Virus record (IMG/VR): IMGVR_UViG_3300031999_000098
Coordinates: 1-36,554 of that record
Length of the DNA stretch: 36,554 nt
Reading direction: 5' to 3' (one strand)
From: a virus
Under the pieces are notes generated by a model that was given only the letters and a program-made list of their open reading frames with translations, searched no databases and was not told the origin of the DNA. Positions 1 through 36,554 of the stretch are shown here, piece after piece (within the stretch, counting starts at the first letter, position 1; the number at the start of each line of letters is the position of its first letter). Both the position numbers and the translations under genes were made by a program.

Positions 1-2
1 AG

Positions 3-146
3 CAGGGCTGTAAGGCCGTCCTCTCACGGGCGGCTTATTTCTGTTCAACGGGTACCATCCAGGACTTGACTTCGCAGTTTGGATATGGTAAGGTGCGTAT
101 GTATGTATGGGGATCACGTTCAGCTTACGCAGGAGGTATCTTGTGA
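3..146 (+). CDS. C-terminal end of an upstream phage gene (partial)
   Basis: The frame is open from the window edge to a TGA at 144-146 and gives the last 47 residues of a protein whose start lies outside the window. The stop overlaps the GTG start of the next gene (GTGA at 143-146), the same coupling seen throughout this window, which supports it as real. The fragment is rich in Gly, Ser and aromatic residues with two cysteines. I do not recognise a family from so short a tail. A head gene such as a capsid protease or portal-associated protein would fit the position just before scaffold and capsid, but that is inference only. Confidence 0.6.
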   Translation, partial: QGCKAVLSRAAYFCSTGTIQDLTSQFGYGKVRMYVWGSRSAYAGGIL

Positions 147-943
147 GCAAGCAACGGCTACTTAGGCTGGCCGAGAATCCCGTAGCAGAAGAGGATGACG
201 AGGACTTGGAGTCGCTTCTCGGTGACGAGGACGACGAAGAGGACGAGGCATCTCTCAAAGAGGAGATCGCTGAGATGCGCAAGAGCCAGGGTGAGCAGGC
301 CAAGATTATGCTCTCCCTGACACGTAGTCTTAGTGCGATCGCCAAGCACGTCATGGCGCTTCAGAGCGACGACGACGAAGAGGAAGAGCTTGAGGCGACG
401 CCTGGCACTCCTGACTCCGAAGAGGATGTGATGGAGAAGGGCGAGTCGGCTGCCGAGAGTGACTTTTCTCCGTACGGCGACGCTGACCTGGGCGAGCCCG
501 ACGAGGGCGAGCCTGAGATGGATGCCAGAAGCGCTGCTTCGAGCGACCGCGCCGAGACCGACCCTGGTCTTGTGAGCCTTCAGAAGAAGAGCCGGAAGAG
601 TGTTGTCCGCAAGGATGACTCGTCCAGCAACTTTGGCAAGAAGGACAGCGACATTCCCGGCAACCCGCCAGTCACGCCAGACACGAAGGACTGGCCAGCG
701 GATCAGACGGTGATCCCGCACAGCGGCCTTGGCCCTACCCTGAAGAAGGAACTCGCCGAGATCAGGGCAGCCTTGGTTGGTGCAGGCATCATCAAGAAGT
801 CCATGTCACCGCATCCTGGTGTTCGCACCGAGGAGCCCGCCCCCGATATCCAGAAGCTGGAGGAGAGGGCACGCGACATGAGCTTCCAGGAGCTGAACCG
901 ATGGCGAGCCCAGTGTGGCGATCTACCGGCAGGGATAGCGTAG
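143..943 (+). CDS. Acidic coiled-coil protein, probable capsid scaffold
   Basis: The start chosen is GTG at 143: AGGAGG at 131-136 sits six bases upstream and the previous gene ends in an overlapping GTGA. An ATG in the same frame at 107 has no such site. The 266-residue product is very acidic at the N-terminus (runs of Asp/Glu around residues 12-40), then predicted alpha-helical or coiled-coil (about 35-80), then acidic and low-complexity, and ends in a short basic/amphipathic helix. Scaffolding proteins of HK97-fold phages are typically helical, charged, and encoded directly before the major capsid gene, with a C-terminal helix that contacts the capsid protein. All of this fits, but there is no decisive motif. 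A minor head protein is the alternative. Confidence 0.6.
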   Translation: MSKQRLLRLAENPVAEEDDEDLESLLGDEDDEEDEASLKEEIAEMRKSQGEQAKIMLSLTRSLSAIAKHVMALQSDDDEEEELEATPGTPDSEEDVMEKGESAAESDFSPYGDADLGEPDEGEPEMDARSAASSDRAETDPGLVSLQKKSRKSVVRKDDSSSNFGKKDSDIPGNPPVTPDTKDWPADQTVIPHSGLGPTLKKELAEIRAALVGAGIIKKSMSPHPGVRTEEPAPDIQKLEERARDMSFQELNRWRAQCGDLPAGIA

Positions 944-958
944 GGGAGGACGACAGAC

Positions 959-2380
959 ATGGATAGCAGCTATGCACTCAACACTCGAGTGAACAAGTCT
1001 GGTCAGGTCTGGAGTCCCCGCACGCTTGCCGACTGGATTCAGCGCGTCCCAGGTGGCGCGTCTCCCCGCGAGCTTCGCTACGGCTACTTCGGCCCTGGCA
1101 GTGGACTACTGCAGAAGGACATCACGACAAGCCCGCCGGCTGATGCGTTCATCGCTGGCGATTTCTTCACAAACACCTTTGGCGCTAAGGTGTGGGACTC
1201 CCTCAACAGCCAGACGCGCTTCTTCAACCTGATCAGGAAGGTAGCCTGGGGGCCAACCACTGGTTACCGTATCCGGTCGGGTAGGAACCGCAGCACGCGA
1301 CCCGTAAGTGAAGTCGGCGCGCTGCCAGACATCGACGCTCCCGACCTCCAGACCGTGTTCATCCAGCCGAAGTTCATCGTGACCTCGATTGGTGTCTCGG
1401 CGCTGGCCCAGTTCCTGGGCACCCTGGAAGGTGGTATCGGTGACGCGCTCGCGGTCGCGCAGGAAACCGCGATGATCGACCACACCAAGCGGCTCAACCA
1501 GATGCTTCTGGCCAACAGTGACCAGCGCATCGTGCTGGGTGCTGGTGCCGGTGGTGCTGTAACGATGATCAACACAGACTGGCTCAACATCGGCGACACG
1601 TACCGAGAGGCTGGCCAGGCTGTGGACATCGTCTGCACCGCTATCACGAGCGCTACCGTCGCCGTGTTCGACCAGAACACTACAACCGACCGTATCCTCT
1701 ATGTGAGGACACGGGCAGGTTTTGGCAGCCTTGACGACGTGGTCAACCGGACGAACGAAGTCCGCAACGGCACGACCTTCACAGCCGCCGAGGCAGCGGG
1801 CTACGGCTCGCTCGTTATCGCCGACCGTGACGATTTGTTCTGGAGTGCGGCCAACGTTGTCGAGCAGGGTGCTAGTGTGCTTCGGCACATGAGCACGGGC
1901 CTTCTAGACCAGGGCATCGACGTTGTGAGGCGGAATGGTGGAGAGCCTGACCTGATCATCACCGGCATCGAGCAGGTGACCAGGCTGGGTACAATCCTCC
2001 AGGCCAACCAGCACTTCGTCGGCGAGGGCACGTTCCAGGTCAAGCTGGGCGGAGAGGGCACCTTGAAGGGTTACCCAACAGGCTTCCAGGTTGCTACTTA
2101 CAAGGGTATCCCAGTCATGCACGACTGGGACTGCGCGCGTGAGTACCAGCAGGCAGCCAACGGGGACGCCGTACGGGGCAGCCACGCCTACGTCCTGGAC
2201 ACCAGGTTCTTGGAGGTTCCGGTTCTCTTCACCACCCAGTACATGGAGAGCCGTGACTACCTGCAGAACAACATGCTCGGCATCAAGGCGATCTACCTGA
2301 CCGCCGCTGATCTGCGCTGCCTGGACTTCAGGAAGCAGGCCAAGATCACCGACCTGTCGGACGGTGTCAACCTGATCTAG
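959..2380 (+). CDS. Major capsid protein (HK97-fold candidate)
   Basis: The 473-residue protein is preceded by GGGAGGA at about 943-949. It would assemble into the icosahedral shell. Its length, mixed alpha/beta composition, an N-terminal Gly/Arg/Tyr-rich arm, and a central region with alternating hydrophobic strands and an Ala/Gly-rich helical segment resemble large HK97-type capsid proteins. Location directly after the acidic scaffold candidate and ahead of connector and tail genes is the classic arrangement. The last third contains a run with Tyr, Met and Arg (about residues 420-440) like the P-domain strands of this fold. I see no delta-domain-like N-terminal extension, consistent with a separate scaffold. 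A 12-bp hairpin follows the stop. The family is inferred from context and composition, not from a catalytic motif. Confidence 0.8.
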   Translation: MDSSYALNTRVNKSGQVWSPRTLADWIQRVPGGASPRELRYGYFGPGSGLLQKDITTSPPADAFIAGDFFTNTFGAKVWDSLNSQTRFFNLIRKVAWGPTTGYRIRSGRNRSTRPVSEVGALPDIDAPDLQTVFIQPKFIVTSIGVSALAQFLGTLEGGIGDALAVAQETAMIDHTKRLNQMLLANSDQRIVLGAGAGGAVTMINTDWLNIGDTYREAGQAVDIVCTAITSATVAVFDQNTTTDRILYVRTRAGFGSLDDVVNRTNEVRNGTTFTAAEAAGYGSLVIADRDDLFWSAANVVEQGASVLRHMSTGLLDQGIDVVRRNGGEPDLIITGIEQVTRLGTILQANQHFVGEGTFQVKLGGEGTLKGYPTGFQVATYKGIPVMHDWDCAREYQQAANGDAVRGSHAYVLDTRFLEVPVLFTTQYMESRDYLQNNMLGIKAIYLTAADLRCLDFRKQAKITDLSDGVNLI

Positions 2381-2405
2381 GGTCGACCTAGACTTCGAGA
2401 CTAGC

Positions 2406-2442
2406 GGGAAGGGCGGGGCCGTCCCCCGACCCCGCCCATCCC
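2406..2442 (+). terminator. Strong GC hairpin after the capsid gene (terminator-like, no U tract)
   Basis: GGGA (2406-2409) pairs with TCCC (2439-2442) and GGGCGGGG (2411-2418) pairs with CCCCGCCC (2430-2437), with one A/A mismatch (2410/2438) and an 11-base loop. The hairpin starts 25 bases after the capsid stop. No T-run follows, so it is not a textbook intrinsic terminator. It could instead act in factor-dependent termination, as a 3' end stabiliser that keeps capsid mRNA abundant, or as an RNA-processing site. Confidence 0.5.
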
Positions 2443-2459
2443 AGGACTCAGGGGGAATT

Positions 2460-2650
2460 ATAAGGGGCACAGGCATAACGGTCTGGCCCATCGGTTAATG
2501 CCGAAGGGTGTCCCAATAGGGATGCTCGGCGGCGGGGTGTGTTTAGCCTCCTTTCCACATCCCGCTCGCCGTGAAGAATGGAAAGCAAAGAGGCCGGGGA
2601 GTCCCATAGCCCCGTAGCCTTCGTAAGGCGAAGAGACAATGGTGGAGGAC
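2460..2650 (+). promoter_or_regulatory. Structured intergenic RNA region with anti-Shine-Dalgarno-like loop
   Basis: The gap between the capsid gene and the next gene holds no convincing ORF but several nested hairpins. GGCATAAC (2472-2479) pairs with 2494-2502 with one bulge. GTGTCCC (2508-2514) pairs with GGGATGC (2519-2525) around an AATA loop, with two G-U pairs. A long stem, 2527-2541 with 2556-2571, has 15 pairs and one bulge. CGGGG (2595-2599) pairs with CCCCG (2610-2614). GCCTT (2617-2621) can pair with AAGGC (2625-2629). The 14-base loop of the long stem (2542-2555) contains CCTCCTTTC, identical to the 3' end of 16S rRNA, and can pair with 2581-2585 and 2590-2594 as a pseudoknot. The downstream ribosome site GGAGG (2644-2648) is complementary to the same loop, suggesting a translation switch or a separate small RNA. 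Function is unproven. Confidence 0.45.
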
Positions 2651-2656
2651 TAGAAC

Positions 2657-3115
2657 ATGGCATACCCTGCCGCCAGAAGGCAGCGTTCCCTTTACAACAC
2701 GGCCAAGCGCGTTCGAGACGAAGTCGGCAAGGGACAGGAGTCCCTCCGATCGTTTGGCCCCGTCAAGATCACCCAGAACGGAGCCGGTACTATCCGAGCC
2801 CTGGTGGGTGTTCCTACTGTCCCGATCAAGATCGTGGACGTCCGCGTGATCGGCGAAGGCATCGCCAACCTGACCAGTATCGACGTCCTGGCCCCGGCGC
2901 TGTATGACAGTGCTGCTGCCGCAGGCAACCGCCTGATCACGGCACTAGGCGCTGCCGCCGACGACACGGTCGTGTATGGAGTCCTAGCTGGCCTGGCGAA
3001 CCGAGTAGGAGCCGAGCAGCCCATCACTCTTGTAGTGGTGACAGCAGGTGCAGCCACTGGATCGGTCGAGGTCGTCGTGGACTACATCCTCTGTGACGAA
3101 GAGCGGTCGTACTAG
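2657..3115 (+). CDS. Small structural-type protein, copy A of a tandem pair
   Basis: The 152-residue protein is preceded by GGTGGAGG at 2641-2648. It has a basic N-terminus (Arg/Lys-rich residues 7-22), then a predominantly beta-strand Val/Ile/Ala-rich body and a short acidic C-terminal segment ending in Ser-Tyr. The neighbouring gene at 3117 encodes a protein clearly alike from end to end, about 60 percent identical by eye. Position just after the major capsid gene and the beta-rich composition suggest a capsid decoration or minor head protein, but no family motif is visible. The beta body would fit a trimeric decoration protein or a short fibre. Translation may be controlled by the structured leader upstream. 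Confidence 0.7.
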   Translation: MAYPAARRQRSLYNTAKRVRDEVGKGQESLRSFGPVKITQNGAGTIRALVGVPTVPIKIVDVRVIGEGIANLTSIDVLAPALYDSAAAAGNRLITALGAAADDTVVYGVLAGLANRVGAEQPITLVVVTAGAATGSVEVVVDYILCDEERSY

Positions 3116-3116
3116 C

Positions 3117-3572
3117 ATGGCATACCCAGCGACCAAGCGACAGCGGGCTCTTTACGAGACGGCTAAGCGCGTCCGTGACGAGCTAGGCAAGGGGCAGGAA
3201 CTCCTGCGCCACACCGCCCCTATTAGAATGACCCCAATCAACGGTGAAGTGCGCTCTCTGGCGGGGATATTCCCCGTACCCGTCCGCCTGGTCGACGTAC
3301 GGCTGATGGGCGAGGGCGCTAACCTCACGTCGATTGACTTGCTGGCCCCGGCTGCCTACGACAGTGCGGCGGCAGCAGGAAACCAACTGATGACCCAGGT
3401 GGTAGTGGCTCCCGCCGACAACTTCGTCGAGTATGGAGTCCTGCTTACTCTGGCGAATCGGGTGGAAGCAGAACAGCCGATCATCATTTCCGTCATCGCG
3501 GGTGTTGGCGCGGCTGGCACTGTCGAAGTCGTAGTGGACTACATTCTGTGCGACGCAGAGAGGACTTACTAG
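3117..3572 (+). CDS. Small structural-type protein, copy B of a tandem pair
   Basis: Start ATG at 3117, one base after the stop of copy A. The reading frame is open further upstream, but homology with copy A begins exactly at this methionine. The product is 151 residues. Both copies share the N-terminal MAYPA, the TAKRVRDE and NLTSID segments, a YDSAAAAGN segment and the C-terminal VVDYILCD, and diverge mainly in the middle strands. The pair probably arose by tandem duplication followed by divergence, perhaps to give two different subunits of one surface structure. There is no obvious Shine-Dalgarno other than GTCGTACTAG-type sequence, so translation is probably coupled to copy A. Exact function is unknown. 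Confidence 0.7.
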   Translation: MAYPATKRQRALYETAKRVRDELGKGQELLRHTAPIRMTPINGEVRSLAGIFPVPVRLVDVRLMGEGANLTSIDLLAPAAYDSAAAAGNQLMTQVVVAPADNFVEYGVLLTLANRVEAEQPIIISVIAGVGAAGTVEVVVDYILCDAERTY

Positions 3573-3958
3573 TGAACCTAAGCGAGGCTGAGTGTGGCTA
3601 TGTGGCTGGCCTGATCGACGGAGAGGGGTGTATTCACATTCCTCAGACAGGCTGCACACGGTTGGAGGTAACTAACACGTATCTCCCCGTTCTCGAGTGG
3701 CTACGAGCTACCTTCGGTGGCATAGTCGTTCGGTCACGCTTGGGTGTGGGTCACCTGAAGACCTGCTACAAATGGCAAATTGTGGGACGCTCAGCATTGG
3801 ATGTCCTACAGATGGCCTATCCCTTTATGCGGATCAAGTCTCCCCAGGCGCGGCTGGCGTTAGACTTTGACGCTCAGCGTGTCCCGTGGCGTCGCGGCGA
3901 AGACGCAAAAGAATTGCGAGACGGATTCCGTCTAGCAATACATTCATTGAACTCTTAG
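3572..3958 (+). CDS. Free-standing LAGLIDADG homing endonuclease-like protein
   Basis: Start GTG at 3572 overlaps the TAG of the preceding gene by one base (TAGTG). The 128-residue product carries one LAGLIDADG motif, VAGLIDGEG, at about residues 11-19 with the acidic metal-binding position kept as Glu, followed by a beta-rich segment containing TNTYLPVLEWLRATFGG, typical of the family's beta-beta-alpha DNA-binding saddle. With a single motif it would act as a homodimer that cuts a long asymmetric DNA target. There is no sign of an intron or intein around it: the gene simply sits in the structural operon. Such endonucleases spread by cutting alleles that lack them. Whether it is active cannot be read from the sequence. 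Confidence 0.8.
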   Translation: MNLSEAECGYVAGLIDGEGCIHIPQTGCTRLEVTNTYLPVLEWLRATFGGIVVRSRLGVGHLKTCYKWQIVGRSALDVLQMAYPFMRIKSPQARLALDFDAQRVPWRRGEDAKELRDGFRLAIHSLNS

Positions 3959-3970
3959 AGGTGAGCGAGA

Positions 3971-5725
3971 ATGCCTATCACGAAACTAACCCTTACCCAA
4001 CTGGGGAACCTGTCGAAGCCCGTCTACAAGCAGGTCGTCTACGTCAACGATGCGACCCTTGCCGATGCGGTCTACATGATCGAGGGCAGCCCCGACACTA
4101 TCATCATCAACTTGGACAAGTGGATGGACTTGGGCGACACGGGCCTGCTCAGGGGAGCAGCGATCGACACCGCATCCATCGAGGCACTGCAGATCGACGC
4201 TGGCGCAGTTGACACTGCCGAGCTAGCGGCTGGCGCACTGGAAGCCAGTGCAGCGGGCCGCGCGAAGATGGACACGGCCTATTTCGACACTCCCGCAACC
4301 GTCGCTGACAAGTTTGCGCCTGGAGCAATTCCTGCCTCCGTGCTTTCGACTCTCGCACTTAGTGACTTTGCAACCCCCACCGTCGTTGTTGTGGTTGCGA
4401 GCGGAGGTGCAGGTCTTCAGCAGATCGTGGCGGCGGATGCAACGGTTAACCGAGTTGTGGTTGTCCAAGGTGTTGCAACCGTAGCGGCGGCTGGTGGCCC
4501 AGACATCGACGTAGGCTCGCCTGGCGACCCCAATGGTCTCTTCGACGACATAGGCGCTGGTGCGTGGACGCTTGGTGACCGATGGATAGGTTCCTATGGT
4601 CTTCCGGCGACCGAGGCCCTCAACGCTACCATTATTGCGGCAGGCACTGGCGGCTCGATTGAGTTCCGAGTCATCGTTCTGGTTCCTGTAGCCCAGACCG
4701 CGAACATCGCAAACCTGGCAGTCACCACTGCAAAGATCGCAGCGGCGGCGGTCGACGACACGAAGATGCTCTACCCTGCCCTGGACGACCCTGGGAACCA
4801 GGCAATGGGCCTTGGACGAGCGACTGGTGTCTGGACAGCACGCACGGGCGTCCCTGTCGCTGGAGACACTGTCACCATCGGCGTTGACACCTTCGAGATC
4901 GACCGGATCGACCTGGACTCCACCGACAACACGGCGAACAACGACTTCAACGTCGTCACCGACCCGCTGGTCGTTGAACTGACGCCGGCTCGTGGTTACG
5001 CTGCGTGTGGTGTCGGCGGTGTGAACCCTCTCGTCGTAGGTGAACTCATCTACCTCGGCGTAGAGTACCTGCGGGTTCTTGACATCACTGGCAACAACGT
5101 GACCTTCGGGCGCGCACGCGGCGGCTCGGCTGCTGCGGCTCACGCTAACGCGGTGGATATCTTCTGGAGTGCCTCTCACATCACTGGCCTAACGGCCAAC
5201 ATCCCTGTAGGTATCCAGGGTGCTACCCAGGCTGCTGCCGTAGGCACGCCAATCCTCGCAGCTACCATCCTCGACGACGACGCTGTTGGTGGGGTAAACA
5301 ACTGTCAGGCCCAGAGTCTGAACGCGGGTGTTGACTTGTTGATTACCTTTGACACGGTTGGAGCAGGCGTCGCCCTGGCAACCTTGGCGGTCGCCGCTAA
5401 CTTCGCCTGGGACGAGGCGGTTATGTGGCGAGGTGAAGGGCCTGGACGACATCGGGTATGCATCAGGACGCTCATCGTGAACGCGGCAGAGGCGGCAGCA
5501 GGTGGTGGGTTCGGCGAGGTCATCCTCCCGATGCCCTTCGACCCTCTCCGAGCGGTGGTGACACTTGAGACTGGTGCTGGTGCGGCAGCCCTAGCGTTTG
5601 TAGGCACGATGGTCTTCACAGGAGCCATTGGTGCCCTTCCAGGGCTCATCACTATCACAGGAGTTGCGGCAAGCACCCTTGCGCAATTCTCCCGTGTGAA
5701 CCTGATCGCCTGGGGCAACGACTAG
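3971..5725 (+). CDS. Large Ala/Thr/Val-rich structural protein, candidate fibre or head appendage
   Basis: The 584-residue protein is preceded by GAGGTGAG at 3959-3966. The N-terminus (residues 1-50) looks like an attachment domain. Residues about 55-100 are Asp/Ala/Glu/Leu-rich with short repeats (AAIDTASIEALQIDAGAVDTAEL), as in the shaft or stalk of trimeric phage fibres. The rest is low-charge, beta-rich and packed with Ala, Thr, Val and Gly, and includes an N-A-N-I-A-N-L-A-V-T-T-A-K-I-type segment common in fibre stalks. No enzymatic motif is visible. Placement among head genes rather than after the tail hub favours a head-decorating fibre, although a host-binding tail appendage cannot be excluded. 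A strong hairpin follows the stop. Confidence 0.6.
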   Translation: MPITKLTLTQLGNLSKPVYKQVVYVNDATLADAVYMIEGSPDTIIINLDKWMDLGDTGLLRGAAIDTASIEALQIDAGAVDTAELAAGALEASAAGRAKMDTAYFDTPATVADKFAPGAIPASVLSTLALSDFATPTVVVVVASGGAGLQQIVAADATVNRVVVVQGVATVAAAGGPDIDVGSPGDPNGLFDDIGAGAWTLGDRWIGSYGLPATEALNATIIAAGTGGSIEFRVIVLVPVAQTANIANLAVTTAKIAAAAVDDTKMLYPALDDPGNQAMGLGRATGVWTARTGVPVAGDTVTIGVDTFEIDRIDLDSTDNTANNDFNVVTDPLVVELTPARGYAACGVGGVNPLVVGELIYLGVEYLRVLDITGNNVTFGRARGGSAAAAHANAVDIFWSASHITGLTANIPVGIQGATQAAAVGTPILAATILDDDAVGGVNNCQAQSLNAGVDLLITFDTVGAGVALATLAVAANFAWDEAVMWRGEGPGRHRVCIRTLIVNAAEAAAGGGFGEVILPMPFDPLRAVVTLETGAGAAALAFVGTMVFTGAIGALPGLITITGVAASTLAQFSRVNLIAWGND

Positions 5726-5736
5726 AAGACAATGAA

Positions 5737-5768
5737 CAGGTGAGGGGGGTGAAAGCCCCCCTCCCCTG
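5737..5768 (+). terminator. Strong GC hairpin after the fibre-like gene (terminator-like, no U tract)
   Basis: CAGG (5737-5740) pairs with CCTG (5765-5768) and GAGGGGGG (5742-5749) pairs with CCCCCCTC (5756-5763), with a single T/C mismatch (5741/5764) and a six-base loop. It sits 11 bases after the stop at 5725 and 15 bases before the next start. The architecture (12 pairs, one mismatch, GC-rich, no T-run) closely matches the hairpin after the capsid gene, so the two probably have the same job: partial termination or protection of upstream mRNA ends. Confidence 0.5.
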
Positions 5769-5783
5769 AACAGAAGGCAAGCA

Positions 5784-6110
5784 ATGGCTAACGGTGAAAG
5801 CTACACTGAAGTCTTGGCTGGTATCCGTGACCGACTAGGCGGGATTGATGATCGTCTGACTTCGGTCGAGGAGCGGATTACACAGAGTGCTGTAAGTGAT
5901 CGAGCCGATGCTATTGCTACTCGTGGGGATATCGAGGCACTCCGCAAAGTGGTCAACGAGGAACAGGCGCTGCAGAACACGCGGATTGGTGTAGTAGAGA
6001 ACTATACCGCTATCCGCTCATCCATAGAGCGCTGTGTGATCTGGGGGGTTGGTATCTCGGTGTCAATCGCCGGGGTTGTGTGCGGGCTTCTAAAGCTCGT
6101 GCTTCGCTAG
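5784..6110 (+). CDS. Coiled-coil protein with C-terminal membrane segment (XhlA/holin-like)
   Basis: The 108-residue protein is preceded by GAAGG at 5771-5775, eight bases before the ATG. Residues about 5-75 form charged heptad-like helices, and residues about 84-106 form one hydrophobic transmembrane helix ending in a basic Leu-Val-Leu-Arg tail. This layout (amphipathic N-terminus, single C-terminal membrane helix) is that of XhlA-family and related small phage membrane proteins, some of which assist holin-mediated lysis. It is far from the lytic genes at 17.4-19.7 kb, so it may instead anchor a structural component. Assignment rests on topology only. Confidence 0.55.
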   Translation: MANGESYTEVLAGIRDRLGGIDDRLTSVEERITQSAVSDRADAIATRGDIEALRKVVNEEQALQNTRIGVVENYTAIRSSIERCVIWGVGISVSIAGVVCGLLKLVLR

Positions 6111-6119
6111 GAGACGACT

Positions 6120-6491
6120 ATGGCAGTTAAAATCGAGAACATCTCTGGAGACCGAAGCCGAATGGTACGGAATACGGAGTTGAGTGCAGCCAACACGCCG
6201 ATCACACTTTCTACTGGCCCTGGTGGTGCCCCGTTCCGTCTGGACAAGGTAGCCGTCAAGTATAGCGCCAACACAACGGTTGACATTACCGTGACCCTGG
6301 ACTCAGGCGCAGGTGCAGCGTGGGATACGCTCCTTCGGACGATCTCGCTGGTGGTGGCACAGAACGGTATCTGGATTCCCGATGAGGAGTTGCTCTTCAG
6401 TGGGGACGATGCCCTTATAGTAGTTGCCCCCGCAGGCGGCGGGGGTGTGACGGCTGCTATCTCTATCTACATCGAAGAGCGAGGCGGCTAG
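6120..6491 (+). CDS. Small beta-rich structural protein, unrecognised
   Basis: The 123-residue protein starts at ATG 6120, just after GGAGACGACT, which supplies GGAG at 6111-6114. It is beta-strand rich with many Thr, Val, Gly and Ala and no cysteine. It lacks enzymatic motifs. It sits between the coiled-coil membrane protein and a pair of duplicated beta-rich genes, one base before the next start (TAGTATG arrangement). By composition and neighbours it is most likely a virion component such as a decoration or fibre-associated protein. I do not recognise the family. Confidence 0.55.
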   Translation: MAVKIENISGDRSRMVRNTELSAANTPITLSTGPGGAPFRLDKVAVKYSANTTVDITVTLDSGAGAAWDTLLRTISLVVAQNGIWIPDEELLFSGDDALIVVAPAGGGGVTAAISIYIEERGG

Positions 6492-6492
6492 T

Positions 6493-7314
6493 ATGGGTGT
6501 CATCATCGATGGAAAAGTGGGCGCACTGAAAGAGGCGCTCTACGCACCAACTATTCTGGACTCTGGTGACCTCGAACCTGGCGGTAACGTTATCGTGAAG
6601 GTGGCCGAAGACGTGGGTCTGGCCAATGCTGACTATGCTGTGACGCTAACCATCCCCAAGCCAGCGGATGATAGATTTACGGTGCTCAGTATTGCCCAGG
6701 CGCTATGTGTTGATGTTGGGGCTTTCGTTGCGCCAGGGGACAATCTGTTCTGCCGCGTTTACATAGATTCACAAGACCTCGCCAATCTGGTGTTCGACGA
6801 GTGGTTTAACGTAGTGGCGCTTCATCAGCGGGCCTACAGCTATCCAGCGACCTCGGCTCCGATCTTCGCTTTGCTGTCAGATGGCCTACCACATACCTTC
6901 TACTTCTTCTTCTGGACGGGTGGTCTGGGCATAACGATAGGACAGGTTCAGTTGCTGGAAGGTGTAGGATCAGACAATGCCGTCGGCATCACCGAGGTTC
7001 TGACGTTTGACGGCATCCGGGGTTTTGCTACAGTTAGCGGTCTATTTGCCGAGACAACTCTTGGCGGGGGCGGTGGTGCGAGTATCTATACTTATATCTA
7101 TTCTCCCAAGGGCGCGACCTATGGGGAAGACGTCATCACGGTCGGCCCTACAACTGGATCACAGCCGTTGTCCCTGGTCGAGGGCGGCGGGAATTGGTTC
7201 AACGCTCGTCCCGTGCACGTGGCGGGGAGTATCGGTATAGCCCTGTTTCCTAGTCTACCGTTCGAGCTTGCTGCTGTTAAGTATATTCGCTTCATCTGGA
7301 ACGAGACGGAGTAG
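6493..7314 (+). CDS. Beta-rich structural protein, copy A of a tandem pair
   Basis: The 273-residue protein starts at ATG 6493, immediately after the previous stop. It begins with Val/Ile-rich strands (GVIIDGKVG), has a Phe/Tyr/Trp-rich centre (residues 110-145, YFFFWTGG-type segment), and a C-terminal basic strand ending in a Trp/Asn/Glu tail. It is clearly alike with the next gene over the whole length: I-I-D-G near the N-terminus, SYA/LYAPT, and an aromatic segment FYFFFWT against YYFYFWK. The beta composition and the virion gene neighbourhood suggest a surface protein, for instance a head fibre knob or neck whisker. The family is unknown. Confidence 0.55.
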   Translation: MGVIIDGKVGALKEALYAPTILDSGDLEPGGNVIVKVAEDVGLANADYAVTLTIPKPADDRFTVLSIAQALCVDVGAFVAPGDNLFCRVYIDSQDLANLVFDEWFNVVALHQRAYSYPATSAPIFALLSDGLPHTFYFFFWTGGLGITIGQVQLLEGVGSDNAVGITEVLTFDGIRGFATVSGLFAETTLGGGGGASIYTYIYSPKGATYGEDVITVGPTTGSQPLSLVEGGGNWFNARPVHVAGSIGIALFPSLPFELAAVKYIRFIWNETE

Positions 7315-7316
7315 AG

Positions 7317-8144
7317 ATGTCCGTAATCATTGATGGTCGCACCAGCAGTGTGGAGACGATTTCCTACGCTCCAGGCTACACCGTGAGCGGTAACCTAGTC
7401 CCTGGCCCATCCTATGTCGTTACGGCGGTGGCAGAAGCTGTGGGTCTAGGAGCGGCGGACTTTGTGGTTCCACTAGCTATCCCTGCACCCACGGATGCTA
7501 GAATAATTGTTAACGCGATCGCTATGTATCTAGGAATAGACAGCACGGTGGCCGATGGTAATCTCTATTGCCGAGTCTATGTGGATGTCCAGGACGATGA
7601 TCATAGGCTGTTCGATGTCTCATTCTGGCCAGGAGCATTAGAGGAATTCGATGCTACCCTGTCTCCAGTGTGGATACCCGACGCTTTTAACTTGATAGCA
7701 GACGGTCTGATCCATGACTATTACTTCTACTTCTGGAAGGACGGCGCGGGCGTCGGCGCAGAGTTTGTTGGTCTGGAACTAAATATGGGGGTGGGGGTAG
7801 ACGCTACTATAGGCCCCCTTGAGGTTCTCACCATCAACAATGTTCGAGGTTCTGTGACGGTATCGGGTCTTATTACTAACCGCGAGTCAGCTGGGCTAGG
7901 CGGTCTAGTGACGTGGATATTGGTTACACCAGCGAGTGGGACACCTTTGACAAACGATGTCGCCTACGCCGATACTTGGTGGGAATTGGTTGAAGGTCTG
8001 CCTACTAGTACCTGGATGCTGCTCTCACAGAAGAATGTACGTACAGTGAATGCGGCGGGTAGCCTGGGGGTGATCTTGCTGTCTTACGACTTCCTTGTTA
8101 TCCTCGATAGTATCTACTTCGTGGTGCGGCGCGAATCCGAGTAA
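7317..8144 (+). CDS. Beta-rich structural protein, copy B of a tandem pair
   Basis: The 275-residue protein starts at ATG 7317, two bases after the stop of copy A (GAGTAGAGATG). Like copy A it begins with S-V-I-I-D-G, contains the Ser/Tyr-Ala-Pro segment near residue 20 and the aromatic YYFYFWKDG segment at about residues 138-146, and ends in a hydrophobic strand followed by Arg-Arg-Glu-Ser-Glu. The two differ mostly in loops, so the fold is kept while the surface has diverged. Probable tandem duplication. The likely role is a virion surface or neck protein; nothing catalytic is visible. Confidence 0.55.
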   Translation: MSVIIDGRTSSVETISYAPGYTVSGNLVPGPSYVVTAVAEAVGLGAADFVVPLAIPAPTDARIIVNAIAMYLGIDSTVADGNLYCRVYVDVQDDDHRLFDVSFWPGALEEFDATLSPVWIPDAFNLIADGLIHDYYFYFWKDGAGVGAEFVGLELNMGVGVDATIGPLEVLTINNVRGSVTVSGLITNRESAGLGGLVTWILVTPASGTPLTNDVAYADTWWELVEGLPTSTWMLLSQKNVRTVNAAGSLGVILLSYDFLVILDSIYFVVRRESE

Positions 8145-8147
8145 CCT

Positions 8148-8417
8148 ATGAACACACATGATATCGCTATGCTGCAGGAGGCGCAGGTAGCACACAGGAA
8201 GGCTGTCCAGGCCGTCCTGGGGCCGAACATGGCCCTTCAAGCGTCACCACCGATGCACAGGCGGGGGCCACACCGACGGTTCGCTGATGAGAGCGATCGT
8301 AAGGTTCGTCTGCTCCAGCGCCGGCTGAAGATGCTGGCCCAGGCAGCCGACCTGTCGGGGCAGCCAGGGCTAGGAGAGCTAGCAGAGCAAATACTCAAAG
8401 AGACCGAGGAAGACTAG
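8148..8417 (+). CDS. Small basic helical protein, unrecognised
   Basis: The 89-residue protein starts at ATG 8148, three bases after the previous stop, and ends directly before the next ATG. Residues 1-25 and 45-85 look helical, with a central His/Arg/Pro-rich patch (residues about 33-46) and an acidic end (ETEED). There is no clear ribosome site, so coupled translation from the upstream gene is likely. It could be a small head or adaptor-assembly factor because it precedes the adaptor candidate, but no family is visible. Confidence 0.45.
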   Translation: MNTHDIAMLQEAQVAHRKAVQAVLGPNMALQASPPMHRRGPHRRFADESDRKVRLLQRRLKMLAQAADLSGQPGLGELAEQILKETEED

Positions 8418-9563
8418 ATGAAGATCTGTGATCGTGTTTGGCATTTGCGGGCGGCGGCCTGGCTGGACAAGACGGCGACGTCCTACAGCGGGATGGCGTT
8501 GCCTGTGGTGACAGGAGATATCCTCTTCCTAGCTGTCTCGGACTGGCTAGCTGGGGCTTTGTTCTACACAGCCCTTGCGGCGACGGATGCTGACTACGCT
8601 GTCGATATTTGGAATGGTGAAGAGTGGAGCCCTGTCCTACCAGAGTTTGCCTTTGAAGCTACTGTTGGTGGTGCAGGTTACACCTGGAAGCAGGCGTATG
8701 ACTTCAACGGTCACGGTGTCGCATACTGGGGGAGAAACCCCGATGTGTGGCGGGTGGGGACGTCAACCAATGCTGTGGCGGGTGCGGGGGGATTCCCTGT
8801 GGATACCATCAGCCCGCCCACTGCAGGGATCACAAAGTACTGGGTGCGTATTACCTTCTCAAGCGTGACGGGTGCACTTACGCTTGACAAGGTGTTCCCT
8901 CTGTTCTACAACACGTATGCCAGCGCGAACCACGTGGCGCAGTTTATGGGATGGAGAGGCTTCAACGACTTCACAACGCCAGAGGGGGCGATCGTGAGGC
9001 ACGCCATCCGTGCCGCAGAGGACTGGCTTGACAACTACTGCCGCAAGTCGTGGCGGATTCGTGGGGCTTTCCGTGAAGGATACGATTTCAATCCTTACGG
9101 ATTCTTGCTTAGGAATCGCCCTGTACTGTTCGTGAACCGTCTGGGGTTGTGGCAAGGGACTCACCATGAGACTATGGTGCAGGGGCGCGGCGGGGGCGGC
9201 CAGGGAGACTACTTCCTCGATCAGTACAGGAACATGGTCTACTTCATGTTGCCGAGCTTCCGATTGCGGTACTACAGCTTCTTGCTCTCACGCTACATCC
9301 GCCAGCCAGCAAGTGTGATCGTTGACTATGTCTATGGAACCGACTTCGAAACGCACCGGCAGGCCCAGACTGTGACCCATATCGTGCTGCGGACGGTGGG
9401 GGCCGACTTGGTGCGGAACGCAGATGACACAGGGCTGTCTAGCAGTGGGCTGGATGTCCTATCCAAGTCTGAGAAGGTCGAATCGTGGACACAGGTAGCT
9501 ATGGACAGGGCCGACGAACTCCGTGAGGTCTTCATGACGGGCCTTGGGATGGGAGGCTGGTAG
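8418..9563 (+). CDS. Head-tail adaptor-type protein with N-terminal extension
   Basis: The 381-residue protein starts at ATG 8418, directly after the previous TAG. The middle contains V-x-x-A-I-R-A-A-E-D-W-L-D-N-Y-C-R (about residues 193-209), a signature-like helix of gp6/gp15-type head-tail connector proteins, which add a ring beneath the portal. The usual connector is about 100-150 residues, so the N-terminal 190 residues (beta-rich, with Trp and Asn-Gly-Glu-Glu-Trp) are an unusual extra domain. The C-terminus has a long helix (residues 355-375). No protein of this window looks like a portal, so the partner is probably outside. Confidence is limited by the extension. Confidence 0.5.
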   Translation: MKICDRVWHLRAAAWLDKTATSYSGMALPVVTGDILFLAVSDWLAGALFYTALAATDADYAVDIWNGEEWSPVLPEFAFEATVGGAGYTWKQAYDFNGHGVAYWGRNPDVWRVGTSTNAVAGAGGFPVDTISPPTAGITKYWVRITFSSVTGALTLDKVFPLFYNTYASANHVAQFMGWRGFNDFTTPEGAIVRHAIRAAEDWLDNYCRKSWRIRGAFREGYDFNPYGFLLRNRPVLFVNRLGLWQGTHHETMVQGRGGGGQGDYFLDQYRNMVYFMLPSFRLRYYSFLLSRYIRQPASVIVDYVYGTDFETHRQAQTVTHIVLRTVGADLVRNADDTGLSSSGLDVLSKSEKVESWTQVAMDRADELREVFMTGLGMGGW

Positions 9564-9564
9564 G

Positions 9565-10062
9565 ATGACTGTGGCCCGGGCCCAATTCCGCGATGCGGTT
9601 ATCAGCCCCACTGGGGACGTACTCGTCGCCACGGTCGAGGTGCGCAATCCAGGTACCGCCGTTCCGATAACCGAGACCATCTACGCCGACGCATCAGGGG
9701 ATCACTTCCTGAGCAACCCGTTCCCGACCGACCTGACGGGAAGATTCCAGTTCTATCTTACGCTTCCGAAGAGGGTTGATCTTCTGATCCAAGCGGTTGG
9801 ATATGCCCCATACACCGTGAAGGATGTGGATGTCATCGGGATTGTAACTGAGAACATGGGAGCCACGGTGGGCACGACTGATGGTGGTCTTATCCCACAT
9901 GGCTTGTCGGGAACGCCGACAGCAGCGGTTCTAACCCCGACGGTGGCCAACGAGTTCGCAAGTATAACAGGCAAGGACGGAGTGAATCTCACAGTGGCGA
10001 TCAAGAAGCACGATGGTACGCCAGGCACGGCCCAGAATATCTACTGGAGAGCGTGGTTGTAA
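9565..10062 (+). CDS. Neck/tail appendage-like protein with Ig-like N-terminal domain
   Basis: Start ATG at 9565, after GGGAGG at 9550-9555 and overlapping the TAGGATG spacing of the preceding stop. The 165-residue product starts with a beta-sandwich-like domain (residues 1-75) whose Asp-Gly/Pro-Ile-Thr-Glu-Thr and Gly-Arg-Phe-Gln-Phe-Tyr pattern resembles carboxypeptidase-regulatory or Ig-like modules. The end (residues about 110-165) contains I-P-H-G-L-S-G-T-P-T and finishes with W-R-A-W-L. A related H-x-L-G-x-x-P motif occurs at the end of the hub-like protein (about 16590-16620), so a shared attachment or receptor-facing module is likely. Location next to completion proteins suggests a neck or whisker role. 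Confidence 0.5.
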   Translation: MTVARAQFRDAVISPTGDVLVATVEVRNPGTAVPITETIYADASGDHFLSNPFPTDLTGRFQFYLTLPKRVDLLIQAVGYAPYTVKDVDVIGIVTENMGATVGTTDGGLIPHGLSGTPTAAVLTPTVANEFASITGKDGVNLTVAIKKHDGTPGTAQNIYWRAWL

Positions 10063-10745
10063 TGCCTGTTATCCTAGTGCCCACGACGCTTCCCCCTGGG
10101 CCACCGTTGACATCGATCCCGTGTGTCAAGATCACACTTCCTACTCCATCCCTTTTGGAGGCAGGGGCCGAGCCCGTACCGCCTGAGATCGTGCGTGACC
10201 TGATACGGTCTGCCTGGATTGCGGTCGAGCGGCTACCTAAGCCAGAGATACACGTGATGAACGACATCACAATGGCTGGGGAGCAGATGCATCTTGATCG
10301 GGCGGACTACATCATTATTGGAGAGGTGAGGGCCGACGAGAAACAGCGCGGGCATAGCTACACTTTCAAGGATGTCGATATCGTCGTACCCATCGAGATA
10401 CACACGAAGAGAAGCCGCCAGCGACTCTATGATATGATGGCCGAGGTACGCCGGATTGTGTATACGTATAAGCAAGCGATCAGGCCATACCAGCAAATCT
10501 ACTACGATACGTTCCAGGAGTCTGCTGTCGGCCAGCATCTGTACTGGCGGGGTACGACTACGATCCGATTGACTAGCAGGGTGGTACCGATCATCAGTGG
10601 CATCTCGACTGGCTTTGAGACGCCGTCGAGACCGAACGCCGCGACCCGCGTTCCGCAAAGGCCGACAAGGGTCGAAGCTCCAGTGATTGAGGAGCCAGAG
10701 GAGCCTGTGCCACCAGCCGAGCCAGGTACGTCAGATCTGTTCTAG
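10062..10745 (+). CDS. Head-tail completion/terminator-like protein
   Basis: Start ATG at 10062 overlaps the previous TAA (TAATG), so translation is probably coupled. The 227-residue product has a predominantly alpha/beta body: residues 60-190 include a KDVDIVVPIEIHTKRSRQRLYDMMAEVRR-like helix and WRGTTTIRLTSR-type strand, the pattern expected of tail completion or terminator proteins (lambda gpU/HK97 gp10-like), which close the tail tube at the head end. The C-terminal 40 residues are Pro/Glu-rich and probably disordered. It is followed by the tail tube gene, the usual neighbour. No invariant motif is known, so this is by pattern and position. Confidence 0.5.
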   Translation: MPVILVPTTLPPGPPLTSIPCVKITLPTPSLLEAGAEPVPPEIVRDLIRSAWIAVERLPKPEIHVMNDITMAGEQMHLDRADYIIIGEVRADEKQRGHSYTFKDVDIVVPIEIHTKRSRQRLYDMMAEVRRIVYTYKQAIRPYQQIYYDTFQESAVGQHLYWRGTTTIRLTSRVVPIISGISTGFETPSRPNAATRVPQRPTRVEAPVIEEPEEPVPPAEPGTSDLF

Positions 10746-10757
10746 GGAGGAAATAGG

Positions 10758-11798
10758 ATGGGTATCATAAGAACTGAAAATGCAGTGGTCGTCTGGCGTA
10801 AGGAACTATCCTGGGGAAACAGTCCAGCCGGCGGTAACTTCAAGAGGTTCGGGAATTTCGAGGCCGTGAACGCCCCCGATCCCGAATATGCGTGGTACCC
10901 GTTCTTTGGGGTGTTCGCCGGCCGTAACCGTAAGCAGATCTTCCGAGGGAAGCAGACCCTGCGTGGTTCGATCTCAGACATCAAGATGCAGGGAAAGCAG
11001 ACGACCTTCTTGGAAGTGATGCTGGGCCGGTACGCATCTAACTGGTATACCGAGGGCAAGAGTGCGACTGACGAAACGATCCCGTCGTTTGAGATGTTCA
11101 TTATCATGCGCGACACCGACGGGGTTGATCAACTGACTCGCTTCTACAAGGGTGGGCTGATCAATCGCTGGACGATATCCGCTAACGAGGGTGAGGAGCT
11201 TCGCTACAGCCTAGACGAAATGCTCTTCAAGGACTTGTGGCACAACCTCGCCGGGGTCGCCAAGTTTTACGGTGCCTTGACCTGTGGAGTTGAGCCTGAG
11301 TCGTATGAAGGGCGCTTCATGTTCTCTGAGTGTACCTTCCAGATGTTCGGATTGACATTCAGCCATGTCCGACGCTTCAGCCTGACCTGCGACCAACAGA
11401 TCGAGATGCGCTACTACTTGCAGCGAGGCGGCGGCGCAGATGCCCAGCAGATTCCGAACGGATACGTCCCCGGGAAGCGTAGCTACCGTCTGGAAGTGGA
11501 TTTGGACATGTCCGATCCAGCTATCGATCGGGACATCTACGAGTTCCTGCTCAACCAGGGTGCAGCGGCGTGGCCAGGGTACACCGCAGGTACTTCGATT
11601 ACTATGCAGTTCGACCAGACGGGTTGCGGTGAAGGATCAGACAAGCTGACCCTGTTCTGTAGTACTTACCCTACTGTAGGTAACCAGGGATCGGTTCTCT
11701 TGACTGCACCGGTTAACGTTCCTGCCCCGCCTGCAGGGGTACCGACCGTTACCGCTACTTTTGATGTCAACATGGTGACGATCTACAGCCTGACATAG
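10758..11798 (+). CDS. Tail tube protein (candidate)
   Basis: The 346-residue protein is preceded by GGGAGGAA at 10745-10752. Tail tube subunits stack into hexameric rings around the tape measure. The sequence is beta-rich with Gly/Thr loops, a Phe/Tyr-rich N-terminal segment, and a C-terminal region (about residues 290-340) of alternating hydrophobic strands (TLFCSTYPT..VLLTAPVNVP) typical of an added surface domain. The length exceeds a minimal tube protein (about 150-250), consistent with an extra Ig-like domain. Position between completion and chaperone genes is characteristic for the tube. The family is inferred from synteny and composition. Confidence 0.65.
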   Translation: MGIIRTENAVVVWRKELSWGNSPAGGNFKRFGNFEAVNAPDPEYAWYPFFGVFAGRNRKQIFRGKQTLRGSISDIKMQGKQTTFLEVMLGRYASNWYTEGKSATDETIPSFEMFIIMRDTDGVDQLTRFYKGGLINRWTISANEGEELRYSLDEMLFKDLWHNLAGVAKFYGALTCGVEPESYEGRFMFSECTFQMFGLTFSHVRRFSLTCDQQIEMRYYLQRGGGADAQQIPNGYVPGKRSYRLEVDLDMSDPAIDRDIYEFLLNQGAAAWPGYTAGTSITMQFDQTGCGEGSDKLTLFCSTYPTVGNQGSVLLTAPVNVPAPPAGVPTVTATFDVNMVTIYSLT

Positions 11799-11809
11799 GG
11801 GGTTGCACT

Positions 11810-11962
11810 ATGGCAACAGAAACGAAAACCAAGCCTGGAGTTCGATCCCCCGTTCTTCCCGCACGGGAGCCGTATCCTGAGCGGGAGCGGCATTACAGCC
11901 CTGACCGGCTGTGTCCCGATCAAAAAAGAGACGCGGGATGGGGGGCACGACCGGCAAAGTGA
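11810..11962 (+). CDS. Small Pro/Arg/Lys-rich protein preceding the next gene
   Basis: The 50-residue reading frame begins at ATG 11810 with GGGGG at 11798-11802 and a spacer of seven. The gene before the tail chaperone has the same GGGGGTT-type site. It is rich in Pro, Arg and Glu (PVLPAREPYPERERHYS), so probably disordered. The stop TGA (11960-11962) overlaps an ATG of the next reading frame by one base. An A6 run lies at 11922-11927 but does not form a proper two-codon slippery heptamer in this frame. It may be a separate small protein or the N-terminal half of a fused product. Confidence 0.45.
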   Translation: MATETKTKPGVRSPVLPAREPYPERERHYSPDRLCPDQKRDAGWGARPAK

Positions 11963-12423
11963 TGGATAGGATGATCAAGTACCCAGGCAATCCGAGCAAG
12001 ACGATGCCCCAGGCGGTCGCCAATGTGATGGCCGACGAGGTGGTGAAGGCAGTCGAGTGGTTCTATGATCTAGACCATGTCTATCTTGGAGACCCTACTG
12101 TACGTTCCATCCCTGACGATGAGGTGCGGGATCGTATCGAGGGCTGGCAGCGGGAGTACGACAAAGAGGTGGCACGCTACAACCGACGCTTGCCAGACGA
12201 GAACCGCCGGTTGCGATATGTCCTAGCTGACATGCCGTTCGAGCGGCAGCGGGCACTTGTCGAGAACTGGGAACATATCTGGATGTCCTGGCTGGCAGCA
12301 AATCCTGACTGGCACTGCGACGAGGGTGAGGGCTTTCTCCACAAGACGTATGGTCAGGTGGGCGGCCCCGACTGGTGGGGTACGCATCTAGCTATCGACG
12401 GCTACGAGTATGGTATGATGTAA
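11962..12423 (+). CDS. Hypothetical protein between tail tube and chaperone
   Basis: The start is uncertain: ATG 11962 (overlapping the TGA of the small ORF before it) is preferred, but GTG 11911 and ATG 11938 are in frame. From 11962 it encodes 153 residues with a basic N-terminus (MDRMIKYPGNPSKTMPQ), helical Ala/Val/Glu-rich segments, and a C-terminal region of Trp, Asp, Gly and Tyr (for example PDWWGTHLAIDGYEYGMM). The 28-residue stretch after residue 40 (DLDHVYLGDP) is acidic. It lies exactly where many phages put an accessory tail assembly protein, ahead of the frameshifted chaperone. Unknown family. Confidence 0.5.
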   Translation: MDRMIKYPGNPSKTMPQAVANVMADEVVKAVEWFYDLDHVYLGDPTVRSIPDDEVRDRIEGWQREYDKEVARYNRRLPDENRRLRYVLADMPFERQRALVENWEHIWMSWLAANPDWHCDEGEGFLHKTYGQVGGPDWWGTHLAIDGYEYGMM

Positions 12424-12439
12424 CAAAGGGGGTTGGATA

Positions 12440-12835
12440 ATGGCTACCAAGAAGGAAGAGAAGCAGTACGGAGAGTTGACCGCTGACGATCTGGCACGGG
12501 CCGTGTCTGAGGTCAAGACCGTGATGGTCTTTCTGGGTGACAAGCGGGCGGAGATCACCTACAAGCCACTCACGTGGTGGGAGCGGAACAGGTGCATCTC
12601 GGCAGCGACCGAGTATTTCGTCGAGAAGGACGCCAAGAACCTTGACGTCTTGCGTACCAGGTTCCATCAGGAGACCTACTACGAAGAGGCCTTGCGGGCG
12701 ATGCTCATGAGCGCCCCGTTCCCGATCAACACAATGGGTCTGCGGAACCTGCCAGTTGACATCGGCCGGCAACTTGAAGTGCTGGTGCCGAACCCAGTCA
12801 GCGTCGACGAGGTAACGGCTGCAAAAAAAGAGTAG
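12440..12835 (+). CDS. Tail assembly chaperone, zero-frame product (G-like)
   Basis: The 131-residue protein is preceded by AAAGGGGGTT at 12425-12434, six bases from the ATG. It is a mostly helical, charged protein: residues 10-35 and 60-100 are rich in Glu, Arg and Lys, with a central Trp-Trp-Glu-Arg-Asn. In siphoviruses and myoviruses this product coats the tape measure during tail assembly and is not in the virion. The last codons before the stop TAG (12833-12835) run over an A7 tract, where a fraction of ribosomes slips and makes the longer GT-like form. Position between tube and tape-measure genes supports this. Confidence 0.75.
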   Translation: MATKKEEKQYGELTADDLARAVSEVKTVMVFLGDKRAEITYKPLTWWERNRCISAATEYFVEKDAKNLDVLRTRFHQETYYEEALRAMLMSAPFPINTMGLRNLPVDIGRQLEVLVPNPVSVDEVTAAKKE

Positions 12836-13053
12836 ATCGCGCACTGTCGCAGGGTGGGCAGCCCGACGATCCACTTATCTGGCGAAAGCAGGTGGAGTTG
12901 TCCCTTCTGCGTGCGGGCATCCCTCTTGAGGTACTCAAGGCGATGTCCGAGATTGATGTGTGGATTTACTACTTTATCCTACGGAAGAACGAAGAGATCG
13001 ACCAGGCCCACAACGAAGCCGACATGCAGGCGCGGGCGTCGAGACGAGTATAG
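12440..13053 (+). CDS. Tail assembly chaperone, -1 frameshift product (GT-like)
   Basis: If ribosomes slip -1 on the A7 run, codons 12440-12829 are followed by reading from base 12829 again, adding AGA GTA GAT to a TAG at 13051-13053. The extension is 74 residues (204 in total) and has no in-frame stop: it reads Arg-Val-Asp-Arg-Ala-Leu-Ser-Gln, then a Leu-rich helix (residues about 150-165) and ends in a strongly alpha-helical Glu/Ala/Arg stretch. Such an extension has no start of its own, so it is easily missed. The T domain of gpGT-type chaperones binds the tail tube. The shifted frame is open for 225 bases exactly between slip site and next gene, strong support. Confidence 0.8.
12823..12829 (+). 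promoter_or_regulatory. Programmed -1 ribosomal frameshift slippery site (A7)
   Basis: Seven As lie in the frame A AAA AAA, followed by GAG TAG. Both tRNA-Lys can re-pair after a one-base slip (AAA to AAA in both sites), which is the ideal X XXY YYZ heptamer. The zero-frame stop is four bases downstream, and the -1 frame continues without stops to 13051. The location between tail tube and tape measure is where tail-chaperone frameshifts occur in most dsDNA tailed phages. A downstream stimulatory structure is not obvious to the eye. Confidence 0.8.
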
Positions 13054-13064
13054 AGGACTAAGCT

Positions 13065-14201
13065 ATGGTAATGGGTAACAGCGATCCTGGCGAAATCACA
13101 GTCAAGATGGTCATCAGCGGGGAGGAACTGCAGGGCCTGATGGGGAACCTGCCTGCTGGGGCAAGTGTTGCTGTGTCCCAAACACCGATGCTCGTCAACG
13201 TTGAGAAGGGCATCCGAACGAGTCCTACTTTCCTGTCTATCTTCAAGCCTCTTCTGGCCTTGGAGGCCGTGAAGTCAGGCATCAAGAACCTGCTCCAGAA
13301 CAGTTCGATCATGAACACTTATATGGGTGCGATGGGGAAGATGTTCGGAGCAGCAGTCGACCTGCTACTTCTCCCGTTTACCCCCCTACTGAATCTGATG
13401 ATGCTGGCTATGGGAAAGCTATTGCAGTGGCTGGTCACTAGCGGACTCCTAGAGGCTATTTCCAAGGGTGTGAACCGAGTGGTTGACTTTCTTAAGGACG
13501 TGGGCGGAGACCTACGCAATATCTGGAACGATATCAAGAACTTGGATATGAAAGCGCTGCTCCCCGATATTGGCACGCTGTTGCGTGATTCTCTAGGGTT
13601 CGCCGTGAAGCATCCAATTGAGGCTGGAGTACTCGCGATCGTCGCTGCTATCGCGGCAGCCAAGGTCGCAAACATAGCTGGTGGTCTTCTAGGTGGTGGG
13701 GCGGCAGGGGTAGGTGGTGGTGCAGCAGGGGGGGCCGCTGCGGGGGCAGCAGGTATGCCGCTGGCTGGGGTGGCCTTGGCTGCAGGGATGCTCACTGGTG
13801 GTGCCTACGTCGTCGGTAAAGGGGCGCAAGTAGCAACCGATAACATGTGGGATATCATACGGGGCAAGGGAGGGAGTGCCCTGAACGTCGCCAAGGGTAC
13901 GATGGCCTACAACATCTTCAACCCACTAGGAATGGGTGCGGCTCTTTCGGCGTATGGCGGGGCGAAAGCAATCGGGGGTATACGTGGTCTGTTTGGAGGT
14001 GGCGGCGGAGGTGGTGGTGACAAGTCAGACGAGATGATATCCCAGCAGCAAGAGACAAACTCGTACCTACGTACGATAGCAGGTAGCTGGGGAACCATCC
14101 GACAGACCGTGACGATTAACGGAGCGCAGCAGCCAGAAATTACGGCTCAGCAGCTACTAGAGCAAGCGAAGATGCAGGGTCTGAGTACATCAATGGAGTA
14201 G
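13065..14201 (+). CDS. Tape-measure-like tail protein (short)
   Basis: The 378-residue protein starts at ATG 13065, with GAGGAC at 13053-13058. It is predicted mainly helical: residues about 70-160 alternate hydrophobic and Lys/Asn-rich helices, and residues about 180-260 are long Ala/Gly/Val hydrophobic stretches (possible membrane-inserting helices) with GGGAAGVGGGAAGG-type repeats. The last 50 residues carry polar Gln-rich segments. Tape-measure proteins set tail length at very roughly 1.5 angstrom per residue, giving a short tail near 55-60 nm if this is the whole ruler. It lies directly after the chaperone, as expected. A longer ruler elsewhere is not visible in the window. Confidence 0.65.
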   Translation: MVMGNSDPGEITVKMVISGEELQGLMGNLPAGASVAVSQTPMLVNVEKGIRTSPTFLSIFKPLLALEAVKSGIKNLLQNSSIMNTYMGAMGKMFGAAVDLLLLPFTPLLNLMMLAMGKLLQWLVTSGLLEAISKGVNRVVDFLKDVGGDLRNIWNDIKNLDMKALLPDIGTLLRDSLGFAVKHPIEAGVLAIVAAIAAAKVANIAGGLLGGGAAGVGGGAAGGAAAGAAGMPLAGVALAAGMLTGGAYVVGKGAQVATDNMWDIIRGKGGSALNVAKGTMAYNIFNPLGMGAALSAYGGAKAIGGIRGLFGGGGGGGGDKSDEMISQQQETNSYLRTIAGSWGTIRQTVTINGAQQPEITAQQLLEQAKMQGLSTSME

Positions 14202-14205
14202 ATGG

Positions 14206-14700
14206 ATGGCCGAACCCCTTCAGATTGAGGCTTATCTCTACTACCCTATATCCTATTCTGCGTATGCACACCGGAAGATTCGCTGTAGCTCGTGGCAGTA
14301 TGTTATAGGCCGTCAGCATGTTGTATCGCCGATCCCAGGGATGCGCGCAAATGCAGGGGGCGAGCCTGGTTGTTTCGCTCTAGACTTCGGCGCGATGACT
14401 GAGGATATTATTATTCAAGGGGGCCTACCCGATTATCCTACCTACAACACGGGAGAGACGGATACGACAACCCCGATTCTGCGGTGGCCAGAGATCGAGG
14501 AGATCTGGCGCACGAGTTGGCGGTTCTACTCGATGACGATGACGGCTAACATGGCTTGCCTTCTTGTCTTCTATGATGACGCGGGGTCTTACTACGAACA
14601 CTACGTACTACCAGGGAAGCTGCATCTGAGGCGTGACGCCGCAAAAGAGTTGTGGGATTTTACCGCTACGTTTTATACTGTGGGATGGTCGTGGACGTAG
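14206..14700 (+). CDS. Distal-tail-like protein, copy A of a tandem pair
   Basis: The 164-residue protein starts at ATG 14206, four bases after the previous stop. Together with the next gene it shares a segment: VIGRQHVVSPIPG followed by FALDFGAMTEDIIIQGGLPD here, VLNRQALITPLPG followed by FSIDMGMMNQDIVLRGVLRD in the neighbour. The beta-rich composition, presence of Trp/Tyr and position between tape measure and hub match distal tail (Dit-like) or tail-tip ring proteins that join tube to baseplate. Dit proteins are normally single, so a pair may form two rings or a heteromer. No catalytic motif. Confidence 0.6.
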   Translation: MAEPLQIEAYLYYPISYSAYAHRKIRCSSWQYVIGRQHVVSPIPGMRANAGGEPGCFALDFGAMTEDIIIQGGLPDYPTYNTGETDTTTPILRWPEIEEIWRTSWRFYSMTMTANMACLLVFYDDAGSYYEHYVLPGKLHLRRDAAKELWDFTATFYTVGWSWT

Positions 14701-15189
14701 ATGGCCACAACTAACGTAAAGATCAAAGGGGCGGGCTGGGTGAAGTGGCTCAAGGTAGAGCAGATCGATCACGTTCTCAACCGGCAAGCACTGATCACGC
14801 CCCTCCCTGGCGAATCGGGTACAGGCAAGCCCCAGGCGTTCAGCATCGATATGGGTATGATGAACCAGGATATCGTGTTGCGGGGTGTGCTCAGGGATAG
14901 CGACCCCGATGCCTCGGACAGCGCAGCGTCGTGGCGTGATCTACGTCACATCGTGATCCGTTCGTGGAAAGACCTGGTCTTCGGCTGGAATGATCTACTG
15001 GCCCCGACGGGGTCGTTACGGCTTGGGTACTATCCCTATTCAGGGAGCGCCTGGCTGTCAGGTGGGACGATCTGGTATCGTACACTCCCGACGAGTTTTG
15101 AACTGACTCGTGAGGGTGGTCATGGTTATTGGGTCTTTAGTCTGACTCTTGCAGTAGTGGCGTGGCCACCAGTTAACTACGAGATTTAG
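14701..15189 (+). CDS. Distal-tail-like protein, copy B of a tandem pair
   Basis: The 162-residue protein starts at ATG 14701, directly after the TAG of copy A (TAGATG). It shows the same Arg-Gln-x-x-x-T/S-P-L/I-P-G to hydrophobic-strand-to-D/Q-x-V-L-R-G pattern as copy A, while the N-terminal 20 residues and C-terminal strands differ. Its end (YWVFSLTLAVVAWPP) is hydrophobic and aromatic. Similar folds in tandem after the tape measure suggest adjacent rings at the tail tip. The function is inferred from position and paralogy. Confidence 0.6.
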   Translation: MATTNVKIKGAGWVKWLKVEQIDHVLNRQALITPLPGESGTGKPQAFSIDMGMMNQDIVLRGVLRDSDPDASDSAASWRDLRHIVIRSWKDLVFGWNDLLAPTGSLRLGYYPYSGSAWLSGGTIWYRTLPTSFELTREGGHGYWVFSLTLAVVAWPPVNYEI

Positions 15190-15191
15190 AG

Positions 15192-16907
15192 ATGAGAGCA
15201 AAAGAAGTCTGGACAGCCGACGGGGGGAACAATCCATCCTGGGGCTATCGCGTTCCGTTTGTCTCTAAGCTCAGGATCGAGAGTTCGGCTTCGATGCATT
15301 CCTCAGAACTGTTGGTGGAATGCGGTCGATATGGTGGTGGTTTGATTGTATGGCAGAGTATTATGGTGCGTGATCCTGATACGTTGGCCCTGCTGTTCTT
15401 CGGACGTATCGACGATATCCGACCGATCTCTTCTGGGACACACGGAAAGATGTGGCGCATCCATGCACGTGACTTTATGTCTACCCTCACTGACAACCTG
15501 GTGTGTCATGTATTGTATTTCAACGGGCCAGGCCCCGCACCACCGTGGTTCGTTCCCAACTGGCGTTTGGGATGTGGTGAAGGGCAGTCAGCGGGTCAGG
15601 GTGGCTGTGGTAAGTCTCGTCTGTCCATTGTACAGAACCTGGCTATGGGTGTGCGGCAGGGATTCACCAGTACGACGTCGGGCCTTGGTTTCCAAGCGTC
15701 AGGTGACACTATCACACCGAACTACTTGGAGAGTTCAGGTGTGAAGATCTACAATGCTATCCAGGAATTGGCGGAGGGACACCCCTATGTGGTAGGAGCC
15801 CCACAACTGGGTGTTGGCTACGACTTTCGGCAGGCGTTCAACCGCCAGCCACCCGTGTTCCAGTATTTCAAGAAGGGTACGATCAACTGGAATGCTACCA
15901 AGATATTTATGTGGGAGCCCCCCGATGGGTCGTCTACCTATATTCCTATTGTGTCATACGACGCCGAGCGAGAAGGGTTTGATGTCTACTCGCGTGCAAT
16001 TGCGGCGGGGCACGGCGACCTCTATCCCAGCGAGAGGCAGTATATCAACGGTGTCGGGTGGCGGGAATGGGGCGGGTCAGCGGCTCCAGGATACGCAGAT
16101 CAGGTGTCGGCGGGCATGTCTGATGTGTGGAATCCACCCGAATGGGGCGGGAAGACCTATAGGATACAGCGTGAAGTCTATGTCCATGACGAATCTGCTC
16201 AGGATTCAGATGCTCTTGCAGCGATATGTTTGGGTAAGTTGCGAATTGAGGATGCTTACGGGTCTACTGCCCTGAAGGGAATAGTAGCCTCAACCTTCGC
16301 AGTAGCAGGTATCCCAATCAACAATCAGAATAGTCCTCCTCTGCCAGGGGATGCTATTCGGGTGAGCCTGCCCGATCTCACGATCCAGAACTACATCGTT
16401 GACAAGTGGGTCTACGAGGAGCCGCCTGGGATATCCTATTTTACGATTGGACAGCGGCCTAAGAGTGACCCGACCTACCAGATGCTTGCGGATCGTAAGG
16501 AGCGCCAGCGCAGTGCGGCAGCGGCCAAGCGGGGCTGGACGTCTCCGTGGTGGTCTACCGAATCAACCAGGAACCACTACTGGATAGACCACAACCTTGG
16601 TGTGGTGCCCAGGACGGTGAGTATCTCTTTCGCTCGGTACACAGGGGCCAACGAAGCGTTTGGTAATCCAATCGCTACAACCCGAATAGAGCAGAAGACT
16701 GTAGCCATCGCGGTTCCTATGTACGCTGATCCAAATCAGGGAGCCTGGGTCGGCTATCAGATCATTGAGAACACGAAGGACAGGATCGGTCTTCTCTGTG
16801 CTGACTGGCTGGGTTATTCACGGCTGGCAGCAAGTGGTAACCTGACTTCCGATGGCTGGTGCCACCTGGGGCGGAACATAGCGTTCAGGATCAGCTTGGA
16901 GGCTTGA
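15192..16907 (+). CDS. Tail hub / tail-tip protein with C-terminal H-x-L-G module
   Basis: The 571-residue protein starts at ATG 15192, two bases after the previous stop. The N-terminal 110 residues are beta-rich with an IRIDDIRPIS-type strand and Trp-Arg-Ile-His-Ala-Arg-Asp-Phe, a pattern of gpD/gp27-like hub proteins. The middle has many Tyr, Trp, Gly and Asn, as in tail-tip or baseplate proteins. Near residues 468-490 the segment D-H-N-L-G-V-V-P begins a C-terminal domain that resembles the tail of the 9565 gene product. It would form the tip ring to which fibres or receptor binders attach. No lytic motif is seen. Family assigned from position and layout. Confidence 0.55.
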   Translation: MRAKEVWTADGGNNPSWGYRVPFVSKLRIESSASMHSSELLVECGRYGGGLIVWQSIMVRDPDTLALLFFGRIDDIRPISSGTHGKMWRIHARDFMSTLTDNLVCHVLYFNGPGPAPPWFVPNWRLGCGEGQSAGQGGCGKSRLSIVQNLAMGVRQGFTSTTSGLGFQASGDTITPNYLESSGVKIYNAIQELAEGHPYVVGAPQLGVGYDFRQAFNRQPPVFQYFKKGTINWNATKIFMWEPPDGSSTYIPIVSYDAEREGFDVYSRAIAAGHGDLYPSERQYINGVGWREWGGSAAPGYADQVSAGMSDVWNPPEWGGKTYRIQREVYVHDESAQDSDALAAICLGKLRIEDAYGSTALKGIVASTFAVAGIPINNQNSPPLPGDAIRVSLPDLTIQNYIVDKWVYEEPPGISYFTIGQRPKSDPTYQMLADRKERQRSAAAAKRGWTSPWWSTESTRNHYWIDHNLGVVPRTVSISFARYTGANEAFGNPIATTRIEQKTVAIAVPMYADPNQGAWVGYQIIENTKDRIGLLCADWLGYSRLAASGNLTSDGWCHLGRNIAFRISLEA

Positions 16908-16920
16908 AAGGGAGTGGATC

Positions 16921-17451
16921 ATGTATGTGCTGACGTTTGTCTGCAAGTCCCTGAAGAAAGGTACGTGTCCCTGCTGCGAAGGGAGTGAGGTCGCGGCCCA
17001 TCTGGGCGTGCCAAAGGATCAGCAGGAATGCTTCTGTGGCAAGTTCGTGGAGGACATGCCGAGGAAACAGAGAATCCCTAAGTTCCATACATGCATTCGC
17101 CGACTTGGAGATGCCGGCCAGATGTTCGTTACCCAGGACGAGACGGACACACTGCGGATCGATATTCGGATGAGGGGGCCGTTCGACCCTGCATCTGCGT
17201 ACAAGGCTATTCGATACCTGGAGACGCGCCATCCAGGAACAGTGTGGCGGTTTGAGGATGAAGGCGGGGGTGACGAACCGCAGCCGACGTTTGCAGAGAT
17301 GCTACCGCCTACGGTTGGCGTGCCGCCACCCAGGAACGAAGAGGAGGTCACGACCGAGAGCCTGGAGCCGAGGTCTAGAGATGTCAAACCTGAAGATCTA
17401 ATACAGCATGTTGGCTATCGTGGCCCGTTGCCACCAGGGGTACATATTTGA
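16921..17451 (+). CDS. Cys-rich protein with possible zinc-binding N-terminus, unrecognised
   Basis: The 176-residue protein is preceded by AAAGGGAG at about 16907-16914. Residues 8-45 hold C-x7-C-P-C-C and Cys-Phe-Cys spacing, and another Cys at about 60, suggesting a metal-binding fold, although no standard zinc-finger pattern is complete. Residues 60-105 have an alternating strand pattern. The rest is acidic and Pro-rich (PPTVGVPPPRNEEE) and likely disordered. Its end overlaps the start of the next gene by four bases. It sits between the hub and lytic genes, so it could be a tail-tip accessory or a lysis-related factor; I cannot decide. Confidence 0.5.
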   Translation: MYVLTFVCKSLKKGTCPCCEGSEVAAHLGVPKDQQECFCGKFVEDMPRKQRIPKFHTCIRRLGDAGQMFVTQDETDTLRIDIRMRGPFDPASAYKAIRYLETRHPGTVWRFEDEGGGDEPQPTFAEMLPPTVGVPPPRNEEEVTTESLEPRSRDVKPEDLIQHVGYRGPLPPGVHI

Positions 17452-18650
17452 TAACTGATTGGTACTGGTGGGGGCAAGCTGATTTGAGGTATCGGGGTGA
17501 CGATACCCTACTTGGGAATTCGGCCTACGCCAACCCATATTTCCCAGCATCACTCAAGAAGTTCGGGCTCCAGTTCAGGCGGAACGGAGGCCCTGTGCAG
17601 CTCATCCGCGATTTTGATACGATGTGGAACAATAATCCAGGACACTATACATGGCACTTTACCGTTCTCACTGGAGGTACCGTTTACCAGCATTTCCCGA
17701 CTCAGGCGGTCACGAAGTCGAGAATCCCCGCTGCTGGCGGGCATGGGCCTGGGACACCCGTGGTTCCCGTGCCTGCTTGGTTACAGTCGCGTTCGTTGGA
17801 GGCGTGGTGTGTTGTGGTGAGTTTCGAACCAGTCGTCTACAGAGTGTTTAGCTGTCCTACTGGTGTTCAAGGGGTGACTTCCCGTTGTTATAGCTATAGC
17901 CCTCCTTCAAACCTGTGGCCTAACAGTGACTGTAGGGGTTGCGACTATAAGGGAGAACAGGCCTTCGGGGATCGACCTTTTACGGTGGCTCAGCGTGATT
18001 CCGCCGTTAATCTAGCAAAGTGGCTTTTCACTGTGGCCTATGGCTGGGGGGCTCCTGTAAAGAATCAGAATGTATTCGGGGCCGAGGGGTGGGGGGATGC
18101 TATATTTGATTACGACCCTGGCCCCGCTCCCCCGTTGGCTATTCCTTGGCGCAAGCCTGTGGCGGGAGGGAGCCTTGGATCTGGTTGGAATGCTAATAAT
18201 CCTTCTTTCTGGTCATGTGATGGAGGGTACCACCGAGCCCAGGATATCATAGGTGTAGCCGAGGGCTCCCCTATCGTCGCTGCAGCAGGAAACCACAGTG
18301 GCAACGGGTGCCGCGTGGTCAGTAGAGGGCTTGACTCTCAGGTGGGAAATTGGGTACGCCTGAGCCATAGCGAGCCTGCCGACTGTGCAGATTATGGCCT
18401 TCCTCGAATAGATACGATGTATGCCCATATGCAGTCCCTGGCGTACGTCAGTCCGAACGAGTGGATAGATAGCAATCGGATCATCGGGAGAGTCGGCCAG
18501 ACTGGGGGTACTGGAGAGGGTGTCCATCTGCATTTGGCAGTCTACGAGTTTGCCACCAATGCGATATACGATGGTGTGGCTACATCAGGAACTCCCTTCG
18601 CCCCGTGTGCCAACCGCAAAGACCCGATGAATTACTTGCCAAGCTGGTAG
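17448..18650 (+). CDS. Two-domain peptidoglycan hydrolase: amidase-like N-terminus and M23 endopeptidase C-terminus
   Basis: Start is probably TTG 17448, overlapping the previous stop (TTGA) with AGGGG at 17436-17440. The first 130 residues show a pattern like the amidase_2 fold, with H-Y-T-W-H-F-T-V and G-T-V-Y-Q-H-F-P (about residues 66-84); this match is weaker. The C-terminal third is a clear M23 metallopeptidase: H262-x3-D266, H327, and H360-L-H362 in G-Q-T-G-x-x-E-G-V-H-L-H, which coordinate zinc and cut cross-bridges. Cys residues in the linker region (about 136-165) could form disulphides. No signal peptide is visible. It follows the hub gene and precedes a lysozyme-like protein, so it may be a virion-associated or lysis enzyme. 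Confidence 0.75.
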   Translation: MITDWYWWGQADLRYRGDDTLLGNSAYANPYFPASLKKFGLQFRRNGGPVQLIRDFDTMWNNNPGHYTWHFTVLTGGTVYQHFPTQAVTKSRIPAAGGHGPGTPVVPVPAWLQSRSLEAWCVVVSFEPVVYRVFSCPTGVQGVTSRCYSYSPPSNLWPNSDCRGCDYKGEQAFGDRPFTVAQRDSAVNLAKWLFTVAYGWGAPVKNQNVFGAEGWGDAIFDYDPGPAPPLAIPWRKPVAGGSLGSGWNANNPSFWSCDGGYHRAQDIIGVAEGSPIVAAAGNHSGNGCRVVSRGLDSQVGNWVRLSHSEPADCADYGLPRIDTMYAHMQSLAYVSPNEWIDSNRIIGRVGQTGGTGEGVHLHLAVYEFATNAIYDGVATSGTPFAPCANRKDPMNYLPSW

Positions 18651-18652
18651 AT

Positions 18653-19741
18653 ATGCCTTACAACTCTTTCGCGCTTTCACTTGCAGGTGATGTTATCCTG
18701 GGGGGCTACACCATCCCTCTGGCAGTGTGGAATGCTATTTATGGGTACGTCCGCACTGCAGGGCATGTCAGTGATCCCTTCAGAGCAGGGAATTCCTGCT
18801 GGAAGCTGGCTTGCTATCTCGGCATTGCGGCGGTCGAGAGTGCTTCGACATTCGATATAGGGATCGAGGGAGACGCTGCCAATAGTGTATACAGTGGCCC
18901 AGGGGGGACGTGTTGTACCTACTACTCCTGCCTGGACGCAGTGGCGTGCCCTGGTGGAGTGACTGCTTGGGACAGGGCCCGGGCCCACGCTCCGTATGGG
19001 AGTTATGGGGCCTACCTCTCGCATGGTATCTACCAGCTTTATGTCTGTGGGCAGGGGTCAGCCTATATCTGTGATCCTGCACAACTACATGATCTTGGGA
19101 TTCATATGTCAATAGCTTTGTACTGGATTTCTAGGGCTGTAACTTCCCAGTGGAGTGATTCCAATATTGAGTTGAGCGTGCGGCAGGTTTGTCGGGAGTC
19201 GGGGCATCCTGGCTGGGATGATTTGTATCATCCATCCTATACTAGCATCTGGAATGCAACCCAGGCGATTCAGCCAGACCTATATGCATTTCTTCTAGGG
19301 AACGTACCTCCACCGTCGGGTAGGGTAGTAACGCTTTTTGAGCATATCCAGTACATGGGTCGGCAATTGGTTCTCACGGCTGATACTATCGATTTCAACC
19401 CACTCGGTTTCAATGATATCGCCTCCTCGATCAAGATCGAAGGAGGGACAGGTACGCCAGCTATAACGCTTTTTCAGCATACTGGCTACCAAGGGGCCGC
19501 TATCATATTTTCAGGGAACGATCCCGATTTTGGCCAGCATATGATGACGGACACACTGTCTTGGAACGACCAAGCCTCTTCGCTCAAAATGGTGGGTGCT
19601 GCACCGCCGCCGCCGGCATTCCCACCAGGCCCCCTGCCTCCGTTTCCCGTTCCTGCGCAGATACTGGGGCCAAGTCCGTTGCCCCCTTTTCCATATCAGG
19701 GTACCTTAACCCGAAACCCACTTCCACCACTACCATCGTGA
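18653..19741 (+). CDS. Lysozyme/transglycosylase-like protein with two beta/gamma-crystallin motifs
   Basis: Start ATG at 18653, three bases after the previous stop. Residues 48-215 look lysozyme/SLT-like: catalytic-type Glu-Ser (E62-S63) and the G-I-Y-Q-L motif at 125-129, with many cysteines (49, 54, 87, 88, 93, 99, 132, 140, 180) suggesting disulphides. Residues about 225-312 hold two Greek-key motifs, V-T-L-F-E-H-x-x-Y-x-G and I-T-L-F-Q-H-x-x-Y-x-G, each ending in N-D-x-A-S-S (254-259, 305-310), the calcium-binding N/D-N/D-x-x-S/T-S signature of beta/gamma-crystallins. A Pro-rich tail (about 315-362) follows. Likely an enzyme that cuts the host wall, with a calcium-stabilised binding module. 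Confidence 0.7.
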   Translation: MPYNSFALSLAGDVILGGYTIPLAVWNAIYGYVRTAGHVSDPFRAGNSCWKLACYLGIAAVESASTFDIGIEGDAANSVYSGPGGTCCTYYSCLDAVACPGGVTAWDRARAHAPYGSYGAYLSHGIYQLYVCGQGSAYICDPAQLHDLGIHMSIALYWISRAVTSQWSDSNIELSVRQVCRESGHPGWDDLYHPSYTSIWNATQAIQPDLYAFLLGNVPPPSGRVVTLFEHIQYMGRQLVLTADTIDFNPLGFNDIASSIKIEGGTGTPAITLFQHTGYQGAAIIFSGNDPDFGQHMMTDTLSWNDQASSLKMVGAAPPPPAFPPGPLPPFPVPAQILGPSPLPPFPYQGTLTRNPLPPLPS

Positions 19742-19757
19742 TAAAGGAGGCTTGACA

Positions 19758-20045
19758 ATGGGTACGTTGAACGATCCTGAGTACTTCCTGTATCGTTTGC
19801 TTATCTTCGGGGGCGATGGGACACTACGAGTTCGCGCGTTCGCTGACCGAGTGGAGCGGGACAGGGTGGCTCGTGAGCTGGACGACGAGACCTTGGCCCT
19901 AGCCGTCTTGGTAGAGTACACAGTGAACGGGGGCGACTACCCTACTGGGATCGACGAACACCCAGAGCGCCACGTCCAGAAAGGTGAACACCGACGAGTG
20001 ACTGGCAGTACGGGCCGGCCTGTGGTACAATCATACCGTAGATAG
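19758..20045 (+). CDS. Small acidic/basic protein, unrecognised
   Basis: ATG 19758 is preceded by AAAGGAGG at 19743-19750, a strong site. TTG 19752 is an alternative but would lie too close to it. The 95-residue product is mixed alpha/beta with a first strand-rich half (PEYFLYRLLIFGGDG) followed by charged helices (DRVERDRVARELDDETLALAVLVEYTV) and a basic end. No motif recognised. It is the first gene after the lytic pair and precedes the promoter-like region at 20002-20031, so it may be last in its transcription unit. Confidence 0.55.
   Translation: MGTLNDPEYFLYRLLIFGGDGTLRVRAFADRVERDRVARELDDETLALAVLVEYTVNGGDYPTGIDEHPERHVQKGEHRRVTGSTGRPVVQSYRR
20002..20031 (+). promoter_or_regulatory. Candidate sigma-70-type promoter upstream of the DUF932-like gene
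   Basis: CTGGCA (20002-20007, four of six matches to TTGACA) is followed after 18 bases by TACAAT (20026-20031, five of six matches to TATAAT), preceded by TGG, an extended -10 TGn. It lies at the 3' end of the gene at 19758, with a predicted start around 20038, 76 bases before the GTG at 20114. A hairpin lies in the leader. Sequence-only inference. Confidence 0.4.
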
Positions 20046-20064
20046 TCTAGATCTGATATGGCCG

Positions 20065-20080
20065 CCGTCTACGAAGACGG
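20065..20080 (+). repeat. Perfect 6-bp leader hairpin
   Basis: CCGTCT (20065-20070) pairs with AGACGG (20075-20080) around an ACGA loop, 34 bases before the GTG start of the DUF932-like gene. There is no T-run after it, so a terminator is unlikely; it may shape the leader of that mRNA or be a protein-binding element. Confidence 0.4.
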
Positions 20081-20113
20081 AATGGCAAGGCGATATTCAA
20101 AAGGAGGCATCGA

Positions 20114-21163
20114 GTGCGTACTGTTACAATCGCCCCTGTGCAGGGCAAGACGCTTGACGAAGCGTACACGGCTGCCGAGGCGATCCAGCCTGAGTACCAG
20201 GTGGTGCCCAGGTCAGGACTCCGCCTAGACGAGGCCACAGGGCATCTGAAGGTCGATGGCGGCGGCGAATTCGAACTGACCCCGCTGGCCCTGACGAAGC
20301 TCATCCGCCCAACTGGACTCCCCGCTCGCTACATGCTGCTTTCCCCGAACGACGTGGCCGCCTACAACTTCAACTACTGGGCTCCGCGCCAGAAGGGGAA
20401 TGTACAGCTTGCGATCCTCGGCGAGAAGTGCATCGGCGCGATGTCGGAGAACTGCAGGCCGATTGCCCACACACGGGTGATCACACTTCTCTCCGACTAC
20501 CTGAAAGCCGAGCGAGGGGATGCTGGCGTCCTGAACTTCCGCGAGTACACTCTCCGCAATGAGGACTTGCGGCTGAGGTTCACTGTCCCTGGCATCGCAC
20601 CTGTCGAACCCCGCAAGGGTGACATCGTACAGGTCGGCTTGGACTTGGTGAACATCGAGTCGGTGAAGGGCTACCTGGATGTCCAGGGTTGCTTCTACCG
20701 TCTGATCTGCACCAATGGGATGGTCGACCGTCGGATCGGGTTTGCGCGCAGAGCGCAGTCACTCGACTGGCAGAATCACGATTCCATTCTACAGCAGGCG
20801 TTGAGGTACTTCACCGAGGCCACCGAGAAGATGACGGGATTTGGTCGGTACCTGCCCGCGCTGACGGGAGCGACCCCGCCAGCGTTCATACGCAGTGAGG
20901 ATGCCGAGGGTGCCCATGACCGAAAGGCGTGGGCCAAGGACATCCTACACCTGGGCCATGTGTCGAGTACCTACATCCCCGATTTCCTGACGGAGTTGCA
21001 GGCCGAGGAGCCGACCTTTTACGGCGTCTACAACGCCCTCACACGGCTCGGTCGCGACTCCAAGGAGCCCGTCTTGCGGCTGCAGTGGGAGAAGGCAGCA
21101 GCGGCTCTCCTGACTCCTACGAGCGCCGTGAAGTATGGCTACAACGGCTTGACAGTTGAATAG
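20114..21163 (+). CDS. DUF932-like phage/plasmid protein
   Basis: GTG 20114 is preceded by AAAAGGAGG at 20099-20107. The 349-residue protein has a C-T-N-G-M-V motif at about residue 198 and strand-rich surroundings with K-G-Y-L-x-V-Q and L-x-C, a typical signature of the DUF932 (phage/plasmid-like) family, which is common next to phage replication genes; its role is not established (a DNA-associated or early host-interaction function has been suggested by context in other genomes). Residues 250-349 are helix-rich. The gene is followed by the DNA polymerase region and a structured leader. I have fair confidence in family, low in function. Confidence 0.65.
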   Translation: MRTVTIAPVQGKTLDEAYTAAEAIQPEYQVVPRSGLRLDEATGHLKVDGGGEFELTPLALTKLIRPTGLPARYMLLSPNDVAAYNFNYWAPRQKGNVQLAILGEKCIGAMSENCRPIAHTRVITLLSDYLKAERGDAGVLNFREYTLRNEDLRLRFTVPGIAPVEPRKGDIVQVGLDLVNIESVKGYLDVQGCFYRLICTNGMVDRRIGFARRAQSLDWQNHDSILQQALRYFTEATEKMTGFGRYLPALTGATPPAFIRSEDAEGAHDRKAWAKDILHLGHVSSTYIPDFLTELQAEEPTFYGVYNALTRLGRDSKEPVLRLQWEKAAAALLTPTSAVKYGYNGLTVE

Positions 21164-21203
21164 GGGAGCCCGCCCCCTCTTAGCTCACGGTTATTAGCGG
21201 GTG

Positions 21204-21212
21204 TGTTAAGAT
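21204..21212 (+). promoter_or_regulatory. Candidate extended -10 promoter upstream of DNA polymerase
   Basis: TGT followed by TAAGAT (21204-21212) forms an extended -10 element with four of six matches to TATAAT; no good -35 is found 15-19 bases upstream. The predicted start at about 21219 would make the transcript begin inside the left arm of the stem-loop at 21213-21277. Weak, sequence-only. Confidence 0.25.
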
Positions 21213-21277
21213 GGGGTGGCTGGCGAGGCAAATTGTACAGCTAGGCAAAAGAGTCCTAGCGAGTAGCCAGCCCCCCC
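21213..21277 (+). promoter_or_regulatory. Stem-loop leader of the DNA polymerase gene
   Basis: GGGG-T-GGCTGGC (21213-21224) pairs with GCCAGCC-C-CCCC (21266-21277) with a single mismatch, enclosing an inner hairpin GCTAGG (21240-21245) with CCTAGC (21255-21260). The ATG of the polymerase gene (21290) has no Shine-Dalgarno site in the 12 bases before it, the only major gene here without one. Together these suggest that this leader controls polymerase expression, for example by ribosome access or a regulatory protein. Confidence 0.45.
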
Positions 21278-21289
21278 AAAGTGATCATA

Positions 21290-23977
21290 ATGGCTGAGAC
21301 GAAGACCCCAAGGAAAAAGCCCCAGCGTCAAATACGCCGTATCTTCGAACCGACAGGGCGTGATCCTGCGTGCGAGCGGTGCGAACTCTGCTTCGAGATG
21401 CGCCACAATCGGTGCGTCTGGGGCCGAGGCCCCGAACGTAGTGACATCATGCTTGTCGGCATTATGCCTGGCGTTGAGGAGGATCGTGAGGGCCAGCCCT
21501 GGGTCGGCATAGCAGGCGACTACCTGAAGGAGACGCTGGGCGAAATCGGCATCGACTTCGATTCCTTGTACTGCACAAACGTCCTCAAGTGCACTACCCA
21601 GCGGGATCGGGAGGCTGGCGGATTCCTTAAGGCAAGTCCGAAGCAACTCAAGGAGTGTTCCCCATATCTGCTTTGCGAGATCAGCACGGTTCAGCCCAAG
21701 GTCATCCTGGCGATGGGCGACGCACCCACATTCTTCTTCACGGGCCATAATAGTGTTGCTGCGGCCCGTGGCGGAGAAGTCGAATTCCCTGCAGCTAGAC
21801 TGACGGTGGTTCCTACATACAACCCTGCGTATTTTGTGAGGAACAAGCCGCTCTCTATTGCCAACGGGCAGGAGAGGCGATTCCTGCGCGACATAAAGAA
21901 GGCGCGGGATATTGCCAAGGGGACGTGGAAGCCGACCCAGATCGAGGTTACCATCGCTGACACGGTTGACAAGGTCAAGGCAATGTTTGCGGGGATGGCC
22001 ACTGCGAAAGAGATTGTGGTCGATATCGAGACTACTGGCTTGGAGAGCTTCAGGGAATGGGCTAGGGTGTACTGTGTCGCGGTGTGCTTCGAGGACGGCC
22101 ACGCCTGGGTGCTGCCCTGGGATCATCCTGACTATCCCCAGGCTAACGGTGCTATACGGAAGCGGTTCTTGGAACTGCTGTACGGGAAGACGATAATTGG
22201 GCACAACATCAAGTTCGATCTCGGATGGCTGTCTAGGATTTACGGGCTGGATATCTGGAAGGTCGATTTCTGGGACACCCGCGTTGCGTCCCATTTGCTT
22301 GATGACAACTACCCCAAAGGACACCCACTGAAGATTCTGGTGCGCGACCACGTGAACGCTCCAAACTATGCCTTCGGGATGAAGTGGAGCGAGGCGAAGC
22401 GGTCGTTCACGATCGGGCGCAAGAAGATCGATTGGGAAGTCCTTCTGACCTACTGCGGACGAGACGCAGGGTACAACTGGTTCCTCAAGAAGAAGCTGGC
22501 GGCGGCCCTGGTCGAAAGGCCGAACCTAGAGGCGATGGCCAAGACGATCCTGTTCCCTGCGTGTCGTGTGTTCTGCCAGATGGAACTTAATGGGATCGGG
22601 GTCGACGAGGAGCGCCTGGCCGAGAGCCGGAAGACGATCAAAGAGCGGATCGCGGTGCTACAAGAGGAGCTTAGGGCTGAGGGTCTCGATACCGCCAATA
22701 TGTCCAAGAAGGCGGTTGTGATTGATTGGGTCTACCAGGTGCGGGGGCACCCTATCGAGGAGAAGACATATCGAAAGAAGGAGCCGTCGGTCGCGAGGGC
22801 TTCCCTTCTTCGGTTTGTCGAGGCTGATCCACCTATCGGGAAACTCATCGAGTGTATGGAGCTTATGAAGCTGATGGGTACCTACCTTGGAGACCCCGAC
22901 CATCCCGACAAGAAGAAGCGTAGCACGGGCTGGCTGCCTCTAATCTACAAGGGGCGGATGTATCCACGCTACGACCAAGCGGGCACCGTGACGGGCCGTA
23001 CGTCCTGTGAGAGCCCGAACATCCAGCAGACGGCTAACGATACGCGGGTGCGTAGTCTCATCGTCGCACCTCCTGGGTGGTCACTGCTTAATGTGGACTT
23101 CAGCCAGATCGAGATGAGGATCGCAGCGGTAATTGCTAAGGATACGAAGCTGATCGCTGGATACAACGCCGATGTCGACGTCCACGCAGGCGCGGCGGCA
23201 CACGTCCTGGGCAAGCCTGTCGAGGACGTAACTGACCAAGAGCGTCGGCGGGCCAAGGCCCGTAACTTCGGTTTCCTGTTCGGGATGCGGTGGTCGACCT
23301 ACAAGAAGTACGCTTTTATCCATTACGGGATTGTCCTCAGTGACGAGGAGGCCCAAGAAGAGGCAAAGTTCTTCCACGACACGTATCCTGATATCACGCG
23401 TTGGCAGAAGCGGACGATGACTGGTATTCAGCAGGTCACTCTCCAGGCGGAAGCAGAAGTACGAAATGAGGCTTACGAGTGGGTGAATACTAAGGACATC
23501 CGAGTCGAAGCGTGGCCCCCAACTGTGACCTCCCCTCTGGGGCGCGTACGCAATCTGCCTCACGCTCTCAGCAAGGACAGGCGCGATGTCGAATCTGCGT
23601 GTAGGATGGCTCTGAACTCACCAGTCCAGTCTATGGCTAGTGATCTTGCTCAGTGGGCCTTGGCTCGGTTGTTCGACAGCGATGTTCTCCGCGAGCTAAA
23701 CTTTGATCCGCCATCCGACCACGGAATTCTGAATCTGGATGAGATACGTGTTGTAGAGTTCGGACACGACGCCATTATGTTCGAGGTGCGGGACGACTGT
23801 ATCGAGAAGTACAAGGCCATCGTCTTGGCAGTGATGGAGAACCTACCTCTAGATGATATGGGTGCGGGGTACTGGCCCGTGCCGATCAAGGCGGATGCCG
23901 ACGTCTTCAAACACTGGGACGTAGAAGATATTGAAGAGGGTGGTACCCTCGATGAGACAGGAGGATTCGGGCAATGA
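21290..23977 (+). CDS. Family A DNA polymerase fused to a uracil-DNA-glycosylase-like N-terminal domain
   Basis: ATG 21290 is preferred over GTG 21281; neither has a clear ribosome site. The 895-residue protein has three parts. Residues 25-210 resemble family 4 uracil-DNA glycosylase, with iron-sulphur-type cysteines C28-x2-C31, C101 and C123 and the G-x-x-P-G-x-x-E-D and G-Q-P-W-V-G-x-A-G motifs, but Ile58 replaces the Glu of GEAPG and Asn178 replaces the His of the second motif. Residues 240-420 are a 3'-5' exonuclease (D245-x-E247, H-N-x-K-F-D, Y-C-G-R-D). The polymerase core has motif A around D603, motif B with K656/F660/F664 and motif C around D827 (H-D-A). It is the replicative polymerase. 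The fusion resembles some SPO1-like phages. Confidence 0.9.
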   Translation: MAETKTPRKKPQRQIRRIFEPTGRDPACERCELCFEMRHNRCVWGRGPERSDIMLVGIMPGVEEDREGQPWVGIAGDYLKETLGEIGIDFDSLYCTNVLKCTTQRDREAGGFLKASPKQLKECSPYLLCEISTVQPKVILAMGDAPTFFFTGHNSVAAARGGEVEFPAARLTVVPTYNPAYFVRNKPLSIANGQERRFLRDIKKARDIAKGTWKPTQIEVTIADTVDKVKAMFAGMATAKEIVVDIETTGLESFREWARVYCVAVCFEDGHAWVLPWDHPDYPQANGAIRKRFLELLYGKTIIGHNIKFDLGWLSRIYGLDIWKVDFWDTRVASHLLDDNYPKGHPLKILVRDHVNAPNYAFGMKWSEAKRSFTIGRKKIDWEVLLTYCGRDAGYNWFLKKKLAAALVERPNLEAMAKTILFPACRVFCQMELNGIGVDEERLAESRKTIKERIAVLQEELRAEGLDTANMSKKAVVIDWVYQVRGHPIEEKTYRKKEPSVARASLLRFVEADPPIGKLIECMELMKLMGTYLGDPDHPDKKKRSTGWLPLIYKGRMYPRYDQAGTVTGRTSCESPNIQQTANDTRVRSLIVAPPGWSLLNVDFSQIEMRIAAVIAKDTKLIAGYNADVDVHAGAAAHVLGKPVEDVTDQERRRAKARNFGFLFGMRWSTYKKYAFIHYGIVLSDEEAQEEAKFFHDTYPDITRWQKRTMTGIQQVTLQAEAEVRNEAYEWVNTKDIRVEAWPPTVTSPLGRVRNLPHALSKDRRDVESACRMALNSPVQSMASDLAQWALARLFDSDVLRELNFDPPSDHGILNLDEIRVVEFGHDAIMFEVRDDCIEKYKAIVLAVMENLPLDDMGAGYWPVPIKADADVFKHWDVEDIEEGGTLDETGGFGQ

Positions 23978-24318
23978 AGGTTCCAGCAGGAGCGCGAGAG
24001 GTACATCCCCAGCTAGGGGATCAACCTGGCCCTGACGAGTTCGGGTTTGTGCTGTGCGAGCACGGGCATACTGGTCAGACGTTTATCGTCGATGATGCGA
24101 TCGACGTCGCTATCCCCAAGGGACAGTGGAACCCATACTGTGTTGGCTGCATCATGCTCGATGTGGTCAAGCGGGCGAAGTTGCGGCCCATGAAGTTCTA
24201 TGTCGCCCAGAAGACCGCCTTGGCGCAGCCTGCGTCGGCGGATTTGATAGTGCCTGGGTCGGGGTTGATCCTGCCTCAGAGCGCCGTGGACGATCTGCGG
24301 AGAAGGGGAGCTAGATAA
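23974..24318 (+). CDS. Small Cys-containing protein downstream of polymerase, unrecognised
   Basis: ATG 23974 overlaps the polymerase stop (ATGA). The 114-residue protein has C-E-H-G-H-T and C-V-G-C (about residues 28 and 56-59), so a zinc-binding knuckle is possible; the C-terminal 35 residues are hydrophobic/Pro-Gly-rich then basic. No recognisable family. Tight coupling to the polymerase gene suggests a replication-associated role, but nothing specific can be said. Confidence 0.5.
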   Translation: MKVPAGAREVHPQLGDQPGPDEFGFVLCEHGHTGQTFIVDDAIDVAIPKGQWNPYCVGCIMLDVVKRAKLRPMKFYVAQKTALAQPASADLIVPGSGLILPQSAVDDLRRRGAR

Positions 24319-24319
24319 G

Positions 24320-24829
24320 ATGGTATTAAGCAATAACCAAGAGAGCACTATCAGGCCAGAAGTCATCGCTGCCCTGACTGACATATCGATCACCTTGGCT
24401 GGAGTCGACCAGCGCAAGAAGGATGCCGAAAGTGACTACCAAGCGGCACGTTTGGCATTGTTCGCCCTGCTCGATCTGGAGACGGGTGTGGGCAGCAAGA
24501 TTACGGTTCCGATACCCGAAACGGGTAGGCGGATCGGGCGCACGATTGTATACGGGAGTCCGTCTCTCAACGCCGAGGCTCTCCGTATGGCGATCGGGGA
24601 TGAGAAGTTCGAGAAGGTGACCACCAAGACGGTAACCTACAGCCTCGACTTCGCAGCTCTGAAGGAAGCGATTTTGGCTGAGGAGATCACTCGGAGCCAG
24701 ATCGAGAAGGCTATCACTCCTGGTAGCGTGACTCAGCGATTGATGCACAGCAAGATCGGTTCACGGGAAGACCAAGATGTCGAGCTACCCCGCCCGAAGA
24801 CTGAGGTTGAGGGGCTCTTGGAGTTCTAG
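24320..24829 (+). CDS. Hypothetical helical protein
   Basis: ATG 24320 is two bases after the previous stop, with GGGGAG at 24305-24310. The 169-residue protein starts with a polar helix, a coiled-coil-like region (residues about 15-60), a strand segment (KITVPIPETGRRIGRTIVYG) and a long helix (residues 85-145) with acidic C-terminus. It has no motif I recognise. It lies between the polymerase and an RNase H-like gene and could be a replication cofactor. Stop overlaps a GTG (TAGTG) of the next frame. Confidence 0.5.
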   Translation: MVLSNNQESTIRPEVIAALTDISITLAGVDQRKKDAESDYQAARLALFALLDLETGVGSKITVPIPETGRRIGRTIVYGSPSLNAEALRMAIGDEKFEKVTTKTVTYSLDFAALKEAILAEEITRSQIEKAITPGSVTQRLMHSKIGSREDQDVELPRPKTEVEGLLEF

Positions 24830-24831
24830 TG

Positions 24832-25656
24832 ATGGAGCAGTTCACGCTTATCATCGACGGCGGAACCGTTGGAAGCAATCCTGGGATCGGTGTGGCGGCG
24901 GTCTTGCTGAAGGACAGCGAGGGGCAGACGGTACACACTGAGAACTCGGTGCTGGGCCCGGGTGTGTCGAACAACCAAGCAGAATACCACGCATTGCTCT
25001 TGGGGCTCGACGTAGCCAAGCGGCATGGGGCCACTCAAGTGCTGGTGCTAAGCGATAGTAAGCTTATGGTCAACCAAGTTACATGCGTGTGGGCGATCCA
25101 CAACCTGCTGTTGCGCGGGCTGGCTGACCAGGCTTGGCAGCTAATCAACGAGTTTGACAAGGTTATCGTACGCTGGGTTCCTCGTACCGAGGTCGCCGAA
25201 GCCGACGCCCTGCTCAACGCGGTGCGGCCAGAAAGCGTACCAGCATCTGTTAGCGGGTCACAGGTAAGTCTCCACGATTGGCTACGGAAGCCTGAAGGGT
25301 TGTGGTACCATCTACCCGACGGGAGAACACTCTACAAGCTGACCTACTATGTCCAGGTGACAGGGGGAGCCGCCCCGTCCATCGACTTCAAGATCTGGCA
25401 GTCTTTGTGGGATCGCAATCGCGAGTGCTGGATTGTCTGGCGGCCTTGGGGGAAATATCCTCTGACGAGCCAGCAGGTTCAATTCGGCGTGTCCTTGGGT
25501 GATCTGGAGGACAGAATCCAGGAACCTATTATGGCCCCGTTGTGTAAGATACGATCAGAGTTCTTCGATGCCCCCTTCGTGGGAAAATGGGGTGGGCGAT
25601 TGTTGATTCTACGGAGTGATGCCTGGGAGCATGTCGACGAAACCCTGGCCGACTAA
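24832..25656 (+). CDS. RNase HI-like protein with a long unknown C-terminal domain
   Basis: ATG 24832 (GTG 24829 is possible, overlapping the previous TAG). Residues 1-130 form an RNase HI fold with the four acidic catalytic-type residues: D9 in I-I-D-G-G, E51 in N-N-Q-A-E-Y-H-A, D75 in L-S-D-S-K and D125 in A-D-A-L, and the G-S-N-P-G loop. It would cut the RNA strand of RNA-DNA hybrids, removing primers or R-loops. Residues 140-274 are an extra domain rich in Trp and Tyr that I do not recognise. This is about double the normal RNase HI length of 150. It sits among replication genes. Confidence 0.75.
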   Translation: MEQFTLIIDGGTVGSNPGIGVAAVLLKDSEGQTVHTENSVLGPGVSNNQAEYHALLLGLDVAKRHGATQVLVLSDSKLMVNQVTCVWAIHNLLLRGLADQAWQLINEFDKVIVRWVPRTEVAEADALLNAVRPESVPASVSGSQVSLHDWLRKPEGLWYHLPDGRTLYKLTYYVQVTGGAAPSIDFKIWQSLWDRNRECWIVWRPWGKYPLTSQQVQFGVSLGDLEDRIQEPIMAPLCKIRSEFFDAPFVGKWGGRLLILRSDAWEHVDETLAD

Positions 25657-26089
25657 ACTGAACACCGCCAAAGACCTTGCGGGATTCCTGCGCCGGAAAA
25701 TGAAAGCCGTTGGCGGAAAGCATAACGATTTCAAGTTCAAGACCGCCGAGCGGTTCTTGGCGGATATCCTGTTCGATTGGCGTGATCCATACGAGATCGC
25801 TTTGGTCTACAACGCGGTGATTGACGCGACGGGGTTGGTGGATGATCTATGGTATCTTCTCGATCTCAGGGCGTATGTTCGGCTCAGGAAGCAGTATGCC
25901 CCCCTACAGGGAGTCGCTCATTACGTTTACCTGGCCCTGTTCGCCGACGTAGGGGCGGACAAGCAGGGCTGGCTCGCCCTTGTCGAAGACCTAGAGGATG
26001 CGATTGTGGCTAGGGATGCAGCTACGGAACAGGCTTTGCGCGAAAGGCTGAAGGTGTTAGAGCAGCTAGGCGAGGTAACTAGGGAATGA
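25631..26089 (+). CDS. Hypothetical helical protein upstream of the helicase
   Basis: The start is uncertain. ATG 25631 overlaps the previous gene by 26 bases; ATG 25619 and GTG 25616 are alternatives, and none has a well-spaced ribosome site. The 152-residue product is helical with a basic N-terminus (residues 5-35) and a C-terminal charged helix (EDAIVARDAATEQALRERLKVLEQL). The middle has many Tyr, Leu and Asp. Its stop overlaps the helicase start (ATGA). Helicase-adjacent small helical proteins can be loaders, but there is no motif to prove it. Confidence 0.5.
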   Translation: MSTKPWPTKLNTAKDLAGFLRRKMKAVGGKHNDFKFKTAERFLADILFDWRDPYEIALVYNAVIDATGLVDDLWYLLDLRAYVRLRKQYAPLQGVAHYVYLALFADVGADKQGWLALVEDLEDAIVARDAATEQALRERLKVLEQLGEVTRE

Positions 26090-27357
26090 ATGGATTCGAG
26101 GAATCCCAGACCAGCCCAACTGATCTAGAACGGCATCTGCTTAGTGCGATTAGGGGGCTGGACGATCTGGCGCTCCTAGATCGCCTTGGTGTGACCGAGA
26201 AGACCTTCCGTGATCCGTCGTGCCGGTCTGCCTTTGTCTACATCCGAGATGTCCTTGCTCGTACTGGAGATGTCCCTTCAGCTTCTGATCTTAAGGTATT
26301 CGGCGGGATCGAACGGGTAGAGGATGCTGCTGACTTGGAGAGTGCGGCGACATCTGTCAGGAATCACGAGATGGCCTTGGATGCGCGGGACATGATCACT
26401 ACTCGTTGGGGTGACATGGAAGAGGATGCCCCGCGCGGTATCAGTCTCCTAGTGCAGGATTTGCTAGGGTTGCGTACTAGAGACCTTAGCCATACGGCCC
26501 ACAGCGACGCGACAGCTATGGAGCGTATGGCTGACCAAGACAAGCGGCGGAAGCAGGTCGTAGAAGGAGGCATCCTGGGTATACCTACAGGGCTCCTGAC
26601 CTTCGATAAGGCAGGCCAGGGCTGGAGTCCAGGAGAGCTAATCACGGTTATGGGTATGACGGGTATTGGGAAGTCGTGGTTGCTGATCTACTTCGGGGCG
26701 GTCGCTTACCAGGCGGGCTACAAGGTTCTCTTCATTGAACCAGAGTTGAGCCGACTAGAAACCGAGTACCGCATCGATACTGTCCTGGGGAGACTGAACG
26801 GGTTCTCGTTCAGCAACAAGGCACTGCTGCGTGGCCAGGTGGACAGGGTGAAGTATGAGGAATGGCTCAAGAAGTTTGCCCAGAATGATCGCTGGGTGAC
26901 AGCGGATTCCAGTGATACCCCGACGGGCACGTTCACGACTGAGGCTATCGTTAACCTTGTCAGCACCCACAAACCACATCTTCTGATGATCGATGGATTC
27001 CACCTGCTCGGAACGAGCGCGGGGCTGAAGACCTGGGAGCAGATCAAATTCTCATCGGACGCTGTCAAGACGCTAGCAATCCGTCATGAGATGGCCGTGA
27101 TTACTGCGATGCAAGTCCAGCGGGAGGCGATGGTGGCGGCTGGAGCGACGCCAGAGATATACCACGGAGCCTATGGTAAGGCTTTGCTAGAGGATAGCCA
27201 GCGGATCATCGCACTGGCGAAGTCGAGCGGGAACTCGACTCAGAGACTCTATGCTGTGACCAAGATGACGCATGGTGCACCAGTAGAGGGTCGGCGGAGA
27301 CTCAACTGGGATGTTGATTCTGGAGAAATCTACGAGATACAGAAGGGCCAATCGTGA
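26086..27357 (+). CDS. DnaB-like replicative DNA helicase
   Basis: ATG 26086 overlaps the previous stop (ATGA). The 423-residue protein has an N-terminal helical domain (residues 1-100, primase/loader contact region), a linker, then a RecA-fold motor: Walker A G190-M-T-G-I-G-K196-S, a glutamate-containing E-P-E-L strand at 219 (H1a-like), Walker B with D303 in L-L-M-I-D-G, and a C-terminal Q-R-E-A-M-V segment like the Arg-finger region. It would unwind DNA as a hexamer at the fork. It is followed by a primase gene with a GTGA overlap, a standard pairing. Confidence 0.85.
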   Translation: MNGFEESQTSPTDLERHLLSAIRGLDDLALLDRLGVTEKTFRDPSCRSAFVYIRDVLARTGDVPSASDLKVFGGIERVEDAADLESAATSVRNHEMALDARDMITTRWGDMEEDAPRGISLLVQDLLGLRTRDLSHTAHSDATAMERMADQDKRRKQVVEGGILGIPTGLLTFDKAGQGWSPGELITVMGMTGIGKSWLLIYFGAVAYQAGYKVLFIEPELSRLETEYRIDTVLGRLNGFSFSNKALLRGQVDRVKYEEWLKKFAQNDRWVTADSSDTPTGTFTTEAIVNLVSTHKPHLLMIDGFHLLGTSAGLKTWEQIKFSSDAVKTLAIRHEMAVITAMQVQREAMVAAGATPEIYHGAYGKALLEDSQRIIALAKSSGNSTQRLYAVTKMTHGAPVEGRRRLNWDVDSGEIYEIQKGQS

Positions 27358-28277
27358 GAAGAGAATACGAGGTAGATCGAATCCTCGAAGCACTGATGAT
27401 CGAGGTCGAGCGGTACAGCCAGGGTAATTACATCTGCTGCTGTCCTTTCCATGAGGACAGGCATCCTAGCTTTGCTGTTACTGATGACACAGGAGCCTGG
27501 ATATGCTATGTGGGCTGTGGCGAAGGGAACATCGTAGAACTCGTGATGAGGGTGATGGGCTGCAATGCCAAGTCTGCGCGGCGCTGGCTGGAGTCGGTAC
27601 CTTCCCCGCTAGAGGTTGGATGTCCTGACCTTCCACTCTGGAGTGATCGGCTTGAGGAGCATGTCGGGCCACCAGAGTTCCACTACACCGAAGGCGTGAC
27701 CCACAAGCTCATGCTGGAGCGGGGATTCACCAAGGAAACCTTGGCCAAGTTCCGGATCGGATGGGACAAGGTACGCCAGGCGATTGTCATACCTGTCTAT
27801 TGGGAAGGTGTTAGGGTCGGGCTGATCTACAGGAATATCCCGCCACTACCGCCCGACGTGCCGAAGTACGAGTACACACCCCACCTGCCCAAGTCCGAGT
27901 TGCTGTTCGGGATGGAGCATGTAACGCCAGGTCTTTCAGCCTTGATCCTCGTCGAGGGGCCGTTGGACTGTATGTGGCTACATCAGTGTGGGTGGCACTC
28001 GGCAGTCTCGATTCTAGGTATGCATGTATCCAAGGCACAGGCGGCCCTGATCGAGAAGGCTACCTATAGCGTGGTGATGGCATTCGACGCTGATGAGGCG
28101 GGGATGGCGGCCCGTAAGCATGCCCGTAAGATACTGAGTAGGTGTTACATCTATGACGTCGTACTCCCACCAGGCAAGAAGGATGTGGCGGAGTGCTCGA
28201 TCGAAGAGGTCAACCAGGTGATGGCCCAGGCCTTGCAAACATCCCCAATTATACCCGAACCGCAAACATCGACTTGA
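27354..28277 (+). CDS. DnaG-like primase
   Basis: GTG 27354 overlaps the helicase stop (GTGA). The 307-residue protein has an N-terminal zinc-ribbon of CHC2 type: C30-P-F-H33 and C51-x3-C55 (DnaG normally has two between the last pair), for template binding, then a TOPRIM catalytic core with E201 in V-E-G-P-L-D and D245-x-D247 in F-D-A-D-E-A-G. It makes RNA primers for lagging-strand synthesis together with the helicase. It is shorter than bacterial DnaG (about 580) because the helicase-binding C-terminus is missing or reduced, as is usual in phages. Confidence 0.85.
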   Translation: MRREYEVDRILEALMIEVERYSQGNYICCCPFHEDRHPSFAVTDDTGAWICYVGCGEGNIVELVMRVMGCNAKSARRWLESVPSPLEVGCPDLPLWSDRLEEHVGPPEFHYTEGVTHKLMLERGFTKETLAKFRIGWDKVRQAIVIPVYWEGVRVGLIYRNIPPLPPDVPKYEYTPHLPKSELLFGMEHVTPGLSALILVEGPLDCMWLHQCGWHSAVSILGMHVSKAQAALIEKATYSVVMAFDADEAGMAARKHARKILSRCYIYDVVLPPGKKDVAECSIEEVNQVMAQALQTSPIIPEPQTST

Positions 28278-28302
28278 CAACCCTTGAATACTATGGTTGA
28301 AT
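28274..28302 (+). promoter_or_regulatory. Strong sigma-70-type promoter candidate for the sigma-like gene
   Basis: TTGACA (28274-28279), a perfect -35, is followed by exactly 17 bases and TTGAAT (28297-28302), with four of six matches to TATAAT. The predicted start is near 28308, 39 bases before the ATG at 28347. The region overlaps the end of the primase gene and is outside other coding sequence, so it is likely a real promoter recognised by the host polymerase. Confidence 0.55.
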
Positions 28303-28330
28303 TGGACTAGGAGCTACACCACTCACGAGG

Positions 28331-28341
28331 GAAAGGAGGTG
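28331..28341 (+). promoter_or_regulatory. Extended Shine-Dalgarno of the sigma-like gene
   Basis: GAAAGGAGGTG (28331-28341), followed by A, matches the complement of the 16S 3' end over 12 bases, five bases before ATG 28347. It is the strongest site in the window and points to high translation of this gene. Confidence 0.7.
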
Positions 28342-28346
28342 AGACC

Positions 28347-28898
28347 ATGAGAGTAGAGGAGGCTGTAAGCATCGGATTCGAGCAGTTGTCTGCGCACTAT
28401 CGCCCCTTGGTTGAACACATGCTTCGGGCTTACTATATGCCTGATGCCAACTTGGACGATCTTCGGCAGGAGCTAGATATTGTTATCTGGCGATGCCACG
28501 AGAACGTGTGCAGCGGGCGTGTAAGTCTGAGACACGATTTTGATCCATATCTACGGCAGTCCATGCTCAACCGATTGATCGATCTCTTTCGTAGTGCAGC
28601 CCGAAGGCCAGTTGGCCAGCCCCTGGAAGACGTCGGGATACTCACCGACGACAATAGCCGCAATGCACTTCTGGATGCAGAGATGATGATGCATCTGGAC
28701 TCTGTTCCCCTGAGCAGGGATGCGCGATTGCTGGTGCGTCTCGTCTTAGATGATGTACGTGACTACCGAGAGATGTTCATACGTCGGATCGGTGGAGTCG
28801 GGGGACGAGCACGTTTCGCAAGTGCAAAGCGTGAACTGGGTCGGGCTATGAAGCCGTTCAAGAAGGAGGTACTACACCATGCCGGTCAGAACTGGTAA
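28347..28898 (+). CDS. Sigma-70 region-2-like protein, possible phage sigma factor
   Basis: The 183-residue protein has residues about 13-90 resembling sigma region 2: D-D-L-R-Q-E-L-D-I-V-I-W-R-C (37-50), F-D-P-Y-L-R-Q-S-M-L-N-R-L-I-D-L-F-R (65-82), which recognise -10 DNA and core polymerase. The remaining 90 residues are helical and basic, where an ECF sigma would carry region 4, but I do not see a clean helix-turn-helix. It has its own promoter and a very strong ribosome site, which fits an early or middle regulator that redirects host polymerase to phage late genes. Alternative: a DNA-binding protein with only the region-2 fold. Confidence 0.65.
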   Translation: MRVEEAVSIGFEQLSAHYRPLVEHMLRAYYMPDANLDDLRQELDIVIWRCHENVCSGRVSLRHDFDPYLRQSMLNRLIDLFRSAARRPVGQPLEDVGILTDDNSRNALLDAEMMMHLDSVPLSRDARLLVRLVLDDVRDYREMFIRRIGGVGGRARFASAKRELGRAMKPFKKEVLHHAGQNW

Positions 28899-29691
28899 GG
28901 ATCGGATCGATCAGGCAATGGCTGAGCAACAGGCGCGTGCTGCCCAATCTCGCAAGTGGCTCTTCCTTCGGGAAGACGGGGAGACGGCGAAGATACGCTT
29001 TCTGTCCGATATCGAGGACGCGAGCGGAGCAGGCGGGCTGGCGGCGGTTGCCAGGTTCCATGATGATAGGGTACAGGGTCAGCGTGGCGTCGCCGAGCCC
29101 AAGATATGCTCCGAGAACGAGGAGTGTCCATTCTGTACTGACGAGGGGAAGCCCTCTAAGATCAAGGGGTTCTTCTGGATGTACGTCTACTACGTCGACC
29201 ATGCCGAAAAGCGAGATCAGACTCGATTCGGCGGGGAGGAGTGGAAGCCTGTACAGGTAAATGGACGCACATTCTTCCGCGAGCGGATCGAGGCCCCCCG
29301 CGTACTGTCGGCCAACAGTCGATTGATCAAGGCAATCATGTCTGCCTTCGGGCATGATGGTTCACTTCTCATTCGGGACTACTCACTGAGCCGGTCAGGT
29401 GCGAAGAACTCGCCTGAGATGTTCTACCAAGTGTGGCCTTTGGAGCAGGGCGAATTCAAGATCGACGTTCCTGCACTGGTGTCCCTGGTGGACTATGCCG
29501 ATGGTCGTGTGACTCTGAGCGGAGAGGAGGTGACGTTGCGTGGCACAGAAGCATATCGAGCCCCAGTCTCTGACGCCGACCTCGAAGAGTACGGCCCGCC
29601 CGCTGACTCATCCGACAAAGCGGCCCCAGAAAGTAACGGGGAAGGCAATGGAGACCCCGACGACGAATTCGGATTCGGCCCCAAGCCGTAA
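28879..29691 (+). CDS. Single-strand DNA-binding protein (gp32-like candidate)
   Basis: ATG 28879 has GGAGG at 28865-28869, overlapping the end of the sigma-like gene by 20 bases. The 270-residue protein has a basic N-terminus, a zinc-like C-S-E-N-E-E-C-P-F-C element at about 75-84, an aromatic-rich body (GFFWMYVYY, PEMFYQVWP) and a strongly acidic C-terminal tail (about residues 235-268). This layout matches T4 gp32 family proteins, which coat single-stranded DNA and use the acidic tail to contact partners. It lies directly among primase, recombinase and nuclease genes. Confidence 0.7.
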   Translation: MPVRTGKDRIDQAMAEQQARAAQSRKWLFLREDGETAKIRFLSDIEDASGAGGLAAVARFHDDRVQGQRGVAEPKICSENEECPFCTDEGKPSKIKGFFWMYVYYVDHAEKRDQTRFGGEEWKPVQVNGRTFFRERIEAPRVLSANSRLIKAIMSAFGHDGSLLIRDYSLSRSGAKNSPEMFYQVWPLEQGEFKIDVPALVSLVDYADGRVTLSGEEVTLRGTEAYRAPVSDADLEEYGPPADSSDKAAPESNGEGNGDPDDEFGFGPKP

Positions 29692-30046
29692 GTACGAGAT
29701 ACCAGTAATCGTCTCGGACTTTGCCACGATCCCTTGTGGGGATTATGGTAACCTGAAGCCAGGAATCCAGATCGAGATCATCTCGACTGGAGACCCTGAC
29801 GAAGAGGCGGCCCAGATCGAGCAGGCGATGCGAACAGCCGAGGCTGCCTACCGACGAGTGGACGAGGTGCTGCTGGTGCTGATCTCCAACGCAATGGCCG
29901 ACGTTCCGTCGCTCAAGGGTGTTCTGGATGCACAGGCGAAGGCCCTCGAAGTCATGAAGGAGAACATGCACCGGATGGCGAACGAAGTCCGACGGCAGCA
30001 AACCATCTTACGAGAGGCAGGAATTGACAAACGAACTAGCGGTTAA
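29648..30046 (+). CDS. Hypothetical coiled-coil protein
   Basis: Start ATG 29648 is chosen because GGGGAAGG lies just before it; the frame is open back to GTG 29540 but that would overlap the ssDNA-binding gene by 150 bases. The 132-residue product has a strand-rich start (YEIPVIVSDF, PGIQIEIIST), then one long charged helix (residues 60-120, Glu/Ala/Gln-rich) likely to form a coiled coil. It could be a recombination mediator or ssDNA-binding partner because of its neighbours, but has no recognised domain. Confidence 0.5.
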   Translation: METPTTNSDSAPSRKYEIPVIVSDFATIPCGDYGNLKPGIQIEIISTGDPDEEAAQIEQAMRTAEAAYRRVDEVLLVLISNAMADVPSLKGVLDAQAKALEVMKENMHRMANEVRRQQTILREAGIDKRTSG

Positions 30047-30245
30047 TTCCTACTGCCACAAGTGTGGGAAGAGCCAGCCCATGATCAATCTGTGGGCCTA
30101 CAAGTGGACAGGCAAGCCCCGCGTCGAGGCGGGCGGTTTCGGCCTTACAGGCGTGTGCCAGGTGTGCGGTAAGGGGAAGGACTTTGTCGTGTCCGAGCAC
30201 GTCTATATGGCCCTGGCGGCAGCCAAGAGGATTCGGTATGAGTGA
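30024..30245 (+). CDS. Small zinc-ribbon protein
   Basis: Start TTG 30024 is preceded by GAGGCAGGA; no ATG or GTG is available nearby. The 73-residue protein has C-H-K-C (about 11-14) and C-Q-V-C (about 45-48), a C-x2-C/C-x2-C zinc ribbon. The last 25 residues form a helix. Such ribbons bind nucleic acids or proteins. It overlaps the gene before it by 23 bases and the recombinase start by eight bases. Confidence 0.6.
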   Translation: MTNELAVNSYCHKCGKSQPMINLWAYKWTGKPRVEAGGFGLTGVCQVCGKGKDFVVSEHVYMALAAAKRIRYE

Positions 30246-31221
30246 GTGCGAACCCTTGGACATTGAGGCCATCGTGGCCGAAGTGAACAAGAGCATGAAG
30301 CAGACTGTCATGCGGATCGGCAACGACCCCGATCTGGCTCTCCAACTTGTGCCGACCTCGATCGGGCCGCTCGACGAGGTTCTTGGTGGTGGTATCCCAC
30401 GCGGTCGGTACTGCCTGGTGATTGGGAACTTCAGCACAGGCAAGACGTTCTTCTGCCAGCGGACGATCCGAGCCGCGCAGGCGCGGGGGATGTCTACGGC
30501 CTACATCGACACTGAGCGGGCGTACAATCCAGACTGGTTCGCCACGAGTGGGGTGGATGTGACACGGCTACCAGTAGCATCTCCTACGACAGGCGAGGAC
30601 GCCTTTGATGTACTGCACAAGCTTGTCGAGCTCGGAGTCGATTTGGTAGTGGTGGATAGCCTGGCGGCAATGGTGCCCGCGACCGAAGTCGAAGAAGGGA
30701 TGTCCCACGCTACAGTAGGGTTGCAGGCTCGTCTGATCAGCCAGGGTCTGCGGAAGCTGTTCGCGGTCAACAAGAATAGCGTTGTGCTGCTGACGAATCA
30801 GATACGACCTGACATCAGCGGGGCACGCTGGGGCTCGCCCGAAACAGTTCCTGGAGGCAAGGCTCAAGAGTACTGGGCATGGCTCACTTTCAAGATGAGA
30901 CGGCGTGGCTGGATCATGAATCACAAAGAGGCCAAGGATCAATGTCGCGTCGGCTTCAACATGGTCTTCGAGATCACGAAGAGCAAGCAGTGTGCCCCGT
31001 ACCAGAACATCGAGGTTCCGTTCTTCTTCACAGGTAAGCTAGACGTGCTCCAGACCGTGGTCGACTCCGCTATTGAGCGCAAGGTTATCGATCAGAAGGG
31101 GGCGGTCTACAACTACCATGAGCAGAAGTTCGTGGGGCGGCAAAAGCTGATTGATTGGCTGACTGAGACTGAAGGAGTCGAAGACGCTCTGTGGCAGGAG
31201 GTGCAGGATGCGGCGAGATAA
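30238..31221 (+). CDS. RecA/UvsX-like recombinase
   Basis: ATG 30238 has AAGAGG at 30225-30230. The 327-residue protein contains Walker A G63-N-F-S-T-G-K-T70, a DTE-type catalytic Glu at 93, Walker B ending in D140 (V-V-V-D-S-L-A-A), and the L2 DNA-binding loop region N-Q-I-R-P-D-I-S-G-A-R-W-G-S-P-E-T-V-P-G-G. These mark a strand-exchange ATPase that pairs homologous DNA for repair and recombination-dependent replication. The C-terminus (about 285-327) is helical and acidic. Neighbouring nucleases and ssDNA-binding protein complete a recombination cluster. Confidence 0.85.
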   Translation: MSECEPLDIEAIVAEVNKSMKQTVMRIGNDPDLALQLVPTSIGPLDEVLGGGIPRGRYCLVIGNFSTGKTFFCQRTIRAAQARGMSTAYIDTERAYNPDWFATSGVDVTRLPVASPTTGEDAFDVLHKLVELGVDLVVVDSLAAMVPATEVEEGMSHATVGLQARLISQGLRKLFAVNKNSVVLLTNQIRPDISGARWGSPETVPGGKAQEYWAWLTFKMRRRGWIMNHKEAKDQCRVGFNMVFEITKSKQCAPYQNIEVPFFFTGKLDVLQTVVDSAIERKVIDQKGAVYNYHEQKFVGRQKLIDWLTETEGVEDALWQEVQDAAR

Positions 31222-31591
31222 CGAAAAGCCAGGTACCGAACTCACGGCCCCGCATCGTAAGCTGGTAGAGATCATCCATCAGATCGGGTTTGAGGTGCTC
31301 GCCGAGTATTCTGTCGGGCCCTACATGCTGGATTGCTACCTGCCAGAGTTCCACATCGGCATTGAGGCTGACGGCCCTGGCCATAGCAGAGTGCACGACG
31401 AGAAGAGAGATGGCCAGATACACGACCTGTACGGAATACCAGTTATGCGTTTGGCGTCCGTCGTTATCGAGCTGAGCCCATCTACCACACGGCAGAACAT
31501 CGTGGACTTCGCTGGGGACTTCCTAGACAGCGTCGCCGAGCGACGGGAGATCGCAAAGCAGTACGAGAGGACGCATGATGACTACCGATAG
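31208..31591 (+). CDS. DUF559/VSR-like PD-(D/E)xK endonuclease
   Basis: ATG 31208 has AGGAGGT at 31196-31202. The 127-residue protein has a restriction-endonuclease-type core: L-D-C-Y (D42) and I-E-A-D-G-P-G-H (E53, D55), followed by K-R-D-G-Q-I-H and an alpha-helical end, as in DUF559 and very-short-patch-repair-like nucleases. It may cut mismatched or branched DNA or process recombination intermediates. It overlaps the recombinase by 14 bases, suggesting joint expression. Confidence 0.7.
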   Translation: MRRDNEKPGTELTAPHRKLVEIIHQIGFEVLAEYSVGPYMLDCYLPEFHIGIEADGPGHSRVHDEKRDGQIHDLYGIPVMRLASVVIELSPSTTRQNIVDFAGDFLDSVAERREIAKQYERTHDDYR

Positions 31592-32468
31592 AAAGGGACT
31601 GGCCGATCTGATGCGGTCGATCTCGCGGAAGGATTGGCTGACCCCAGAGCTAGAGACGTACTTCGCAGGGCGCATCGGCGAGCAGTGGTGGGCTCCTAGC
31701 CCCAAGATGCATCCGTCGGGAGCGGTGGGTGATTGCCCCCGTGACATCGAACTCTCCTTGTTGGGGCACAAGACACCTGTAGAAGGAAGGCTGTCCCGTA
31801 TCTTCGATGTCGGACACGCTATGCACGACAGGTGGGCACGGTACTTCGAAGAGATGAAGTGTCTGGTGGCGTCCGAGGTTCCAATCGAGACGGTCGATGG
31901 CGAACTCATGATCAAGGGAAAGCTAGACAATGTGATCAAGGCTCCCCTAGACACCCAGCCCGAACTCTATGTGGTGGAGTTGAAGAGCATGGCGGATGGC
32001 CCCTACAGAAAGCTACCAGAGCCCCAGGACGCCAAGGACAACTTGTACGCGCTGGCTCGGCTGCATCCGAAGTACGTTGGTCAGTGGTTGTGCTATGTGA
32101 AGGCGTTCGACGAGGCGCAGCAGGCGAAGGGGGAGCGTCGGGTCGAGAATGGACTTATCATATTCGAGAACAAGAACACGCAGGACTACAAGGTGTTCCT
32201 GCTCACCTACGACCACGAACTGTGGTTGAGGCTGACCGAGAACGCTCGTACAGCGCAGCAGGCGTTCTTGACGAATCATCTGGTCGATCCCCCCTATATG
32301 AGGTTCAGTGCCCCTTGCCAGAAGTGTGCGCGCAAGGAGTTGTGCTACAAGCTCCAAGACGGGGATGGCAAGTCCTGGCAGACCGTTTTTGCTAGGCTGG
32401 CGGCAGGGCTGAAGCGATACACCAGGGAATTGGAGGATAGGAGCCGTGCCAGAAAAGCAGACGAGTAA
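31575..32468 (+). CDS. Cas4/RecB-like iron-sulphur nuclease
   Basis: ATG 31575 (or 31578) follows GAGAGG. The 297-residue protein shows a PD-(D/E)xK core with a G-H-A-M-H motif (H81), D118 in K-L-D, E135-L-K137, and Q170 in Y-V-G-Q-W. Cysteines C54 (D-C-P-R), C248, C251 and C257 (C-x2-C-x5-C) match the four ligands of Cas4/AddB-type iron-sulphur nucleases. It would resect or trim DNA ends, probably generating 3' overhangs for the RecA-like protein. No CRISPR array is present, so a CRISPR role is not suggested here. Confidence 0.8.
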   Translation: MMTTDRKGLADLMRSISRKDWLTPELETYFAGRIGEQWWAPSPKMHPSGAVGDCPRDIELSLLGHKTPVEGRLSRIFDVGHAMHDRWARYFEEMKCLVASEVPIETVDGELMIKGKLDNVIKAPLDTQPELYVVELKSMADGPYRKLPEPQDAKDNLYALARLHPKYVGQWLCYVKAFDEAQQAKGERRVENGLIIFENKNTQDYKVFLLTYDHELWLRLTENARTAQQAFLTNHLVDPPYMRFSAPCQKCARKELCYKLQDGDGKSWQTVFARLAAGLKRYTRELEDRSRARKADE

Positions 32469-32970
32469 GGCTACGAGCTGGACTGCGGATGACGCTGTAG
32501 CTGCGGCTGAGCGGCTACAGCAGGACACAGGTCTTCCCCTACCGAAGAAGCCAGCGGGCTTCGGGGGCGAGTACGAGTTCCCGCCTGATCCTACTGCTCA
32601 GTCCAGTGTGGAGTTGGCGAAACTGACAGGATACCTTACGGCCTGCCGGGGCTACTTGATGCGTGTCTTGGGGATGCTAGACGTCAAGCTGGTGGCGTTC
32701 GAGACCATCTATGAGATACTGCTGGGGGCGGCAATGGCCAAGGCCCAAGGCGAAAAGCGGGAGATCAAGGAGATACTGAAGGCGAAGGCCATAATCGGCG
32801 ATGACAACCTGCGCAGGATGACCCAGCGGATTACCGAACTCAAGGCACAGCGGGGGCTGCTGAAGATGCAAGACGACATCTACGCAATGCAGAACTCCGC
32901 CCTTAGCCGTGAGCAGAGCCGGCGCTCAGACGAGATACGGGAGCGGGCAAGCTCAAGGGGTGGGATGTAG
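32446..32970 (+). CDS. Hypothetical helical protein
   Basis: Start GTG 32446, with GGAGG at 32431-32435, overlapping the nuclease gene by 23 bases. The 174-residue protein has a disordered Pro/Thr-rich N-terminus (residues 1-50) and a long helical body (residues 55-165) with Lys/Glu/Arg/Leu heptads, suggesting a coiled coil. No recognised family; the neighbours suggest a recombination or replication accessory role. Confidence 0.5.
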   Translation: MPEKQTSKATSWTADDAVAAAERLQQDTGLPLPKKPAGFGGEYEFPPDPTAQSSVELAKLTGYLTACRGYLMRVLGMLDVKLVAFETIYEILLGAAMAKAQGEKREIKEILKAKAIIGDDNLRRMTQRITELKAQRGLLKMQDDIYAMQNSALSREQSRRSDEIRERASSRGGM

Positions 32971-33347
32971 TGAACCCGCTATCTTTGTTCTTCCTGATGG
33001 CAGCGGCAGTCAGCCAGGCGGCGTGGATTCTATCCGATAGCAAGATATCGGAGCCCATGCGCAATTGGGTGTTCCAGAAGATTGAGTCTGCTACGCGATG
33101 CCGTAGTGGCTGGGACTTTGGAGTAATAGCCTGGGAGGACGCCTTCGTGTGGCATTGGCTGCACAAGGGGCTGAACTGTGCCTACTGTACGGGGGTGTGG
33201 TTCTCTCTCATAGCTGCTACTATACTGCGGCCTGATGTACTGGCGGGGCCAGCGATCTCGGTTATTGTCTACGCTCTGGGGCTCGCACTTGTGGCGCGTC
33301 TCGCCCATGTTGTGATCGAGCGGCTCAGCTGCGAGGAGGAATCATGA
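32970..33347 (+). CDS. DUF1360-like small membrane protein
   Basis: Start GTG 32970 overlaps the preceding stop. The 125-residue protein has an N-terminal hydrophobic helix (about 3-20), C-x2-C-x-G-x-W (L-N-C-A-Y-C-T-G-V-W, about 69-77), the mark of the DUF1360 family, and two hydrophobic segments after it (about 77-112). Function in the family is not established. It probably sits in the host membrane. Confidence 0.65.
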   Translation: MNPLSLFFLMAAAVSQAAWILSDSKISEPMRNWVFQKIESATRCRSGWDFGVIAWEDAFVWHWLHKGLNCAYCTGVWFSLIAATILRPDVLAGPAISVIVYALGLALVARLAHVVIERLSCEEES

Positions 33348-33430
33348 CCGAAGCCCTTGCCTGGGCCGCGTCAGCGAGGGCTGCAGAAATCTCCAGTGCT
33401 CTATCGACTTGCGCAGGCCGTAGCATATAA
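33344..33430 (+). CDS. Tiny open frame, possibly frameshifted
   Basis: ATG 33344 overlaps the previous stop (ATGA), and the frame ends at TAA 33428-33430 after 28 residues. In another frame the same segment continues to 33479 (about 25-40 plausible residues ending in L-A-Q-A-V-A-Y-K-A-L-K-R-L-N-E-A-G-G-K-G-W-K-L), overlapping the start of the next gene by 13 bases as neighbours do. A base missing near 33402 would join both halves into a helical protein of about 45 residues. Confidence 0.3.
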   Translation: MTEALAWAASARAAEISSALSTCAGRSI

Positions 33431-33444
33431 GGCGCTTAAGCGCC
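33431..33444 (+). repeat. Perfect 14-bp palindrome
   Basis: GGCGCTTAAGCGCC is its own reverse complement, 22 bases before the next ATG (33467). It could be a hairpin or a binding site for a dimeric protein, but it may also be chance within the possible coding frame. Confidence 0.35.
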
Positions 33445-33466
33445 TGAACGAAGCTGGAGGTAAGGG

Positions 33467-33652
33467 ATGGAAGCTATAATCTGGCTTGCTAGAGGAGTGA
33501 TGGCTGTCAGCGTCGCGCAGTTTCTGGCTGCATCTTTCGGCACCGAAAAGGTGTTTGGGACGTGGGAGCTTGACAGACGGACGTTGGTCGTCTCATCGTT
33601 GATTACCGCGTTTATCGGTATGGTTATGATGGCTGTGGGAGGTGCCGTGTAG
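33467..33652 (+). CDS. Small two-helix membrane protein
   Basis: The 61-residue protein is preceded by GGAGG at 33456-33460, six bases before the ATG. Two hydrophobic helices (residues about 3-22 and 41-60) flank a polar loop (EKVFGTWELDRR). The topology fits a holin-like or other small phage membrane protein. The first two-helix segment is followed by a next gene that starts directly after the stop (GTAGATG). Confidence 0.55.
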   Translation: MEAIIWLARGVMAVSVAQFLAASFGTEKVFGTWELDRRTLVVSSLITAFIGMVMMAVGGAV

Positions 33653-34153
33653 ATGGGCAAGAAAGCGAAGAAGGAAGAGGTAGTGCTAGAGACCCCAGAG
33701 GCCGTGATCCCGATCCCGTCACGAGGACGCATGTTGAACAAATGGGCGGCTCTCCAGGACAAGCTCCGGCGTCTGAATGTCCAAGTCGAGCAGACCAAGT
33801 ACGACCTGCGCTTGACTGCCCAGAACCTGTACGACGCCTATGGTGTGCTGGTGCAGGACTCGAAGACTACTGTCGTGATCCAGCCGATGGCTGCCCCAAC
33901 TGTACCTGCCGACATGGGCGAGACGACTGACGACGACGGGAAGCCCTTGAAGCTGCTGCGGCCAGAGGATAACCTCCTGGCGCGGTCGCCGATCCCGATC
34001 ATCAGCGAGCCAACTACTGGCCCCATGAGCGAAAACGATGTGGCAGCGATCAGGCAGGCGTCGGAGATCAAAGGTGAGAACCCCGACCAATTGCGAGGCA
34101 ACCTGGCGAGCCAGTTCGACCGGGCCGTCCGTCTGGGTCTGGGGAAGAAGTAG
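33653..34153 (+). CDS. Hypothetical protein, basic N-terminus and helical middle
   Basis: The 166-residue protein starts at ATG 33653, directly after the previous stop. A Lys-rich start (MGKKAKKEE) is followed by a helical coiled-coil region (residues about 25-60) and an acidic/Pro-rich segment, then a charged C-terminal helix ending in G-K-K. No recognised motif. It sits before another unrecognised gene; role unknown. Confidence 0.5.
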   Translation: MGKKAKKEEVVLETPEAVIPIPSRGRMLNKWAALQDKLRRLNVQVEQTKYDLRLTAQNLYDAYGVLVQDSKTTVVIQPMAAPTVPADMGETTDDDGKPLKLLRPEDNLLARSPIPIISEPTTGPMSENDVAAIRQASEIKGENPDQLRGNLASQFDRAVRLGLGKK

Positions 34154-34165
34154 GGAGGACTTGCT

Positions 34166-34744
34166 ATGGGATTGAGAGACGATATCCGACTGAAGCTGGA
34201 TGCAACCGAGGCATTCGACCTGCGGTTGTTCATCCCCGTGTTTGCCCCGTTCCCCAAGGGTGTGGTGCTTCTCCACTTTCTCCCTACCCAGGAGTGGCCA
34301 CCACAAGACCAGTTGACCTTCACCGACCCGCGAGTCTTGGGCATCTACCTTGAGGGGTACGCGGGTGCGTTTCCGATGCTTGAGTTCAGCTCTTTCGTGA
34401 AGGGGGTCGCTACGACGGCACTCCTAGTAAAGCCAGAGGAATACGCCCACGTCAGGATGATGGTCGACTCACTCGTGCAGGCTATGCTGGAGTTCGGTGG
34501 CGACATGCCCCCACGCCCTGCGCTGCCCAAGCACCTAGAGACAGACTGCCTAACGGCTATATCGGCAGTCGTAAACGACACCGAGACGTTCAACTGGAGA
34601 AGGATGCTGAGCTTTGTGTTCGGCGTCTACTGGCTTCTCGGCTTCTTGGTAGAGTCGAAGCCTAGCAAGCTTCAGCAGGATGGGCTGGATTACCTGACGG
34701 AGATGGCCGTCCGCCACGCAAAGCTTGGGACGCTGCCGAGCTAG
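34166..34744 (+). CDS. Hypothetical protein
   Basis: The 192-residue protein is preceded by GGGAGGA at 34153-34159. It has a strand-rich N-terminal half with many Phe and Pro (DLRLFIPVFAPFPKG) and a helical C-terminal half (about 90-185) with a Trp-Arg-Arg segment. No motif I recognise. It is a clear gene by ribosome site and packing. Confidence 0.55.
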   Translation: MGLRDDIRLKLDATEAFDLRLFIPVFAPFPKGVVLLHFLPTQEWPPQDQLTFTDPRVLGIYLEGYAGAFPMLEFSSFVKGVATTALLVKPEEYAHVRMMVDSLVQAMLEFGGDMPPRPALPKHLETDCLTAISAVVNDTETFNWRRMLSFVFGVYWLLGFLVESKPSKLQQDGLDYLTEMAVRHAKLGTLPS

Positions 34745-34752
34745 GGGGAGCT

Positions 34753-34980
34753 ATGTGCCACATCATCGAGGGATACATTCCGGCCAACGATCTAGAAACC
34801 CTGAAGGAGCTAGGGGACGGCTGGTACCGAGAGATCACGTTCATCCCGATCTTCCATCCTGAGTACAAGGATGACATCGCCCGCCAGGGATACGGCGACA
34901 ACGCTGTGAAGGTGAAAGTGCGCATCGAGGTTGAAGGAGAGGAGAAGCCAGATGGCGGAGACGACAAAGAGACTCGGTAA
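34753..34980 (+). CDS. Small acidic protein
   Basis: ATG 34753 has GGGGGAG at 34744-34750. The 75-residue protein has an N-terminal Cys-His pair, then a beta/alpha pattern (ETLKELGDGWYREITFIPIFHPEY) and an acidic end (KVRIEVEGEEKPDGGDDKE). No family visible. It overlaps the start of the next gene by 29 bases. Confidence 0.5.
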   Translation: MCHIIEGYIPANDLETLKELGDGWYREITFIPIFHPEYKDDIARQGYGDNAVKVKVRIEVEGEEKPDGGDDKETR

Positions 34981-35197
34981 TTGCCGCTTCTGTGGCGCGG
35001 AGCTTGACAGCGACAACCTCTGTAACGGCTGTGGCGAGTTCATCTGCGACGACTGCGATCTGAGCTATGGCAATGTTTCCGCTGCCTATGGCTCACATAG
35101 CCCCTATGCCCATCGGGTCGATCAAGACGATGAAGAAGAGGACGAGGAAGTGAACGAGGAAGAGGACGAGGAAGACGATGAGTCAGATACCTCTTGA
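34952..35197 (+). CDS. Zinc-ribbon protein with acidic tail
   Basis: ATG 34952 has GAGAGGAG before it. The 81-residue protein has C-R-F-C (11-14), C-N-G-C (about 24-27), and C-D-D-C (about 32-35), giving three C-x2-C pairs with room for two zinc ions. The last 25 residues are almost all Asp/Glu. Such a fold may bind nucleic acid or act as an adaptor, with the acidic tail perhaps mimicking DNA. Not identified to a family. Confidence 0.6.
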   Translation: MAETTKRLGNCRFCGAELDSDNLCNGCGEFICDDCDLSYGNVSAAYGSHSPYAHRVDQDDEEEDEEVNEEEDEEDDESDTS

Positions 35198-35411
35198 CGA
35201 CCTTGTACTTGAAGACCCCAAGCCCTTAACGACGACAGCCGCTATCGTGGTGGCCCAGCGCCTGGCGGACTGGCTAGTGGCGCAAGCCGAGAAAGGAAAG
35301 GTCTACGCAATCCTAGAGATGACCACTGCCTTCCTGATCTCGGTCAATGATCCCCCAAAGAAGGGGCGGAGAGAATATGAACGAAAGTCTCATCCTTATC
35401 ATCTGCGGTAG
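35178..35411 (+). CDS. Small protein, unrecognised
   Basis: The 77-residue protein starts at ATG 35178, overlapping the previous gene by 20 bases, with GAGGAAGA upstream. It begins acidic (SQIPLDDLVLEDPKPL), has a helical central region (about 22-50) and a basic C-terminal end. It overlaps the next gene by 35 bases. No motif recognised. Confidence 0.45.
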   Translation: MSQIPLDDLVLEDPKPLTTTAAIVVAQRLADWLVAQAEKGKVYAILEMTTAFLISVNDPPKKGRREYERKSHPYHLR

Positions 35412-35574
35412 CATAGGACTACTCATCCCCTTGACAGTCCTTGCTGGCATTGTCCTAGCCCGTAGGCATAGGGCGCAAGAGTGGAAGAAGATCACGAAGC
35501 ACTACGAACACCAACGATGGGACTACCCCCACTACACACCCCCACGTTACGTGGACAAGGACGACCAAGCATAG
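35377..35574 (+). CDS. Small membrane protein
   Basis: Start ATG 35377, with GGCGGAGA before it. The 65-residue product has one N-terminal hydrophobic helix (about 4-28) and a polar, His/Tyr/Pro-rich tail that would face the cytoplasm (basic residues follow the helix). It is probably an inner-membrane protein of the phage, for example an accessory lysis or superinfection protein. Function is unknown. Confidence 0.5.
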   Translation: MNESLILIICGSIGLLIPLTVLAGIVLARRHRAQEWKKITKHYEHQRWDYPHYTPPRYVDKDDQA

Positions 35575-35601
35575 GCGTTCTGGAATAGGATACTTTGTAA
35601 G

Positions 35602-36390
35602 ATGGCTCGTGAGACGACAGCAGTAGCAAGACCTAACAAGAGGAAGTCATGGCGGGCGTTCACAAGGAACCATCCCCTGTGGGACGCCATCCTGGAGAAG
35701 AGGAAGAACTATACGCCTTGGGTCAAGATCATCGAGTACGCCGCCCAGCGTGGACACCGACTGACATCCGACCAGATAGAGTACGGCTTCAAGCAAGCGG
35801 GCGTCGATTACCCACGCCGAGTCACACCCTGGGTGAACACAGCACTGGAGGAGTGGCACGACAAGACCCTGCCGGCCGTCGAGGACATGATGGCAGCGCT
35901 GACGAAAGAGGCGCAAGAGATACAAACCATAGAGGATGCCAGGACAGACCTACGGGCCATCTACAACCAGACAGAGGAGCCAGCAGCACGGGCGGCTCTC
36001 CTGGAGGGCATCATGGGCTTGACCAGGAACATCTTCAACCTGGTGAGTACATACCTGCACGACCTGGTGCTGTTCAGGAATGCGGTCGGGGATGCCTTCC
36101 CCACTGACATAGCTGGGCGCATACTAGGAGAAGCAGGATCGGTTGCCATCGCTACCAGCACCAAGGCTATGGCCATCACCGACTCCAGGGTGATCTATCG
36201 CGAGATGAAGCGGCTGCACTACATCATGCGCCACCAGATGGAGATCATGGTCGAGGCGGCCAAGCGCGGGGAGAACATCCCTGAGTTTGCGCCGCTAGGC
36301 CCAGAGAACGAAAGAGAAGGGGAAGGCATCATCGACGGAGCCTGGTCGCTGACCGAAGAGGACGTCGATATCGGGGGGCAGGAATCATGA
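35602..36390 (+). CDS. Helical protein, candidate terminase small subunit
   Basis: The 262-residue protein starts at ATG 35602 with a weak site (GATACTTTG). It is almost entirely helical: residues 15-60 form a helix-turn-helix-like basic region (WRAFTRNHPLWDAILEK..., YAAQRGHRLTSDQIEYGFKQAGVDYPRR), then long Ala/Glu-rich helices (about 95-225) and an acidic disordered tail. A DNA-binding N-terminus followed by an oligomerising helical body is the layout of small terminase proteins that recognise packaging sites. No large terminase is visible to confirm this; a transcription or replication factor is also possible. Confidence 0.45.
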   Translation: MARETTAVARPNKRKSWRAFTRNHPLWDAILEKRKNYTPWVKIIEYAAQRGHRLTSDQIEYGFKQAGVDYPRRVTPWVNTALEEWHDKTLPAVEDMMAALTKEAQEIQTIEDARTDLRAIYNQTEEPAARAALLEGIMGLTRNIFNLVSTYLHDLVLFRNAVGDAFPTDIAGRILGEAGSVAIATSTKAMAITDSRVIYREMKRLHYIMRHQMEIMVEAAKRGENIPEFAPLGPENEREGEGIIDGAWSLTEEDVDIGGQES

Positions 36391-36554
36391 GAGAGACGAT
36401 GACCTGGGAGACTATGCTGTACGAACTGAAGCGTATCCATAGCTATCTCAGCAGCATCCCTGACTGGGTGCCTGGCATCGAGGTGGCAACGACCAGGGTA
36501 CAGGAACTCATCGATTCGCTTACGGTACACCCTGGCTGCCCCATCTGTCGGGGG
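36387..36554 (+). CDS. Start of a further gene cut by the window edge
   Basis: ATG 36387 overlaps the previous stop (ATGA), and the frame stays open to the last base. The visible 55-56 residues begin with a helical stretch (TWETMLYELKRIHSYLSSIP) and end in C-P-I-C-R-G, possibly the first half of a zinc-binding motif. Not enough to identify. Confidence 0.55.
   Translation, partial: MRETMTWETMLYELKRIHSYLSSIPDWVPGIEVATTRVQELIDSLTVHPGCPICRG

Follow-up and report, generated by a model that had tools for sequence, protein, structure and literature searches.

What does the structured RNA do that fills the gap (positions 2381-2656) between the major capsid protein gene and the gene starting at 2657 in the window, that is, the whole 36,554-nucleotide stretch of viral DNA analysed here? 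The original prediction placed its working part in the loop of a long hairpin that copies the 3' end of 16S rRNA (anti-Shine-Dalgarno, anti-SD), acting either as a cis translation switch or as a small RNA that competes for ribosome sites. The leader RNA is real, conserved and undescribed, and the main claim shifts from the anti-SD loop to a pseudoknot-like core beside the Shine-Dalgarno (SD) sequence of the 2657 gene. The region contains the following features.

959-2380 (+): major capsid protein gene, 5' of the leader; matches the PHROG major head protein (E = 8.7e-9).
2406-2442 (+): strong hairpin right behind the capsid stop codon, from folding and from the leaders of relatives.
2463-2527 (+): three stacked stem-loops (2465-2489, 2491-2504, 2506-2527), from folding and from the alignment of the window and L026 leaders.
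2527-2571 (+): anti-SD hairpin with a 15-pair stem and a 14-base loop (2542-2555) containing CCUCCUUUC; accessory, in the subgroup of the window, L026 and L021.
2572-2595 (+): purine-rich linker, complementary to the anti-SD loop no more than a shuffled linker.
2596-2613 (+): stem S1 (GGGG 2596-2599 with CCCC 2610-2613) and its invariant loop AGUCCCAUnG (2600-2609), from covariation and invariant columns.
2617-2633 (+): hairpin P2, of variable sequence, separating S1 from the tail; seven of eight members have it.
2637-2642 (+): invariant tail CnAUGG, proposed 3' strand of helix S2; unchanged in all eight members.
2644-2648 (+): SD sequence GGAGG of the probable decoration gene, one base behind S2.
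2657-3115 (+): probable capsid-decoration (cement) protein gene, 152 amino acids; family present in all ten records, all-beta model, weak fold matches.
3117-3572 (+): paralogue of the decoration gene, beginning one base behind the stop codon of the first gene, with a weak SD.

The region 2440-2660 folds better than shuffled sequence (z = -2.9, with 2 of 200 shuffles equally good), and the stacked hairpins described earlier by eye are real (z = -4.9 for 2463-2527 and -2.8 for 2402-2446). Among the three stem-loops of 2463-2527, only 2506-2527, with loop AAUA, recurs in L026, where it carries a compensatory pair change. The leaders of relatives have a strong hairpin at the same spot behind the capsid stop codon as 2406-2442, of unrelated sequence; there is no T run 3' of the window hairpin, which is perhaps a stabiliser of the mRNA 3' end. 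Membership of an Rfam family was defined as a covariance-model score at or above the family gathering cut-off. By this measure the window matches no family of Rfam 15, preQ1-II and preQ1-III included, and gives only chance matches (E up to 10); the loci of the relatives match tRNAs only. The RNA thus belongs to no class described in Rfam, as had been suspected.

Relatives were sought with several queries. The capsid protein retrieved nine IMG/VR records (L021-L029) at 55-82% identity and a further 44 distant IMG/VR loci at 33-43% identity. The GenBank phage collection contains neither DNA nor capsid-protein relatives of the window, and the prokaryote genomes searched contain no match to the capsid protein or to the core pattern described below. 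The decoration protein as query matched three records, all already known. Only the window and L026 leaders can be aligned with each other along the gap 3' of the capsid gene; beyond this pair, the leaders align in one element alone.

This core element of about 50 nucleotides (window 2596-2642) lies just 3' of the anti-SD hairpin, and its conserved pseudoknot-like fold had been missed in the first reading. It is present in one copy per record in eight records, the window and seven IMG/VR contigs (L021, L022, L023, L024, L026, L027 and L101), a sample that includes some close kin (L022/L023 and L024/L101). Window positions 2596-2648 read GGGG, AGUCCCAUAG, CCCC, the hairpin, AGA, CAAUGG, U and GGAGG. 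S1 is paired in 100% of cells, the outer pair being G-C, C-G or A-U and the second pair G-C or U-A. MAFFT moved the 3' end of S1 in two A3 rows, and S1 was therefore counted on the ungapped alignment. The covariation score is 0.43 for S1, against 0.07 for shuffled and at most 0.13 for slid alignments, and 0.29 for the whole fold, against 0.10 and at most 0.11. The two covarying helices S1 and P2 stand by the ribosome site of the 2657 gene, one of the features expected of a pseudoknot translational operator of the T4 gene 32 or rpsO kind. The loop AGUCCCAUnG and the tail CnAUGGnG show no variation across the eight members. The earlier proposal that the 2657 gene has a structured leader acting in cis is supported by this conservation and by the compensatory changes in related phages.

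The pattern is highly specific. A 20-base core pattern run over 2.9 million viral contigs matches the seven relatives and no others; a version with altered loop and tail, in which C-G replaces the U-A/A-U centre of S2, gives nine matches, all within open frames of at least 172 codons and none in a member. Seven of the ten records hold exactly one exact core copy, and the reversed control pattern is absent from them. The eighth member (G005, the same as L025/L101) has an A to G change beside the tail and retains the C expected to pair. Members score 56-73 bits with a covariance model, which they match by construction; the informative part is the gap to the best other place over 623 kb, at 16.5 bits. 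Some candidates were set aside: pattern matches in L009, L010, L013, L014 and L017-L019 have no capsid or decoration gene detected nearby; and those in L077-L084, with stems and SD context that do not fit, were taken as chance.

The invariant loop consists of AGUC (L1) followed by CCAUnG (2604-2609), the 5' strand of the proposed helix S2. This strand and the tail CnAUGG can form five Watson-Crick pairs around one mismatch and are complementary in all eight members, a complementarity matched by 1.1 per cent of composition-preserving shuffles of the invariant bases. Folded without a pseudoknot, 2590-2656 is the same as shuffled sequence (z = 0). S2 is invariant in all eight members and thus yields no covariation support; the loop-tail pairing is for that reason an inference, and so is a core laid out as a three-stemmed H-type pseudoknot composed of S1, S2 and the inserted variable hairpin. 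In this proposed knot L1 is AGUC, zero bases separate S2 from S1, and the long third loop contains the hairpin.

The invariant tail holds an AUG (window 2639-2641), at the same spot in the relatives. In L022, L023, L024 and L101 a stop comes after a single further codon (AUG-GYG-UAR), a frame that is not kept in L026 and L027. An upstream reading frame starting there was rejected: it measures 4, 2, 2, 2, 2, 15 and 49 codons and is not conserved, and in L021 it is the decoration gene itself.

The element is tied to one gene. In all eight members it lies directly 5' of the gene of the 2657-3115 family, and it stays with this gene where the latter is about 6.8 kb (L024) or about 9 kb (G005) from the capsid gene. 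S2 stops 1-6 nucleotides 5' of the SD in seven genomes; in L021, S2 covers the start codon. L028 and L029 have the decoration gene without the core element. In the AlphaFold2 model of the 2657-3115 protein (mean pLDDT 68) the basic start is poorly predicted and the body is all-beta; the protein has no match in Pfam or PHROG, and Foldseek gives weak matches (E about 0.007-0.02) to chains of the Carin1, cyanophage Pam1 and Ralstonia phage GP4 capsid entries. On the strength of the all-beta model and these capsid-chain matches, the product is probably, though not certainly, a decoration (cement) protein. Given the one-base gap to the preceding stop codon and the weak SD, the paralogue at 3117-3572 is probably translationally coupled to it. 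Homing-endonuclease-like genes recur at the capsid-decoration junction: one lies at 3548-3958 in the window, its product matching a PHROG HNH endonuclease family, and others directly behind the capsid gene in L024 and L028.

With a probability of about 0.6, we read the core (2596-2642) as a translational operator of the decoration gene. By analogy with T4 gene 32, rpsO and preQ1 RNAs, a closed knot would keep the 30S subunit off the ribosome site. In the closed state the decoration gene, and the paralogue through coupling, would be poorly translated; in the open state they would be translated. The likeliest regulator would be the capsid protein or, above all, excess decoration protein, since the element accompanies this gene and no metabolic gene; such a regulator would match the supply of decoration protein to head assembly. 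Autogenous control by the capsid or decoration protein takes up about half of the weight that we give to the operator, and is put forward tentatively. More doubtful, if still conceivable, is that the element belongs to a new class of viral RNA operator, in which the decoration or capsid protein of the phage itself recognises a three-stemmed pseudoknot. Translation of the decoration gene would then respond to head assembly, and in distant relatives an unrelated leader RNA would serve the same purpose.

The fold and the upstream hairpins could instead determine where the decoration mRNA begins and ends and how long it lasts, for instance by blocking a ribonuclease or by offering a cutting site, without any switch in translation. 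Strong hairpins behind the capsid stop codon in relatives, the stacked hairpins throughout the window leader and the probably high expression of the decoration gene would suit such a processing element, and the T4 gene 32 mRNA is itself processed near its operator (PMC3014915). A barrier would, however, need neither invariant unpaired bases nor a fixed distance of 1-6 nucleotides from the SD, and the L021 start codon lies inside the conserved tail; we consider this explanation unlikely.

An aptamer for a small molecule, with the SD as expression platform, is rather improbable. Invariant loop bases flanked by short stems whose sequence is free to vary are what one expects of a riboswitch, and the pseudoknot layout with an inserted hairpin resembles preQ1 class II/III (PMC11625349), but no Rfam model matches. 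Moreover, all eight members precede the decoration gene and no metabolic or transport gene, and the core pattern occurs on viral contigs only, with none in prokaryote genomes.

That the loop at 2547-2555 is the working part, either sequestering the SD of the 2657 gene or acting in trans as a competitor for other SDs, has only a slight chance of being correct, although the hairpin itself is well founded. The predicted 15-pair stem (2527-2541 with 2556-2571) is present with one bulged base, and the hairpin 2524-2575 (-29.2 kcal/mol, z = -5.3) is equalled by none of 200 shuffles. The nine bases identical to 16S rRNA, CCTCCTTTC at 2547-2555, have a single occurrence on the window's + strand. L026 and L021 share the loop GCCUCCUUUC with the window without any change; the L026 stem is that of the window with several changes, and the L021 stem (GGCCGGAG/CUCCGGCC plus an outer helix) is unlike it. 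The identical loop on an unrelated stem means that the loop sequence matters in this subgroup. By this comparison the loop sequence is under selection in the three genomes, and the stem is kept as a structure. In each of the three the loop could pair with the SD of the decoration gene (-9.5, -8.7 and -11.8 kcal/mol); L022 and L023, which lack this hairpin, carry a CCUCC in the P2 loop.

The anti-SD loop first described is conserved (10 of 10 bases in three genomes), but the hairpin is missing in five of the eight core members and therefore cannot be the essential part. GAAAG (2581-2585) and GAGGC (2590-2594) complement CTTTC and GCCTC of the loop, and GGAGG is in place at 2644-2648, as had been noted; the ten-pair pseudoknot proposed between loop (2546-2555) and linker is nevertheless indistinguishable from that of a shuffled linker (p = 0.34 for the window; 0.25 and 0.13 for the two relatives that share its loop). 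The ribosome sites named as trans targets are also in place (19743-19752, AAAGGAGGCT; 20100-20108, AAAGGAGGC; 28330-28339, GGAAAGGAGG), but their matches do not go beyond chance, the sites being simply strong SDs. Over 47 candidate gene starts, the energies of the loop track those of the generic 16S tail (r = 0.89), and the SD of the 2657 gene ranks 19th of the 47 as a target. A consensus scan of 2300-2700 found no promoter-like site and one terminator-like site, within the next gene. With ordinary SDs as its targets, a trans-acting small RNA mimicking rRNA is thus not sustained; one processed from a long mRNA would be compatible with the scan. The anti-SD hairpin is best taken as an accessory of the window subgroup, and may compete for the SD.

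That the core works as DNA, through a palindrome (GGGA-G-TCCC; GGGAGTCCC) bound by a dimeric protein, is highly improbable: seven of eight members carry the palindrome, but L026 breaks it (TGGAGTCCC) while the RNA pair in S1 survives by a two-sided change, and the orientation and the place beside the SD are fixed.

The translational operator has parallels among known pseudoknots. E. coli rpsO (S15) is under autogenous control through a pseudoknot located at its own ribosome site. The core resembles it in lying at the ribosome site of the gene concerned, but sequence and gene differ, and autogenous binding is only proposed here. The rpsO operator is mentioned among pseudoknot operators together with that of T4 gene 32, perhaps the sole viral case of autoregulation through a pseudoknot (PMC3014915). 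The T4 knot lies 67 nucleotides 5' of the start and nucleates cooperative binding (PMC3014915, PMC535899). Like gene 32 of T4, T2 and RB69, the present case would be a phage gene whose leader pseudoknot controls its translation in cis, with the gene's own product as proposed regulator (PMC3014915, PMC535899). It differs in gene and sequence, in a knot that adjoins the SD and in the inserted hairpin; binding was shown there and is only proposed here. The preQ1 class II and III riboswitches (RF01054, RF02680; PMC11625349) share a pseudoknot with an additional hairpin and an SD in or beside the 3' strand. In preQ1-II the SD itself lies within the knot, whereas here it is mostly just 3' of it, and the core has no Rfam model match and is associated with a capsid gene.

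Outside a few models, little is known of how phages keep their major capsid and decoration proteins in proportion. A conserved RNA whose place is fixed relative to the decoration gene's ribosome site is a direct, testable handle on this balance and, being absent from Rfam, would extend a very short list of phage pseudoknot operators.

In the distant group, 25 distinct leaders (L030:8684-8758 and 24 more; alignment A5; L030-L063) carry another conserved RNA in the gap between the capsid gene and the next gene. Its outer stem is GUCGC/GCGGC or, shifted by one base, CUGGA/UCCAG, and so has two registers; it encloses an inner hairpin and conserved GAG, GG and GGUGG bases (GAG..GG..GGUGGWA side). 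Like the core, this second RNA lies between the capsid gene and the next small structural gene, shows covariation in its stem and is not in Rfam, which gives only tRNA matches at these loci. It differs from the core in sequence and secondary structure, and is compared with it by position. That a second, different conserved leader occupies this position suggests that phages of this capsid lineage commonly control the gene through RNA structure.

Still other leaders behind the capsid gene (L064, L066, L068 and L069) each have a hairpin loop with A-GGUnGGAA, which recalls the second leader RNA on its 3' side. In L006 (1149-4048), 26 tRNA genes form an array just 5' of the capsid region; the window has no tRNA genes. 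Elsewhere, the window encodes a family A DNA polymerase that combines an exonuclease domain with a uracil-DNA-glycosylase-superfamily domain at its N terminus (21281-23977), and a phage protein with a beta/gamma-crystallin domain (18605-19741), whose gene adjoins one encoding an M23 peptidase domain. A collagen-like protein with long GPTGTAGPQGS repeats is encoded soon after the decoration genes of one relative (L002:7749-9461).
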